Assembly: GCF_009830125.1 (NCBI RefSeq)
Contig: NZ_WUPT01000002.1
Span: 124,001 to 188,000 of the forward strand
Reading direction: 5' to 3'
DNA: 64,000 nt
Source of the DNA: Kangsaoukella pontilimi
GTDB lineage: Bacteria > Pseudomonadota > Alphaproteobacteria > Rhodobacterales > Rhodobacteraceae
Shown here: piece after piece, positions 1-64,000 of the stretch
Numbering within the stretch: position 1 is the first letter of the stretch
Layout of the letters: each line of letters starts with the position of its first letter
Position numbers and translations under genes: made by a program
Notes under the pieces: model-generated
What the model saw: the letters and a program-made list of their open reading frames with translations, nothing else
What the model was told of the DNA's origin: nothing
The model's database searches: none

Positions 1-781
1 GGACGTTGTCATCGTCGGGCTTGTGGGCGAACGCGGGCGCGAGGTGGGCGATTTCCTGCGCCACGTGCTGGGCCGTCGCGGCATGGCGCGGAGCATCGTG
101 GTGGTCGAGACATCGGACAGGCCGGCACTCGCGCGCCGTCGTGCGGCCGAGGCGGCCATGACACTGGCCGAGCATTTCCGTGATGCCGGGAAACATGTTT
201 TGCTGATGATCGACTCCATCACCCGACTTGCGGAAGCCCATCGGGAAATTGCGGCTGCATCGGGCGAATTGCCGTCGCTTCGCGGCTTTCCCCCATCCCT
301 TGTCCCGCTTCTCGCCGCGTTGGCGGAACGTGCGGGACCGGGCAAGGAGGGCCAGGGCGACATCACCGCGATCTTCAGCGTTCTGGTGGCCGGCAGCGAT
401 CTGGACGAACCCGTGGCGGATACGTTGCGCGGCCTGCTTGACGGGCATGTGATCCTGTCCCGCACCATTGCCGAGGGTGGACGGTATCCTGCGGTCGATG
501 TCCTCAGGTCGATCTCGCGGTCCCTGCCCGGTGCGGCGACCGCGGAAGAGAACCGCCTGATCGAGCGAACGCGTCAGACCATGTCACTTCTTGCGCGCAA
601 TGATGCGCTGATCCGGACCGGGATGTACCAGCCCGGTGTGGATCATGCACTCGATAAGGCGATCGGGCAGAAACCGGCGCTTGAGACGTTTCTCGGCGGA
701 CGAGCAAGAGACACGGACGCGTCCAGCTTCGCGGCGCTTGCCCTTGCACTGGATGGACCGGACGACAGCGATGCTGCTTGA
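1..781 (+). CDS. fliI: Flagellar export ATPase FliI, 3' end (5' truncated by window)
   Basis: The frame is open from base 2 and runs to the TGA at 779-781, giving about 259 C-terminal residues of a protein usually near 440. The first residues read DVVIVGLVGERGREV, the segment following the Walker A region of FliI/F1-beta type ATPases, and DSITRLAEAHREIA is the Walker B and following region. FliI powers export of rod, hook and filament subunits through the flagellar type III apparatus at the cytoplasmic membrane. YscN-type virulence ATPases are similar, but the flagellar neighbours decide for FliI. The true start lies outside the window. Confidence 0.93.
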   Translation, partial: DVVIVGLVGERGREVGDFLRHVLGRRGMARSIVVVETSDRPALARRRAAEAAMTLAEHFRDAGKHVLLMIDSITRLAEAHREIAAASGELPSLRGFPPSLVPLLAALAERAGPGKEGQGDITAIFSVLVAGSDLDEPVADTLRGLLDGHVILSRTIAEGGRYPAVDVLRSISRSLPGAATAEENRLIERTRQTMSLLARNDALIRTGMYQPGVDHALDKAIGQKPALETFLGGRARDTDASSFAALALALDGPDDSDAA

Positions 782-805
782 AGCGGCCAAGGCAGGATGC
801 CACCG

Positions 806-1609
806 TCAGAAGAGCGGTCTCTGACTGCCGAGCAGCGACAGCGCGACAGCGCCCGGCGAGAACGAGGCCGTGCCGCCGGCAAGATCAGCCTGAAGCAGAA
901 AGCGCCTGATCAGCCCGTCACGCTTCTCACTGTCTAGGAAATCGGTGGGACTGGTCGTGCCGAAAATACGGTTCGAGGCATCGCGAAACATCTCGAACTG
1001 TCGGTCCACATCGATGCCCGCCGCCTGTGCGGGTATGTTGAAGGCCTGTTCGAAGACGCGGCGCATCGGCGGTGTGCCCAGAATTGTGAACCATTGGGCA
1101 GTCTCGCTCAGACCGCGATCCAGAAGACCCTGCAGCTCACGCTCCAGGCCAAGAGCCAGCCGCATGTTCTCGTCCGTGTTCCCAACCGCCACTTCGAACT
1201 GCCGCGAGAGATAGGCCTCGACGGTCCGGTCCGCGAAACTGTTCAGCACCGTGCTGGGCGGCGACAAATCGAAGCGGAACGCCTCGGCCATAGCGAAATA
1301 GCGCTTGTCGCTCAGGCGGTTGGCGAAGGCCTTGTCGTCGCGCGTGCCTTCTTCCAGAACTTTCCGAATGAAGAATTTGTTGTTGATGTCCTCATCCAGT
1401 CCGAAGGCGCCCAAGGCCACGGCTAGCAGGCGCCGATCCGCAACCAGCTCTTCTGCCGAGGTCACCTTGCCGATGTTCTCCCGGAAATAGTCGGTCTCTC
1501 TCTGGTTGATGGCAGAGTTCCGAAACGCGACCTCCTGCGCGTCCCGTGTCCGGGACAGAAAGCTCCAGCCTGCATTTCCGGTCAGGGGGATGACAGGCTG
1601 GAATGTCAT
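806..1609 (-). CDS. DUF1217 flagellar-cluster protein
   Basis: A 267-residue protein resembling the DUF1217 family of alphaproteobacterial flagellar clusters. It is almost all helix-forming, with blocks such as TDYFRENIGKVTSAEEL and a repeated pattern around LALGLERELQGLL, and it has no signal peptide or membrane segment. Its ATG overlaps the flbT stop by four bases (ATGA), so it is probably translationally coupled as the last gene of flaF-flbT-DUF1217. Its exact role is unknown to me. Context suggests a part in flagellar assembly or regulation, and this is inference. Confidence 0.8.
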   Translation of the reverse strand: MTFQPVIPLTGNAGWSFLSRTRDAQEVAFRNSAINQRETDYFRENIGKVTSAEELVADRRLLAVALGAFGLDEDINNKFFIRKVLEEGTRDDKAFANRLSDKRYFAMAEAFRFDLSPPSTVLNSFADRTVEAYLSRQFEVAVGNTDENMRLALGLERELQGLLDRGLSETAQWFTILGTPPMRRVFEQAFNIPAQAAGIDVDRQFEMFRDASNRIFGTTSPTDFLDSEKRDGLIRRFLLQADLAGGTASFSPGAVALSLLGSQRPLF

Positions 1610-2010
1610 TCGGCAGCCGTCGCCAGCAATCTGTCCTCGCGGGGAATCAGCGCCCGAAGCGATTTCAGCGCCTGGTAGAATTGCCCCTCGGTCACCGCCT
1701 GCGAGGCCGCATCGAGGGTGCGTCTGCTATCAGCATCCAGAAAAACCTGACTGAGCTGCTCGATGCCCGTCAGCAATTGCTGACGCGCTTCCGCCTCTGC
1801 CGCATCTCCCGAAAGCGCAAGTTGCGCCACATAGCACACCCTCCGAACAGGCGTGCGCGCTTCATCGGGATGAAGTGCGTCCTTGAGCCGGAGGATATTG
1901 GCGTTCGGCGTCGTTATCGTGATCCGCGTCCGGCGATCGCCGTTTTCGATGACCGCCCCGTTGATCAGAACCCGTTCCTTTGGGGAGAGTTTCAGAACAA
2001 GTCCGCTCAT
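1606..2010 (-). CDS. flbT: Flagellin synthesis regulator FlbT
   Basis: A 134-residue protein with the FlbT hallmark near the start (LKLSPKERVLINGAVIENGD) and the acidic helical C-terminal half. In Caulobacter, FlbT binds the 5' untranslated region of flagellin mRNA and promotes its decay until the hook is complete. That knowledge is from the family. Here the gene lies two genes downstream of flagellin and overlaps flaF by ATGA, as in other alphaproteobacteria. It is cytoplasmic. Length and motif leave little doubt. Confidence 0.92.
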   Translation of the reverse strand: MSGLVLKLSPKERVLINGAVIENGDRRTRITITTPNANILRLKDALHPDEARTPVRRVCYVAQLALSGDAAEAEARQQLLTGIEQLSQVFLDADSRRTLDAASQAVTEGQFYQALKSLRALIPREDRLLATAAE

Positions 2011-2384
2011 GCGACGTTCTCCTGCACACCGAGGCCGCGCATCATGGCCGCGTTGACCTCGATCAGTGCCGCGATGTCACCCTGCCCGCGCAGAATGCGT
2101 CGGCTTTCGGCTTCGGTAAATTCCGCCAGCCAGAAAAGACGCGCGCGAAGGTCATCAGGCAGCAGATTGTCGGCTTGTGCAACGCTCACCGCAAACGTGG
2201 CCCAAAGGCGTCTGTTCTCGGCAAGCGCGGCGACGAAGGCGGGATAGTCCTTGTCCCGCCGAAGCGCCGCCTGCCGTAGCTTGTGAGAGACACGACTGAC
2301 AGCTTCGTATTCGGTACCACGGGGGCTCTTGATGGGCAGGCTGCTTCCGGCGTACCCTTTTCTGGCCTGTTCGACGATATTCAC
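2007..2384 (-). CDS. flaF: Flagellar biosynthesis regulator FlaF
   Basis: A 125-residue protein matching FlaF: AREAYGxx-like start (ARKGYAGSS), the central ENRRLWATFAVSVAQADNLL block and a C-terminal helical segment ending in ALIEVNAAMMRGL. FlaF acts with FlbT to control flagellin production, as an activator or secretion chaperone in Caulobacter. A purine-rich ribosome binding site (CCAGGAGGAAC) precedes the ATG. It is the first gene after flagellin on this strand and overlaps flbT, so the two are made together. Confidence 0.92.
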   Translation of the reverse strand: MNIVEQARKGYAGSSLPIKSPRGTEYEAVSRVSHKLRQAALRRDKDYPAFVAALAENRRLWATFAVSVAQADNLLPDDLRARLFWLAEFTEAESRRILRGQGDIAALIEVNAAMMRGLGVQENVA

Positions 2385-2430
2385 CGCATGTTCCTCCTGG
2401 AACGACCTATTTCAGTTTCCCGGCGAAGAC

Positions 2431-2457
2431 GGGCGGCCACCGATGCGGTGACCGCCC
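2431..2457 (-). promoter_or_regulatory. Intercistronic hairpin between flagellin and flaF
   Basis: The minus-strand RNA can form an 11-bp stem with one G-U pair and a 5-base loop (arms 2431-2441 and 2447-2457), starting 7 bases after the flagellin stop. No run of U follows, so it is not a standard intrinsic terminator. It may stabilise the flagellin message or limit read-through into flaF-flbT. The stem is seen in the sequence; the function is inferred. Confidence 0.5.
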
Positions 2458-2464
2458 TGTCAGG

Positions 2465-4015
2465 TTACCGGAAGAGCGCCAGGATCGACTGCGGCGCCTG
2501 GTTCGCGATCGACAGTGACTGGATGCCGAGCTGCTGCTGAACCTGTAGCGCCTGAAGTCGCGCCGAGGCCGCTTCCAGATCGGCATCCACAAGCGAGCCG
2601 ATGCCGGCCTTGAGGCTGTCGGTCAGCTTCGAAATGAAGCCGGCCTGCAGGTCGATCCGGCTTTGCGACGAACCGAAAGAGGCCGCCGCGTCGATGGCGG
2701 TGTTCAGGAACGTGTCGATGTTGTCGAGCGCGGCACGGGCACCGTCATTCGTCGTCACGTCGATACCGGCCAGGCCGAACAGACCGCCCGACGCCACACC
2801 GTCTTCGCGCCCGTCGACATCGAGCGTCAGCGAAGTTGCCGTATCGTTATCGATGCTGAGGACGAAGTTGCCGTCGGCATCGGTGCTGACTTTGGTGGTC
2901 AGGCCTTCGATACCGCCTTGGTCGATTGCTGCCTTCAGTCCGCGTGCAACGTCCTCGAAGGTTTCACCCGGTCCCGCGATATAGCGGAAAGTGTCGGTGC
3001 TGGACCCGTCGTTCAGCGTGACCTGATAGCCGTCGCCATCCTTCACCGCGGCATTCTTGTCGAAGGTGATGGTTTCGGCGCGCTGCTGGATCGTGCCGGA
3101 GGCGGCGGCGGGGCCGGCACCGTTGAAGGTGTCGAACTGGTTCGTACCGATATTGGTACCGGTCGCCGACACCGACACATCGACCGACGAGAAGGCGTTG
3201 GTCGACTCGATATCGACTGTACCGTCGCCATTGTCGGTCGCTGTCACACCCTCGATGCCAAGCGAGTTGATCTTGCCGGCAATGAACGCGCCTGCGTCAG
3301 TCTCATCTTCGCCTGCGGTCGCGGTGTACTCGACCGTGACAGAGCCGATTGTCAGCGTGATCGTCTCATCGCCGGAATAAGTGGTGGCGTTGTCGTCGAG
3401 GTTCAGGACCGCCACATTGGCCGTTTCCGCAACGGTGGTGCCGCTGACGGTGGTATTGAAACCGCCCGCCGTGTCGGCGAGCTGATCACCGGCGCCATAG
3501 GTACCGGCGGACTGCGTCAGGTCCGCCCGTGCGATTTCGATATCCGTGGCGCTGACATTGCCGCTCGAATCGCGTTCGAGCGAGCCGAGGATCGTCGCTG
3601 CGTCCGTGCCTTCGACAAGGCTGAGGCCGTTGAACTGCGCTGCCGAGATGATCGAGGTGATCTGATCGACCTTGGCGTCGATGTCAGACTGGATCTTCGA
3701 CCGGTCGACGTTCTCTTCCTGAGCGGCGACGATGTTGCCCTTGAGCTCGGTCAGAAGGTCCGAGACCGTCTCGGCCGCCTGACGGGCGATGGCGACGGTC
3801 GAATCGCCGAGGTTGAGGCTGTCCGAGATGGATTTGAAGGCGTTGACGTCGGACTCCAGAACCTTCGACACGGCCCAGATGGCCGAGTTGTCTTTCGCGG
3901 TGGCGATTTTCTTGCCGGTCGCGATCTGGTTTTGGGTATCGACGAGATTCGAGTTGATGGTACGAAGGTTTTGCAGCGCAACCATCGCGCTGGTGTTGGT
4001 AAGAATACTGGCCAT
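2465..4015 (-). CDS. fliC: Flagellin
   Basis: A 516-residue flagellin. Residues 1-140 form the conserved D0/D1 region (start ASILTNTSAMVALQNLRTIN, then QIATGKKIATAKDNSAIWAVS) and the last about 85 residues the matching C-terminal helices ending in SIANQAPQSILALFR. The middle, about residues 150-420, is threonine/glycine/aspartate-rich and contains two related segments of about 70 residues. The protein is longer than many roseobacter flagellins because of this insert. A strong AGGAG precedes the ATG. It is secreted by the flagellar apparatus and polymerises into the filament. Confidence 0.96.
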   Translation of the reverse strand: MASILTNTSAMVALQNLRTINSNLVDTQNQIATGKKIATAKDNSAIWAVSKVLESDVNAFKSISDSLNLGDSTVAIARQAAETVSDLLTELKGNIVAAQEENVDRSKIQSDIDAKVDQITSIISAAQFNGLSLVEGTDAATILGSLERDSSGNVSATDIEIARADLTQSAGTYGAGDQLADTAGGFNTTVSGTTVAETANVAVLNLDDNATTYSGDETITLTIGSVTVEYTATAGEDETDAGAFIAGKINSLGIEGVTATDNGDGTVDIESTNAFSSVDVSVSATGTNIGTNQFDTFNGAGPAAASGTIQQRAETITFDKNAAVKDGDGYQVTLNDGSSTDTFRYIAGPGETFEDVARGLKAAIDQGGIEGLTTKVSTDADGNFVLSIDNDTATSLTLDVDGREDGVASGGLFGLAGIDVTTNDGARAALDNIDTFLNTAIDAAASFGSSQSRIDLQAGFISKLTDSLKAGIGSLVDADLEAASARLQALQVQQQLGIQSLSIANQAPQSILALFR

Positions 4016-4057
4016 GCGGCTGTCTCCTGTCTGGGTGCTTTACACCGGTTTCACGAT

Positions 4058-4070
4058 CGTCCTTTGGACG
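4058..4070 (-). promoter_or_regulatory. Small hairpin in flagellin 5' leader
   Basis: Bases 4058-4062 and 4066-4070 form a 5-bp stem with a 3-base loop, 43 bases upstream of the flagellin ATG. The 198-bp region 4016-4213 holds no gene and must contain the flagellin promoter and leader. I could not recognise a convincing sigma-28 or sigma-54 promoter in it. FlbT of Caulobacter acts on a flagellin leader, so this is a candidate target, by analogy only. Confidence 0.3.
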
Positions 4071-4213
4071 AAGAAGGAGTCATTCTGACCGCTGCATCCG
4101 GGCATTTCCGACCCGGACGCGCCATCCGTGGGATGCGGATGCGGTTCTGGCCTCAAACCGCTAACGAAGTCTGAACGCCTTGGGAAAGCTTCTTAAAATT
4201 AGACTCAAAAGCA

Positions 4214-4540
4214 TCAGAACCGCCGCTCCAGACCCTGCTTCCAACCGCCGTGTTCATGCGCTGCACCGCTCTGATCGTAGGTGCGAAGCGCGCCGCCACC
4301 GCGCGCATCCCTCATCTGATGCAGCGCCGCCTTGACCCCGCGGCCCGCCGCCTCCAACAGCCGGGCATTCCTCTCTGCCAGAAAGGCGAGCGCCTTGAGG
4401 GCGTCACCATCCGTTTCACTCAGCTCTCTGAGAAGCCTCTCTTTCCGCTCGGACAGGCCTTGCAGGTCCGACAGCCGTCCGGCCAATAGGATTGCCTGCT
4501 CTTCTTCCAACAGTCGGCGAACATCCTGAGCGCGGCTCAT
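4214..4540 (-). CDS. FlgN-like flagellar chaperone
   Basis: A 108-residue, highly charged, helical protein (SRAQDVRRLLEEEQAILLAG then LSERKERLLRELSE) with the heptad pattern of FlgN/FliT-type export chaperones that hold hook-associated proteins before secretion. Its ATG overlaps the stop of the rod-binding gene by four bases. Family assignment rests on size, composition, position and the LxxLxxRKExLLxxL pattern. It is weakly conserved in sequence, so the symbol is withheld. Confidence 0.6.
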   Translation of the reverse strand: MSRAQDVRRLLEEEQAILLAGRLSDLQGLSERKERLLRELSETDGDALKALAFLAERNARLLEAAGRGVKAALHQMRDARGGGALRTYDQSGAAHEHGGWKQGLERRF

Positions 4541-4818
4541 CTTGCGGCCTCATCCGCGACAAGCGACCGATAGATCGCCTCAGACAGTCCGGTCCCGGCA
4601 CGCCCCGCAATGCCGCGCGCATATTCATCGACAAGAAGCGTCGAGAACTGTTCTTCGCCGATGCCGCCACCAAATTCGCCACGCGGCGCGCCGATTTTTG
4701 CCGCCTTCATCATTTCGGAAAGGAAAGTCGCCTCGAGCGCTGTCGCCGCCGCCCAGAGTTCCGGGTCGCGCGGGCGAGCCGAATTGGCCGTCCCGAGAGG
4801 GGGTGTCTCACTGATCAC
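4537..4818 (-). CDS. Rod-binding protein (FlgJ N-terminal domain type)
   Basis: A 93-residue protein with the core of the FlgJ rod-binding domain: ALEATFLSEMMKAAK followed by GGIGEEQFSTLLVDEYARGIAGRAGTGL. There is no muramidase domain, as is usual in alphaproteobacteria, where the short protein is sometimes called CheL. It should act in the periplasm in assembly of the flagellar rod. The gene is divergent from fliK and is translationally coupled with the FlgN-like gene behind it. Confidence 0.85.
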   Translation of the reverse strand: MISETPPLGTANSARPRDPELWAAATALEATFLSEMMKAAKIGAPRGEFGGGIGEEQFSTLLVDEYARGIAGRAGTGLSEAIYRSLVADEAAR

Positions 4819-4923
4819 GTCGCTGCCTCCGAAAGGAACAATTGCAACGACATTGCATGGGATCGGTAAAGGACCGGTAACTCTCGTGGGATAGACCGGG
4901 CTGATCGCAGACAGAAGGTCAGC

Positions 4924-6822
4924 ATGCAGTTTTTTTCGGTTCTGGGCGGATTTCCCTTGGGCGATGGCAATGCCCGCAAGGACGGCGGCAAGGCCGCCGA
5001 CACATCGCTTACGGGTGATTTCATCGAAGCGCTCGCGATGGCAGATGGACAGACGGCCGACGCGGTCGCGTCGGGTGCCCTCGAGTTGCCACCACAGAAA
5101 ACAGACATTCGCTTAGGCAGATCTGATGCCCCTGCATGGACGATTTTTACCGACGACGCTCCTCCCGCAGGCCAGCCAATGTCCGGGACGCGTCTTCGCG
5201 CACCGGTTGAGGGCCCGGATTCGCGCGTCGGAGGCTTGATTCTCGAAACGTCCTTCGGCGCGCCGGAAACTGCGCCGTTCGCAGATTTGGGACAGAAGCG
5301 TCCGACGAGCGAGGTCCGTCCCTTTCCGCCCCACGCGGCCGGCAAGCCGCCCCGAAACGGCGGCGATACACCTGCCATAAACGGGGCGCGTGCTGAACCG
5401 GTCTCGGTTTCGCTGGAAACACCCAAACTGTCTGCTTCCGCTGCCGGACCAGAAGTGACGGAAGCCGCGCCTCAACAGGTGGTGGCAAAGGCGAGACCCG
5501 GAGATTCTCAGAGACCGACCGGAACCGTCTCGGAACCGATGCCGCGCGTGATAGCTGAAAGGGCCGCCGTCCCCCCCACGGCTCCTGAGAGGGCTGAAGT
5601 AGGCGTTGCCGAACGCGTAACAGGCGCTCCCGAAAAACCTGCTCAAAGGTTTGAACAGGCTCTGACCGGTGAGCCGGGAAGCGGAGCCAAGTCTGCGCCA
5701 CCAGAGACGTCAAAGCCGGGCAAGCTGCGCTCGATCTTCGAAGGTCCGCCACCGCGCCGGGCCGAGCCTTTCGTCAGAGCAGCAGCAAGTCCCAGCAAGA
5801 CCACCCCGGATCCAGCGATCCAATTTCCGGACGCATCACCAGCACGAGCGCCCGTCGCAGATGAGTCAGTTCGGGGGATGTCAGTTGGCCAAAAGGCTCA
5901 AACAGTCGGACAAGCGGTGATTCCACCAGTCAGCGCACCAGCCATCGCACCGGTGACGGAGGCCATGTCGGCACGTCCTCAAACGATCCCGCCTGTCGGT
6001 TCTGAGCCGGCTCCGCCCCCCGTGATAACCCGGGCACCCCGTCCGACCGACACGGATGGACCGACAAACGCCAAGGACACGCGACTGATTGCATCGGAGG
6101 CAACCATGGCGCCGCGCCCGAACGTACCCGTTCCGCAGGACGCGACTGGCGAACGGCCGAGGGTGCGGGAACGTGCGATGGCCGATCTGCGCGCCGCACC
6201 TCAGCCGGTTCCCGCTCTGCCCGCATTGCCCTTCACGCCAGCGTCGATACCCGCCCAGCAATCAGCGCAGATATCGACGTTCCTTGCGCAAGCTGGCCAG
6301 AAAGAGCTGCCCGTTGATGCCGCACCACTCGACGGGGTCGCCCTTCCCGCCGAGAACGGCCCGGATGGGCCGAACACCCGCCACGATCCCGGCTCCTCAC
6401 CCGTCCGCCCTGAGGCCGCCCGCAGCGTTCCCGCGCAGATCGTCGAAGCCCTGAGGAAGACAACGGACGGCTCGGTCGAGCTTCGCCTCTCGCCCGAAGA
6501 ACTGGGCCGTGTGAAGATGACGGTTTCTCCGGCCGCGGACGGCGGCGTATCCGTCTCGGTCCTCGTCGAGCGACCGGAAACGCTTGAGCTTCTGCGACGG
6601 CATTCCGACCTCTTGTTGGCCGACCTGAAGGCTGAAGGCTTTGCCAACCCGAACCTGGACTTCCGGCAAGAGGGTCAGGCGCGCGACGATAGTCCGAAGG
6701 AGGGCGCACCGGTTTTCGGCACCGAAGCAGCGGGGGGCAGCGCCGAGCGACCAGAGCGCGGCCTAGCGGTGCAGAGGCCGCTGCCGGTGATGAATGGTCG
6801 AACGCTCGATCTCAGAATGTGA
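4924..6822 (+). CDS. fliK: Flagellar hook-length control protein FliK
   Basis: A 632-residue protein. About 480 residues are low-complexity, proline/alanine/threonine-rich and poorly ordered. The C-terminal domain from about residue 495 contains the FliK signature (SVELRLSPEELGRVKMTVS, then VLVERPETLELLRRHSDLL and LKAEGF). FliK is exported and measures hook length, then switches the export gate from hook to filament substrates. A ribosome site AGAAGG precedes the ATG. The stop at 6820-6822 is 10 bases before flgD, so they form an operon. Confidence 0.9.
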   Translation: MQFFSVLGGFPLGDGNARKDGGKAADTSLTGDFIEALAMADGQTADAVASGALELPPQKTDIRLGRSDAPAWTIFTDDAPPAGQPMSGTRLRAPVEGPDSRVGGLILETSFGAPETAPFADLGQKRPTSEVRPFPPHAAGKPPRNGGDTPAINGARAEPVSVSLETPKLSASAAGPEVTEAAPQQVVAKARPGDSQRPTGTVSEPMPRVIAERAAVPPTAPERAEVGVAERVTGAPEKPAQRFEQALTGEPGSGAKSAPPETSKPGKLRSIFEGPPPRRAEPFVRAAASPSKTTPDPAIQFPDASPARAPVADESVRGMSVGQKAQTVGQAVIPPVSAPAIAPVTEAMSARPQTIPPVGSEPAPPPVITRAPRPTDTDGPTNAKDTRLIASEATMAPRPNVPVPQDATGERPRVRERAMADLRAAPQPVPALPALPFTPASIPAQQSAQISTFLAQAGQKELPVDAAPLDGVALPAENGPDGPNTRHDPGSSPVRPEAARSVPAQIVEALRKTTDGSVELRLSPEELGRVKMTVSPAADGGVSVSVLVERPETLELLRRHSDLLLADLKAEGFANPNLDFRQEGQARDDSPKEGAPVFGTEAAGGSAERPERGLAVQRPLPVMNGRTLDLRM

Positions 6823-6832
6823 CGAGGACAGA

Positions 6833-7516
6833 ATGGATATTCAAAGTGCAAACAGCGCCAACGGCACGAACGCCGGCAACACCAACTCGTCGGGCAACCG
6901 GGGCTCTGACACCACCATCAACTCGGACTTCCAGACGTTTCTGACTCTGCTCACGACGCAGCTTGAAAACCAGGACCCGCTGAACCCGCTCGATTCCTCG
7001 GAATTCGCGGTGCAGCTCGCCACCTTTTCCAGCGTCGAACAGCAGGTAAAGACCAACGATCTTCTCCGAGATATGGTCAGCGGGCTTGGCGCGTCGGGGC
7101 TGTCGCAATACGCGGGGTGGGTCGGCATGGAGGCGCGGGTTTCGGCCCCGGCGGATTTCCGTGGCAGCCCGATCACGCTTGCTCCCGACCCGGATCCGGC
7201 ATCGGACGCAGCCACGCTTGTGGTGCGGGACGCGACCGGGCGCGAGGTTGCGCGCGAGGCGATGCCCGTGTCGTCGGAAACCGTTCTCTGGGCGGGCGCG
7301 GGGCCGACCGGCGCGCCGCTGTCGCCGGGGCTCTATACGTTCGAGGTTGAAAGCTACAACCAGGGCGAATTGACCAGCACCAAACCCGTCGACCACTACG
7401 CTCTGGTGTCAGAGGCGCGATCGGTCGACGGTTCGGTTCAGATAGCATTGCAGGGTGGATCGGTCGTGCCGGCGACCGAGATCAAGGCGCTGCGTCAGCC
7501 GGTCGAGCCGCTCTGA
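6833..7516 (+). CDS. flgD: Flagellar hook-capping protein FlgD
   Basis: 227 residues from the ATG at 6833, chosen because GAGGA lies 4-8 bases upstream; an in-frame GTG at 6794 would overlap fliK. The N-terminal half carries the FlgD core (FQTFLTLLTTQLENQDPLNP, then SSEFAVQLATFSSVEQQVKTN). The C-terminal half has the Ig-like capping domain with LSPGLYTFEVESY. FlgD caps the growing hook and is needed for its polymerisation. It is co-transcribed with fliK. Confidence 0.94.
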   Translation: MDIQSANSANGTNAGNTNSSGNRGSDTTINSDFQTFLTLLTTQLENQDPLNPLDSSEFAVQLATFSSVEQQVKTNDLLRDMVSGLGASGLSQYAGWVGMEARVSAPADFRGSPITLAPDPDPASDAATLVVRDATGREVAREAMPVSSETVLWAGAGPTGAPLSPGLYTFEVESYNQGELTSTKPVDHYALVSEARSVDGSVQIALQGGSVVPATEIKALRQPVEPL

Positions 7517-7519
7517 CAG

Positions 7520-9049
7520 TCAGAGAAGCATCCCGATCACGACACCGGCGCCGACAAGGGCGCCACCCAGCCCGACCCAAAGCGCCGGATGAATGCGACG
7601 CTCGGGCGTGCTGTCCTCGCTCCGCATGGATTGCCGGACCAGCATCGCTTCGGCGATCTGCGGCAGTTTTGGCCCGAAACGGCTGAGAACGATGGCGGTG
7701 CGCCCCAGATCGCGCGCAAGCGCCTTCGGGCCGATGCTTTGCTTGATATAGTCCTCGACGATGGGCTGCGCGACTTTCCAGATATTGATCTGCGGGTTGA
7801 GCGACCGCGCCACCCCCTCGACCACGACCATGGTCCTTTGCAGCAGGATCAGTTCGGTCCGCGTTTCCATCCCGAACCGCTCGGTCACTTCGAAGAGGTA
7901 ACTCAGAAGCCGGCCCATCGAGATGCGCGTTGCGTCCATGCCGAAGATCGGCTCGCCAACGGCGCGTAAGGCACGCGCAAATTCGTCCACATCCCGGTCT
8001 GCCGGCACATATCCCGCCTCGAAATGGACTTCGGCCACGCGATGGTAATCCTTGCGGATGAAGCCGAAGAGGATCTCGGCATAGACGCGGCGGGTATACT
8101 CATCGATCCGACCCATAATGCCGAAATCGAGCGCGACCAGATCTCCGTTCGGCGCGACCTTCAGATTGCCCTGATGCATGTCGGCGTGGAAATAACCGTC
8201 GCGCAGCGCATGAAGCAGGAACATCCGCAGTACCCGCTCGCCCAGCGCCTGACGGTCATGCCCGGCAGCGTCGATTGCGGGCACATCGCCCGAAGGGACG
8301 CCCTCGACCCATGCGAGAGTCATCACCCGGCGGGACGAGAGAAACCATTTCACTTCGGGAACGCTGAAGCCCTGATCGCCCACTGTGTTCGCTGCGAACT
8401 CGGCGGCCGACGCGGTTTCCAGCCGCAGATCAAGCTCGCCCATGACGACGCCTTCGAAGTGGCGGATCACGTCCATGGGGCGCAAGCGCCGCGCGGAGGG
8501 CGCGAGCGTCTCGATCGCGCGGGCCGCGAGGTAGAACGCGTCGATGTCACGGCGGAAGGCCTGTTCGATCTTTGGGCGAAGGACCTTGACCGCCACCGCC
8601 TCGCCCGTGTCAGCAAGACGCGCATTGTGCACCTGCGCGATGGATGCAGCGGCGACGGGCTCGGAGAATTCCGAGAACACCGAGTCCACATCGACCTCCA
8701 GCTCGGCCTCAACCATCTTCTTCGCGACGGCCGTAGAGAAGGGCGGCAGCTTGTCCTGCAGCACACGCAGTTGCAGCGCCAGCTCGTCGCCCACGACGTC
8801 AGGACGCGTCGAGAGGATCTGACCGAATTTGATATAGGCGGGACCGAGTGCCGTCAGCGCGCGGGTGGCCGGCGGCTGCGTGGGGTCTCCCTTGTAGCCG
8901 AGCCATGCGAAGGGCCAACCGAGAATACGCGCCGCAAGCCGCAACTGGGGTGGTGCGCGGAAGGCTTCCAGCACGACATCCATCGCGCCCGTCCGTTCCA
9001 GAGTCGCAAAGGTGCGGATCAGCCGCAGGATGTTGTGGGGACCACGCAC
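7520..9049 (-). CDS. ubiB: Ubiquinone biosynthesis kinase-like protein UbiB
   Basis: A 509-residue ABC1/ADCK-family protein with the KxGQ-like segment AYIKFGQILSTRPDVV, an ATPase-like core (HADMHQGNLKV, then LDFGIMGRI) and a C-terminal hydrophobic tail (HPALWVGLGGALVGAGVV) for membrane anchoring. UbiB supports ubiquinone biosynthesis, probably by moving lipid intermediates. The start is GTG at 9049, immediately after the ubiE stop, which indicates an ubiE-ubiB operon. It is convergent with flgD, with only 3 bases between. Confidence 0.95.
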   Translation of the reverse strand: MRGPHNILRLIRTFATLERTGAMDVVLEAFRAPPQLRLAARILGWPFAWLGYKGDPTQPPATRALTALGPAYIKFGQILSTRPDVVGDELALQLRVLQDKLPPFSTAVAKKMVEAELEVDVDSVFSEFSEPVAAASIAQVHNARLADTGEAVAVKVLRPKIEQAFRRDIDAFYLAARAIETLAPSARRLRPMDVIRHFEGVVMGELDLRLETASAAEFAANTVGDQGFSVPEVKWFLSSRRVMTLAWVEGVPSGDVPAIDAAGHDRQALGERVLRMFLLHALRDGYFHADMHQGNLKVAPNGDLVALDFGIMGRIDEYTRRVYAEILFGFIRKDYHRVAEVHFEAGYVPADRDVDEFARALRAVGEPIFGMDATRISMGRLLSYLFEVTERFGMETRTELILLQRTMVVVEGVARSLNPQINIWKVAQPIVEDYIKQSIGPKALARDLGRTAIVLSRFGPKLPQIAEAMLVRQSMRSEDSTPERRIHPALWVGLGGALVGAGVVIGMLL

Positions 9050-9802
9050 CTAGAGCTTCCACCCCGAATGAAGCGCCGCGATGCCCATGGACAGGTTGCG
9101 GTACTTTACCTGATCGAAACCCGCATCCCGGATCATGGCCGCGAAGGTGTCCTGGTCCGGGAATTTCCGGATCGACTCGACAAGGTACTGATAGCTGTCA
9201 CGGTCATTGGCGATGACCTGTCCCATGCGCGGAATCACGTTGTAGGAATAGAGGTCATAGGCCTTCTGCAGTCCCGGATTGGGAAGCTGCGAGAACTCCA
9301 GCACCATCAGCCGTCCGCCGGGTTTCAGCACGCGGTAGGCCTCGCTCAGCGCATCGGGGATACGCGTGACGTTCCGGATGCCGAAGGAAATCGTGTAGAC
9401 GTCAAAGCTGGCATCCTCGAAGGGCAGCGCCATCGCGTCGCCGGTGACCCAGTCCAACCGGTCGCCCAGCGCTTCGGCATCGGCACGTTTGCGGCCCTCG
9501 ATCAGCATGCTTTCGGTCATGTCGCAGACGACCGCCGACGCCACGCCCGCCCGCTTCAGGAAACGGAAGGCGATGTCGCCCGTGCCACCGGCCACATCCA
9601 AAAGACGTTGACCGGCGCGCGGCGCGAGCCAGTCCATCATCGCGTCCTTCCAGAGCCGGTGGATGCCGACCGACATCACGTCGTTCATCACATCATAGCG
9701 CGAGGCGACATTGGTGAAGACACCATGGACCAGTCCGGCCTTTTCGGATTCGGGCACTTCGCGTGCGCCGAAATGCGTTGTCTTGCCCGTATCTTCCGCC
9801 AT
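9050..9802 (-). CDS. ubiE: Demethylmenaquinone/2-polyprenyl-6-methoxy-benzoquinol methyltransferase UbiE
   Basis: 250 residues from the ATG at 9802 ([20 protein letters not shown]); an upstream ATG at 9838 would add 12 basic residues not typical of the family. The SAM-binding motif is [14 protein letters not shown], and the UbiE signatures [14 protein letters not shown] and [14 protein letters not shown] are present. It performs the C-methylation step of ubiquinone synthesis in the cytoplasm or at the membrane. It is followed directly by ubiB and divergent from the gene at 9905. Confidence 0.96.
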
Positions 9803-9904
9803 GTCAGCCTGTTGCCTTTTTCCTGTCCCGCCTCTCATATAGCGCGGGTCCCCGCCTTACAATCGCGCCCGGGTGACGCAGAACGGACCTCCGGCAGCCG
9901 CAAC

Positions 9905-10573
9905 ATGATCGCTGTTCTCCGAAATGCCTTGATTCTCGTCCTCGCCTTCGGCGTTTTCGTCGGCATCACGCTGATCCTTCGCGAAGATGTGCCGCCGCCC
10001 GCGTGGCTGCCCTTCGACCCGCAAAAGGACGTCTGGCTTGTGCCGCTGCTCAAGCTCTTCGGGACCGTCCTTTTGGCGCCCCCGCTCGCGGCGCTGATCG
10101 CATCCCTCGTCATGCTGGGCGCCGGGCCGCACCAACGGATCCGACCAGGGCGCGATGCCTCCGGAACAACTGAACTCCGCCTCATCCCCGGCGCGAAATG
10201 GACCGCCGCCGGTCTCGCGCTGATGATGTTCGCGGGCCTCGTCTTTGCCCTGATCGCGGGGGATGAACCGTTCGGCATCTGGCTTTTCGTCTCCCCGATG
10301 CTGGCGGCCTGCCTCTATGGGCTGATCCTCTGTTTCACGGTGCGCGCCCGCTATGACTGCGATGGCCTGTCGTCGATCTACTATCTTCTCCGCTGGCAAA
10401 CGAATGACTGGGCCGATCTTCGGGACATCCGGGTCGATAACGGGCCGGGCGATGTGATTTTTGATTTCGGGGACAAGGGTGTGCAGCGCCTTTCGATCTA
10501 TTATGTGGGCATCGGAGACTGCATGCGCTTCGCCGAGAAACGTGTAAAAGAGATCGACACCGACCATGCCTGA
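9905..10573 (+). CDS. Hypothetical inner-membrane protein
   Basis: 222 residues from the ATG at 9905. Four hydrophobic segments are visible: residues about 3-22 ([20 protein letters not shown]), 43-65, 90-110 and 115-135. A soluble C-terminal part includes [22 protein letters not shown], which resembles a small PH-like domain. I do not recognise a named family. The end overlaps mutM by 8 bases in another frame, so the two are probably co-transcribed. It separates mutM from the ubiE-ubiB pair with which mutM is often divergent in this order. Confidence 0.7.
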
Positions 10574-11417
10574 ACTGCCCGAGGTCGAGACCGTCCGGCG
10601 CGGCCTTCTGCCAGCGATGGAGGGCACCGTGATCACGCGCGCCGAGGTCCGGCGGCCCGACCTGCGCTGGCCGTTTCCCGAGCGGATGGCGGAACGGCTG
10701 ACGGGGCAGACCGTGACGGCGCTCCGCCGCCGCTCGAAGTACATTCTGGCCGATCTGTCGGGCGGCGAGACGCTGATCGTGCATCTTGGCATGTCGGGGC
10801 GCATCCTGATCTCGGGCGACCCGCTGGGTCAGTTCCATCACGAGCATCCCGCGCCCGAGAAACACGATCACGTCGTGTTCGAGATGTCGAATGGCGCGCG
10901 GGTCACCTTCAACGACGCCCGCCGCTTCGGCGCGATGGACCTTGCGCCCACCGACGCGGTCGAGACCCATTGGCTTTTGAGCAGCCTTGGCCCCGAGCCC
11001 TTGGGGAACGCCTTTCACGAGGACTATCTCGTCGCGCGGCTCAAGGGGCGCATGACACCGATCAAATCGGCGCTGCTCGATCAGAGAATCGTCGCCGGTC
11101 TGGGCAATATCTATGTCTGCGAGGCGCTGTTCCGGGCGGGGATCTCGCCCATGCGGAAGGCAGGGCGCATTGGCGACGCGCGCGTTCGCGCTCTTGTGCC
11201 CATTATTCGGGCGGTTTTGTCCGAGGCGATCGAGTCCGGCGGCTCCAGCCTGCGGGATTATCGACAGGCGGACGGCGAGCTTGGCTATTTTCAGCATAGT
11301 TTCCAAGTGTATGACCGCGAGGGGCAACCCTGCGTCACGCCGGGCTGCGCGACACCGATCCGAAGGATCGTGCAATCCGGGCGATCCAGCTTCTACTGCC
11401 AGACCTGCCAAAGATAG
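10566..11417 (+). CDS. mutM: Formamidopyrimidine-DNA glycosylase MutM
   Basis: 283 residues starting [13 protein letters not shown], where Pro2 is the catalytic nucleophile and Glu3 the assisting acid. The lysine and H2TH region ([19 protein letters not shown]) and the C-terminal zinc finger (CVTPGCATP ... FYCQTCQR, four cysteines) are all intact. It removes 8-oxoguanine and ring-opened purines and nicks the abasic site. The start overlaps the end of the membrane-protein gene upstream. Confidence 0.98.
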
Positions 11418-11480
11418 CTTGATCCCGCCTCAGCGGATGCTAAGCCTTGGCGCTAATGTGAACGGCCGGGACGCGATTTC

Positions 11481-12257
11481 ATGGCGTACAAGACGATCAA
11501 CGTCACCATCGACGACCATATTGCGACGATCCAACTGAACCGCCCCGATGCGATGAACGCGCTCAATGCCGAGCTTCTGTCCGAGTTGGCCAAAGCGGTC
11601 ACCGAGGCGGATCGGAACGAGAAAGTTCGCTGCATCATCCTGACCGGTTCGGAAAAAGCCTTCGCCGCCGGTGCCGACATCAACGAAATGGCCGAGACGA
11701 CCTTCGTCGAAGCCTTCGCGTCGGACATGTTCACGCAAGAGACCGAAGCGCTGATCCGCTGCCGGAAGCCCATCATCGCCGCTGTCGCGGGCTATGCGCT
11801 GGGCGGCGGGTGCGAGCTTGCCATGATGTGCGATTTCATCATTGCCGCGGACACAGCGAAGTTCGGCCAGCCCGAGATCAACCTCGGCACAATGGCCGGG
11901 ATCGGCGGCACGCAGCGCCTGACCCGCGTGGTCGGCAAATCGAAGGCCATGGAGATGCACCTCACAGGGCGTTTCATGGATGCCGAAGAGGCCGAGCGCT
12001 CGGGTCTGGTCAGCCGCGTCGTGCCTGCCAAGAAGCTGATGGAAGAAGCGCAGGCCGCTGCCGCAAAGGTGGCCGAGAAGTCCGCACTGACCGCGATGGC
12101 CGTCAAAGAGGCCGTCAACCGCAGCTACGAGACGACGCTCCGCGAGGGTCTTCTCTTCGAACGGCGGCTGTTCCACGCGCTCTTCGCGACCGAGGATCAG
12201 GCCGAGGGCATGTCCGCCTTCCTCGAGAAACGCCAGGCCCAGTTCCGCGACAAGTAA
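11481..12257 (+). CDS. Enoyl-CoA hydratase
   Basis: 258 residues of the crotonase fold: oxyanion-hole segments [15 protein letters not shown] and [18 protein letters not shown], then the catalytic region [19 protein letters not shown] with two glutamates expected of a hydratase. This matches short-chain mitochondrial-type enoyl-CoA hydratases of fatty-acid beta-oxidation; PaaF/FadB-type substrates cannot be told apart by reading. It stands alone, 63 bases after mutM and 165 bases before rpsT. Confidence 0.92.
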
Positions 12258-12422
12258 GCCACCGGGAAAGAATCGGCTTTTCAAACGGCGCGTTTTGTCT
12301 TATGCGCCGCCCGGTACATGCGCGAGAGGCCCGCTCGGCCAGAGACTGCCGGTTGTTGAAACCCGGTGTCGGGTCCCCCGTGCGAACAGGATTTGAACGA
12401 CCCGACGAAAGGGAAACAGACA

Positions 12423-12686
12423 ATGGCAAACTCGCCTCAGTCCAAGAAACGCGCCCGTCAGAACGAGCGCCGCTTCACCATCAACAAAGCCCGCCGCTCG
12501 CGCATCCGCACCTATCTTCGCAAGGTCGAAGAGGCGATCGCCTCGGGTGACAAGGACGCAGCCGCCGCCGCACTTCGCGCCGCTCAGCCCGAGCTGATGC
12601 GCGGCGTGACCAAGGGCGTCTTCCACAAGAACACCGCGTCGCGGAAGATTTCGCGCCTGTCGAGCCGGGTCAAAGCCCTCGGCTGA
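12423..12686 (+). CDS. rpsT: 30S ribosomal protein S20
   Basis: 87 residues from the ATG at 12423 ([17 protein letters not shown]), a typical S20 with lysine/arginine-rich helices and the [15 protein letters not shown] segment. An in-frame ATG at 12366 is rejected because the ribosome site GAAAGGG sits just before 12423. S20 binds 16S rRNA in early 30S assembly. rpsT next to dnaA is a common alphaproteobacterial arrangement. A strong terminator follows. Confidence 0.98.
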
Positions 12687-12710
12687 CGCCGGTCGCACGG
12701 CCAGTTTCGG

Positions 12711-12750
12711 ATGCGCGCCTCCTGTCCCGGGAGGCGCGCATTTTCTTTTC
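12711..12750 (+). terminator. Intrinsic terminator of rpsT
   Basis: A perfect 12-bp stem (arms 12711-12722 and 12730-12741) with a 7-base loop, followed by a T-rich stretch to 12750, 25 bases after the rpsT stop. Confidence 0.93.
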
Positions 12751-12772
12751 ATGGCCCAAATATCGGACGCCA

Positions 12773-12880
12773 TTCTGCAATTTTGTCACCGCTCCGGGAT
12801 TCGTTTCTGCAATTGCAGAGTCAAGCGCAAAGGTCTGTTGCCTGAGACCTGAACCGATGACTAGCTAGTACCTGCGATTC
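12773..12880. promoter_or_regulatory. Repeat/palindrome cluster upstream of rhodanese-dnaA
   Basis: The 156-bp gap between the rpsT terminator and the rhodanese start is AT-richer than its surroundings. The 10-mer TTCTGCAATT occurs at 12773-12782 and 12805-12814, exactly 32 bases apart. The second copy is part of a perfect 12-base palindrome CTGCAATTGCAG (12807-12818). Three GANTC sites (12798-12802, 12818-12822, 12876-12880), the CcrM methylation sequence, lie in the same stretch. No DnaA box of the TTATCCACA type is visible. A regulatory role is inferred. Confidence 0.45.
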
Positions 12881-12906
12881 ACATCGTCCTTGGGGGGACA
12901 TGGTCA

Positions 12907-13356
12907 ATGAGAGCGGGGTCTCGCCCGCCCGTCGGAGAAGTTAATCCCGACGGAGCGTGGCAGATTTTGAGGGAGCAACCTTCTGCTCGCCTTGTTGATG
13001 TCAGGACACGCGCCGAGTGGGGATTCGTGGGCGTTCCTGATTTGGAAGAGGTCGGGCATGAGACGGTTTTCGTCGAATGGGCGGCTTTTCCTGACATGTC
13101 CATCAACCCGCGCTTTGTCGCGGAGGTTCTGGAAGCTGTCGGAGGAGGCAACTCCGGCCCGCTTCTGTTCCTTTGCCGATCGGGCGCGCGATCCCTGCGG
13201 GCTGCCGCCGCAGTGCATGACCACCTGTCGCGAGACGGGCGTAATGTCACTTGCTTGAACGTAGCCGAAGGTTTCGAGGGCGATCTGGATCCGCAGGGAC
13301 ACCGGGGCGGCCTCAATGGATGGAAGGCCCGGGGGCTGGCATGGCGCCAGTCTTGA
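12907..13356 (+). CDS. Rhodanese-like domain protein
   Basis: 149 residues with a single rhodanese domain: substrate-loop start ARLVDVRTRAEWGFVGVPDL and active-site loop LFLCRSGARSLRAA, in which the cysteine is the persulfide-carrying residue. Single-domain rhodaneses transfer sulfane sulfur; the partner is unknown. GGGGGG lies 10 bases before the ATG. It sits 36 bases upstream of dnaA on the same strand, so the two may share a transcript. That placement between rpsT and dnaA is worth noting. Confidence 0.9.
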   Translation: MRAGSRPPVGEVNPDGAWQILREQPSARLVDVRTRAEWGFVGVPDLEEVGHETVFVEWAAFPDMSINPRFVAEVLEAVGGGNSGPLLFLCRSGARSLRAAAAVHDHLSRDGRNVTCLNVAEGFEGDLDPQGHRGGLNGWKARGLAWRQS

Positions 13357-13392
13357 TAACAACAATGATGACGGACGACGGGTCGAACAAAA

Positions 13393-14766
13393 ATGACAAA
13401 CGAAACCTGGGGACAGATACAGGACGAGTTGCTTAAGTCGGTCGGAAGAAACAATTACGTCAACTGGATCGAACCGCTCGAATTCTCGGGTCTGGACGAC
13501 AGCGGCGTGGCAACCTTTCTGGTGCCGACGCAGTTTATGGGAAACTGGGTTTCGCGCAATTTCGGTGAACAGATCCGTCATCAGCTTTCCGCTGCCGGAG
13601 AGCGCGTCGTGCGGGTGGAATTCACCGTTCCCAATCCGCGGGGCGACAAACCCGCCGCCGCGAAGATAGCGTCCAAGCCAGCCGGCAAAGCCATCAGGTC
13701 GGTGAAGACCGCCAAGGATGACGAGCTTCCGGGCGCGCCGCTCGACCAGCGTTTCACCTTCGATACATTCGTCGTCGGCAAACCCAACGAGCTGGCCCAT
13801 GCCGCCGCTCGCCGCGTGGCCGAAGGCGGTACGGTCACCTTCAACCCGCTGTTCCTTTACGGCGGCGTCGGCCTTGGTAAGACGCACCTGATGCACGCTA
13901 TTGCATGGGAGCTTCAGAAGAAATCTCCCGATCTGCGTGTCGTCTACCTGTCTGCCGAACAGTTCATGTACCGCTTTGTGCAGGCGCTGCGGGACAAGGA
14001 CATGATCGCGTTCAAGCAGCTTTTCCGGTCGGTTGATGTGCTGATGATCGACGATGTGCAGTTCATCGCCGGCAAGGACGCCACGCAGGAAGAGTTCTTC
14101 CATACGTTCAACGCGCTGGTGGATCAGAACAAACAGATCATCGTTTCATCCGACCGCGCGCCCACCGAGATTTCCGGCATCGAGGACCGGATCGTCAGCC
14201 GCCTTCAGTCAGGTCTTGTCGTCGACCTGCACCCGACCAATTACGAGCTTCGCCTCGGCATTCTTCAGCAAAAGATCGAACAGTATTCCGAGCAATTCCC
14301 GAACCTCGTGATCTCGGACGGTGTGCTCGAATTCCTCGCGCATCGGATTTCCACCAACGTCCGCGTTCTGGAAGGCGCGCTGATGCGGCTTTTCGCCTTC
14401 GGCGCACTTGTCGGCCGCGAAATTACTCTGGAGCTGACCCAGGACTGTCTCGCCGACATTCTGCGCGCCTCGGACCGCAAGATCACGGTCGAGGAAATCC
14501 AGCGCAAGGTCAGCGAGCATTTCAATATCCGCCTCAGCGACCTGATCGGGCCGAAGCGTGTTCGCACCTTCGCCCGGCCCCGCCAGATGGCGATGTACCT
14601 GTCCAAGCAACTGACCTCGCGGTCCCTGCCCGAGATCGGGCGGCGTTTCGGCGGGCGTGATCACACGACGGTCATGCATGGCGTCCGCAAGATCGAGGAG
14701 CTCATGCAGAAGGACAGCCAGATCGCCGACGATCTGGAGCTTTTGCGCCGCGCTCTCGAAGCCTGA
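13393..14766 (+). CDS. dnaA: Chromosomal replication initiator DnaA
   Basis: 457 residues with all four domains: the N-terminal interaction domain (GRNNYVNWIEPLEF), a variable linker (about residues 85-115), the AAA+ core with Walker A GGVGLGKTHLMHA and Walker B MIDDVQF, and the C-terminal DNA-binding domain FARPRQMAMYLSKQL ... GGRDHTTVMHGVRKIEEL. It opens the replication origin. It heads dnaA-dnaN-recF; a 7-bp inverted repeat (14789-14795/14808-14814) lies in the gap to dnaN. Confidence 0.99.
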   Translation: MTNETWGQIQDELLKSVGRNNYVNWIEPLEFSGLDDSGVATFLVPTQFMGNWVSRNFGEQIRHQLSAAGERVVRVEFTVPNPRGDKPAAAKIASKPAGKAIRSVKTAKDDELPGAPLDQRFTFDTFVVGKPNELAHAAARRVAEGGTVTFNPLFLYGGVGLGKTHLMHAIAWELQKKSPDLRVVYLSAEQFMYRFVQALRDKDMIAFKQLFRSVDVLMIDDVQFIAGKDATQEEFFHTFNALVDQNKQIIVSSDRAPTEISGIEDRIVSRLQSGLVVDLHPTNYELRLGILQQKIEQYSEQFPNLVISDGVLEFLAHRISTNVRVLEGALMRLFAFGALVGREITLELTQDCLADILRASDRKITVEEIQRKVSEHFNIRLSDLIGPKRVRTFARPRQMAMYLSKQLTSRSLPEIGRRFGGRDHTTVMHGVRKIEELMQKDSQIADDLELLRRALEA

Positions 14767-14900
14767 GCCACCTTCACGGCCCTTATTCGTCCGGGACGGC
14801 TTGACGCCCCGGACGCTTGGCCCGAAAGTCCCGAAAACTATTGCGCGGGCTGGGAAAACCGATAGGTTTTTCGTCCCGGCAGCTGAGGGAGCACAGGGCG

Positions 14901-16019
14901 ATGAAACTCTCGATCGAACGCGGCGCGCTTTTGAAAGCGGTCGGACAGGCGCAGTCCGTGGTCGAGCGGCGGAATACCATTCCGATCCTTGCCAACGTCC
15001 TGATCGAAGCCGAGGGCGACACGGTCCGCTTCCGCGCCACTGATCTGGACATCGAAGTGGTGGACGATGCGCCGGCCAAGGTCGAACGCGCGGGCGCGAC
15101 GACGGTCAGCGCCGTTACTCTGCACGAGATCGTCCGCAAACTGCCCGACGGCGCGCTGGTGACGCTGACCGATGATGGCGCATCCGGCCGCATGATGGTG
15201 GATGCCGGGCGCTCGAACTTTTCGCTGGCGACGCTGCCGCGCGAAGATTTTCCTGTGATGGCCTCCTCCGAATACGAGTCGAATTTTTCGGCCAAGGCTC
15301 CGGTCCTGCGCCGGCTCTTCGACAAGTCGAAATTCGCGATCTCGACGGAAGAGACGCGCTATTATTTGAACGGCGTCTACATGCACGTGGCGGATGCCGA
15401 CGGTGCGCAGGTGCTGCGCTGCGTGGCAACGGACGGGCATCGGCTGGCCCGGATCGACGCACCGCTGCCCGAGGGCGCGGCAAATATGCCCGGCGTGATC
15501 GTCCCGCGTAAAACGGTGGGCGAGCTGCGCAAGCTTCTGGACGACGACGAGGCGGAGATCGCGGTCAGCGTGAGCGAAACCAAGGTACGCTTTGCAGCGC
15601 CCGGCATCACGCTGACCTCCAAGGTCATCGACGGTACCTTCCCCGATTACAGCCGCGTCATCCCGTCCGGGAACACCCGCCGGCTGGAGGTCGACGCCGC
15701 CGAATTCGCGCAGGCAGTGGACCGTGTCGCCACGGTGTCGTCCGAACGCTCGCGCGCGGTCAAGATGGCGCTGGACGAGGACCGTCTGGTCCTGTCGGTC
15801 AACGCCCCCGACAGCGGCGCGGCCGAGGAAGAGCTGGCCGTGGCCTATGGCGACGACGCACTCGAGATCGGGTTCAATGCCAAGTACCTGTTGGAGATCG
15901 CCAGCCAGGTGGACCGGGAGAACGCGGTGTTTCTGTTCAACTCTGCGGGCGATCCGACGCTGATGCGCGAAGGCAACGACCAGACGGCGGTCTATGTCGT
16001 GATGCCGATGCGCGTGTAA
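14901..16019 (+). CDS. dnaN: DNA polymerase III beta subunit (sliding clamp)
   Basis: 372 residues from the ATG at 14901 (KLSIERGALLKAVGQAQSVVERRNTIPIL), preceded by GAGGGAG. The three repeated clamp domains are present; the C-terminus ends in AVYVVMPMRV, the universal VMPMR motif of the peptide-binding pocket. It forms the ring that tethers polymerase to DNA. It lies downstream of dnaA with a 134-bp gap. Confidence 0.98.
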   Translation: MKLSIERGALLKAVGQAQSVVERRNTIPILANVLIEAEGDTVRFRATDLDIEVVDDAPAKVERAGATTVSAVTLHEIVRKLPDGALVTLTDDGASGRMMVDAGRSNFSLATLPREDFPVMASSEYESNFSAKAPVLRRLFDKSKFAISTEETRYYLNGVYMHVADADGAQVLRCVATDGHRLARIDAPLPEGAANMPGVIVPRKTVGELRKLLDDDEAEIAVSVSETKVRFAAPGITLTSKVIDGTFPDYSRVIPSGNTRRLEVDAAEFAQAVDRVATVSSERSRAVKMALDEDRLVLSVNAPDSGAAEEELAVAYGDDALEIGFNAKYLLEIASQVDRENAVFLFNSAGDPTLMREGNDQTAVYVVMPMRV

Positions 16020-16069
16020 GACCGCTCTGCGGTCTTCGCCTCCGGCGGGAGTATTTTCGCCAAGAAGAA
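16020..16069. repeat. Intergenic hairpin element between dnaN and recF
   Basis: Two short palindromes in tandem: a 6-bp stem with a 3-base loop (16020-16025/16029-16034), then CGCC-TCC-GGCG followed by GGAGTATTTT. The second part resembles a sequence I remember as common between genes in Rhodobacteraceae; I cannot count copies from one window. It could be a weak terminator after dnaN or a dispersed element. Confidence 0.4.
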
Positions 16070-16076
16070 AGGGCGG

Positions 16077-17168
16077 GTGATGCAGGCCCCTGCCGTCACC
16101 GAACTCATGCTGTCGCATTTCCGGTCGCACCGGCTGACCCGGCTGTCGCTCGACGGCCGGCCGGTTGCGATTCACGGGCCCAACGGGGCGGGCAAGACCA
16201 ACATCCTGGAAGCCGTGTCGCTCTTGTCGCCGGGGCGCGGTCTCAGACGGGCGGCGGCGGAGGAATTCATCCGCCGTCCCGAGGCGATCGGCTGGAAGAT
16301 CACGGCGGATCTGGCCGGGCGCGAGGTCGGGACCGGCGCCGAACCGGGCCAGCCGCGCACGGTGACGATAGACGGCAAGACCGCGCCACAGGTGGCGCTA
16401 TCCGGAATCGCGCGCGTAGTCTGGCTGGTACCCTCCATGGACCGGCTCTGGATCGAAGGAGCCGAGGGGCGGCGTCGGTTCCTGGACCGACTGACCATGA
16501 GCTTTGCGCCCGACCACGCGCAGTCCGTCCTGACCTATGAAAAGGCCATGCGTGAGCGGAACAGGCTTCTGAAGGACATGGTGCGGGATGCCCATTGGTA
16601 CCACGCGTTGGAACGGACCATGGGAGAGGCGGGCGCGGCCATTACGGCGGCGCGGCGCGCGGCGCTCACCCGTCTGGCCGAGGCGCAGGAGGGCGCGGAA
16701 ACCGCCTTCCCCGCCGCTGAACTGAGCCTGACGCACCCCGAGGGCGACCTGCCCGAGGAGAGCGACGCCCTGACTGCCGCACTGGCTGATGGGCGGGGGA
16801 CGGATCTGCGCGCCGGACGCACGCTGACTGGGCCGCACCGGGTGGATCTGAGCGCTGTCTACACCGCCAAGGGGGTGCCAGCCGGACAATGCTCGACCGG
16901 CGAACAGAAGGCGCTTCTGGTGTCTCTCATCCTGACCAATGCACGGGCACTTGCGGAAGATACGGGCGCGCCGCCTCTGATTTTGCTCGACGAGGTCGCG
17001 GCGCATCTGGACGCCGGCCGCCGCGCTGCGCTTTATGACGAAATCTGCGCGCTTGGCGCACAGGCCTGGATGACCGGCACTGGGCCGGAACTGTTCGAAG
17101 ACCTGTCGACCCGCGCGCAATTCCTTGCCGTGATCGAGCGGGACGGCATCTCTGAGGTGGGATCGTGA
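16077..17168 (+). CDS. recF: DNA replication/repair protein RecF
   Basis: 363 residues from GTG at 16077; the next codon, ATG at 16080, is an equally good start. Walker A is IHGPNGAGKTNILEAVSLLSPG, with SMC-like signature CSTGEQKALLVSLIL and Walker B PPLILLDEVAAHLD. RecF loads RecA at single-strand gaps. Its last bases overlap the LysE-family gene by GTGA, so the two are coupled. Confidence 0.96.
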   Translation: MMQAPAVTELMLSHFRSHRLTRLSLDGRPVAIHGPNGAGKTNILEAVSLLSPGRGLRRAAAEEFIRRPEAIGWKITADLAGREVGTGAEPGQPRTVTIDGKTAPQVALSGIARVVWLVPSMDRLWIEGAEGRRRFLDRLTMSFAPDHAQSVLTYEKAMRERNRLLKDMVRDAHWYHALERTMGEAGAAITAARRAALTRLAEAQEGAETAFPAAELSLTHPEGDLPEESDALTAALADGRGTDLRAGRTLTGPHRVDLSAVYTAKGVPAGQCSTGEQKALLVSLILTNARALAEDTGAPPLILLDEVAAHLDAGRRAALYDEICALGAQAWMTGTGPELFEDLSTRAQFLAVIERDGISEVGS

Positions 17169-17785
17169 CCATTACGTTTATCGACGCCGCGCTATACGCC
17201 GGTGCGCTTCTGATCCTGTTCCTGACACCAGGCCCTGTCTGGGTCGCGCTGACGGCGCGCGCTTTGTCGGGCGGTTTCAACGCGGCATGGCCGCTGGCCT
17301 TCGGGGTCGTTGTGGGCGACGTGCTCTGGCCGCTTCTTGCGATCCTCGGTGTGACGTGGATCGTGTCGGTCTTCTCGGGCTTCATGACGGTTCTCACATG
17401 GGTGGCGAGCCTCGTCTTCCTGACCATGGGCGCGCTTCTGATCCGGAACCGGGACAAGAGCATCGCGTCGGACAGCCGGCTCACGCGGCCGGGCATGTGG
17501 GCCGGTTTCCTGGCCGGGATGGCCGTGATCCTGGGCAACCCCAAGGCGATCCTGTTCTACATGGGGGTTCTGCCGGGGTTCTTCGACCTGACGGCACTGA
17601 CCTGGGGTGACATCGCAATCATCTGCTTTCTGTCCTTCATCGTCCCGCTTCTGGGGAACCTGTCGCTTGCCGTCTTCATCGGTCGGGCACGTCGGCTGCT
17701 GACCTCACCCCGCGCCCTGAAGCGGACGAACGTGATCTCGGGCATCCTGCTGATCGCGGTCGGACTGATCATTCCCTTCACATGA
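17165..17785 (+). CDS. LysE/RhtB family amino-acid exporter
   Basis: 206 residues with about six hydrophobic segments. The N-terminal motif LILFLTPGPVWVALTARALSGG is the LysE/RhtB signature (TPGP), followed by GVVVGDVLW and GNPKAILFYMGVLPGFFD. These inner-membrane proteins export amino acids such as lysine, threonine or homoserine lactone; the substrate cannot be told here. The gene starts inside the recF stop (GTG start). Confidence 0.88.
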   Translation: MTITFIDAALYAGALLILFLTPGPVWVALTARALSGGFNAAWPLAFGVVVGDVLWPLLAILGVTWIVSVFSGFMTVLTWVASLVFLTMGALLIRNRDKSIASDSRLTRPGMWAGFLAGMAVILGNPKAILFYMGVLPGFFDLTALTWGDIAIICFLSFIVPLLGNLSLAVFIGRARRLLTSPRALKRTNVISGILLIAVGLIIPFT

Positions 17786-17787
17786 AA

Positions 17788-17813
17788 AGGCCGCGCCCGT
17801 CTGGGCGCGGCCT
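17788..17813 (-). terminator. Shared terminator for convergent genes
   Basis: A perfect 11-bp stem (17788-17798/17803-17813) with a 4-base loop. On the minus strand it is followed by TTTT, so it best serves the gene at 17835-18317; on the plus strand only a weak T stretch follows for the exporter gene. Confidence 0.85.
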
Positions 17814-17834
17814 CTGTCGTGGCGATGATCCGGA

Positions 17835-21001
<3,167 letters not shown>

Positions 21002-21003
21002 TG

Positions 21004-21033
21004 CCAAGAGGGGCTGGCGAGGCGGCCCCTTGG
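21004..21033 (+). terminator. Hairpin after gyrB
   Basis: Arms CCAA-(GA)-GGGG at 21004-21013 and CCCCTTGG at 21026-21033 pair with a 2-base bulge, starting 3 bases after the gyrB stop. There is no T run, so termination is uncertain. Confidence 0.4.
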
Positions 21034-21112
21034 CCTAGCAGCGATTAGGCTTCCTGAAACCCTTTCCCGTTAGACGAAGCGCCGGGTGGGCGCGTCTAGC
21101 GAGAGAAAGAAT

Positions 21113-21556
21113 ATGAAAAAAGGACTCCTTTGCGCAGTCGGGATGGCCGCCATCCCGACGATGGCTCTTGCCGATGGCGATTTCGGAACGAAGGCCGAGG
21201 CCAAGGAATTGGCCGACGCCATGATTGCGATCGTCGAGTCGGAAGGTATCGAAGCAGCCATCATGGCGATGCACGATGCAACACAACCCTTCGTCGGATC
21301 GCGAATGGGCGTGAACCTGTTTCAGGGCAGCACAGTCATAGCCGACAACCGCGAACCCGAGACAATTGCAGCCGATTACTCGGAAACCGAAGACCTGACG
21401 GGCTCGCTTGTCTGGCCGATCATCGCGGCTGCTGCGGCTGTCGAAGGCGATGCCGAGTTGAAGTGGTATCACTACGACACCCAGGAAGAATACGACTACA
21501 AGTGCCATTCGAAGCGCCATGATCGCGGCAACGCGACCGTAATGGTCTGCCGATAG
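21113..21556 (+). CDS. Secreted Cache-like protein
   Basis: 147 residues from the ATG at 21113, preceded by GAGAGAAAG. Signal peptide KKGLLCAVGMAAIPTMALA, then a small domain with the pattern of single Cache sensor domains: a long first helix (AEAKELADAMIAIVESEG), a beta core, and KWYHYDTQEEYDYKCHSKRHD near the end, with two cysteines near the C-terminus (YKC, VCR) that could form a disulfide. It should be periplasmic. It ends 9 bases before the sensor gene at 21566, so it may present a ligand to that sensor. Cache assignment is by pattern and uncertain. Confidence 0.6.
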   Translation: MKKGLLCAVGMAAIPTMALADGDFGTKAEAKELADAMIAIVESEGIEAAIMAMHDATQPFVGSRMGVNLFQGSTVIADNREPETIAADYSETEDLTGSLVWPIIAAAAAVEGDAELKWYHYDTQEEYDYKCHSKRHDRGNATVMVCR

Positions 21557-21565
21557 CACCTTCGG

Positions 21566-22099
21566 ATGGTCACGGGTTCGGGATCTGAGTTCAACAACAC
21601 GGTGCTGGCCGGTGGCCTGCGCCGTGTTCTGATCACGGCATCACTGGCCATCATCATCCTGATCGGTTCGCAGATCCTGGCAGTCATGCGGCTTCAGGAA
21701 CAGATCGACCACTGGGCATGGAGCGCCGAGGCGGACAGCGCCCGTGAACGGCTCCAAAACAAGATCACGCAGAGCACGCTCAACAGCGAGGACACATCAT
21801 CTGAAAGGATCCTCGGCGCCTTTGACGATTTCGAAGCGATCGTATCGGAATCGGCCAATAGCGACCTGCGTGACGGCGCTGCAGGCGCATTTTCCGCGAT
21901 TATCCAAGAGGCTCGTGAGCGGGTCACCGCAACCGAGCAAAGCAGGAAAACGATCATCCCGTTCGAAGCGGTTGTTTTGCGTTCAATCGAAGAACTTCAG
22001 CGCCTGACGGCAAACTGGGCACTGGACCTTCGCGAGCAGGAACAGGCCAGCATCCGGCGATCCGACGCTCTTGACGGTAATCACCGCCGCATCAATTAG
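21566..22099 (+). pseudogene. N-terminal fragment of a GGDEF-EAL sensor, ended by in-frame TAG
   Basis: 177 residues: one membrane segment (residues about 20-38, RVLITASLAIIILIGSQIL) and the first part of a helical periplasmic domain. The frame ends with TAG at 22097-22099. The same frame reopens at the next codon (LQELLSGTML...) and continues without another stop to 24490, so this is the front of one gene interrupted by a nonsense codon. CAG to TAG is the simplest change and Gln fits the context (INxLQ). Alternatively it is an assembly error or a suppressed stop. Confidence 0.75.
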
Positions 22100-22123
22100 C
22101 TTCAGGAATTATTGTCCGGCACC

Positions 22124-24490
22124 ATGTTGGCGTCTCAGACCATTCAGCTTCAACTGGCCGCCTTCGATCGTCTGGCGCAGACCGGTCCTCCCGATGTGTT
22201 GCGGCAATCCCTTCGTGGCCTCGATTATTCGGCCCTTCCGAAGGGCTGCGAAGCCGGCGAAACCGAGACCGCGGGCCGTATATGTTCGCCGAATTCGTCG
22301 CGGCTAAAGACCAGTATCCGGGCCGCCATCGACGCTGACGATGAATCCATCGCACGCGCCACGCGACGTGCCTTGTGGGGTAGCGAAGCCTATGTCCGTG
22401 CACTTCAGGCGCGGCTCTACGACGTCTCGAACGAAGAGGGCACCACGCTGAAAGACGCGAGGACCGAACGCCTTCGGCAGGCTGATTTCCGGCGCCACAA
22501 CCTCGCCCTGAACCGGATAAACCGGCTCCTGGCGTCGTTGCGGGAAAGCGTACAGGCCCCTGCGCTTCAGGAAAACGATCTTCCCCAGATCGAGGCCGAA
22601 ATAGACACCCTTGTGCGACAGCTCGAACTTCGGATGACCGGTTTTGCGAGGCTTGTGGGTGCGCCGGAAACCGACCGCGCCGCCGTTGTGAGCGCGACGA
22701 GCCGGTTGGAGACCTACTGGAAGCCGATCCGCGAGAGTCGTGCCGCCCGACTGGAAAGCCTCGCGGCGTTTAACGGCCTGATGGACGAGCTATCGTCCCG
22801 AATTCAGGCCTATTCGAACGATGTCCGGCAATCGACGACGCTTTGGGTCAAGATCTATGCCACGATGTCGGTCGTCACGGCGCTTTTGATCGGGTTGATG
22901 TCCGCCGCCTTTGTCTGGCAGGCCAGACGGCGCTTTGTTCAGCCCCTCTCCTACGCGACCTCAAAAATCCTGCAGATGGCCTCGGGCGATCTGGGTACCC
23001 CGTTCAGCCTGAGCGAACGCGCCTTCGGCTTCGATCGCCTTGGCGCCGCGCTGGAACAGCTCAGGATCGAAATGACCGAGCGGAATGCGCTGGCGCGCCG
23101 CAATGAGGAACAGCAAGAAATCATCGCCCGCAACCTCGCCGAACTCGAACGCTCGAGTCACGAGATGGAGTGGCTGGCGATGCATGACCCTCTGACCGAA
23201 CTCGGCAACCGCCGCCAGGCGGATGCCGATCTAGAAAGCCTTGTGCGCCGGGCCGAGGAGACGCCCGAAGACTATTGTCTGATGCAAATCGATATCGACC
23301 GCTTCAAGGAGGTCAACGATGCACTGGGTCACGTCGCGGGGGATCACATCCTGAAAGTCGTGGCCTCGCAGTTGCAGCAGCATTGCGGCAAGAACATAAA
23401 GTGTTACCGCATCGGTGGCGACGAATTCCTGATCATCTATTTCCACGAGGTTTCAGAAGAGGAACTGACGCGCACGGCACGAAGCATCATCGAGAGTATC
23501 GATGAACCGATCGAATTCGACGGCCACACCTGCCGTGTCGGCGCAAGCATCGGCATCGCCCTCGGTCGCGACGCCGATTACGATCCGGCAAGCGCGCTGA
23601 TCAATGCGGATCTTGCGCTCTACGAGGTCAAACGCTCGGGACGGAACAGCTTCCTGTTCTACACGGCTGAAATGGCAAGTCAGTCGCAGGACAAGAAAGC
23701 CATCTCTGACCGTCTTCTCGCGGCGATAGATTCAGCCGCCTTCGTGCCCTACTACCAGCCGCAATACTACTCGCACTCGTTCGAGCTTCGTGGGGTCGAG
23801 GTGCTGTGCCGGTGGTATGACCCGGAACACGGCTGGATACCCCCGACACGGTTTCTGCCCGTGGCTGAGGAACTGGGTGTCATCGGGCAGATCGACGCCA
23901 TTCTCTTTGAAAAGGTGGTTAACGACGTCGAGAGGCTGGCCGAGGTCGGACTTTTCCTGCCCAAGGTCAGCTTCAATGTCACCGCTGACAGGCTCTTGCA
24001 GGCCGATCTGGCCGAAACGCTTTCCAAGCGGATCAATCACGGCACCCGTGTTGCGATCGAGTTGCTGGAGTCCATGTCACTGGACGATCCCGCTGAGTCC
24101 ATCACATGGGCCATCGACGCGCTCAGGGAGCAAGGCGTCGACATCGAGATCGACGACTTCGGTAGCCACCGGGCATCGCTTGCCGGCCTCATGGCGGTGA
24201 ATCCTCAGGCGATGAAGATCGACCAAGCTATCGTGAAGCCAATCACGGACTCGCCCCGTCACCTCGACCTTGTCCGAAAGATTATCGATATCGGAGGCGC
24301 GCTGAATATCGAGGTCGTGGCGGAGGGCGTGGAAACCGACGCCCATGTCGAAATTCTTCGCAGCTTCGGTCGCATCGTACTTCAGGGATACGGCATGGCA
24401 CGTCCAATGCCGTTCGAAGACCTTCTCGCCTTGCGCCGCATGCAGGTGCGGATGCCCGGAGAACACATACCAGAAGCCCGGCTCGCCTGA
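22124..24490 (+). CDS. GGDEF-EAL c-di-GMP protein, C-terminal part of interrupted gene
   Basis: About 788 residues from ATG 22124 (a TTG at 22112 is also possible). Order: rest of the periplasmic domain, membrane segment (nt about 22850-22925, YATMSVVTALLIGLMSAAFVW), HAMP-like linker, GGDEF domain with intact GGDEF (nt 23412-23426), EAL domain. The EAL motif reads EVL (RGVEVLCRW) with the catalytic Glu kept; IDDFGSHRASL and AEGVE are intact. No RxxD inhibition site precedes GGDEF. Both synthesis and breakdown of c-di-GMP look possible. If translation restarts here, the product lacks the first membrane segment. Confidence 0.85.
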   Translation: MLASQTIQLQLAAFDRLAQTGPPDVLRQSLRGLDYSALPKGCEAGETETAGRICSPNSSRLKTSIRAAIDADDESIARATRRALWGSEAYVRALQARLYDVSNEEGTTLKDARTERLRQADFRRHNLALNRINRLLASLRESVQAPALQENDLPQIEAEIDTLVRQLELRMTGFARLVGAPETDRAAVVSATSRLETYWKPIRESRAARLESLAAFNGLMDELSSRIQAYSNDVRQSTTLWVKIYATMSVVTALLIGLMSAAFVWQARRRFVQPLSYATSKILQMASGDLGTPFSLSERAFGFDRLGAALEQLRIEMTERNALARRNEEQQEIIARNLAELERSSHEMEWLAMHDPLTELGNRRQADADLESLVRRAEETPEDYCLMQIDIDRFKEVNDALGHVAGDHILKVVASQLQQHCGKNIKCYRIGGDEFLIIYFHEVSEEELTRTARSIIESIDEPIEFDGHTCRVGASIGIALGRDADYDPASALINADLALYEVKRSGRNSFLFYTAEMASQSQDKKAISDRLLAAIDSAAFVPYYQPQYYSHSFELRGVEVLCRWYDPEHGWIPPTRFLPVAEELGVIGQIDAILFEKVVNDVERLAEVGLFLPKVSFNVTADRLLQADLAETLSKRINHGTRVAIELLESMSLDDPAESITWAIDALREQGVDIEIDDFGSHRASLAGLMAVNPQAMKIDQAIVKPITDSPRHLDLVRKIIDIGGALNIEVVAEGVETDAHVEILRSFGRIVLQGYGMARPMPFEDLLALRRMQVRMPGEHIPEARLA

Positions 24491-24511
24491 TCCGCTAGGC
24501 GCAATAGCTCA

Positions 24512-25420
24512 TCACGTCTCGGAAGTGTCCAAAGCCTTCCGAGCTCCGGCGAGCGCTTGCACGAATTTGTCATCCGTCCGCGTGTCGGCGAGAGCGAGGC
24601 AGAACCGCTCGACCAGACGGTGGCGCCGCTTCTTCTGCAGATGCTCCAGGAAAAAGTTCTGCCAGGCGCCAGCGCCGCGGCGTGCCCTGAGAAGCCGGTG
24701 GATTTCGGTCGCGCTGATATCGTTTTCGACACAGCCCGTGATGATCTTCTTCAGCACACCCATCTGGCGCCAGACGCTCAGAACCCCATGCCCCATATGG
24801 GCGCAGCGCACCTTGATCAGGTTCTCGCCGGAAAACAGCGCGGCGTGCATCGCGTCGGCCTGGATACTTGGGTTGAAGAACAGATAAACGCGGCGCGCCG
24901 TCGCGACGCAATCGGGGGCGAAACCGTAACGACTTGTAAAATCATGCTTCCAGGCGGCTCGAAACCGCGTCTCCCAGCCCGCGCGGTCGCGGTCGAGTGT
25001 GGCCTGCGGGTTCACGGCGATTACAGTCGCACCGGGCGCCGCCGCCGAAAAGGCCGCCGCCGCATAGCCTCCCATCGAGGTTCCGTAGAAGACGACCTTG
25101 TCAAAGCCATCGAAAAAGCCGTCTTCCGCCAACTCGTCGAAGAAACGGAAAACATTCTCGTCCCGGTACCACGTCGGGCCATGCGCCATGATTCCCAGAG
25201 ACGACCACCCGTGACTGGAAATGAAGTTCACCGCCCACGGCAAACGGTCGGGTGACTGGCGCGTGTCGTCGAGATTGTCGAAAGTCACGACCAGCGTCCG
25301 GTTTCCGCGGAGAAAGAGTGCCTTGTGGTTAGGTCCGAGGTGCTCAAGGTAGCCGCGGTCTCTGGCGGCTTCCGTCAAGGCGTCATGCCACGCGTCCGAT
25401 TTTTGCTCATGGGCGTTCAT
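24512..25420 (-). CDS. Alpha/beta-hydrolase-like protein (paralogue 1 of island)
   Basis: 302 residues without signal peptide. Nucleophile-elbow motif YGTSMGGYAAAAFS places Ser115 as the candidate nucleophile, and MGHGV near residue 216 supplies a candidate histidine. Landmarks shared with the protein at 29312-30250: WSSLGIMAHGPTWYRDE and NPQATLDRD versus SPQSTLED. I recall homologues being labelled phosphoadenosine phosphosulfate reductase, but nothing in the sequence supports that. Substrate unknown. Divergent from the FkbM-glycosyltransferase gene, 273 bp away. Confidence 0.75.
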   Translation of the reverse strand: MNAHEQKSDAWHDALTEAARDRGYLEHLGPNHKALFLRGNRTLVVTFDNLDDTRQSPDRLPWAVNFISSHGWSSLGIMAHGPTWYRDENVFRFFDELAEDGFFDGFDKVVFYGTSMGGYAAAAFSAAAPGATVIAVNPQATLDRDRAGWETRFRAAWKHDFTSRYGFAPDCVATARRVYLFFNPSIQADAMHAALFSGENLIKVRCAHMGHGVLSVWRQMGVLKKIITGCVENDISATEIHRLLRARRGAGAWQNFFLEHLQKKRRHRLVERFCLALADTRTDDKFVQALAGARKALDTSET

Positions 25421-25693
25421 GATCTATGCCCCATCTATCCGAGCGCTATCGACGAAAGTGGTTCCGGGTTCGGCATTCCCACGCGGCCTCCAAAGCCTGT
25501 TCCGATCATCTATAGGTCAATGCATGGCCGCTCGCAATTTTCCGGTGGCGTTCCGAACGGTCAGGCGGTCCGAACCCAAATGACAGGCCGGCAGCAAGTT
25601 CTTGAGGGAAGGGTGACGACAGGTTAGCTTTTCGGGAAAACAAAAAATCCGACGAGCGGGGCTGCCACCAAGGCAGCAGAACAGGCGGACCAT

Positions 25694-27421
25694 ATGCAGC
25701 TAGACTACGAAGAAGAGCTCGAACTCTATGGCGCTCGAATTCCCTTCGTGCGCGAGATCATCACGCGGCGGATCGAGCGGCAGATACGGCTTGGTAATTA
25801 CGAAGCCGGGGAGTGCCAGGCAGCAGCCAAGTTCGTTAAGGCGGGTGACCGTGTGCTTGAACTTGGCGGTGGGATCGGACTGGTCTCAAGTCTCGTTGGC
25901 AAGATCGAAGGCGTCGAGAAAATCGTATCGGTCGAAGCGCATCCCGGCTTGCTGGACGTTATCCGCGAAACCCAGCGCCTGAATGGCGTGTCGGATGCTG
26001 AACTGCGCCATGGCGTGGTTGCCGACGGCACTGGCGAAAGCACCGTTTTCTATCTCAGGAACGATTTCTGGGGCTCCAGCATGGAGCCCGACTCGCGACC
26101 CTATACCGAGGCTGTCTCGGTGCCTTGTTTCGGGCTCGATGACCTGATCGCAGAGGTGAAGCCGTCGGTCATCATCAGCGATATTGAAGGGGGAGAACTC
26201 GGCCTCTTCAATCACAGTAGTCTGGAAGGTGTCCGCACGGTTATCATAGAGACGCATCCAAGACTGTACGGCCGTCAAGGCGAGAAAGACGTCCTGAAAT
26301 CCTTCATCGACCTCGGCTTCGTCGTCGATCAGGATCACCTGCCGGGGACTGTTTGGGTGTTGCACAGGCCGGAGCTTTCTGGGCTCGAAGCGCCGAAAGT
26401 GCGGCTCACGTCAGCAGAACACGACAAGGCAGACCCCGAAGTCACCATTGTCACGTGCATGCGCAACGAGGCTCCGTTCATCCTTGAGTGGATCGCCTAC
26501 CATCGCTCGATCGGTATCCAGAATTTCATCGTCTTTACAAATGACTGCGATGACGGGACTGATGTTCTTCTCGACCGTCTGGACGAAATGGGGATTGTCA
26601 CACATCTTCCGAACCCGGCGGGCGTCGCGGACTCGACCTATTTCCAGCCCCTTGCGCTGAAGTATTCCCAGGAAATGCCCTTGGTGAGGCGTTCGGATTA
26701 CGTGATGTGCATCGACGTGGATGAGTTCGTCGTCATCAGGACGGGAGAGGGTAGATTCACCGATCTGCTGGATGCCGCAGGACCGTTCCATGCGCTGTCC
26801 ATGAGCGAACTGAACTTCAGTTCTGGCGGGCATTGGAAATTCGAAGACGGCTGGATCACGGAAGACTTTCGCGAACACGAAACACCCGCACCCGGCCACT
26901 GGCAGGCACGGCGCGGCGTCAAGACGATCGTCAAGGGCATGTCGAATGTCGCCGCGCTTCAGGCCCACCGGCCTTTCCTGCATCAGGGAACGGAAGACGA
27001 TTTCGTCTGGCTGGATGGTTCGGGGCGGCCACTATCCAAGGATTTCACCTACGCCAACCCTCAGAACGGTCTGGACCGCCGCGGAGGGTACGAGTTGGTC
27101 TGCCTTAACCACTACGCGCTGCGCAGCGTCGAAAGCTATCTTGTGAAGCAGGATCGAGGCTGTGTCGTCACGCAGGGCGACCGCTATAACAATCACTATT
27201 ATCGAGTGCGCTCGATTGGGGGTCAGAACGCCGGCTGGATCGATGAAAACCTGCCGCGGGCACGTGCCGAATGGCAGACGCTGTGGGAAGACGCGAAACT
27301 CGCCGAGATACACCGTTCATCCGTCAGGTGGCACAAGAACCGCGTCAAGGAGATCTCCGAGACGGCACATATCCAGCAACTGAGCGAATGGATACGCGAA
27401 AACTACTTCAAGCCCGAGTGA
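25694..27421 (+). CDS. FkbM-family methyltransferase fused to a family-2-like glycosyltransferase
   Basis: 575 residues in two parts. Residues about 45-215 are an FkbM-type SAM methyltransferase (VLELGGGIGLVSSLVG, then SVEAHPGLL and ISDIEGGELGLF). Residues about 245-520 are a glycosyltransferase: start VTIVTCMRNEAPFILEWIAY, metal-binding motif CIDVDEFV, later HYALRSVESYLVK, which is typical of Glyco_tranf_2_4/GT92-like proteins. A dual enzyme that adds and methylates sugars on a surface glycan is the likely role. It is cytoplasmic. It converges with the methyltransferase at 27443. Confidence 0.88.
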   Translation: MQLDYEEELELYGARIPFVREIITRRIERQIRLGNYEAGECQAAAKFVKAGDRVLELGGGIGLVSSLVGKIEGVEKIVSVEAHPGLLDVIRETQRLNGVSDAELRHGVVADGTGESTVFYLRNDFWGSSMEPDSRPYTEAVSVPCFGLDDLIAEVKPSVIISDIEGGELGLFNHSSLEGVRTVIIETHPRLYGRQGEKDVLKSFIDLGFVVDQDHLPGTVWVLHRPELSGLEAPKVRLTSAEHDKADPEVTIVTCMRNEAPFILEWIAYHRSIGIQNFIVFTNDCDDGTDVLLDRLDEMGIVTHLPNPAGVADSTYFQPLALKYSQEMPLVRRSDYVMCIDVDEFVVIRTGEGRFTDLLDAAGPFHALSMSELNFSSGGHWKFEDGWITEDFREHETPAPGHWQARRGVKTIVKGMSNVAALQAHRPFLHQGTEDDFVWLDGSGRPLSKDFTYANPQNGLDRRGGYELVCLNHYALRSVESYLVKQDRGCVVTQGDRYNNHYYRVRSIGGQNAGWIDENLPRARAEWQTLWEDAKLAEIHRSSVRWHKNRVKEISETAHIQQLSEWIRENYFKPE

Positions 27422-27442
27422 TCCGCTCGCAGCGCGGTCTCC

Positions 27443-28222
27443 TCAGCGCTTTTGAACAACAAGCACCTGATCTTTTCGCGTCTTGTCGAAATGGGCCTGG
27501 AAGATGAAGCAGCCGGATATGTCGATGCGGGATGCGTTGAAGCTTGCGGCGATGTCTGGCTGAGAGTGGCTGAAGACCCCTGACTTGATGTAACTCTGGA
27601 AAAGCGCGGCCGTCTTCGTGATACCCGGCTTTTCAAGAACGTCCGGCTGCCAGCGCAGGTCCTCGATGATGTAAAGTCCGCCGGACTTCACCTTGCCGAA
27701 AAGCTCGAGGAATCCGTTCTGCTGATGGTGGGACGCGTGGCTGGCATCGTCGATGATTATGTCGAAGCTGTCGCTCATGCCTGCTGCGGCGGCCCTGATA
27801 TTGGCGCGCGTGTCCATGTCGCAGCGATGGAATGTAAAACGCTCGTCTTCGAACCAGCTGAAGTCCGAGACGTCGAGCCCGTGGATATGTGCCTTGGGGA
27901 AATACTCCAGCCACATGCGGATGGACGGCAAATCGGTTGTCTGGCGATCCGCGTGCTTGCCATGCTCCGGTCCACCGATCTGCAAGCCCATCTCAAGGAA
28001 GGAAATCGGCAGATTTCTGTATGGCAGAAACAGAAGCTGATACAGCTCGGTGTAGCGGTGCTTTTTCGAACCCTTGTCGGATTTGTAGCGATCCGCGAGG
28101 TCGGTCAGGTTCATCTGGCCACGTCCGTATCGCGAAGAAGGCGGTAGCGGATTGCCAGCATGAGACGCGCTCAACTCCGGCGCGATGTCCGTCTTTGTCA
28201 TCGGTTTAGTGACCTTCTCCAT
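27443..28222 (-). CDS. SAM-dependent methyltransferase
   Basis: 259 residues from ATG 28222. ATG 28201 (TKTDIAPEL) has GGAGAAGG upstream, and ATG 28114 (NLTDLADRYKSDKGS) begins where the conserved domain begins, so the start is uncertain. LTDLADRYKSDKGS, SFLEMGLQIGG, HGLDVSDF and DIIIDDASHASHHQ with GGLYIIEDL match methyltransferases of glycan and antibiotic clusters. It likely methylates a sugar or polyketide-like acceptor. It follows the methyltransferase at 28266 on the same strand, 43 bp apart. Confidence 0.8.
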   Translation of the reverse strand: MEKVTKPMTKTDIAPELSASHAGNPLPPSSRYGRGQMNLTDLADRYKSDKGSKKHRYTELYQLLFLPYRNLPISFLEMGLQIGGPEHGKHADRQTTDLPSIRMWLEYFPKAHIHGLDVSDFSWFEDERFTFHRCDMDTRANIRAAAAGMSDSFDIIIDDASHASHHQQNGFLELFGKVKSGGLYIIEDLRWQPDVLEKPGITKTAALFQSYIKSGVFSHSQPDIAASFNASRIDISGCFIFQAHFDKTRKDQVLVVQKR

Positions 28223-28265
28223 ACGCTTGGCTGCGTGTCCGACCGATCATTGACGCGTCTTTCGC

Positions 28266-29003
28266 TCATCTCTCCCACTTCTCCATGTAATCGGTCTGAT
28301 ACGCGCGTTGTGAGCCTTGGACGCCGAATGGTTTCTGCACGGCAAAGCACAACATGATCGGCGAGTTGTTCGGCAGTTTGCCGCTGAGACGCGGACGTAC
28401 GCCCGTCTCGTTCGGATTTGTCGACGTCACCACCCGATCCGAGAAATTCGGCAAGAGGGGTTGCAGGATCATGTGCAGGATCTTGTACCCCATGGCCTTT
28501 TCCCAGAAGCCGTAAACCATCTCTGGATTGATCTGGTAAAACGAGTGGTTGATCCAGTTGTTGCACGGCGAATGCCCGATGAAGACGCCGCCCTCTTTCA
28601 GCATCCGATCCACGTTCCGATAGGCCGTCGGAAGCTCGAAGATATGCTCGATCGTGCCGCCGTCGTAGATCGTGTTGAAGCGCCCGTGCAGGTCGGGGTT
28701 CAGATCTCCGCTCAGATCCTGAATGATGCTCGCGCCCTCGAAGGGGGAGAAGTCCAGCGAGTCCACCTGCGAGTATCCCAGCTTTTCGAAGAATGTCTCG
28801 GAATACTCGTCACCGGGATTCCGCAGGTCGTCTTCCGACAGGCCGGGCAGGTAGGTCTCGATCGTGTCCTGCAAGAGCTTGGCAGCCTTGCCCTTGCGGG
28901 TTCCGACAAATCGCTGGCGCCCCAGCATCAGAAACGGGCCCTTCAGGTCGTGGGACTTCGTAACTTCAATGAGACGTGCTGCAAGAGTATCGGGAATTGC
29001 CAT
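28266..29003 (-). CDS. Methyltransferase-like protein
   Basis: 245 residues. The fold is read from DSLDFSPFEGASIIQDLSGD (SAM-acidic loop region), FNTIYDGGTIEHIFELPTAYRNVDRMLKEGGVFIGHSP (motif around the methyltransferase strand 4 to 5, with the usual LKxGG), and QINPEMVYGFWEK. It resembles the methyltransferase type 11/12 group of glycan clusters. The glycine-rich motif I is not evident, so activity is less sure. Start ATG 29003; upstream 308 bp before the divergent hydrolase hold no gene. Confidence 0.65.
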   Translation of the reverse strand: MAIPDTLAARLIEVTKSHDLKGPFLMLGRQRFVGTRKGKAAKLLQDTIETYLPGLSEDDLRNPGDEYSETFFEKLGYSQVDSLDFSPFEGASIIQDLSGDLNPDLHGRFNTIYDGGTIEHIFELPTAYRNVDRMLKEGGVFIGHSPCNNWINHSFYQINPEMVYGFWEKAMGYKILHMILQPLLPNFSDRVVTSTNPNETGVRPRLSGKLPNNSPIMLCFAVQKPFGVQGSQRAYQTDYMEKWER

Positions 29004-29311
29004 TCAACGTCTCATGCGTTCGAAGACGCGCAGATCGAACCGGGCAATTTGCCTGCGCGACGGAGTTTCTTGCGAGGAGCGGAACCGCAAAACGGTGCAC
29101 CCTGCCGCAAGCTGTCCCAATCGCAGAGTGCCTGCAAGCGCTTCCTGAAATCGAGATGACGCGTTGCCGACACCAGTCAGCGCCTCACCAGGGCACATTT
29201 GCTGTTTTTTTGACTGTCGAAGGCGAATACAGTCGAGAAAAGAACAAAACGGGCAGGACCAGACTGTCCTTTTCGGAGCAGAATGAACCGGCAGACGCAG
29301 GTGAATAAGCG
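29004..29311. other. Gene-free divergent region with inverted repeat
   Basis: 308 bp between the divergent genes at 29003 and 29312. It contains a run of seven T (29204-29211 region) followed at once by a 6-bp inverted repeat GACTGT/ACAGTC (29212-29217 and 29229-29234, 11-base spacer), and otherwise nothing I recognise. It must hold the promoters of both directions; the repeat is a candidate operator. Confidence 0.5.
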
Positions 29312-30250
29312 ATGTCGCTGAGCAGTCTTTCCAACGAGACGGCCGGCACCAATGCCGCGGCAGAGCCCGCAACGCCTTCGGGCGATGCGCCAACTTGGCT
29401 GCAGGAGATCTTTCCCGCAGGCGGTAGGAACGGGTTCTACGAAAAGTCCCACGATCACGCGCTCGCTTTTGTCGAGCGAAGCCGGCGCCAACTGGTCGTT
29501 TCTTTCGATAATCTCTCCGACGCTGGAAATCCGAACTATGATGTCGAGCCGTGGGCCGGAAAGTTCGTTCATGACCAAGGGTGGAGCCATCTCGGCGTTT
29601 TCGCACGCGGCCCGACCTGGTATCGCGACATGTGGCTGATAGATCAGTTTGCCCGGCTCGCTGAGTCCGGCTTCTTTCGGCGCTTCGAAAGGGTCGCGCT
29701 GATCGGCACGTCGATGGGCGGCTTCGGTGCACTTGCCTTCTCCGAATTCGCGCCGGGCGCGACAGTTGTGGCGCTCAGCCCTCAATCAACACTCGAGGAT
29801 TCCATCGTCCCGTGGGACAAGAGATTTGCGAAAGGACGTGTGCAGGACTGGTCCCTGCCCTGTTCGGACGCTGCGATCTCGGCAGAACATGCGGGCAGGA
29901 TTTTTGCGCTCTACGACCCCGCAGTAGAACACGATCTGCGCCACGTGGATCGTCTGCCGCAGGACCGGCTGGTCCGGTTGAAGGGCTTCTGGTTCGGCCA
30001 CAAGAGCGCCGTTGTGCTGCGCCGGATCGATCAGCTGAAGCCTTTCATGACAGCGGCCATAACCGGTACTCTGACCGAGCCGATGTTCTACCGGATGATC
30101 CGCGGCCGTCGCAATCTGCTCATCTACCGGCGCGCTGTTGAGGCCGAACTGGACAGGAGGGGCCAGACTGAGCGGATGGAGCGGTTCAGGACGGCATTTC
30201 GAAGGCGACGGCTTGAACAAAAGGCCAAGTCTACAGAGCAAGGCGAATAG
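29312..30250 (+). CDS. Alpha/beta-hydrolase-like protein (paralogue 2 of island)
   Basis: 312 residues, no signal peptide. GTSMGGFGALAFSEF places Ser134 as nucleophile; a histidine candidate is in KGFWFGHKSAV. The N-terminal mark W(L)QEIFPAGGRNGFYEKSHDHA is shared with the protein at 32438, and WSHLGVFARGPTWYRD with that at 24512. The C-terminal basic motif MFYRMIRGRRNLLIYR is also shared. The role is probably hydrolase or acyl transfer on a surface glycan, inferred from neighbours. It ends 20 bases before the sulfatase gene: operon. Confidence 0.78.
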   Translation: MSLSSLSNETAGTNAAAEPATPSGDAPTWLQEIFPAGGRNGFYEKSHDHALAFVERSRRQLVVSFDNLSDAGNPNYDVEPWAGKFVHDQGWSHLGVFARGPTWYRDMWLIDQFARLAESGFFRRFERVALIGTSMGGFGALAFSEFAPGATVVALSPQSTLEDSIVPWDKRFAKGRVQDWSLPCSDAAISAEHAGRIFALYDPAVEHDLRHVDRLPQDRLVRLKGFWFGHKSAVVLRRIDQLKPFMTAAITGTLTEPMFYRMIRGRRNLLIYRRAVEAELDRRGQTERMERFRTAFRRRRLEQKAKSTEQGE

Positions 30251-30270
30251 GGCCGGGCATCGGGAAAATC

Positions 30271-32430
30271 GTGGATCAGGACCGGAACATCATTCTTATC
30301 TCAATCGATGACGGAAACGCCTTCTGGCGCTACCGGAATGATTTCGGTCACGAGCTTCTGACGCCCAACCTTAACAGGATTTTCGACGCCTCGACCGCCT
30401 TCACCTCGGCTTATTGTCAGGTGCCCATCTGCGGACCGTCTCGGGCCAGTATGCTGACCGGTCTGTCACCGTGTGAAACCGGGATTTTCGACAATTACAC
30501 AAGACTCTACCACGTGGTTCGGCCGGACCATCTCTGGCAATTCCGGCTGAGGAAGAAAGGGTACTATTGCTCGACCGCGGGAAAAATCCATCACGCGTTT
30601 TCGCCGCAGCCGCCTGAATTGCATGACGTGCTCTATTCTCACAAACCCCGTGCGCTGAACATCGCGCCGCCGCGACGGCGCGAGGTACCCACCAAGAAGT
30701 TCGGTGGACTGGGCGGAGGCGCGGCCACAACGGACCCATCGCATGACCGGCTCTACTATGACAGCCAGTCCGCCGATGACGCGATCTCGTTCATTCAAGG
30801 CTATGAGGGCGACGCGCCCTTTTATCGCGAGATCGGGTTCCTGCACCCGCATCTGCCTTACAAGACACCTCTGCGCTTCAAGGAGATGTATGACGAAAAC
30901 GCCTTCGTCCAACCCGAGGACTGGAAGAAGGGGTTCGATCTGGCCGCTTTCCCGCAAGAGTTCATCGAGGAAAATTTCGCGTCCGAGGACCTCGATGAAT
31001 GGCGAAAGTCCGTGCGCAACTATTTCTCGTGTTACAGCCACATGGACTATCACCTTGGGCGGGTCTGGGACGCACTGATGGCCTCGCCCCATGCGGAGAA
31101 TACTGTCGTCGTCATCTATTCCGACCACGGCTATCATCTGGGCGACAAGCGTCGGTTTCGGAAATCAACGCTCTACGAAGAATGCACCCGCGTGCCGCTG
31201 ATGATCTACGACCCCGCCAATCCCGGAGGGGTTGTCGAGGACCCGGTCGGGTTGATCGATATCGGCCCGACGATCCTGGATTACTCTGGGTGTCAGCCTC
31301 TGTTCCGCACCCACGGCAGAAGTCTCAGAGGCGCCGTCGAAAGCAAGCGCGGCGACCCCGACCGCGCGATCCCCAGCTTTCAGTTCGGCGCGATCGGCAT
31401 TCGAAGCGGCCCATGGCGCCTGAACCTGTATCCCGACGGCGGGTCGGAGTTCCACGACGTTGAGGAGGACAAGTGGCTCAGCCATAACCTCGCGCATGAT
31501 CACCCCGACTACCGTGACACGTTTGACCGGCTCACAACTGTCGCGGTCGAATGGGGTTTCGATCTGGGCTCGACAGGGAAACGCACGCGCCGCGCCTTGT
31601 CGGTCAGTATGACGACGGACGCTGGCTCTGCTCAGCAAGCCGGCACCTCGCAGGTGTTTGTGACGGGCACTGCGCGGACCCAAGCGAAAGCGGGGTGCCC
31701 AGTTGAGTGTACCGAACTCCTCTCGCCTTTGTCTTCGGGCAGCCGGTTCGAGATGTCGCCCGCAACGCGCACCGTCAAATGGGGCATCGATGGCGGCGGG
31801 AAGATCGATAAAATTTCGATCTTCGGAAATTTGTGGGATAACGACATCTCACTTATTTACGGGCACAGCAGGTTCGGCTTGGACATCTACACTGGGCCCG
31901 GAAATAACACGATCCTTGCCAGTCACGACCGTGTCTCTGTGCGCTGCGGAGACGGCAACAATACCGTTACCGCGGCCGCCGGCGGCGTCGTTCACGGCGG
32001 CGCGGGCTCGGATCACCTGACCGGTGGCAGGGGCGAGACGCGGCTTCACGGCGGTCCGGGCGGGAAGAATACGCTCCGTGCAGGAGATGGCGACGCAACC
32101 ATCTTCAGTGGCCATGGGCAATCGACGATCCAAAGCGGGACAGGCAACACCCACATCGTCGTGGAAGGCGGCGCCAATACCATCGACGCCCGGCCCGGTA
32201 GTTCCCGGCTGACGCTCCGGCGCACGGGCCTGCCGCAGGTCATCACTTGTGGTGAGACCGACCTCCTGATCGACCTCACGGACTGGGCAGAGATCGGCCC
32301 TGTCACCCTTGCCGAATGTCAGGACGGTGTTCGGATGGAATGCGGGACCGAACAGGCGCTTGTGGTCGGGGTTCCGGGGGACCGGCTCTCTGCCGCGATT
32401 GTCGGCGCTCAAATCATTTATGCGGGTTGA
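30271..32430 (+). CDS. Sulfatase with glycine-rich RTX-like C-terminal region
   Basis: 719 residues from GTG 30271. Residues 1-about 440 are a type I sulfatase: metal ligands in SIDDGNAFW (Asp13/14), the modification motif C54-GPSR-58 (C-x-P-S-R, Cys converted to formylglycine by a dedicated enzyme), TGLSP, GHLHPHLPYKTP-type substrate region, and SDHGYHLGDKRRFRKSTLYEE. Residues about 545-645 are glycine/asparagine-rich repeats (GGAGSDHLTGG, GDGDATIFSGHG) like the beta-roll of RTX proteins. No signal peptide, so type I secretion is plausible. This layout suggests export. Confidence 0.85.
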   Translation: MDQDRNIILISIDDGNAFWRYRNDFGHELLTPNLNRIFDASTAFTSAYCQVPICGPSRASMLTGLSPCETGIFDNYTRLYHVVRPDHLWQFRLRKKGYYCSTAGKIHHAFSPQPPELHDVLYSHKPRALNIAPPRRREVPTKKFGGLGGGAATTDPSHDRLYYDSQSADDAISFIQGYEGDAPFYREIGFLHPHLPYKTPLRFKEMYDENAFVQPEDWKKGFDLAAFPQEFIEENFASEDLDEWRKSVRNYFSCYSHMDYHLGRVWDALMASPHAENTVVVIYSDHGYHLGDKRRFRKSTLYEECTRVPLMIYDPANPGGVVEDPVGLIDIGPTILDYSGCQPLFRTHGRSLRGAVESKRGDPDRAIPSFQFGAIGIRSGPWRLNLYPDGGSEFHDVEEDKWLSHNLAHDHPDYRDTFDRLTTVAVEWGFDLGSTGKRTRRALSVSMTTDAGSAQQAGTSQVFVTGTARTQAKAGCPVECTELLSPLSSGSRFEMSPATRTVKWGIDGGGKIDKISIFGNLWDNDISLIYGHSRFGLDIYTGPGNNTILASHDRVSVRCGDGNNTVTAAAGGVVHGGAGSDHLTGGRGETRLHGGPGGKNTLRAGDGDATIFSGHGQSTIQSGTGNTHIVVEGGANTIDARPGSSRLTLRRTGLPQVITCGETDLLIDLTDWAEIGPVTLAECQDGVRMECGTEQALVVGVPGDRLSAAIVGAQIIYAG

Positions 32431-32437
32431 TCACGCC

Positions 32438-34408
32438 ATGTCTGCGAAATCCGAAATTGGCCAGGATGCCACCACCACACTGGATGCAGCGGACGTCCCC
32501 CAATGGTGGAAAGAGGTCTTTCCCGCAGGCCCCTCGAACGGGTTCTTCCGGCGGGAACATGATCAGGTCATCAGGTTCACCGAACGCAACCCGTCCACCC
32601 TGTTCATCAGCGTCGAGCTTTTGCCCGGCCGCGATGACGCAGCTCTGTCTGATCGTGTCACTGACAAACTATGCATCGATCATGGATGGAGCCAGCTTGT
32701 ATTGCAGGTCACTCAGGACGGTCGCGAGATCGACAGGCTGGAGCGGATCATTTCCGGGCTCACGAACGAAGGGTTGTTCAAACCCTATGGGGCGCTCAAG
32801 GTTTTGGGGGCGGGCAAGGCCGGATCGCTCATCCTGCGCCTTGGCGGAGCTCTGACCAAGGCTCAGAAAGTGGCGATATGCCCCGACAGCATACCGTCGA
32901 ACTGGCCGGCCGATGCCGCGCCGGTGGACCTGTTCTATGACCCTCTGGCAGGACCGCGCCCATCCGCCGGTTCACTGCCCACTGGCAGCGTCATGTTACG
33001 GCTGCCAGGCCTGTCCGACGACCCGGTTGCTTCGCTGCAGGACGCGGGGCTGCTGGAGACGGCGATCGGCGGCTGTTTCGACCGGTCTTTGAAAGCCGCA
33101 GACTTCCATACCCGGATCCGGGCGAGGAAGCGTCTGCCACTCTATCGCGAAACCCTGCATCGCCTGTCTAGAGCGCGGCAAACCGCACGCGCGAAAGAAC
33201 GGTGGCCATGCACGCGCGGAAATGTGTGGATGCTGGAAAACCGCGGCGGCAGCTTGCACTATCTGTCCGACCAATGGGGCGGGCGCGTCATCGGGTTCGA
33301 GGAGAGGCATGGCGTGACCCTCGCGCAAACGCCGCCCACGATGCGTGGCGTCATTGCCCTGGGGGATTGGTGCGGTATCCCCCGCCCGTTGCCCGAGCGC
33401 TTTCCTTGGCACGTTTTGGATGAAACGCTCTCAGGACATGGACCGGATTTTGCCGCGCGCGCCCATGGCGCTCTTCTGGCAAACCATCTCGACTCTCGCG
33501 GCACTGCCTTACCGGGGGTTCTTGCGCTCGACCTGCCTCAGGCCGGAAGCACGCTGTCGGACTTTGCAGCAGACAGTACACTGCGCCGCAAGCTGCGCGA
33601 GCGCCTGGCCCAAGCGAACGAAGCAGCCCCTTCACATGACAGAACGGTCCATGTCGATCGGGTGATCCTTGGTCTTGGCTCAGGGGCGGCGGACGCGGAT
33701 GAAGCAGAGATAACCGCGACCTACCGCGATCTGATCGGCTGGCTGGAAGAGGCCATTCCGCAGAACACCGGACAGGGAACGCTTCCTTATTTCGTACTTA
33801 GCCAGTCGGCGGGTAGCCGGACGAATGGACGTGCGCCGCGTATCCTGGCCGAGGGCCGCCTTGAAGCATCCTATCCGGCTGGCCGCGTTGTGGTTGCTGG
33901 CCCCGCCTATCCCTACGCTCTGATGCCCGACATGCCATCCACGCCGGACCCGGCAGAGCGCCTGCTGATGGACGAGCTGGAGGCGCTCGCCGTTGCCACA
34001 TGCCAATCAGGTGGCCGCTGGTTCTGCCCCGAGTTGCGCCTTGCGACATGGAGCGGCACCGAGATCACGGCCGCCTTCACATCTCTGACGCCGCTGGTGC
34101 TCGATCCCGGGCCGCATGGATTCCGTCTTGAGGACGCGCCTGAGGATCTGGAAATCCTGTCCGCCGAACAGGTCGATGACACCCGGATACGGCTGACCTG
34201 CAACCGCGCCCCGGACGAAGCCGGTCTTGCGCTCGCCTATGCGTGGGGATGGTCCAAAGCGGCGCGCGATGGCTATCCCGCCAACCACGGGGCCGTCCGC
34301 GACAGTTGGGAGGCTCAGAGCCTGCTGTCACCCGACTGGACGCTCCGTCGCTACGCGCTGGCGGGCGTTGTGCCCCTCATGAGTGAGGACCGCGTCGGCG
34401 CCGCGTGA
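32438..34408 (+). CDS. Degenerate hydrolase paralogue fused to a second esterase-like domain
   Basis: 656 residues from ATG 32438 (ATG 32420 also possible), 8 bases after the sulfatase gene. Residues about 20-270 resemble the protein at 29312 (PQWWKEVFPAGPSNGFFRREHD; basic end FHTRIRARKRLPLYR), but the GTSMGG elbow reads GAGKAG (124-129), so the serine is gone. Residues 300-656 look like an SGNH/acetylesterase-type domain of the kind with a C-terminal AYAWG...GAVRDSWE segment; the GDS and DxxH positions read GDW and DMPS, so activity is doubtful here as well. SGNH assignment is tentative. Confidence 0.6.
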   Translation: MSAKSEIGQDATTTLDAADVPQWWKEVFPAGPSNGFFRREHDQVIRFTERNPSTLFISVELLPGRDDAALSDRVTDKLCIDHGWSQLVLQVTQDGREIDRLERIISGLTNEGLFKPYGALKVLGAGKAGSLILRLGGALTKAQKVAICPDSIPSNWPADAAPVDLFYDPLAGPRPSAGSLPTGSVMLRLPGLSDDPVASLQDAGLLETAIGGCFDRSLKAADFHTRIRARKRLPLYRETLHRLSRARQTARAKERWPCTRGNVWMLENRGGSLHYLSDQWGGRVIGFEERHGVTLAQTPPTMRGVIALGDWCGIPRPLPERFPWHVLDETLSGHGPDFAARAHGALLANHLDSRGTALPGVLALDLPQAGSTLSDFAADSTLRRKLRERLAQANEAAPSHDRTVHVDRVILGLGSGAADADEAEITATYRDLIGWLEEAIPQNTGQGTLPYFVLSQSAGSRTNGRAPRILAEGRLEASYPAGRVVVAGPAYPYALMPDMPSTPDPAERLLMDELEALAVATCQSGGRWFCPELRLATWSGTEITAAFTSLTPLVLDPGPHGFRLEDAPEDLEILSAEQVDDTRIRLTCNRAPDEAGLALAYAWGWSKAARDGYPANHGAVRDSWEAQSLLSPDWTLRRYALAGVVPLMSEDRVGAA

Positions 34409-34475
34409 CGCAGAAGTCGGTCATCAGGACGCGTTGGGGCGATAAGACACGCAACCAATCTGACTTTGGGAAGAG

Positions 34476-34551
34476 TGGTGCCGCTGAAGGGACTCGAACC
34501 CCCGACCCCATCATTACGAATGACGTGCTCTACCAGCTGAGCTACAGCGGC
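34476..34551 (-). tRNA. tRNA-Thr (anticodon CGT)
   Basis: The minus strand folds into a full cloverleaf: 7-bp acceptor stem GCCGCTG/CAGCGGC, GGTTCGAGTCC-type T arm, anticodon stem CGTCA/TGATG with loop TTCGTAA (anticodon CGU, reads ACG), and an encoded CCA end (34476-34479). It borders the accessory genes on their right side. No integrase or attL/attR repeat is visible next to it. Confidence 0.97.
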
Positions 34552-34654
34552 ACTCTTCTGTCTGACCGCCGTTCAGACGGTCGGACGAAAGCTCAGGCGT
34601 GGGCCCTTGCAATCCGAGCGGGCAATTAGCAGCCTTTCAGATGCTTGCCCAGAT

Positions 34655-36238
34655 CTAACCTGCAACTTTTTTGGCGTCGTCGCCGCTCTGCTCTGTGTCG
34701 GTGTCATCGGTGACGAAGTCGGCCGGAGGCTGATTCACCTCAGTCTCGTCAGGTTCTGACGATGGCACCTCCTTGGCCTGCTCGGTGTTCAGATCGACGA
34801 CGGTCGCGTCGTCGTCCTGATCCTCGACCGCCTCCGCATCTTCGACTGTGCTCTGGTCCGAAATCTGGCCGACGATCAGCGGCAGCATCTCGGCACCCGA
34901 GGGGATAGAGACAGTGTCCATGGCCGGACGGCGCCAGGCGAGCGTATCGAAGCCGCCGCACTTGTCGCAGACCGGGCCCCAGACGCCATGGATCTTCTGA
35001 CAGTTGTCGCAGACCCATTGCGGATCGCGCGGTGCGGTCAGGGCGCGCGCCAGCCATCCCTTGACGATCGCGTCATCCGCACCCGAGCCACGCTCGATCG
35101 CGGCCATGATGGTCAGCGACCGCGCCGTGGGGTCGGTTTCGGGCAGATCGCCAAGCGCCTTGCGGGCCGCCGGAAAATCCTCGGCAGCGATCAGAAGCTC
35201 GGCCTGCAGCATTTTCGTCTCGGGGTCGTCGCGATGCATGTTCGTCAGAACGCCAAAACGCTTGACCCGGTCCGCAGGTGTTTCGTCCGGTTCGATCCGT
35301 GCGAAAGCACCGGCAAGATCGGGATGCGGCGCGGCCTCCCATGCCTTGCGGATCACGCGGGTTGCGTATTTGGGCTTGCCCTGTTCGACATAGGCATCCG
35401 ACGCCATGACAGCAGCGGGGATCAGGTCGGGCGACTGCCGGTTCGCCGCAATCGCCTTTTCGCGCGCCTCGATGGACTTGTCATCGGCCACGATATCCGC
35501 CGCTTCACCAAGGGCGAGCACCGCATCGCGGCGCTTGTGAACATCGCGCGGCATCGACCCATGCTTCAGCTTGGCGCCAAGGGTGCGCCGCGCCGCCGTC
35601 CAGTCACCGGCATCGGCCTGAAGCGTCAGAAGCACATTCTGCGTGTCTTCATGCTTGGGCTTCAGCGCGAAAGCCTTCTCGGCCAGCTTCATGGCGGTGT
35701 CGGTGTCGCCATCTTCCAGCTTTTGCTTCATCAGGCCACGGACGCCGACAAAGCGCGTCTTGTCATCGGCCAGAAGGCGTTTGTATGCCTCTTCGGCCTT
35801 TCTCCGATCGCCCGCCTGTTCGGCCGCCTGCGCGGTCAGAAGCGTGGTCAGATCGGGCCGGTTCAGATAACGGTCTGCCTTTTCGGCCTTGCTCAGAGCC
35901 GTCTTGGCCTCGCCTGAGGCCAGCGCCATCATGCCTTCGGCGAGCGCATCGTAACCCTTACGCTCGCGATTGCGGGCGAAGTAACGGGTGATCGCGGTCT
36001 CATCGCCATTGAGGAAGCGGATGAACGCCACGACCAGTCCGGCCAGCTTGAGGAACAGCCAGATCGCGAAGGTCAGCGCCAGAAGCGCGATAACCGAGGC
36101 GAGCGGCCCGAGCGTGAACTCGGTATTCGCCACGGCAACGCGCACGCCGCCCTCGGTTTCCAGAAGCATTCCGGCGCCCCATGCGGCAGCGACGACAAAG
36201 CCCAGGAACAGGATGATTTTCAGAAGGGACCAAAGCAT
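34655..36238 (-). CDS. hemY: HemY-like TPR membrane protein
   Basis: 527 residues: two N-terminal membrane segments (LLKIILFLGFVVAAAWGAG and ASVIALLALTFAIWLFLKL), the HemY N-terminal region with LNGDETAITRYFARNR, then TPR-type helical repeats and a Cys4 motif (CDNCQK ... CDKCGG) near residue 415. The last 80 residues are acidic and disordered. HemY of this sort is associated with haem biosynthesis, but its biochemical role is not established. It is the last gene of hemD-mitofilin-like-hemY on this strand. Confidence 0.9.
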   Translation of the reverse strand: MLWSLLKIILFLGFVVAAAWGAGMLLETEGGVRVAVANTEFTLGPLASVIALLALTFAIWLFLKLAGLVVAFIRFLNGDETAITRYFARNRERKGYDALAEGMMALASGEAKTALSKAEKADRYLNRPDLTTLLTAQAAEQAGDRRKAEEAYKRLLADDKTRFVGVRGLMKQKLEDGDTDTAMKLAEKAFALKPKHEDTQNVLLTLQADAGDWTAARRTLGAKLKHGSMPRDVHKRRDAVLALGEAADIVADDKSIEAREKAIAANRQSPDLIPAAVMASDAYVEQGKPKYATRVIRKAWEAAPHPDLAGAFARIEPDETPADRVKRFGVLTNMHRDDPETKMLQAELLIAAEDFPAARKALGDLPETDPTARSLTIMAAIERGSGADDAIVKGWLARALTAPRDPQWVCDNCQKIHGVWGPVCDKCGGFDTLAWRRPAMDTVSIPSGAEMLPLIVGQISDQSTVEDAEAVEDQDDDATVVDLNTEQAKEVPSSEPDETEVNQPPADFVTDDTDTEQSGDDAKKVAG

Positions 36239-36251
36239 ATCTGTTACATCC

Positions 36252-37562
36252 TCAGTTTAGGTCTGCGGCGGCGGCAAGGGCGTCAGCCCGAGCGGACGCA
36301 TCCGCAATCCAGCCATCCATGGCGGCGCGGGCATTTTCCGGAAGCGCGTCCAGCTCGGTTAGAGCGGCGGGCAGGTCACCCGACGACAGCGCCGCTTCGG
36401 CGCGCGACAGAATGGCGTCTGGGTCGTTGCCGTCGCGCGGCGCCAGCGACCGCGCGTTTGTCTGGCGCCGTAGGAACGCGGTAAACCGGTCGGCGGCCCC
36501 ATCCGATTCCGCAACCGGATCGGTTTCGCGAAGCGCGGCACGCGCGCGGTCGGGATAGGTCGCCTGAAGGCTGGCCAGCGTGGCCACACCGTCTTCCGCG
36601 ACCGCCGACAGCGCTGGCGGCGCATCGCCCAACTCCGATAGAGCATCCGAGAAGGCGGTCCCGTTTTCCAAAGCCGCCATGATATCCGCTATGGCGGCCT
36701 GACGGCGCGCGGCTTCGGCCGCGGCGGCGGCATCGGCTTCGATCTGGTCGGCGCGGGCCTGCGCCTCTTCGATCTCGGTGCGTGCGGCCTCGGTTACGGC
36801 GTCCAACTCGCTCCGGAACGCTTCAAGCTGCGCTTCCATCGCTGCGGATCCATCCGGTGCGACCGGCGGCGCTGTTTCTACCTCGGAGAGCCGCGTCTCG
36901 AAGTCCGACAAGGTGGCTTCAAAACCGTCCAGACGCGCAGCGACGTTATCCACCGATGCCTGAACCGACGAGATCGACTCTTCGAGCGGGCCAAGATCAA
37001 CCTCGCCTGCCTCGGTGATGATTGGCTCAGGTGCAGAATCGAGACGGTCGCCCAGTGCACTCACCTGTCCTTCAAGGTCAGCAATCTGCTGTGCGACCAT
37101 GGGATCCGGGCCATCGTCGGTCGGATTGGGCCACCCTTCAGGAACGGCGAAGGTCGCCACGAGGAACCCGATGGCACCGGCAAGAAGGCCGCCGAAAACG
37201 AGGCCGAAGGTACCGGGCCCGGAGCTTTGCGCAGGGGCGGCCGCGGCGGGCGGAACGACTGCGGGAGACGGTTCGGACCGGGCCGGAACCACGCCCGCAA
37301 CCTCGGTCGAGACATCGGCCTCGGTGGTCTCGGGGGTGTCGTTTTGATCCAGCGCGGCATCGGCAGGATCGGTAGCGCCATCATCGGCCTCAACCGTCGC
37401 GGTTTCCTCACTGTCAGAGGTCGCTGACACGTCCTCTGTCAATTCCGATTCGGGCTCGGTCGACTGCGACTCGTCCTTGGTGGCATCGCCCTCGGCGGTG
37501 TCCGAGTCGGCCTCTACCTGATTTTCTTCGGTCTTTTCTGACGATTTCGTCTTTCGTGCCAA
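36252..37562 (-). CDS. Mitofilin-like (COG4223) inner-membrane protein
   Basis: 436 residues. Residues 1-about 110 are acidic and Glu/Thr-rich, then one membrane segment (GTFGLVFGGLLAGAIGFLVATF), then long coiled coil (residues about 160-290) and a C-terminal helical domain. This is the alphaproteobacterial homologue of mitofilin/Mic60, linked to membrane curvature; the role in bacteria is not settled. It lies 13 bases upstream of hemY and 92 bases after hemD. Confidence 0.8.
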   Translation of the reverse strand: MARKTKSSEKTEENQVEADSDTAEGDATKDESQSTEPESELTEDVSATSDSEETATVEADDGATDPADAALDQNDTPETTEADVSTEVAGVVPARSEPSPAVVPPAAAAPAQSSGPGTFGLVFGGLLAGAIGFLVATFAVPEGWPNPTDDGPDPMVAQQIADLEGQVSALGDRLDSAPEPIITEAGEVDLGPLEESISSVQASVDNVAARLDGFEATLSDFETRLSEVETAPPVAPDGSAAMEAQLEAFRSELDAVTEAARTEIEEAQARADQIEADAAAAAEAARRQAAIADIMAALENGTAFSDALSELGDAPPALSAVAEDGVATLASLQATYPDRARAALRETDPVAESDGAADRFTAFLRRQTNARSLAPRDGNDPDAILSRAEAALSSGDLPAALTELDALPENARAAMDGWIADASARADALAAAADLN

Positions 37563-37654
37563 AACAGAACAGCCCTTCTGAAGACGGCCGCTTACCCGGC
37601 CAGTTCAACGTAAAGACTCTAGTGCGCAGGGGGGGTGGCAACAAGGCGAGCGCG

Positions 37655-38344
37655 TCACAAAGACGCCAGAACAGCCTCGGACATGGCGTCAGCCGTCGGT
37701 TCGCGGGCGATCTGCACAGTTCCCGGGCCGTTCCATGCTTCCGCGACCGCATCGCTCATCGCAACCACCGAGAGGGGTGCGGTGATTCCTCCGAATTCAG
37801 CGATCAGTCGCGCGGATCGGGGAGAAAAGACGGGCAGAACAACCCGTCCTGAACCGGTCAAGAGCCCGCGCGCTGCGGCGGACAGGGGGCGACCGATCTG
37901 GTCATAGATCACCGCTTCGTCACAAGAGATGCCCTGCTCGGACAGACGGGCGGCAAGATCCCCGCGTGCATGGATGCCGCGGCAGTGTATGGCCGGTGGA
38001 GCGACCCAGCTTGTGTTCTGCAGGAAGTCTTCGACAGTGTCGCCCAGCGCCACGGCATCCGCGCCCGCCGCCCGCGCCTCTGCCGCCGTCCGGTCCCCGA
38101 CCGCGGCAACGGCTCTTCCCACAAGCTGTCCTTCTCGCGCCAGACGCTCTACCGCGCTGGCCGAGGTCAGGATAATCGTGCGGTACCGTGCGAGATCGGG
38201 CAGATCGCCCTCGTCCCGGATTTCGATGATGGGCGAGACGACGGCAGGCAGGCGGCGGCCCGCCCGCGTCTCGCAGAGCGACAGAAACGCTGCCGACCGG
38301 TCCGCCGGGCGGGTCATCAGGATTGTCGCGCCCTCGTCGTCCAT
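37655..38344 (-). CDS. hemD: Uroporphyrinogen-III synthase
   Basis: 229 residues. HemD is poorly conserved, but ILMTRPADRSAAFLSLC at the start, TIILTSASAVERLA, VGDRTAAEARAAGADAV and VLPVFSPRSARLIAEFG, plus the two-domain alternation, fit it well. It closes hydroxymethylbilane into uroporphyrinogen III for haem and related tetrapyrroles. Divergent from tsaD (71 bp), it starts the hemD/mitofilin-like/hemY group. No hemC is beside it. Confidence 0.88.
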   Translation of the reverse strand: MDDEGATILMTRPADRSAAFLSLCETRAGRRLPAVVSPIIEIRDEGDLPDLARYRTIILTSASAVERLAREGQLVGRAVAAVGDRTAAEARAAGADAVALGDTVEDFLQNTSWVAPPAIHCRGIHARGDLAARLSEQGISCDEAVIYDQIGRPLSAAARGLLTGSGRVVLPVFSPRSARLIAEFGGITAPLSVVAMSDAVAEAWNGPGTVQIAREPTADAMSEAVLASL

Positions 38345-38415
38345 GGACCGTGCCTTGCTTGTATGGGCTTGCCTTGGGTGTTACCTGCCGGTCTGACCTT
38401 GGGCAAGCGTGAGCC

Positions 38416-39501
38416 ATGACCCGCACACTGACCGTTTTGGGGATCGAGACAAGCTGCGACGACACCGCCGCCGCCGTTGTCCGTTCGGACAGGACGATTC
38501 TCGCGTCGAACGTGGCCGACCAGACGGCGCTTCATGCGGCATTCGGCGGCGTCGTTCCCGAAATCGCCGCCCGCGCTCATACCGAGAAGCTGGATCACGC
38601 CGTCGAAGCGGCTCTGGCGGCCTCGGGTCACGCGCTGAAAGACCTGGACGCCATTGCGGTGACTGCCGGACCCGGCCTGATCGGCGGGGTGCTTTCGGGC
38701 GTGATGCTGGCCAAGGGGCTATCGGCGGCGTCCGGCGTGCCGCTTGTCGGCGTGAACCACCTGGCTGGCCACGCGCTGACCCCTCGTCTGACCGATGATC
38801 TCGCCTTTCCCTATCTCGTGCTGCTGGCGTCAGGCGGGCATTGCCAGTTCCTGATCGCGCATGGCGCCGACCGGTTCGAGCGTCTGGGCGGCACGATCGA
38901 CGATGCGCCGGGAGAGGCTTTCGACAAGACCGCGCGCCTTCTCGGGCTGCCTCAGCCGGGGGGCCCGTCTGTCGAGGCCGAGGCGGCCAAGGGCGACCCG
39001 GCGCGTTTCGACTTTCCCCGACCGCTTCTCAATCGTCCGGGCTGCGACATGTCTTTCTCGGGCCTGAAAACGGCCGTTCTGCGCGAGCGGGACAAGATCG
39101 TGTCCGACAAGGGCGGGCTGACGCGGCAGGACCGATCCGATCTGGCCGCCGGATTTCAGGCGGCGGTGGCGGATGTTCTGGCCGAGAAGGCCCGGCGCGC
39201 CATTTCGGCCTATCTGGACCATGCCCCCGAAGCGCCAGCCATCGCCGTTGCCGGGGGCGTGGCTGCAAACAGGACTATCCGCGCGGCGCTCGATAGGGTG
39301 GCCGCGGATGGAGGTCTACGCTTCGTCGCGCCGCCTCTTCAGCTTTGTACCGACAACGCCGCGATGATCGCCTGGGCGGGGATCGAGGCGCTGCGGGATG
39401 GCTATGACACATCGGAACCGGTGGTCGCCCGGCCCCGCTGGCCACTGGACAGGTCGCAGGCGCCGATGCTCGGCTCCGGCAAGAAAGGGGCCAAGGCATG
39501 A
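38416..39501 (+). CDS. tsaD: tRNA N6-adenosine threonylcarbamoyltransferase TsaD
   Basis: 361 residues with the Kae1/TsaD signature: [16 protein letters not shown] at the start, [13 protein letters not shown], metal-binding histidines in [11 protein letters not shown], and [10 protein letters not shown]. It makes t6A at position 37 of ANN-decoding tRNAs together with TsaB, TsaC and TsaE; tsaE is also in this window at 50196. The stop overlaps the gpsA ATG by four bases. Confidence 0.98.
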
Positions 39502-40451
39502 CACGGATCAGCGTTCTCGGCACCGGCGCATTCGGAACGGCGCTCGCCATCGCACTGTCTCGGGACGGTACTCCAGTCACACTCTGGGGGCGCGATGGCG
39601 ATGACCTTGCCGCAATGGCGGAGAGCCGGAAGACAGGGCGGGCACTCCCGGATATCGAACTGCCCGACAGTCTGACCCTAAGCGCAGAGATACCTGACGC
39701 CGATATCGCCCTGATCGCCGTTCCTGCGCAGGCGGCGCGCGGCTTTTTGGAAGGTCATGCGAGCGCGCTGACCGGTCAGACGCTGATCACCTGCGCGAAA
39801 GGCATCGAGCGGAGCAGCGGGCTTGGCCCCGTGGATGTCGTCCGCGATGTTCTGCCGGGGGCGCGCGCCGGCTGCCTCACGGGTCCCAGCTTTGCCACCG
39901 ACATCGCGCGCGGCCTGCCGACCGCCCTTGTCCTTGCAATGAGCGATGGCGCGAAACCTGTGCAGGAGGTGCTCAATCGGCCGCTTCTGCGCATCTACCG
40001 CAGCGACGATACGGCGGGCGCGCAGCTTGGCGGCGCCTCGAAAAACGTGATCGCTATCGCCGCCGGGATCGCCATCGGCGCGGGTCTGGGAGACAGCGCC
40101 CGCGCGTCGGTCATTGCGCGGGGCTTCGCGGAAATGGTGCGCTATGCGACAGCGCGGGGCGCGCTGCCCGAGACGTTGCAGGGACTGGCGGGGCTGGGTG
40201 ATCTTGTCCTCACCTGCACCTCCGAGAAGTCCCGGAATTTTGCCGCTGGCCTTGCCCTTGGCCGGGGCGAGGGCGTGCCCGAGGGCGTCACGGTCGAGGG
40301 GCTGGCAACCGCAATCGCCCTTGCAGAGGAAACCGCGCGCGAAGACATCGACATGCCACTGGCCCAGACGGTCGCACTTGTGGCCGAAGGTCGCCTTACC
40401 ATCGACAGGGCAATCGAGGCGCTTCTGGCGCGGCCCCCCGGAAAGGAGTGA
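39498..40451 (+). CDS. gpsA: NAD(P)-dependent glycerol-3-phosphate dehydrogenase
   Basis: 317 residues: N-terminal Rossmann motif [29 protein letters not shown] and [18 protein letters not shown], then the helical C-terminal domain with [28 protein letters not shown] and [19 protein letters not shown]. It reduces dihydroxyacetone phosphate to glycerol-3-phosphate for phospholipid synthesis. Second gene of tsaD-gpsA-EVE, coupled by ATGA. Confidence 0.98.
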
Positions 40452-40456
40452 CACCA

Positions 40457-40885
40457 ATGCAGTACTGGCTGTTCAAATCGGAACCCTCGACCTGGAGCTG
40501 GGACGATCAGGTCGCCCGGGGCGCAAAGGGCGAGGAATGGGATGGCGTCCGGAACTATCAGGCGCGGAATTTCATGCGCGACATGAAAAAGGGCGACCGG
40601 GGCTTCTTCTACCATTCGCAAAAGGACAAGGCGATTGTCGGCACGGTCGAGGTCATCGCCGAGGCACATCCCGACAGTTCGACCGATGACGATCGTTGGG
40701 AGTGCGTGGACATCAAGGCGCGCCTTCCCTTCAAGACGGAGGTGACGCTGGATCAGATCAAGGCGGACGAGCGGCTTTCCAGCATGGTCCTCGTCAAGAA
40801 CTCGCGCCTGTCAGTTCAGCCAGTCACCGCCGAGGAATGGCAGATCCTGTGCGGTCTTGGCGGCGTTCCCGACGAAGCATCCTAG
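40457..40885 (+). CDS. EVE domain-containing protein
   Basis: 142 residues from ATG 40457, preceded by AAAGGAG at 8 bases; GTG 40448 within the gpsA stop is less likely. QYWLFKSEPSTWSWDDQ, WDGVRNYQARNFMRDMKKGD and FYYHSQKDKAIVG-type core are the EVE/YTH-related fold that binds modified bases. Its ligand in bacteria is not established. It is the third gene of the tsaD operon. Confidence 0.92.
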   Translation: MQYWLFKSEPSTWSWDDQVARGAKGEEWDGVRNYQARNFMRDMKKGDRGFFYHSQKDKAIVGTVEVIAEAHPDSSTDDDRWECVDIKARLPFKTEVTLDQIKADERLSSMVLVKNSRLSVQPVTAEEWQILCGLGGVPDEAS

Positions 40886-40949
40886 CGCTGGATCGGACCG
40901 CCCTTCCTTGTCATAGTTTCAGACAGGGAACCTAGGAAAAGGTCTTGAA

Positions 40950-41333
40950 ATGGGACTTTTGAGCGTCGTCGCCGCTGCCGTTGCGGCCTGGATTTTCGGT
41001 GCCGTCTGGTACGGTATCATCGGCAAGCAGTGGATGGAGGCGTCCGGCCTGACCGAGGAGACGGTCAACCGGAAGCACCCGGCGCCCTATATCGTCAGCT
41101 TCATCTGTACGCTTCTGGTTGCCGGAATGACGCGGCATATCTTCAGCGGCTCCGGGATCGAAACGGTCGGGGCCGGGGTCATATCGGGGCTGGGGCTCGG
41201 GCTTTTCGTCGCCGCGCCATGGGTCGCGACCAATGTCATGTTTTCGGAGCGTCCGCGCAGCCTGATCTGGATGGACGGCGCCTATCCCACAATCGGAATG
41301 GCGATCATGGGCGCAGTTCTGGTCCTTTTCTGA
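40950..41333 (+). CDS. DUF1761 membrane protein
   Basis: 127 residues with four hydrophobic segments (LLSVVAAAVAAWIFGAVWYG, IVSFICTLLVAGM, VGAGVISGLGLGLFVAAPWV, IGMAIMGAVLVLF). The start with WIFGAVWYG.....KQWMEASG is typical of DUF1761. Function unknown. GGAAAAGG precedes the ATG. It converges with the extensin-like gene, 8 bases away. Confidence 0.85.
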   Translation: MGLLSVVAAAVAAWIFGAVWYGIIGKQWMEASGLTEETVNRKHPAPYIVSFICTLLVAGMTRHIFSGSGIETVGAGVISGLGLGLFVAAPWVATNVMFSERPRSLIWMDGAYPTIGMAIMGAVLVLF

Positions 41334-41340
41334 GACGGTC

Positions 41341-42063
41341 CTAACGGCACAGCCCCCAGCCCCGCGCCTGCAGGTGGAAATGATCGGCGTGCAGCGCGTT
41401 GTAGTCCGGTCCGAGGGTCGTGGCGAACCAACGGCAGGCGCTGTCACGCGTGGCGCGTAGAAACGCCGCCTCCGGCCCGTCGCCCTCCCAGTCCGAGATC
41501 AGCGTCAGACGGCGCCCGTCGGCAAGGCTGAAACCAGCAATGTCGATCGCCTCGCCCGTTGCGTGCGTGGACATGCGGCCGCCAGGCCCGGCCATGGTCC
41601 GGATGGGCCTGCAGGAATAGCTTTGGAAGTGCAGAATTTCGGAGATCTCGGTTCCGAGAAGGCGCAGCGCGTCCGGTTGCAGACCGTGCCGCTCCCACAT
41701 GGCGAGCCTGAGGGCGATGGCGCAATCCGTCTCGACAGGGGCTAGGCGCGCGTCGCCCACCCCGGTCAGGCGCACGCGGTCCCGGATGCCGCAGGCTGGG
41801 GTATCCGTGTCGACAAGCGGCGGCAGGCTTTGCACAGGCTCCTCGGAAAGCGCTGCAAGACAGGCCGGACCGCCGGACAGCGCCCCGCGAAGTTTCCAGC
41901 CGGTCAGGGGGGTTACAGGATCGGATATGACCAATGGCTTTGCCGGGTTCCACGCGTCCGGAAGCGGCGTCTCTGGATGAGCTATCGCAATCGCGGCGGC
42001 TGCACCAAGAACGACGCCAGCCGTCAGGACAGAAGACAGCCAACGCACTCGCACAAGAACCAT
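41341..42063 (-). CDS. Extensin-family (DUF4150-unrelated) periplasmic protein
   Basis: About 240 residues from ATG 42063 (VLVRVRWLSSVLTAGVVLGA); ATG 42075 adds four residues. N-terminal hydrophobic segment, likely a signal anchor. The C-terminal domain has the extensin-like pattern C-x-MxxALxxWxxxxLQPxA, then SYSCRPI, STHATGEAIDIAGFSLADGR and HADHFHLQARGWGLCR, with conserved histidines and cysteines. This zinc-peptidase-like fold (D-Ala-D-Ala-carboxypeptidase relatives) suggests a cell-wall role, not proven. Confidence 0.85.
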   Translation of the reverse strand: MVLVRVRWLSSVLTAGVVLGAAAAIAIAHPETPLPDAWNPAKPLVISDPVTPLTGWKLRGALSGGPACLAALSEEPVQSLPPLVDTDTPACGIRDRVRLTGVGDARLAPVETDCAIALRLAMWERHGLQPDALRLLGTEISEILHFQSYSCRPIRTMAGPGGRMSTHATGEAIDIAGFSLADGRRLTLISDWEGDGPEAAFLRATRDSACRWFATTLGPDYNALHADHFHLQARGWGLCR

Positions 42064-42137
42064 GTCACCGCCCAACTTTCGCCAGAATACCTGTTTTTAT
42101 TGTGGTCCGATTGGAAACGGCAAGGCTCGGCAGCGCA

Positions 42138-43052
42138 ATGGATCAAGATAAGAACAGCTTCCAGGACCGTCTCAAGAAGATTGAGAAGAAGCAGGCAGAA
42201 GCCCCGAAGGCGACCCCCAAGGTCGAGATGGTGGCAGATACCGGACCGTCCTTTGCGCCCTCTTCGGGCGGTGGATCGCCAATCGGAAGCAAGCTATTGA
42301 TGATGGTCGGCGGTGCGACCCTGCTTCTTGCCGGGGCCGGAATTTTCTTGCGTGATGCCACAGCCCATGACGACGTGACCGCAATGGTCCTGAACGACGG
42401 CGAGGCACGCGAGGTCAGCCTGCTGGGCCGAATGCTGGGCGGGTCTTTCGATCCGGACAGCGTCAAAGCGCAGAAACCCATCTATCACCTGCCAGAGGCA
42501 CCCGATGGCTGGGTGCGCGCCACGTTGAGCGACGTGCGGAAGATTTCCGCGCTCGACCAGCTTCGCGGTCAATGGCCGGAGAATGCGGAAGTCACGCTGG
42601 ACCAGAACCCCGGTTTTTCCAGCCTGTCGAAGTTCGTCCGCATGAATCAGGTCAAGACCAACAAGACCAAGGCACTGGAAGAGGTGCAGGCGCAGGCGCA
42701 CTACCTTGCCGGAAATGGCGCGCATCTGCAGGTTCTGCTCAAGTTCCTTCCCGACGGCGAAGAACTGGGCCCGGAGAACGCCGGAACAGCCTGGGCACAG
42801 AAGATGTTCGCGGATCGAACCGGCTTTCCCAAGGGCCAGGCGCCTGTGATCACAACCTTCGACGGCCGCCCGGCAATCGGACGCGGGAACGTCGCGCTCG
42901 ATCCGACCGACACGGCACTGATGCCGATCGAGTTGGCGGTGCCGCTGACGCAAAACAGCTATATCCGCATCATCGGCAAGGCCGCGCCTGCGGATGTCGC
43001 GAAGCTGGTCGATGGCGTCTCTGTAAGGGGTCTCTTGGCCTTCGCAGGCTGA
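42138..43052 (+). CDS. Hypothetical membrane-anchored protein
   Basis: 304 residues from ATG 42138 (DQDKNSFQDRLKKIEKKQAE). A charged cytoplasmic N-terminus, one membrane segment (residues about 53-73, KLLMMVGGATLLLAGAGIFL), then a periplasmic domain with LDQLRGQWPENAEVTLDQNPG and GAAPADVAKLVDGVS-type end. I do not recognise the family. Divergent from the extensin-like gene. A strong bidirectional terminator follows. Confidence 0.75.
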   Translation: MDQDKNSFQDRLKKIEKKQAEAPKATPKVEMVADTGPSFAPSSGGGSPIGSKLLMMVGGATLLLAGAGIFLRDATAHDDVTAMVLNDGEAREVSLLGRMLGGSFDPDSVKAQKPIYHLPEAPDGWVRATLSDVRKISALDQLRGQWPENAEVTLDQNPGFSSLSKFVRMNQVKTNKTKALEEVQAQAHYLAGNGAHLQVLLKFLPDGEELGPENAGTAWAQKMFADRTGFPKGQAPVITTFDGRPAIGRGNVALDPTDTALMPIELAVPLTQNSYIRIIGKAAPADVAKLVDGVSVRGLLAFAG

Positions 43053-43076
43053 TCCCAGCCGCGTCAGGAATAAAAC

Positions 43077-43109
43077 GCGCCACGCCGGTCAGGCGTGGCG
43101 CTTTTTTTT
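43077..43109. terminator. Bidirectional intrinsic terminator
   Basis: A perfect 10-bp GC-rich stem (43077-43086/43092-43101) with a 5-base loop and eight T (43102-43109) on the plus strand; on the minus strand TTTTA follows the same stem. It serves both the gene ending at 43052 and ahcY ending at 43112. Confidence 0.95.
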
Positions 43110-43111
43110 GG

Positions 43112-44503
43112 TCAGTAGCGATAGTGCTCGGACTTGAACGGACCTTCCGGCTTCACACCGATATAATCGGCCTGATCCGGGCGTAGCTCGGTCAGCTTGG
43201 CGCCGATCCGCGCAAGATGCAGCTTGGCGACCTTTTCATCCAGATGCTTGGGCAGGATGTAGACCTTGTTGTCGTACTGGTCGCCCTTGGTCCAGAGCTC
43301 GATCTGGGCCAGCACCTGGTTGGTGAAACTGGCTGACATCACGAAGCTGGGGTGGCCCGTGGCGTTTCCGAGATTCAGAAGCCGGCCTTCGGACAGAAGG
43401 ATGATGCGATTGCCCGACGGCATCTCGATCATGTCCACCTGTTCCTTGATGTTGGTCCACTTGTGGTTCTTCAGGTTGGCGACCTGAATTTCGTTGTCAA
43501 AATGGCCGATGTTCCCGACGATCGCCATGTCCTTCATCTCGCGCATATGCTCGATGCGGATGACGTCCTTGTTGCCGGTCGTGGTGATGAAGATGTCGGC
43601 GCTGGCGACTTCGTCCTCCAGCAGAGTCACCTCGTAGCCGTCCATCGCGGCCTGAAGCGCGCAGATCGGGTCGACTTCCGTCACCTTCACGCGGGCGCCG
43701 GCACCCCGGAGCGACGCAGCCGAGCCCTTGCCCACATCGCCATAGCCGCAGACGACGGCGACCTTGCCGGCCATCATCGTATCGGTAGCGCGGCGGATGC
43801 CGTCGACCAGACTTTCCTTGCAGCCGTACTTGTTGTCGAATTTCGACTTGGTAACGCTGTCGTTCACGTTGATGGCCGGGAAAGGCAGCCGGCCCTCTTC
43901 CACCATCTTGTAAAGGCGATGCACACCGGTCGTCGTCTCTTCCGTGACGCCCTGGATCAGATCGCGCTGCCGGGCGAACCAGCCGGGCGTTTCCGCTATG
44001 CGCTTACGGATCTGGCCAAAGAGCGCCTCTTCCTCCTCGCTTGTGGGAACGGCGATCAGGTTGTCCTCGCCCTCTTCCACCCGCGCACCCAGAAGGATGT
44101 AAAGCGTGGCGTCGCCGCCATCGTCCAGGATCATGTTCGCGCCGTCGGCGAACTGGAAGATCTGGTCCGTATAGGTCCAGTATTCCTCCAGCGTTTCGCC
44201 TTTGACGGCGAAGACCGGCGTGCCGCTTTCGGCAATGGCAGCCGCGGCGTGGTCCTGCGTCGAGAAGATGTTGCAGGACGCCCAACGCACATCCGCGCCA
44301 AGCGCCTTCAGCGTTTCGATCAGAACAGCGGTCTGGATCGTCATGTGCAGCGATCCGGCGATCCGGGCGCCTTTCAGCGGCTGCGCACTTCCATATTCTT
44401 CCCGAAGCGCCATGAGGCCCGGCATTTCGGTTTCTGCGATGTCCATTTCCTTGCGGCCGAATGCTGCAAGGGCAATGTCGCGAACGACATAGTCGTTGGC
44501 CAT
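43112..44503 (-). CDS. ahcY: Adenosylhomocysteinase
   Basis: 463 residues. NAD-binding region [18 protein letters not shown], substrate-region marks [29 protein letters not shown], and the C-terminal KSEHYRY. The residues around the NAD site and the active-site Lys/Asp segment [16 protein letters not shown] are intact. It hydrolyses S-adenosylhomocysteine to adenosine and homocysteine, relieving product inhibition of the many methyltransferases. A hairpin encloses its ribosome site. Confidence 0.98.
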
Positions 44504-44533
44504 GAACCCGTCTCCTTATGGGATTTCGGGTTC
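44504..44533 (-). promoter_or_regulatory. Hairpin enclosing the ahcY ribosome binding site
   Basis: GAACCCG and CGGGTTC (44504-44510 and 44527-44533) form a perfect 7-bp stem ending exactly at the ahcY start codon. The 16-base loop contains AAGGAGA, the ribosome site. The layout differs from the SAM/SAH riboswitch I remember, where the ribosome site pairs outside the loop. Control is inferred, not shown. Confidence 0.45.
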
Positions 44534-44567
44534 ACTTAGCACCGGCACGGGGACCGGGCAACCAGCC

Positions 44568-44876
44568 TCAGCTTGGTATGCCTGCCGGAACCTTCATGCC
44601 TGGAATGCCCTCGCGCCAGTTCGTGCCCGAGGCCATGATGCAGGACATGCCGTCCGCCCGTGTCATGAGGATGGTCCAGGTGCCCTTTTCTTCGGAGAAC
44701 CAGACCTCGAAAATGCGGGTCGAGTTCTGAAGCCCGCCACCGGCGAAAACCTCGCCATAGCCACTTTCGAGCTTTTCGATCACCGTATCGCGGGCTGCGC
44801 AATTGACTTGCGCGTGCAGGGCGGCGGGAAAGAAGGCCGCCAGAAGTGTCAGGCTGGTAAGGGTACGTCGCATCAT
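44568..44876 (-). CDS. Small secreted hypothetical protein
   Basis: 102 residues from ATG 44876 (a second ATG follows at once), preceded by AGGAG. Signal peptide MRRTLTSLTLLAAFFPAALHAQ, then a short domain with two cysteines (NCAARDTVIEKLESGYGE, DGMSCIMASG). A much longer reading frame runs upstream but lacks support. It is periplasmic, about 80 mature residues. I recognise no family. Confidence 0.8.
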   Translation of the reverse strand: MMRRTLTSLTLLAAFFPAALHAQVNCAARDTVIEKLESGYGEVFAGGGLQNSTRIFEVWFSEEKGTWTILMTRADGMSCIMASGTNWREGIPGMKVPAGIPS

Positions 44877-45189
44877 AGGCTCCTTTCTGCAGCGGGGCTG
44901 CGTTTGCCTGAGACCCTCCCTTGATTGTTGTTTGAAACAGGAAACTAGCGACAGATCGTTTCGGTTCCGTAACCAGATCAGCAGAAAAGTTTCTCTGTTA
45001 CGGCCGGAATAGTTACAATTGAACCCGCTAATTGTGCCGGAATACCGGACAGGATCATGGCATTTCGGTGCCGGGCTCTCTTCTTTCATATGGTCCGATC
45101 CCAGGTCTTCCCAAATCACGCGCCGCCACCTGCGCGTGTGGCGCGTGTGACCCTTGACCATCGCGCCCGGCCACGTCACCTCTGGCGAC
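44877..45189. other. Gene-free region between small secreted protein and HD gene
   Basis: About 313 bp, divergent promoters of the genes on both sides. It is AT-richer than its surroundings between 44925 and 45030 (for example GTTACGG, TAGTTACAATTG). I see no tRNA, terminator or recognised operator in it. A TTG at 45154 could extend the HD gene into it. Confidence 0.5.
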
Positions 45190-45789
45190 ATGCCGCGAAA
45201 GCCCCCTTCCCGCGCGTGGCAGCGTATGCTGTCCGGCCGTCGCCTCGACCTGCTCGATCCCACTCCGGTGGACATCGAGATCGAGGATATTGCCCATGGG
45301 TTGGCCTTCGTCGCGCGTTGGAACGGGCAGACGAAGGGCGATTGGCCCTATTCGGTGGCCGAACATTCGCTTCTGGTTGAGGAAATTTTTGCGCGCCTCG
45401 TTCCCGATGCACCGGTCAAATGGCAGCTGGCCGCGCTTCTGCATGACGCGCCGGAATACGTGATCGGGGACATGATTTCGCCGGTGAAAGCGGCGGTGGG
45501 GCCGGGCTATGGTGCGCTTGACGAGCGTCTTACCGCCGCGATCCATATCCGCTTCGGCCTGCCCGCGAGCATCCCGCAAACCGTTAAGCGCAAGATCAAG
45601 GCCGCCGACAAGATTTCAGCCTGGCTTGAGGCGGTACAGCTTGCCGGCTTCACACTGACCGAGGCCAACAAGCTCTTTGGCGAGCCTCAGGGCGATATCG
45701 CCAATGGGCTCGAGCTCAGACTCAGACCACCGAAAGACGTGCGGAATGCCTTCGTGGCACGCCACAAAGACCTGATTAATCGTCTTTAG
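45190..45789 (+). CDS. HD-domain phosphohydrolase (YfbR-like)
   Basis: 199 residues from ATG 45190 (PRKPPSRAWQRMLSGRRLDLL); TTG 45154 would add 12. HD core: VAEHSLLVEEIF (first His), LLHDAPEYVIGD (His-Asp), then KAADKISAWLEAVQL. Related to 5'-nucleotidase YfbR and similar dNMP phosphatases. It probably removes phosphate from deoxynucleotides; substrate not shown. It converges with regA, 3 bases apart. Confidence 0.82.
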   Translation: MPRKPPSRAWQRMLSGRRLDLLDPTPVDIEIEDIAHGLAFVARWNGQTKGDWPYSVAEHSLLVEEIFARLVPDAPVKWQLAALLHDAPEYVIGDMISPVKAAVGPGYGALDERLTAAIHIRFGLPASIPQTVKRKIKAADKISAWLEAVQLAGFTLTEANKLFGEPQGDIANGLELRLRPPKDVRNAFVARHKDLINRL

Positions 45790-45792
45790 AGA

Positions 45793-46347
45793 CTATTTCG
45801 GCGACCGCTTGGCCAGAATGCGCTGAAGCGTGCGGCGGTGCATGTTCAGACGGCGGGCCGTCTCACTGACATTCCTGTCACACAGCTCGTAGACACGCTG
45901 GATATGTTCCCAGCGCACGCGATCCGCGCTCATCGGGTTTTCCGGCGGCGGCGGCAGCTCGTCGTCCGAGGCCAGGAGTGCGGCGGTGACGTCATTCGCG
46001 TCGGCGGGCTTGGACAGGTAATCCGTGGCGCCGATCTTTACCGCGGCGACGGCGGTGGCGATGGCACCGTACCCGGTCAGGACGACAACCTTGCTGTCGG
46101 CCCGACGCTCGCGAATGCGCTCGACAACGTCCAGACCGTTGCCGTCCTCAAGGCGCAGGTCGACCACGGCGTAGGCTGGCGGTCGCGCCGTTGCGATGGC
46201 AACGCCGGCTGCGACGCTTTCGGCGGTCTCGACGGCAAAGCCGCGCTTCTCCATCGCGCGAGCCAGACGGCGCAGGAACGGCTCGTCATCGTCCACGATC
46301 AGAAGTGATGCGTCGGGACCGATGTCCTTCAAGGTTTGCTCGCTCAT
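45793..46347 (-). CDS. regA: Redox response regulator RegA/PrrA
   Basis: 184 residues from ATG 46347 (SEQTLKDIGPD), the length of Rhodobacter RegA. The receiver domain has LLIVDDDEPFL and phospho-acceptor Asp63 in VVDLRLEDG, with K108-type lysine in LSKPADAND. The C-terminal helix-turn-helix (VSETARRLNMHRRTLQRIL) is the Fis-like one kept almost unchanged in RegA/ActR. It controls photosynthesis, carbon, nitrogen and respiration genes by redox state. Beside senC and divergent from regB. Confidence 0.97.
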   Translation of the reverse strand: MSEQTLKDIGPDASLLIVDDDEPFLRRLARAMEKRGFAVETAESVAAGVAIATARPPAYAVVDLRLEDGNGLDVVERIRERRADSKVVVLTGYGAIATAVAAVKIGATDYLSKPADANDVTAALLASDDELPPPPENPMSADRVRWEHIQRVYELCDRNVSETARRLNMHRRTLQRILAKRSPK

Positions 46348-46424
46348 GCCTGTGCCTCTTGTCATTCGACTGAAAGACTAGGTCGGGGGGTGTCCGCCGT
46401 CAATTTCAACGATGTGACTTGTGT

Positions 46425-47033
46425 TTAGGCGTTTCCGATATGGCAGGCGATTTCCCCGGCCATCTCTTCCGGTGTCGCGGTTCTGCCGAAGTAGGTGGCC
46501 AGCCCGGTTTCCGGGAACATGAGGTAGGTGAAGGTGGAATGATCCATGAGGTAGAAGTCGCCTTCGCCCGAGCCCTTCGCATAATAGACCCGGTATTCCT
46601 GTGCCGCCGCGCGCACCTGCTCATCCGACCCGGTCAGGGCGATCATCTTTGGGTGCATGTCCCTGGCGTACTGATCCATGATCTCGACGGTATCCCGCGC
46701 CGGGTCGATGGTAATGAAAACCGGCGTGACGTCGTGGCCCATCTCGTCCAGCAGATCGACGGCCAGCACGTTCCGCGCCACGTCGAAGGGGCAGACATCA
46801 GGGCAGAAGGTGTAGCCGAAATAAACCAGCGTTGGCCCGTCGATGATATCCGCCTCCGTCACGGTCTCGCCAGCGCCATTGAGAAGCTCGAACGGGCCGC
46901 CGATTGCCGCGCTTCCACCCGCGACCGAGTTGCCGCCGCAATCCGGCAGAGGCCGAAGATACGTGTAGGCGGCGGTCGCACCGATAAGGGCGACGATGGC
47001 AAGCGCAGAGGCTGAGGCGGCGAATTTGGTCAT
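46425..47033 (-). CDS. senC: SenC/Sco1-type copper protein
   Basis: 202 residues from ATG 47033. Membrane anchor TKFAASASALAIVALIGATAAY, then a thioredoxin-like domain with the copper ligands CPDVC (GYTFCPDVCPFDVARN) and a histidine in LMDHSTFTYLM. It delivers copper to cytochrome c oxidase and also affects RegB signalling (PrrC). It lies between regA and divergent regB, the classical Rhodobacter arrangement. Confidence 0.95.
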   Translation of the reverse strand: MTKFAASASALAIVALIGATAAYTYLRPLPDCGGNSVAGGSAAIGGPFELLNGAGETVTEADIIDGPTLVYFGYTFCPDVCPFDVARNVLAVDLLDEMGHDVTPVFITIDPARDTVEIMDQYARDMHPKMIALTGSDEQVRAAAQEYRVYYAKGSGEGDFYLMDHSTFTYLMFPETGLATYFGRTATPEEMAGEIACHIGNA

Positions 47034-47122
47034 GGCACAAGTCCTGTCCGGGGTTTCGCGCATTGATCGTGAAAGCCTCGCCCGACTACAAGAGGACAGG
47101 ATGCCCCGGTCCCGAGGACGTG

Positions 47123-48520
47123 ATGACTGACAGCACAAGTTTCGATCAGCGCCGGCTTCGGTCGAACTGGGTCCGGCTTCGGACGCTGATCGTTCTGCGC
47201 TGGTTCGCGATTGCCGGGCAGTTGGCCGCGATCACGGTGGCGCAGCGCCTGTTCGAACTGAACCTGAACCTCGGGCTGTGTTTCCTGGCCATCGGCGCGG
47301 CTATTGTGACCAACCTGATCGCGATCTTCGTCTTCCCCGAAAACCGCCGCCTGAGCGAGCGCGAAGTGGCCGGAATGCTGGTCTTCGACATCGGGCAGCT
47401 TGGGTTCCTGCTGTATCTCACCGGCGGCCTGAACAACCCCTTTGCCCTTCTGATCATGGCGCCCGTCACCATCTCGGCAGCGACGCTCAGCGGCAGGACA
47501 ACGGCGCTTCTCGGCGCGCTGACAATCGGGCTCGTGTCGGCACTGGCCTTCTGGCACCTGCCGCTGCGCACCGATCTGGGTTTCGTCATGCGCATGCCGC
47601 AGGATTTTGTCTGGGGTTTCTGGACGGCCATCACCATCGGCATCGTTTTCCTGGCGATTTATGTCGGTCGCGTCGCAACCGAGATCAACACGATGTCCGA
47701 CGCCCTCGCCGCGACCCAGATGGCATTGGCCCGTGAACAGAAGCTGACCGATCTCGGCGGCGTCGTGGCAGCTGCGGCGCATGAGCTCGGGACGCCCCTT
47801 GCCACGATCAAACTGGTCAGCGCCGAACTGATCGAAGAGCTCGAAGAGCATCCGGACCTTCTGGAAGACGCGCGATTGATCCGCGATCAGGCGGATCGCT
47901 GCCGCGATATCCTGCGCTCGATGGGTCAGGCCGGGAAAAGCGACCACCACATGCGGCAGGCCCCGATCGGCGCGGTCGTCCGCGAGGCGGCGGAGCCTCA
48001 CCGTGACCGTGGCAAGGAATTGCATTACGACATTGCCCCTGCGGAAGGTACCGATCCCGAGCAACCGATCATCGACCGGTCACCGGAAATTATCCACGGC
48101 TTGCGCAACCTCGTTCAGAACGCAGTCGATTTCGCGTCGGCCAATGTCTGGGTGGATATCTTCTGGACGGACACGACACTGAGCGTGCGAATTGTTGATG
48201 ACGGTCCGGGCTACTCAACGAACGTGATCGGACGGCTTGGCGATCCGTTTCTGAGACGCCGGAGGCGCGGCCAGACGCGCCGTCCGGGATACGAGGGGAT
48301 GGGCCTCGGTCTGTTCATCGCCAAAACGCTGCTGGAGCGAACCGGCGCCGAGATCACCTTCGCCAATGGGCGCGAGCCCTACGATGCCCGCGCCATCGCC
48401 GGCGAGCGGTCGGGCGCCATCGTTCAGGCCACATGGGTGCGCGCTCAGGTCGGTCGCGAGGCCGAAGCCCGCGCAGCCCTGGGGCAGAATACTCCTATCG
48501 CCGCACCTCACGTGCGCTGA
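47123..48520 (+). CDS. regB: Redox sensor histidine kinase RegB/PrrB
   Basis: 465 residues from ATG 47123; upstream start 47063 would overlap senC. Six membrane segments; quinone motif GGLNNPF (101-107). H-box AAAHELGTPLATIKL with His220, redox Cys260 in ADRCRDILRSMG, exactly 40 residues apart as in R. capsulatus (225/265). ATP-binding parts LVQNAVDFA and GMGLGLFIAKTLLERTG intact. It phosphorylates RegA according to ubiquinone and cysteine redox state. Confidence 0.97.
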   Translation: MTDSTSFDQRRLRSNWVRLRTLIVLRWFAIAGQLAAITVAQRLFELNLNLGLCFLAIGAAIVTNLIAIFVFPENRRLSEREVAGMLVFDIGQLGFLLYLTGGLNNPFALLIMAPVTISAATLSGRTTALLGALTIGLVSALAFWHLPLRTDLGFVMRMPQDFVWGFWTAITIGIVFLAIYVGRVATEINTMSDALAATQMALAREQKLTDLGGVVAAAAHELGTPLATIKLVSAELIEELEEHPDLLEDARLIRDQADRCRDILRSMGQAGKSDHHMRQAPIGAVVREAAEPHRDRGKELHYDIAPAEGTDPEQPIIDRSPEIIHGLRNLVQNAVDFASANVWVDIFWTDTTLSVRIVDDGPGYSTNVIGRLGDPFLRRRRRGQTRRPGYEGMGLGLFIAKTLLERTGAEITFANGREPYDARAIAGERSGAIVQATWVRAQVGREAEARAALGQNTPIAAPHVR

Positions 48521-48541
48521 AATCCTGCGACGGCGGATTTG

Positions 48542-48557
48542 TTAACGGCCCATTAAC
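48542..48557. promoter_or_regulatory. CtrA box (TTAA-N7-TTAA)
   Basis: TTAA at 48542-48545 and 48553-48556 with a 7-base spacer, followed by C at 48557, matches the alphaproteobacterial CtrA full site exactly. It lies about 45 bases before the GTG start of the PAS gene. CtrA is the cell-cycle and motility regulator that DivL controls in Caulobacter. Confidence 0.7.
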
Positions 48558-48602
48558 CCTGATCGCAGAGGCTCGTCCCGATAACGCAAAGGGGGGCTTT
48601 AC

Positions 48603-50153
48603 GTGATCAACCTGCTTCACCCTGCGCTCTTTGGCGCTGCGGCATTTCTGTCTGCTATCGCGACCTATCGGCTGGTCGTCCGCAATGCGGGCGCGGGCCT
48701 TGTCGGCAATAGCCGTCGCCGGGCCGAAACTGTCTCGGAGCCGATCGTATATCTCATCAGGAACGGTGTACTGGCGGATTCAAATTTTGAGGGCGAGCGC
48801 TTTCTGCAGCGCTTTCCTCTTGCTCCGTCCGGCATGTCACGCCTGCGTGCGGCGCTGGCCAGTCAGTTCGACGGCGTCGATGCGCTGATCCGACCGGGTT
48901 CAGGAAGTTCGGACGTCCATGCGGCGTCCCGTGACGGAAGCCTTCTTCTGACGTCCGAATCCGTCCAAAACGCAGTTCGTATCAGGATCTTTCCCTCGGG
49001 CGAGCATCGTTCGGGCCATGACGACCTCTATCGCAAGGTGGCCAGCGAGGCCGAGTTGGAGACGCTTCGCGAAAGCACCGAGCATTCTCCTTTCCTCGTC
49101 TGGCGCGAGGCGCCCGACGGAACGCCCGTCTGGGTGAACCGCGCCTATGCCGACAGCGTCGGTGCAGCTTTCGGGAGTGAGCGACTCTTGTCATGGCCCC
49201 TGCCGCGCCTCTTCCCCGATCTCAGAAGCGGCGGGGCGCGCCGTCTGTCGCTTGCGAATGCTGCGGGCAAGTCGCTCGATTGGTACGACATTCATTCTAC
49301 GCGGATCGGCGACGACACTCTCTTCACGGCGTTCAATGCCAGCGCGACGGTTCAGGCGGAAACCCAGCTCAAGGACTTTATGCAGACGCTGACCAAGACA
49401 TTTGCACAGCTAGATATCGGGCTGGCGATTTTCGACAAATCCCGCCAACTGGTTCTGTTCAATCCGGCGCTGACCGATCTGACGGGTTTGCCGATAGACT
49501 TTCTCACCGCACGCCCCAGCCTTGTCGCGCTCCTCGACAAGCTCAGGGAAAAGCGGATGCTGCCAGAGCCACGCGACTACAAGTCTTGGCGCCAATCCAT
49601 CGCAGAGCTTGAGGCCGCAGCCGCAGACGGCACGTACTCCGAGACATGGCTTCTGCCGGGAAACCGGACCTTTCGCGTGACGGGCCGCCCGCATCCCGAC
49701 GGGGCCATCGCGTTCCTCATACAGGATATATCTGCCGAGGTTTCGCTGACCCGCCGTTTCCGGTCCGAGATCGAGACCGGGCAGACCGTGCTCGACAATA
49801 TGGATCAGGCCGTCGCTGTGTTTTCCGCCAGCGGAGCGCTGATCCTGTCGAACCGTGCTTATCGTCGGGCGTTCTCGGTCGATCCCGAAGCCCGGCTTGA
49901 ACCTGCGTCCATCGTCGATGCCACCCGGCTCTGGCACGCGCATTCCGCGCCGACCCCGATCTGGGGCGACGTGCGGGATTTCGCCCGCGACGATACCGAG
50001 CGCGCGGAATGGGCGGCGACGGTGACCCTGAAGGACGGTCGCAACATGGTTTGCCGGTTCATCCCTCTCGCCGATGGCGGAATGCAGACGGTTTTCGATA
50101 TTGGCGGCGCTGTTTCCGGTCCCGTCGAGGATGACCTGATGGCGGTGGTGTGA
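48603..50153 (+). CDS. PAS-domain protein, DivL-like
   Basis: 516 residues from GTG 48603. One membrane segment (residues about 5-24), then several PAS-type domains: SPFLVWREAPDGTPVWVNRAY, LDIGLAIFDKSRQLVLFNPALTDLTGL, VLDNMDQAVAVFSASGALILSNRAY. No histidine-kinase HATPase domain follows, whereas Caulobacter DivL has one. In that organism divL precedes tsaE, as here. Rhodobacterales DivL proteins are reported to lack the kinase part. A CtrA box lies upstream. Confidence 0.7.
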   Translation: MINLLHPALFGAAAFLSAIATYRLVVRNAGAGLVGNSRRRAETVSEPIVYLIRNGVLADSNFEGERFLQRFPLAPSGMSRLRAALASQFDGVDALIRPGSGSSDVHAASRDGSLLLTSESVQNAVRIRIFPSGEHRSGHDDLYRKVASEAELETLRESTEHSPFLVWREAPDGTPVWVNRAYADSVGAAFGSERLLSWPLPRLFPDLRSGGARRLSLANAAGKSLDWYDIHSTRIGDDTLFTAFNASATVQAETQLKDFMQTLTKTFAQLDIGLAIFDKSRQLVLFNPALTDLTGLPIDFLTARPSLVALLDKLREKRMLPEPRDYKSWRQSIAELEAAAADGTYSETWLLPGNRTFRVTGRPHPDGAIAFLIQDISAEVSLTRRFRSEIETGQTVLDNMDQAVAVFSASGALILSNRAYRRAFSVDPEARLEPASIVDATRLWHAHSAPTPIWGDVRDFARDDTERAEWAATVTLKDGRNMVCRFIPLADGGMQTVFDIGGAVSGPVEDDLMAVV

Positions 50154-50195
50154 TCGGCGCTTGAAGCCCGCTGGCCCGGCGGCCAAACTGACAAT

Positions 50196-50684
50196 ATGTC
50201 CGCCGAGATCCGCCTTCACCTTTCCGATGCCGAAGCGACAGAACGGCTTGCCGTGGCGCTTGCGCCGCTCCTGCGCGCGGGCGACACGCTTTTGCTGGAC
50301 GGGCCCATCGGCGCGGGAAAGACCCATTTCGCGCGGTCCCTGATCCAGTGGCGTCTGGCAGAGGCAGGACTGTCCGAAGACGTGCCCTCGCCCACGTTCA
50401 CATTGGTGCAAACCTATGACGACGGACAGGTCGAGATCTGGCACGCGGATCTCTATCGCCTTTCCGATCCATTAGAGGTGGTCGAGCTGGGTCTGGACGA
50501 GGCCATGCAAAGCGCCATCGCTCTGATCGAATGGCCGGACCGGCTGGGCGATATGGCACCGGCGGACGCCTGTCGCCTGCGCTTTGCCCATGATGGCGAA
50601 GGGCGGAGCGTTGTGATCGACTGGTCCGATAGCAGAGCAGACCTTTGGCGACGATCCTTCGAGGAAGAGGCCGCCACCGCATGA
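50196..50684 (+). CDS. tsaE: tRNA threonylcarbamoyladenosine ATPase TsaE
   Basis: 162 residues. P-loop GPIGAGKTHFARSLIQW, SPTFTLVQTYDDG and WHADLYRLSDPLEVVELGLDEAM are the YjeE/TsaE signature. It uses ATP in the t6A complex with TsaD (also encoded here) and TsaB. The stop overlaps the murU ATG by four bases (ATGA). Confidence 0.96.
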   Translation: MSAEIRLHLSDAEATERLAVALAPLLRAGDTLLLDGPIGAGKTHFARSLIQWRLAEAGLSEDVPSPTFTLVQTYDDGQVEIWHADLYRLSDPLEVVELGLDEAMQSAIALIEWPDRLGDMAPADACRLRFAHDGEGRSVVIDWSDSRADLWRRSFEEEAATA

Positions 50685-51367
50685 GCGACATGCCCCGCTC
50701 TATGATGATTTTCGCCGCTGGCTTCGGAACGCGCATGGGTGCGCTGACGAAAGACCTGCCCAAGCCGATGCTGCCCGTGGCAGGTCAGCCCATGATCGAC
50801 ATCGCGATCTCGATGGGTCGTTCGGCGGGTCTGAGTACTCTTGTCGCGAACACGCACTATCTGGCCCACCGGATCGAGCCGCATCTCACCGAGCGTGGCG
50901 TCGCGATCAGCCGGGAAGAGCCCGAGATTCTCGATACAGGCGGCGGTCTCAAGGCCGCGCTGCCGCTTCTGGGGCCGGGCCCGGTCGTCACGATGAACCC
51001 CGACGCCGGCTGGCGCGGCCCGAACCCGGTCGAACAGCTTCTGGGCGCGTGGCGCGAGGACGATGGCGCGCTCTTGCTGGTCGTGCCGATGGAACGTGCC
51101 CTCGGGCGGCAGGGCGGCGGAGACTTCACGCTCGATGGTGGTAGGCTCAGCCGGGGCGGCGATTACGTTTACTGTGGTGTCCAGATCCTCCGCACCGAAA
51201 TACTTGCCGATATTTCCGACACCGCCTTCTCGCTCAATCAGGTCTGGGACCGGCTGAATGCCGACGGTCGGCTCAGAGGGATCGAATACGCTGGCGACTG
51301 GTGCGACATCGGCCACCCCGAGGGACTGACGCTGGCCGAGCGGATGATGGCGACCGGCCATGTTTGA
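50681..51367 (+). CDS. murU: Nucleotidyltransferase of the MurU type
   Basis: 228 residues from ATG 50681 (SDMPRSMMIFAAGFGTRMG); the upstream start 50645 is in tsaE. The sugar-nucleotidyltransferase motif is AAGFGTRMGALTKDLPKPMLP, with NTP/metal-site region TMNPDAGW and GDYVYCGVQILR. MurU makes UDP-MurNAc from MurNAc-1-phosphate and UTP in cell-wall recycling. Its usual partner AmgK is not in the gap to tsaE (see findings). It overlaps addB by 8 bases. Confidence 0.85.
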   Translation: MSDMPRSMMIFAAGFGTRMGALTKDLPKPMLPVAGQPMIDIAISMGRSAGLSTLVANTHYLAHRIEPHLTERGVAISREEPEILDTGGGLKAALPLLGPGPVVTMNPDAGWRGPNPVEQLLGAWREDDGALLLVVPMERALGRQGGGDFTLDGGRLSRGGDYVYCGVQILRTEILADISDTAFSLNQVWDRLNADGRLRGIEYAGDWCDIGHPEGLTLAERMMATGHV

Positions 51368-54302
51368 TCCAACCGATACCCCCCGCGTCTTCGGCGTGCC
51401 GCCCGGCGCGGATTTTCCCGACGCCGTGGTCACGGGCATTCTGGACCGGATGTCAGGGCAACCGCCCGAGGCACTCGCCCGGGTGACGGTTCTGGTCAAC
51501 ACGCGCCGGATGCAGCGACGGTTGCGAGAGCTCTTTTCTCGCGACACCGCCCGGCTTTTGCCGCGCATCCGGCTTGTGACCGACATTGCCGAGTTAGTGC
51601 CGACGGCACCCCTACCCCGCCCCACCTCAGCGCTTGCAAGGCGGCTGGAACTTGCTCGTCTCATCGCCGCGCTGCTCGATCAGGATCCGACGCTGGCGCC
51701 GCGCGCCGCGCTTTTCGATCTGGCCGACAGCCTTGCCGCGCTTCTGGACGAAATGCAGGTCGAAGGCGTGCCGCCCGACCGGCTGCGCAACATCCGCACC
51801 GGCGATGGCTCCGGCCATTGGGCACGCACGCAGACGTTCCTTGGTGTGGTCACCGACTATCTCGCTGCCACCGACGACGGTCAGGCCAATCCTGAGGCGA
51901 TCAATCGCGCCGCGCTGGATATTCTTCTGGACGGCTGGTCGCAGGACCCGCCGGATGGACCCGTCATTGTTGCAGGTTCGACCGGATCGCGCGGCACCAC
52001 GTTCCGACTAATGCAGGCCGTGGCGTCGCTGCCGCAAGGCGCTCTTATCCTGCCCGGTTTCGACGATCACCTCCCCAGTGAAATCTGGTCGCTTCTGACC
52101 GATGGCAACGGAGTCGAGGATCACCCGCAATACCGCTTCGCCCTGCTTCTAAAGGCGCTCGGCGTTGCCCCGGGTCAGGTTTCGCCCTGGCCCAGCGCGG
52201 TACCGGATCCAGCGCGGAACGCGCTTGTCTCGCTGTCGCTGCGCCCTGCCCCGGTCACCGATCAGTGGTTGTCGGAAGGACCAGCGCTGGGTGACCTGAT
52301 CCCCGCCACGTCGCGCATGACCCTGATCGAAGCGCCCGGCCAGCGCGCAGAGGCTACGGCCATTTCGGTCGCGATCCGCGACGCCGTCGAACGTGGCGAG
52401 ACGGTCGCGCTGATCACACCTGACCGCGTTCTGGGGCGCCGCGTCGCCGCCAGCCTCGCCCGTTGGGATATCCAGCCCGATGACAGCGCCGGCCAGCCGT
52501 TGAACCAAACCGCGCCCGGCCGGTTTCTGCGCCAGGCTGTCCGGCTGATCGGAGCTGAAGTGACCTCTGAGGCGCTGGTCGCGATGCTCAAGCATCCGCT
52601 GGTCCGGTCGGGGGACGCGGATCGCGGCCCGCATCTTTTGCATACGCGGGATTTCGAGTTGCTCTTGCGGCGGCGAGGCACCCATCTTCCCGGTCAGGCC
52701 GATCTGGATGCCTTCACCGACGCGAAACCCGAGCGCAGCGAATGGGCGGATTGGATTGCCCGCGTTCTGGATATCGCGCGTGTCGTACCTGATCCCTCGC
52801 TTGGGCTGATGGTGGACGCACATCTTCGCCTTGCCGAGCTTATTGCGGATGGCGGCACGGGCGGTGGCACACTCTGGCGCGAACAGGCAGGCAGGGACAT
52901 CTCGGTTCTGATGGACCGGTTCCGAGAGACGGGCGCGTCCGGGGCACCGATGCCCCTTCCGGACTATATCCGGCTGTTCGACCGCGCCCTTGCGGCCGAA
53001 AACATGCGAAACCCGGACACCGTGCGGCGCGACGTGATGATCTGGGGGACGCTTGAGGCGCGCGTCCAGGGGGCGAGCCTTGTCATTCTCGGCGGCCTAA
53101 ACGACGGGTCCTGGCCGGGCACGCCCAGCGCCGACCCATGGCTCAACCGTGCCATGCGCCGCGAGGCGGGGCTTCTGCTGCCGGAACGTCAGATCGGGCT
53201 GTCCGCACACGATTATCAGCAAGCCGTTGCGGCGGAGACGGTGATCCTCTCGCGCTCTCTGAGGGATGCCGAAGCGCAAACAGTTCCTTCGCGTTGGCTG
53301 AACCGATTCACGAACCTTCTCAGGGGTTTGCCCAATCAGAATGGGCAAGCCGCGCTCGACGCGATGAAAGACCGCGGCAAGCGGTATCTGGATATCGCAC
53401 AAGGGCTGGAGACACCCGTTGAACCGGAGCAGCCGGCGCCGCGCCCTGCCCCGGCGCCGCCGGTGTCCGTCCGACCGCGCACGCTTTCCGTCACCGAGAT
53501 CGAAACGCTGATCCGCGATCCCTATGCCATCTACGCCAAACATGTGCTCAGGGTGAAACCGCTCGATCCCTTGCGACCGAGGCCCGACATGGCTCTGAGG
53601 GGCATCGTCTATCACGAAATCATGGATCGTGCGCTCGCTTTCGGGCCGTTTGAGGACGCGAAATCCCTTGAACAGTGCCTGATTTCAAAGGCCAGGGAGG
53701 TTCTGGGCGAAACCGTGCCCTGGCCGTCTGCCCGCGTTCAGTGGGGCGCCCATTTCGAGGCGATCGCGCCTGGTTTCTCTGAACGAGAGATTGTTCGACA
53801 GGTGCGCGCCCAACGCATCTGGCGCGAGCAATGGGGCGAGATTCCCCTGGGCAATGGCTATACGATCAAGGGCAAGGCTGATCGCATCGACCTCCTGAAA
53901 GACGGACGGCTGGCGATTTTCGACTACAAGGCGGGGGGACCGCCCTCGGCCAAGCGGATGCGCTATTTCCAGCGGCAGCTTCTGATCGAGGCGGTGATGG
54001 CCAAGGCTGGCGGGTTCAAGGATATCGACCCTGCCGAGGTCGCCTTTGTCAGCCATCTCGGGCTGGACAGGAAGCATGGCGAGGACATGCACGAACTGGT
54101 GGCGGGTGACGAGCTGGACTTCAGAACAGTCACTATTTCAGCGGAATTGAGCCAGTTGGTTACGGCTTTCGACAATCCGGACAAAGGATATCCGTCGCGG
54201 CGCGCCATGGAGGAACTGGCATGGGATGGCGACTATGACCATCTGGCGCGATATGGGGAGTGGGACGACACGAAGCCGGCGACAAAGGTCTTGCTGCCAT
54301 GA
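51360..54302 (+). CDS. addB: Double-strand break repair protein AddB
   Basis: 980 residues. N-terminal helicase-like region has lost its usual Walker A. The C-terminal nuclease domain has the RecB-type PD-(D/E)xK core GRLAIFDYKAGGPPSAKRMRYFQRQLLIEA and GIVYHEIMDRAL. AddAB processes double-strand DNA ends and loads RecA at Chi-like sites. ATG overlaps murU and the stop overlaps addA. Confidence 0.95.
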   Translation: MFDPTDTPRVFGVPPGADFPDAVVTGILDRMSGQPPEALARVTVLVNTRRMQRRLRELFSRDTARLLPRIRLVTDIAELVPTAPLPRPTSALARRLELARLIAALLDQDPTLAPRAALFDLADSLAALLDEMQVEGVPPDRLRNIRTGDGSGHWARTQTFLGVVTDYLAATDDGQANPEAINRAALDILLDGWSQDPPDGPVIVAGSTGSRGTTFRLMQAVASLPQGALILPGFDDHLPSEIWSLLTDGNGVEDHPQYRFALLLKALGVAPGQVSPWPSAVPDPARNALVSLSLRPAPVTDQWLSEGPALGDLIPATSRMTLIEAPGQRAEATAISVAIRDAVERGETVALITPDRVLGRRVAASLARWDIQPDDSAGQPLNQTAPGRFLRQAVRLIGAEVTSEALVAMLKHPLVRSGDADRGPHLLHTRDFELLLRRRGTHLPGQADLDAFTDAKPERSEWADWIARVLDIARVVPDPSLGLMVDAHLRLAELIADGGTGGGTLWREQAGRDISVLMDRFRETGASGAPMPLPDYIRLFDRALAAENMRNPDTVRRDVMIWGTLEARVQGASLVILGGLNDGSWPGTPSADPWLNRAMRREAGLLLPERQIGLSAHDYQQAVAAETVILSRSLRDAEAQTVPSRWLNRFTNLLRGLPNQNGQAALDAMKDRGKRYLDIAQGLETPVEPEQPAPRPAPAPPVSVRPRTLSVTEIETLIRDPYAIYAKHVLRVKPLDPLRPRPDMALRGIVYHEIMDRALAFGPFEDAKSLEQCLISKAREVLGETVPWPSARVQWGAHFEAIAPGFSEREIVRQVRAQRIWREQWGEIPLGNGYTIKGKADRIDLLKDGRLAIFDYKAGGPPSAKRMRYFQRQLLIEAVMAKAGGFKDIDPAEVAFVSHLGLDRKHGEDMHELVAGDELDFRTVTISAELSQLVTAFDNPDKGYPSRRAMEELAWDGDYDHLARYGEWDDTKPATKVLLP

Positions 54303-57300
54303 GCATCGACGCGGCGACAACACGGCAGAACGCTGCCGCAAATCCCGACGCATCGACCTGGCTCGCCGCCAATGCAGGTTCGGGCAAGACCCGCGTGCTG
54401 ACCGACCGCGTGGCCCGGCTTCTACTCCGAAAAGCCGATCCGCAGAACATTCTCTGCCTGACCTACACCAAGGCCGCGGCCGGCGAGATGCAGAACCGCC
54501 TATTCGCCAATCTCGGCACATGGTCGATGCTGAACGACGAGGACCTGTCGAAGCGGCTTCGCGGTCTGGGCGAGACCGGTCCGCTCGATCTGTCGCGTGC
54601 CAGAACGCTCTTTGCGCGCGCGATCGAAACGCCGGGCGGCCTCAAGATCCAGACCATCCACTCGTTCTGCAGCGCCATCCTGCGGCAGTTTCCGCTGGAA
54701 GCTGGCGTAAGCCCCGGTTTCCGCGAACTGGACGAGACCGGGCAGGATCACCTGCTTGAAGATGTGGTGAATGCGCTTTGCCTTGCAGAGCCGGACATCG
54801 TGAGCGGCGTCGCGCGACAGCTTAGCGGTAGCGACCTTGTTTCACTGGCGAAAGAGGTAACCGGATCACGCGACGCCTTCGATCCGATCCAGGACGAGAC
54901 GGCCTTGCGCAGGCTCTTCGGGCTGGCGGATGGCGTGACTGAACATTCTGTGATCACAACCGCGATTTCGCCGGACGATCTCCGGTTTCTGAAGGATTGT
55001 GGTTCCGTTCTTCTGACCAGCGAAAAGACGACCGACCAGAAGGTCGGCGCGGCTCTGACGGGTCTTGGTTCGATGCCTGATCGCAACGCGCTCGACGTAC
55101 TCGTCGGGACGATGCTGACCGGGTCAACCGCGACCGAGCCTTTCAGTCCCAAAACCTCTCCGCCGACCGCTGACCTGAAGAAAGGTGCCTTTGCGCCGCT
55201 TCTCGGTCGATATCTTGCAATCGCCGGGCGTGTCGCAGAGGCCCGCGAGCAGATCGTCTCGCTCGATGCCACGAAGAAATCGCTTACCCTGCACCGCTTC
55301 GCCAGCCGACTGCTACCCGCATACCAGAAAGCCAAAGATGATCGTGGGCTTCTGGACTTCGACGACCTCATCCACAAGACCCGGACGCTTCTGACCGACC
55401 GGTCGCTTGCCTGGGTTCTCTACCGGCTCGACGCGCGGATCGACCATATTCTCGTGGACGAAGCGCAGGATACCAGTCCGGCGCAATGGTCGATCATCTC
55501 GGCATTGGCCGAAGAGATCGCATCGGGCGAGGGGTCGCGCGCCGCGGTTCCGCGCTCACTTTTCGTGGTCGGCGACAAAAAACAGTCGATCTACAGCTTT
55601 CAGGGCGCCGATGCGCGTGCTTTTGACGGCATGTCAGAACGCTTCGAAGACATGATGGCGCAAGGCGGACGATTTGAGCGGCAGGAATTGCCCTTCTCGT
55701 TTCGTTCGTCGCCCGCAATCCTCAAGGCGGTGGATGCCACGTTCGAGGCTGCCGGGTTGAAGGGGGCAGGGGACGCGGTCTCGCACGAGGCGGTCTTCCC
55801 CGATCTTCCCGGCCGCGTCGATGTCTGGCCGCCGATTGCCGCACCAGCCGCGAGCGACCCTCCGGAATGGTATCACCCGGTCGATCGCGTCGCCGATGAC
55901 GACCCGGCGGTACTTCTGGCGGAGCAGATCGCGGGCCATATATCGGGGCTTCTGGAAACAGAGACTATTCCGGCAAAAAATGGCCAATTCCGGAGGGTTT
56001 TGGCCGGAGATATCATGATTCTGGTCCAGCGCCGCGCGACGCTGTTTCATCAGATCATACGTGCCTGCAAGGCGGCAGGCCTCCCCGTTTCGGGAGCAGA
56101 CAAGCTGAGGATTACATCGTCCCTTGCGGTGCGCGATTTGCTGGCGCTGATGTCCTTTCTCGCTTTGCCCGAAGATGATCTTTCGCTCGCAACTGCCCTG
56201 CGCTCCCCCCTGTTTGGCTGGTCGGAAGCCGATCTCTACGACTTGGCCCAGGGCAGGAAGGCGTCCTTTCTCTGGGCCGAGCTCAGGGCGCGGCGCGACG
56301 AGTGGCCCAAAACCGTCGCGATCCTGGACGGACTCAGGCACAAGGTCGATTTCCATCGACCCTTCGAGATGCTGGAGACGATCCTCACACGGTTCGACGG
56401 GCGCACAAAGCTGGCCGCGCGACTGGGTCCCGAAGCCGAGGATGCCATCGACGAGCTTCTCAATCAGGCACTGCATTACGAACAAACCGCAGTTCCGACG
56501 ATCACCGGGTTCGTATCCGAGATGCTGTCCTCCGAGATCGAGGTCAAAAGACAACTCGACGGAGACAGCGGTCAGATCAGGGTAATGACGATTCATGGCG
56601 CAAAGGGTCTCGAAAGCCCGATCGTCATTCTGCCCGAGACGATCCGCGCCGAAACGTCCCGTTCTGGTAGCTTTGTGATCACAGGCACTGGTGCACCGGT
56701 CTGGAACACAGCCGCCACGGAATCGCCCCGCCTCGTTCTGACGGCCAAGGCCGTGCAGGGTGACGCCGACCGCGAGGAACGGCACCGCCTTCTCTACGTG
56801 GCGATGACGCGCGCCGAGCACTGGCTGATCGTGGCGGGTATCGCACCGAAGAAGGGTAGCGGGGACAAAAGCTGGCACGCCTCGATCCGGGCAGGGGCAG
56901 AAGCCGCGGGCGCAGAGGCGGTGCCGGATAGCGGTGGTGCCATCCTTCGGCTGGAAAGCGGTTTTTGGCCGAAGGAACCAGCGCCCGAGCCTGTCGACGA
57001 GAGCAATGAGAATGAGCCGCGCGCCACTGGCACCTGGAGCGACCCCGCCCCCGTGAGCGCGGCTCCGGAGCGTATTCTTTCCCCATCCGATCTGGGAGGC
57101 GCAAAGATCGTCCCCGGCGACGCCGGCCTGCCGGAGGAGGAGGCCAAGCGCCGCGGGCGTTGGATACATGCGCTGCTGGAACATCTGCCAGGCCACCCGG
57201 AGGCCACCTGGCCGGAACTTTCGCTTCACATCCTGTCACGCGGTCCAGAACCAGCTTCCGAGGCAGAAATTCCAGCGCTTCTGGACGAGGCCGCGCGTTG

Positions 57301-57646
57301 CATCCATGCGCTGCCGCAGCTTTTCCAGACCGATGGGCTCAGCGAGATCGATCTGACATGCCGGCTTGACGAAACTTCGCGCCTGACCGGCACCGTCGAC
57401 CGCCTGATCCTGAGCGATACGCGGGTGACCATCGTGGACTACAAGACGAATGCCGTCCGTCCCCAATCGCCCGACGCAATTCCCGAAGGTGTCCTGAGGC
57501 AGATGGGCGCCTATCTGACTGCCGCGCAGCAGATCTGGCCCGAAAAAAAGGTTGATCTGATCGTTCTCTGGACGGTTGATGCGACCCCCATGAACGTTCC
57601 ACACGATATCGCGATCCGGGCCTTTTCACGCACAACATCGGCTTGA
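54299..57646 (+). CDS. addA: Double-strand break repair helicase AddA
   Basis: 1115 residues from ATG 54299, overlapping the addB stop by four bases (ATGA). UvrD-type helicase motifs: Walker A ANAGSGKTRVLTDRV, LVDEAQDTSPAQW, GDKKQSIYSFQGADA, MTIHGAKGLESPIVILPE, LLYVAMTRAEHW; C-terminal RecB-type nuclease GTVDRLILSDTRVTIVDYKT. It unwinds and cuts ends together with AddB. All motifs are intact. Confidence 0.97.
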   Translation: MSIDAATTRQNAAANPDASTWLAANAGSGKTRVLTDRVARLLLRKADPQNILCLTYTKAAAGEMQNRLFANLGTWSMLNDEDLSKRLRGLGETGPLDLSRARTLFARAIETPGGLKIQTIHSFCSAILRQFPLEAGVSPGFRELDETGQDHLLEDVVNALCLAEPDIVSGVARQLSGSDLVSLAKEVTGSRDAFDPIQDETALRRLFGLADGVTEHSVITTAISPDDLRFLKDCGSVLLTSEKTTDQKVGAALTGLGSMPDRNALDVLVGTMLTGSTATEPFSPKTSPPTADLKKGAFAPLLGRYLAIAGRVAEAREQIVSLDATKKSLTLHRFASRLLPAYQKAKDDRGLLDFDDLIHKTRTLLTDRSLAWVLYRLDARIDHILVDEAQDTSPAQWSIISALAEEIASGEGSRAAVPRSLFVVGDKKQSIYSFQGADARAFDGMSERFEDMMAQGGRFERQELPFSFRSSPAILKAVDATFEAAGLKGAGDAVSHEAVFPDLPGRVDVWPPIAAPAASDPPEWYHPVDRVADDDPAVLLAEQIAGHISGLLETETIPAKNGQFRRVLAGDIMILVQRRATLFHQIIRACKAAGLPVSGADKLRITSSLAVRDLLALMSFLALPEDDLSLATALRSPLFGWSEADLYDLAQGRKASFLWAELRARRDEWPKTVAILDGLRHKVDFHRPFEMLETILTRFDGRTKLAARLGPEAEDAIDELLNQALHYEQTAVPTITGFVSEMLSSEIEVKRQLDGDSGQIRVMTIHGAKGLESPIVILPETIRAETSRSGSFVITGTGAPVWNTAATESPRLVLTAKAVQGDADREERHRLLYVAMTRAEHWLIVAGIAPKKGSGDKSWHASIRAGAEAAGAEAVPDSGGAILRLESGFWPKEPAPEPVDESNENEPRATGTWSDPAPVSAAPERILSPSDLGGAKIVPGDAGLPEEEAKRRGRWIHALLEHLPGHPEATWPELSLHILSRGPEPASEAEIPALLDEAARCIHALPQLFQTDGLSEIDLTCRLDETSRLTGTVDRLILSDTRVTIVDYKTNAVRPQSPDAIPEGVLRQMGAYLTAAQQIWPEKKVDLIVLWTVDATPMNVPHDIAIRAFSRTTSA

Positions 57647-57707
57647 CGCGCCGCTGGCGGATACCTAGTTTCGCTCCCCTGACACATCCCACCGGAAGGA
57701 GAGCCGC

Positions 57708-58028
57708 ATGGCCACCGTTGCCGTTACCGACGATACCTTCGACGCCGAAGTCCGGAACTCGGACATCCCGGTCGTCGTCGATTTCTGGGCCGAATGGTGC
57801 GGCCCCTGCAAGATGATCGGACCCGCCCTCGAAGAACTGAGCGACGAGTATGCCGGCCAGGTGAAGATCGCCAAGGTCAACGTGGACGAGAACCCGAACT
57901 CTCCGGCGCAGCTTGGCGTTCGGGGCATCCCGGCTCTGTTCCTCTTCAAGGACGGACAGGTCGTATCGAACAAGACCGGCGCCGCGCCCAAAGCCGCACT
58001 CAAGGGCTGGATCGACGACGCTCTCTGA
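57708..58028 (+). CDS. trxA: Thioredoxin
   Basis: 106 residues; active site WCGPCK (Cys31, Cys34) in [22 protein letters not shown], and cis-Pro segment [12 protein letters not shown]. Standard cytoplasmic thioredoxin of usual length. GGAAGGAGAG precedes the ATG. It follows addA by 61 bases and is closed by a terminator. Confidence 0.98.
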
Positions 58029-58054
58029 AGCGCACGCATCCCGATTTCGTGAAA

Positions 58055-58079
58055 AGCCGTCCCACCGGGGCGGCTTTTT
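58055..58079 (+). terminator. Intrinsic terminator of trxA
   Basis: A 9-bp stem with one G-U pair (58055-58063/58067-58075), a 3-base loop and five T (58075-58079), 26 bases after the trxA stop. Confidence 0.9.
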
Positions 58080-58118
58080 GCTGTCCTGTCCATTATCGGC
58101 CTTCAAATATCCCGGGGC

Positions 58119-58160
58119 CCGGGGCAGAGCCCCGGCGGATCGGCGCCGGAGGCGTCGATC
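58119..58160. repeat. REP-like double palindrome
   Basis: Two hairpins in tandem between trxA and hslV: a perfect 7-bp stem with 3-base loop (58119-58125/58129-58135) and a 10-bp stem with one G-T (58138-58147/58151-58160, 3-base loop). Very GC-rich. The layout is that of dispersed extragenic palindromes; I recall similar sequences in roseobacter genomes but cannot count them here. Confidence 0.55.
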
Positions 58161-58222
58161 ACCCCCTCCTTGCAGTGGGCGCCAATCAACCGCATATACC
58201 CCCGAACTGAACGGAGGCTGAC

Positions 58223-58777
58223 ATGGCAGAGGATTTCCCCGGCTGGCACGGGACGACGATCATCGGCGTCCGCAAGAACGGCAAGGTTGTCGTCGCGGGC
58301 GATGGGCAGGTCAGTCTGGGCCAGACCGTCATCAAAGGCACGGCGACCAAGGTGCGCCGCCTCAGCCCCGGCGGCTATGACGTCGTCGCCGGTTTCGCCG
58401 GCTCTACCGCCGACGCCTTCACACTGCTCGAACGCCTCGAAGCCAAACTGGAAGCGGCCCCCGGTCAGCTTCAGCGCGCCGCAGTCGAACTCGCCAAGGA
58501 CTGGCGCACCGACAAATACCTCCAGAAGCTCGAAGCGATGCTGATCGTCACCGACGGCAAGGACCTTTACGTTGTCACCGGCGCCGGTGATGTCCTTGAA
58601 CCCGAGCACAACGTGGCCGCCATCGGCTCCGGCGGGAACTATGCTCTCGCTGCGGCCCGCGCCCTTGTCGACACAGACCTCGACGCCGAAGACATCGCCC
58701 GCCGCGCCATGGCGATCGCCGCTGATATCTGCGTCTACACCAACGGCAACCTGACCGTGGAAACCATTTCACAATGA
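58223..58777 (+). CDS. hslV: ATP-dependent protease subunit HslV
   Basis: 184 residues. After a short propeptide (AEDFPGWHG) the mature protein starts at the catalytic Thr of [42 protein letters not shown] and [17 protein letters not shown] follow. HslV is the proteasome-like peptidase chamber of HslVU. The stop overlaps the hslU ATG by four bases. Confidence 0.97.
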
Positions 58778-60084
58778 CCGATCTGACCCCTCGCGAAATC
58801 GTCTCAGAACTCGACCGTTTCATCATCGGACAGAAGGACGCCAAGCGCGCTGTCGCTGTGGCGCTTCGGAACCGCTGGCGTCGCAAGCAGCTTGCCGATG
58901 ACCTGAGGGACGAGGTGTACCCGAAGAACATCCTGATGATCGGCCCGACCGGCGTCGGCAAGACCGAGATCAGCCGGCGGCTGGCCAAGCTGGCCCGCGC
59001 ACCGTTCCTCAAGGTCGAGGCCACGAAGTTCACCGAGGTCGGCTATGTCGGCCGCGACGTCGAGCAGATCATCCGCGATCTGGTCGAGGCGGCCATCACC
59101 ATGACCCGCGAACACATGCGCGAGGACGTGAAAGCGGCCGCGCATCAGGCCGCCGAGGACCGCGTTCTTGCCGCCATCGCGGGCGAGAGCGCACGCGAAC
59201 AGACCCGCGAGATGTTCCGGAAGAAACTCCGCGATGGCGATCTGGACGACACGGTGATCGAACTCGACATCGCGGATCAGACCAACCCCTTTCAGGGCCT
59301 GGAGATGCCAGGAATGCCGCCGGGGCAGGGCGGTATGGCGCTCGATCTCGGCTCGATCTTCGGTAAGGGCTTCGGCGGCCGCACCACCCGCAAGAAGATG
59401 ACCGTGGCACAAAGCTATGAAATCCTGATTGGCGAAGAGGCCGACAAGCTCCTCGATGACGAGGCGGTCAAGAAGGCTGCGCTGGAAGCAGTCGAACAGA
59501 ACGGCATCGTCTTTCTGGACGAGATCGACAAGGTGACCGCCCGGTCCGAGACGCGTGGCGCGGATGTCAGCCGGGAAGGGGTGCAGCGCGATCTCCTGCC
59601 ACTGATCGAAGGGACGACCGTGTCGACCAAATACGGGCCGGTGAAGACGGATCACGTCCTCTTCATCGCCTCAGGCGCGTTTCATATCGCCAAACCGTCC
59701 GATCTTCTGCCCGAGCTTCAGGGCCGCCTGCCGATCCGGGTGAACCTCCGCGCGCTGACCGAAGAGGACTTCGTCCGCATCCTGACCGAAACCGATAATG
59801 CGCTGACACGGCAGTACACGGCCCTCATGGGCACCGAGGAAGTGACGGTGAATTTCACCGATGACGGGATCGCCGCGCTTGCACGGATCGCCGCCAACGT
59901 GAACCAGAGCATCGAGAATATCGGTGCGCGGCGTCTCTACACCGTGATGGAGCGTGTGTTCGAAGAGCTGAGTTTCACCGCCCCCGACAGAACCGGCGAA
60001 ACCGTGACAATCGACGCGGATTTCGTCGAAACCAACCTGGGCGACCTCGCCCATGGTTCGGATATGAGCCGCTACGTGCTCTGA
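58774..60084 (+). CDS. hslU: HslU ATPase
   Basis: 436 residues of the HslU/ClpX group: [20 protein letters not shown], Walker [20 protein letters not shown], Walker [12 protein letters not shown], sensor-region [12 protein letters not shown] and the C-terminus DMSRYVL, which enters HslV. The I-domain between (about residues 110-240) is complete. It unfolds substrates for HslV. It overlaps the convergent LuxR gene by 13 bases. Confidence 0.98.
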
Positions 60085-60896
60085 TCCATCAGGCGCGGCA
60101 GGACAGCCGCGCGTGATCTGACGCCGAGCCGCGACAAGACCGCCTCGGAATGCCGACGGGCGGTATCGACGGTCACGCCCATCGCATTGGCGATTTGCCG
60201 TGCTGTCAGACCTTCGGCGATAAGTGCGGCTGTTTCAGCCTGTCTCGGCGACAGGCCAAGTGCGCGCCCGCTTTCGATCAGCGTCGCTTTCGGCGGCAAT
60301 GCGCTGGCAACGTCAGGTTTGGTAACAACTGGTGCCGCCAGCTTCCCGAAACCCGCGACAAAGGCAGGCAGCATCAACCGCAGCAGCGCTTCGCTTCTTT
60401 CGCCTCGGAAACCGGGGTCGTCGTCGCCCCTGAAGCCAAAGGCAAAAACCGCCTCCCCAACCGGCATCGGCGCGGTGATGCCGATCACGTGGTGCATCCC
60501 CGCAGGCTCGAAAACATCTCGAAAATATGTGGTTTCGACGATCTTCTCGCGCATCTGAAGGCGCCCCTCGTGATGAACGCCCGCACCCATGTTCCTGCGG
60601 CGGCGGTTGATCTCTTCCAACTCCTTGTCGGCCAGAAGCACATTTCCGTCCGCGTCAAAGCCCTCGATATTGGACATCAGATACGATTCGATCTGCGGAC
60701 CGCAGCCGTCGCTGATGAACCGGTATCCGCCTTCCAGGGGAAAGGCCGCAAAGCTCCGAACGGCCCTGACCAGTTTTCGCATTTGCACCAGCAGGGCGCG
60801 CGTCCGGCTTTCGTCATTCAGCGTGGTTCCATCCAGAAGCGCGGATTGAGCGCGTTCGATTTCAAGTGCTTCGTGCTCTTTGAGGGTAAGTTCCAT
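60072..60896 (-). CDS. LuxR-type transcriptional regulator
   Basis: 274 residues from ATG 60896 ([16 protein letters not shown]); upstream starts are not supported. An N-terminal sensor part, not a recognised autoinducer domain, is followed by a C-terminal LuxR helix-turn-helix: [46 protein letters not shown]. It lies 80 bp from the divergent VPLPA-CTERM gene, which it may control. Signal unknown. Confidence 0.85.
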
Positions 60897-60976
60897 GGAG
60901 CCGAGGATAGGGCGTTTGCACCATTTCGCCACCGGCTTTTCGGATACAATCGCGTTGTTTATGAAGGGGGTACGAA

Positions 60977-61570
60977 ATGAGAATTGAAGCTTTGGCAGCG
61001 GTAGCACTTCTTTCCGCCAGTCCTGCGACGGCCAGCGTGGTCATAGAATTCGACGAATATGCCAACGGAACACCGATCACGGATCAATATGCCGACTTTT
61101 CTGTTGATCTTGTCGATACCGATGTCGCGGCCTCGATCCTTATCTCGACCTATGTCGGTGGCGCGCCAGCGTCAGTGCTTCAGACCAACTCCTTCGACAA
61201 CAACAGCGGCTATGAAATGGAGATCACGTTCAACACCCTCGTGAATGATCTTCAGGTGTCCTATTCCGCGATCAACAGTGAGGGCGGCGTGACCGTCGAT
61301 CACGAAGCCGGGACGGATTTTGTCGCCGGCGATCTCGCGTGCCGGATCATCGAATGCCTGTGGGACTTGTCCGGCTTCGAAAATGTCTCGTCTTTGTTCT
61401 TCAGCTTCAACGACGGCACGTTCGATCCGTTCGATCAGATCCACATCGAGCGCATGTCCTATACTATCGGTACGACCGTCACCCCTCCTGAAATTCCGCT
61501 TCCGGCCTCGGGCTTTCTTCTTCTTGCCGGTCTGGCGGGTCTGGGCGTGGCACGGGCGCGGCGCGGCTGA
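60977..61570 (+). CDS. VPLPA-CTERM sorting-domain protein
   Basis: 197 residues. Signal peptide RIEALAAVALLSASPATA, then a beta-rich mature part with SVVIEFDEYANGTPITDQYADF and FENVSSLFFSFNDGTFDPFDQI. The C-terminus is a sorting signal: IPLPASGFLLLAGLAGLGVARARRG (PLPA motif, hydrophobic span, basic tail), as in the VPLPA-CTERM family processed by exosortase. The protein is probably exported and held at the surface. The ligand is unknown. Confidence 0.88.
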   Translation: MRIEALAAVALLSASPATASVVIEFDEYANGTPITDQYADFSVDLVDTDVAASILISTYVGGAPASVLQTNSFDNNSGYEMEITFNTLVNDLQVSYSAINSEGGVTVDHEAGTDFVAGDLACRIIECLWDLSGFENVSSLFFSFNDGTFDPFDQIHIERMSYTIGTTVTPPEIPLPASGFLLLAGLAGLGVARARRG

Positions 61571-61693
61571 GACCCGGGGCGCTCTTGGCGCGCCCTGCCG
61601 TTTCCTGACGTCGGGCTTTCGATCGTCCCTAATTTGCGCAGCGCCAACTCTTTTCCGCTTTTGTCCCGAAGAGATCGGTCACATTAAGGCCGC

Positions 61694-62914
61694 ATGAGTC
61701 TTTTCGCATTCCTGCACGAGAACCGCCGCTTTCTTTTCGCGGGTGCGGTTCTGTCGTTCCTGTCCAGCTTCGGGCAGACTTATTTCATTGCGATTTTTTC
61801 AGCCGAGATCATGGGGACGTTCGATTTGTCGGACGGCCAGTGGGGCGGCCTTTATACCGTTTCGACCACGGCCTCGGCGCTGGTCATGCTCTGGGCCGGG
61901 GCGCTGACCGATCGGTTTCGCGTGCGGCAACTTATCTGGACAGTTCTTCCCGTTCTTGCGCTGACTTGCCTTGCCATGGCGGCAAATTCGGCGGTGCCGT
62001 TACTGTTCCTCGTGATCTTCTTTCTGCGGCTGTTCGGGCAGGGGATGACCATGCAGCTTTCCGTCGTCGCGATGGCGCGATGGTTCGCGGCGCGGAGGGG
62101 GCTGGCGCTGTCGCTCGCCGCACTCGGCTTTGCGGTCGGTCAGGCCGGGCTACCGGTTATCGTCGCGCTTGGTCTGACGGTCTTCGACTGGCGGTCCATG
62201 TGGGTGGGCGCAGCGCTGATCCTGGCCCTTTCTGTTCCGCTCCTGCACTGGCTTCTGACCAAGGAGCGGACGCCGCAATCCCACGCGGAAGACAAGCAAT
62301 CGGTGGGCATGGACGGGCGGCATTGGACGCGGGGCGAGGTCCTGCGCTCGCCTATCTTCTGGCTCCTGCTGCCTATGCTTCTTGGTCCGCCCGCGTGGGG
62401 GACGGCGCTGTTCTTTCAGCAGGTGCATATCGCGGCGGTCAAAGGCTGGCCTCTGGTGGATTATCTGGCCCTGATCCCGCTGCTGACAGTGGTTGGCATC
62501 GCGGCGACGCTTGTATCCGGGCAGTTGATCGACCGCTTCGGATCGGCCGCGCTTGCGCGCTTCTACATGCTGCCCTTCGCGGCGACGTTCTTTCTGATCG
62601 GATCGGCCGAGACACTTGGCGTGGCGGCCATCGGGATGATCTTCTTCGGCATCGGCCACGGCATCCAATCGACCGTACCTGCCGCCTTCTGGTCGGAGTA
62701 TTTCGGCACCCGGCATATCGGTGCGATCAAGGCGGTCTCGACCAGCATAATGGTATTCGGATCCGCCATCGGCCCCGGCATATCCGGTGCGCTGATCGAC
62801 CTCGGCTACAGCTTTCCGGAACAGATGGGGGTCCTGGTGGTCTATTTCCTGATCGCTGCCATTCTGGTCTGGGTTGCGACCGCCCGCGCGAAGCGCAGCC
62901 TAGCGCCTGCGTAG
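61694..62914 (+). CDS. MFS transporter
   Basis: 406 residues with about twelve hydrophobic segments. MFS marks: the loop 2-3 motif ALTDRFRVRQLIW and the second half motif SGQLIDRFGSAALARFY. N-terminal FLHENRRFLFAGAVLSFLSSFGQTYFIAIFS. Substrate cannot be told from the sequence. Its last 15 bases overlap the convergent Smr gene. Confidence 0.88.
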   Translation: MSLFAFLHENRRFLFAGAVLSFLSSFGQTYFIAIFSAEIMGTFDLSDGQWGGLYTVSTTASALVMLWAGALTDRFRVRQLIWTVLPVLALTCLAMAANSAVPLLFLVIFFLRLFGQGMTMQLSVVAMARWFAARRGLALSLAALGFAVGQAGLPVIVALGLTVFDWRSMWVGAALILALSVPLLHWLLTKERTPQSHAEDKQSVGMDGRHWTRGEVLRSPIFWLLLPMLLGPPAWGTALFFQQVHIAAVKGWPLVDYLALIPLLTVVGIAATLVSGQLIDRFGSAALARFYMLPFAATFFLIGSAETLGVAAIGMIFFGIGHGIQSTVPAAFWSEYFGTRHIGAIKAVSTSIMVFGSAIGPGISGALIDLGYSFPEQMGVLVVYFLIAAILVWVATARAKRSLAPA

Positions 62915-63508
62915 GTAGACGTAGAAGGCGCCAGAGCCACCATGTTTCCGGTGCGCCTCCGAGACCTGAAGGACCGCTTGCGACAGAGGCGGAAGCGACA
63001 GCCAGTGCGGCAGCTGATGGCGCAGAACGCCGGTACGGGTCGGGATCGGGTCATAGGATTCAACCTTGCGGCCCTTTCCTGTGATCACAAGAACCAGACG
63101 CTTGCCTGCGGCCTGTGAGGACAGGATGAACGAGGTCAGCGCACCATGGGCCGTGTCCAGCGTCATGCCGTGCAGGTCGATCCGGCCCTCGGGCGTCAAT
63201 CGGCCCTGCGACATACGCTTATGTGCTTTCTTGTCCATCGCGACGGGCTGAGCCGCGAGACGGTCGCCAAGCGGCGCAGAAAGGTCGTTGGGGGGCAGGG
63301 CGGTCGACGCCCGTTCTCCCAGGCGAAAGGGTGCTATCGGTTCGGGTCTTGGCTTTTCAGGAACTGGCTTGGCCTTGCCGGGCAGGGTGATCTTGCCCGG
63401 CTCGCCCTTGTCAGGCTTGGCCGAACGCATCGGATTGGCCGATTTCGCGATGCGCGACCAAAGTTCCTGCTCGTCGGGGCGCAATCCACGTGGCTTTCGG
63501 CGGGACAT
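62900..63508 (-). CDS. Smr/MutS-family endonuclease-like protein
   Basis: 202 residues. Residues 1-about 90 are basic and disordered (SRRKPRGLRPDEQELW). The Smr domain has RIDLHGMTLDTAHGALTSFIL, LVLVITGKGRKVE and YVYLRR, with histidine and glycine motifs as in the MutS2 C-terminal nuclease domain. Role unknown; nicking of branched DNA or RNA is possible. It is followed downstream by nothing else before the MFS stop. Confidence 0.88.
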   Translation of the reverse strand: MSRRKPRGLRPDEQELWSRIAKSANPMRSAKPDKGEPGKITLPGKAKPVPEKPRPEPIAPFRLGERASTALPPNDLSAPLGDRLAAQPVAMDKKAHKRMSQGRLTPEGRIDLHGMTLDTAHGALTSFILSSQAAGKRLVLVITGKGRKVESYDPIPTRTGVLRHQLPHWLSLPPLSQAVLQVSEAHRKHGGSGAFYVYLRRR

Positions 63509-63533
63509 AGGTCAAAGACCCCCCGCGGCCCGA

Positions 63534-64000
63534 TTACTCGCCCGTTGCGACAAGCTGCCAGTTCGGATCGCTGGACCCCATCACACGGGCAAAGGTCCAG
63601 ACGTCGCGCTGCTTTTTGATCTCGTTCGGGTTGCCTTCAACGATTTCGCCTTCGGAATTCCGCACGACCGAGGTCAGCTCGCCCACAAACTTGATCGTCA
63701 TTTCGCCTTCATTCGTCGAACGATCGAACTCGGCGGACTTCAACGCAATCTCGCGAACGCCAACGAAATTGGCTTCGACGGACAGGCCCTCTTCCTCGCG
63801 GCGGTCGATCACGGATTGCAGCGCCTCGCGCACATCGGACGACAGGAAGTCGGCAACAGGCGAAAGGTCGCCTTTCTCGAAAGCCATCAGGATCATCTCA
63901 TAGGCGCCGCGTGCGCCCTCGAGAAATTCGGTCACGTTGAAACCGTTCTCAGCCATTTTCATCGAGGCGAGCGCCTTGGCCGACGGCGATCCGTCTTCCA
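63534..64000 (-). CDS. Tim44-like domain protein, 3' part (start outside window)
   Basis: The minus frame stays open to the window end, so at least 155 residues of a longer protein. The sequence GAYEMILMAFEKGDLSPVADFLSSDVREAL and VVRNSEGEIVEGNPNEIKKQRDVWTFAR, ending in SSDPNWQLVATGE, fits the C-terminal Tim44/TimA domain, in which alphaproteobacterial proteins carry an N-terminal membrane anchor. The nearest internal start (63962) is not the true start. Role in the membrane is likely, not proven. Confidence 0.8.
   Translation of the reverse strand, partial: EDGSPSAKALASMKMAENGFNVTEFLEGARGAYEMILMAFEKGDLSPVADFLSSDVREALQSVIDRREEEGLSVEANFVGVREIALKSAEFDRSTNEGEMTIKFVGELTSVVRNSEGEIVEGNPNEIKKQRDVWTFARVMGSSDPNWQLVATGE

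Follow-up and report, generated by a model that had tools for sequence, protein, structure and literature searches.

The window, the whole 64-kb stretch of DNA analysed here, contains a gene for a 516-aa PAS protein (short divL) that follows regB and precedes tsaE, a MurU-like gene and addB, all on the plus strand. An exact match to the CtrA box is located between regB and divL. The features are as follows.

47126-48520, +: regB, redox sensor histidine kinase (NF045988, HisKinRegBRhodob, E 3e-225, over cut-off)
48542-48557, +: CtrA box TTAACGGCCCATTAAC (TTAA-N7-TTAAC), exact pattern match
48568-48573, +: inferred -10 element GAGGCT (nAnnnT), 26-31 bases past the box start, from a conserved offset in orthologous promoters
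48603-50153, +: short divL, 516 aa, GTG start; helix and four PAS domains, no DHp-CA module (Pfam and AlphaFold2)
48606-48701, +: predicted N-terminal helix, residues 2-33 (AlphaFold2)
48744-48995, +: PAS-like domain 1, residues about 48-131 (predicted structure, order of strands and helices; no Pfam match)
49095-49337, +: PAS-like domain 2, residues about 165-245 (predicted structure, order of strands and helices)
49416-49727, +: PAS domain 3, residues about 272-375 (PAS_7 at 268-380 and AlphaFold2)
49809-50102, +: PAS domain 4, the last, residues about 403-500 (PAS_4 at 397-430 and AlphaFold2)
50196-50684, +: tsaE (TIGR00150, E 3e-26, over cut-off)
50681-51367, +: MurU-like nucleotidyltransferase gene (NF045697, E 5e-45, below cut-off)
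51360-54302, +: addB (TIGR02786, E 3e-259, over cut-off)

The perfect TTAA-N7-TTAAC that the initial annotation had placed before the PAS gene was recovered at 48542-48557, with the divL start located 45 bases past it. The site is also readable on the minus strand (TTAATGGGCCGTTAAC, 48541-48556), and these two strand-hits mark the only place of the pattern in the window, compared with an average of 0.01 in 100 dinucleotide shuffles.

Pfam analysis of the 516-aa protein revealed PAS_7, PAS_4 and PAS_8 matches, each above cut-off, and listed neither HisKA nor HATPase at E<=1. In the AlphaFold2 model (53-row alignment, mean pLDDT 88.4, pTM 0.48), the N-terminal helix is followed by four PAS-like domains connected via long helices, and the predicted chain terminates 16 residues beyond PAS 4; a DHp-CA module with Tyr at the phospho-acceptor site is absent according to both Pfam and the model. 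A fold search of the PDB returned multi-PAS proteins with low TM-scores, the best being PpsR (4hh2), and a PDB sequence search gave a single weak match, BvgS. Caulobacter crescentus DivL, which acts on CckA, resembles short DivL in its front part, where a membrane helix (1-53) is followed by several PAS domains up to about 522 (three after 152); DHp-CA comes after these (PMC4211667). By comparison with these residues 1-53, helix 2-33 is probably a membrane anchor. In contrast, the DHp-CA pseudokinase of the Caulobacter protein (construct 523-769, Tyr550), which senses DivK~P, has no counterpart in short DivL, which stops at that border.

The initial annotation had called the PAS gene DivL-like from its tsaE neighbour and its PAS layout, and both grounds held, with TIGR00150 matched downstream, PAS domains only in Pfam, and a helix and PAS chain in the AlphaFold2 model; judged from sequence and predicted structure, the gene is confirmed as the short DivL of Rhodobacterales. 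It had also regarded this DivL as exceptional in ending after the PAS domains. The kinase is indeed absent by Pfam and AlphaFold2, but the kinase-less form is described as the rule in the order (PMC2877005, PMC9430884). Control of divL by CtrA was predicted by Brilli et al. 2010, who also reported the kinase domain as missing in Rhodobacterales without DivK (PMC2877005), and the truncation of DivL was mapped in 2022 (PMC9430884). The short divL genes of R. capsulatus (rcc00042) and D. shibae (Dshi_3433) likewise encode PAS domains without a kinase (PMC2877005, PMC6473078); both are reported as CtrA-dependent, with a CtrA site predicted for D. shibae (PMC4046655, PMC6363796), and, by published description, we found nothing that distinguishes the present locus from either of them. 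The locus is ordinary for Rhodobacterales, and what its analysis adds is how widely the box is conserved, how the promoter is laid out, and which box-free relatives could test a rewiring.

Matches of the 516-aa protein were found in 384 of the 390 genomes of the order; the remaining six, searched again with long DivL, gave weak kinase-type matches only. Assignment of these genomes to Rhodobacterales follows the names of the matching protein models and the titles of the titled loci. The box was counted in a set of 147 genomes (137 genera) drawn from the 384 and composed of 89 among the matches listed and a single genome from each of 58 other genera. Before divL, 135 of these genomes contain exact TTAA-N7-TTAA, nine deviate at one of its eight fixed bases, and three contain neither form. 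A second set of titled loci, which are the best 80 of 569 relatives with no random draw and whose strains partly overlap the 147-genome set, contained 78 exact boxes and two with one mismatch; it includes Celeribacter, Pacificibacter, Rhodobacter viridis (L329), Thioclava and Defluviimonas. Dinucleotide shuffles of the same upstream stretches yielded a box in a mean of 0.375 of the 147 (largest 1, 40 rounds), compared with 133 observed in that analysis, and an equally long stretch farther upstream yielded a box in none of the 147. Alternative TTAA-TTAA spacings of 3 to 12 bases occurred in 0-3 of 147. Note that the shuffle, spacing and -10 counts rest on 133 exact boxes, with G176 and G008 excluded there; the divL genes of these two genomes have shortened N-termini, their boxes are exact with respect to their own frames, and they are counted within the 135. 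The initial annotation had named a box before the orthologues as a check of its reading, and these counts confirmed that the box is conserved at orthologous divL promoters across the order.

Among genomes beyond the 147, the box was exact in G039, G141, G153 and G160, carried one mismatch in G269 and was absent from G059 and G226. A short DivL without a recognisable box, which speaks against the feedback reading, was seen in G046 (L199) and, outside the 147, in G059 (L202), although the box is present in G057 and G153, two genomes of the same genus as G059. In G269 (L206, L217), G039 (L207, L215) and G132, divL lies in two pieces, which are possibly decaying genes or sequencing errors.

Alignment of the promoters on the box revealed a leaning to TTAACC-N5-TTAACCATT and a -10-like pair, A27/T31 or A28/T32 from the box, in 110 of the 133 orthologous promoters, these offsets having been chosen on this same alignment. 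Among the 133, control counts of the pair were 2-19 for offsets 29 to 71 and 2-11 for offsets 18 to 25; offsets 26 and 28 gave 61 of 133 each, sharing the same pairs, and the 33 of 133 at offset 17 reflect the box consensus itself. Since the start codon lies at a varying distance from the box while the A/T pair stays, the pair is tied to the box. The fixed pair would place the 5' end of the box at about -38 to -39 of a predicted divL transcription start at about 48580. Full CtrA sites of Caulobacter with a 5' end near -35 (ctrA P2: -39) are described as going with activation, and half-sites over the -10 with repression (PMC4287350). The present promoter shares TTAA-N7-TTAA, with a predicted 5' end near -39, with full-site promoters such as ctrA P2 (PMC4287350), its start being deduced from the conserved -10-like element. 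The predicted layout fits the activating type and a direct control of divL by CtrA. As feedback between CtrA and divL was predicted in 2010, the idea itself is not new; what is new here is the scale, in that a prediction from a few genomes holds in nearly every genus examined of the order, with a fixed activating-type layout.

Comparison of gene order revealed that regB precedes divL in 59 of the 60 order loci compared and in 79 of the 80 titled loci (best 80 of 569 relatives), while regB was found on the same strand upstream of long DivL-like genes in none of 70 outgroup loci outside the order. Within the order, regB-divL (47126-48603) is thus a fixed arrangement that joins a CtrA-pathway gene to that of a redox kinase. 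Downstream of divL, tsaE was present in 49 of 60 order loci. In the 80 titled loci (best 80 of 569), tsaE, the murU-like gene and addB each turned up behind divL in 66, and all three jointly in 53. tsaE is possibly co-transcribed with divL. In 14 of the 80 titled loci (L299-L310 and others; best 80 of 569), tsaE was not found within 3.7-4.0 kb; there the box is kept and the gene order behind it differs.

In the genome as a whole, TTAA-N7-TTAAC gave 15 strand-hits at 10 places in 3.69 Mb, and the backwards-read control pattern gave 54. Since the control pattern is commoner, the box pattern is not over-represented, and the weight of the divL box therefore comes from its position and conservation. 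One protein of the genome scored over the cut-off of the CtrA model. Its gene, ctrA, is preceded by a 7/8 box site (one mismatch), and an exact box precedes a gene with CckA as best NCBIfam match (partial protein, below the model cut-off). Other neighbours of boxes are a divergent pair of a yifB/comM-like gene and rpoH, dprA, and a luxR-like and luxI-like pair (Lux matches below cut-offs); a tadA-like ATPase gene (below the model cut-off) lies about 570 bases from a box. For most of these kinds of gene, control by CtrA is reported in D. shibae, where dprA, however, is assigned to LexA (PMC4046655, PMC6473078). Three of the 10 places, near carA, a gene for a surface-type protein and a hypothetical gene (named by eye), have no visible link to CtrA.

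Published expression data of relatives bear on the regulation of divL. For D. shibae, divL (Dshi_3433) is reported with a predicted CtrA site in its promoter and with lowered mRNA in ctrA, cckA and chpT mutants (PMC4046655). R. capsulatus divL is reported to be down in ctrA knockouts and to show merely a mild rise upon ctrA overexpression (PMC6363796). In P. inhibens, divL1 is reported to be down in ctrA and cckA mutants; it is one of two divL homologues and perhaps not the short gene (PMC12363192), and in both P. inhibens and D. shibae more than one gene is named divL. According to PMC9143464, which cites Westbye 2018, CckA activity is increased by R. capsulatus DivL. In R. sphaeroides, the CckA inhibitor Osp is described in a negative feedback loop (PMC9430884), so that the net feedback may be mixed.

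The initial annotation had taken the site to suggest direct feedback of CtrA on DivL. Conservation at the orthologues, the promoter geometry and the published divL expression support this suggestion, with CtrA binding as a prediction. We estimate at roughly 85% the probability that CtrA, CckA and DivL form a positive feedback loop in which the promoter of short DivL is activated by CtrA. What the present locus and genome show directly is a conserved box with the -10-like element at fixed distance behind it, a DivL lacking the kinase part, and genes for CtrA and a CckA-like protein, the latter gene preceded by a box of its own. From relatives come the lowering of divL mRNA by CtrA loss and the raising of CckA activity by DivL, which would apply here by analogy; occupancy of the box, the position of the transcription start and the loop's sign in this organism we infer. 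Phosphorylated CtrA would occupy the box over the -35 region and recruit RNA polymerase, and the promoter, with its -10 at 26-31 bases past the box start, would switch on divL and perhaps drive tsaE, the murU-like gene and addB too. The product, four PAS domains in a row on a membrane anchor and with no kinase output, would bind and stimulate CckA, which would phosphorylate CtrA through ChpT and so close the positive loop. DivL would then be controlled by its amount and not by DivK. In species that produce gene transfer agents (GTA), the loop would stand upstream of the CtrA-dependent maturation and release of GTA (PMC6363796).

The sign of the feedback could be the reverse if CtrA bound the box and repressed divL, as is known for some promoters where it sits over the -10 (PMC4287350). 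The repressing sites described there, however, are half-sites over the -10, while at divL a full site lies ahead of a conserved -10-like element; moreover, divL falls when ctrA is mutated in D. shibae or R. capsulatus (PMC4046655, PMC6363796). On promoter geometry and the published mutants, we judged negative feedback to be very unlikely. Alternatively, the site might serve mainly another regulator that shares TTAAC, for example one of the Fnr/Dnr redox type, which would fit the adjoining regB: the Dnr/Fnr site of D. shibae has the half-site TTAAC, and FnrL has been suggested to bind beside R. capsulatus divL (PMC7232146). That site is TTAAC-N4-GTCAA, whereas the orthologous promoters contain TTAA-N7-TTAA in 133 of 147 genomes and TTAA-N4-TTAA, the N4 pattern that was counted, in none, and divL is reported as CtrA-dependent in D. 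shibae and R. capsulatus (PMC4046655, PMC6363796). Spacing and repeat direction thus make an Fnr/Dnr site highly improbable.

Conserved gene order would also allow a promoter that exists mainly for tsaE, the murU-like gene and addB, with DivL incidental; each of the three genes is retained in 66 of the 80 titled loci, and all three in 53 (best 80 of 569). The box, however, was exact in 14 of 14 titled loci (best 80 of 569) without tsaE within 3.7-4.0 kb of the match start and in 11 of 11 tsaE-less loci of the first set, and divL itself is reported as CtrA-dependent in relatives (PMC4046655, PMC6363796), which renders this explanation unlikely. A functionless chance or relic match, to which the similar matches elsewhere in the genome (15 strand-hits) might point, is next to incredible for a box kept across genera against an expectation of 0.4 of 147 and coupled in spacing to the -10; it was rejected on the shuffles and the upstream control stretch.

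Analysis of long DivL proteins provided a comparison with loci that contain no box. Within the order, G109 and G140 encode a long DivL with HisKA over cut-off and HATPase below threshold only, and G226, of the genus of G109, has the same HisKA stretch by eye; this long-DivL lineage comprises three genomes in two genera. No CtrA box was found before the long divL of any of the three, the best site matching 6/8 bases (that of G140 inside the end of regB). All three have tsaE behind divL, and regB lies directly ahead of it in G109 and G140; in G226, regB ends about 0.9 kb ahead of the divL frame. Compared with the present locus, they belong to the same order and share the PAS chain, tsaE behind and regB in front, and differ by the HisKA stretch and the missing box. 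Long DivL with degenerate kinase domains has already been described in early-branching Rhodobacterales, namely Oceanicella and Albimonas (PMC9430884); the three genomes resemble this group, and their belonging to the named genera is a guess. As a separate observation, TAAACC-N5-TTGACA precedes the long divL of G109 and G226 (L194, L195); it matches 6/8 box bases and includes the sigma-70 -35 consensus hexamer. A further genome, G197, encodes a DivL of 750 aa with no HisKA or HATPase match, and its box is present.

The outgroup consisted of 70 loci, picked from the best matches obtained when 289 genomes of the class were searched with a long DivL. Being drawn from best matches, it will include PAS kinases other than DivL, and the 24 loci with tsaE downstream are safer; in these, tsaE was located by profile search from overlapping to about 1.2 kb downstream (an earlier Walker-motif pattern gave 5 of 30 loci). 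Outside the order, a box preceded 2 of the 70 long DivL-like genes and none of the 24 with tsaE downstream. A tree of 48 selected rows (31 short and four long forms of the order, and 13 of the 24 outgroup rows as root) placed G109, G140 and G226 as sister (100/99) to the 31 short forms plus G197, which grouped together (100/99), and paired G197 with the short form of G343 (100/99). Three long branches among the short rows and odd composition in five rows were flagged in this tree.

Box gain and kinase loss map to one branch of the sampled tree, as one event; since each changes once, the link between them lies beyond statistical testing. We raise tentatively, and at clearly less than even odds, the idea that a single coupled rewiring near the base of Rhodobacterales removed the DivK-sensing kinase half of DivL and brought in the box; control by DivK~P would have been replaced by a CtrA-set amount of DivL, with the box inserted between an already adjoining regB and divL. 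Under such a coupled rewiring, the long-DivL lineage of G109, G140 and G226 would show the state that preceded it. G197, for its part, suggests that the box preceded full shortening. Our literature search found no paper on the timing of box and truncation, nor on the fixed -10, which is no proof of absence. Because box-free relatives with long DivL survive, a swap of a protein-level input (DivK) for a transcriptional one alongside the loss of the DivL kinase half is testable.

Two further box places of the genome concern other genes. At L034 (G000:C1:1456749-1456764), a perfect box lies between mltG and a terminase gene resembling the start of a GTA cluster. Among the 29 best-matching relatives of this locus, 13 had a site with at most one mismatch, four of them exact, in the interval 150-900 bases ahead of the terminase match, and 11 of these 13 sites fell at -415 to -456, in a count made without a shuffle control. 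In R. capsulatus, CtrA is reported as not seen binding the GTA promoter (PMC6363796). At L043 (G000:C5:72147), a box lies about 200 bases ahead of a luxR-like and then a luxI-like gene, comparable to the CtrA sites reported before luxR2 in D. shibae (PMC4046655).
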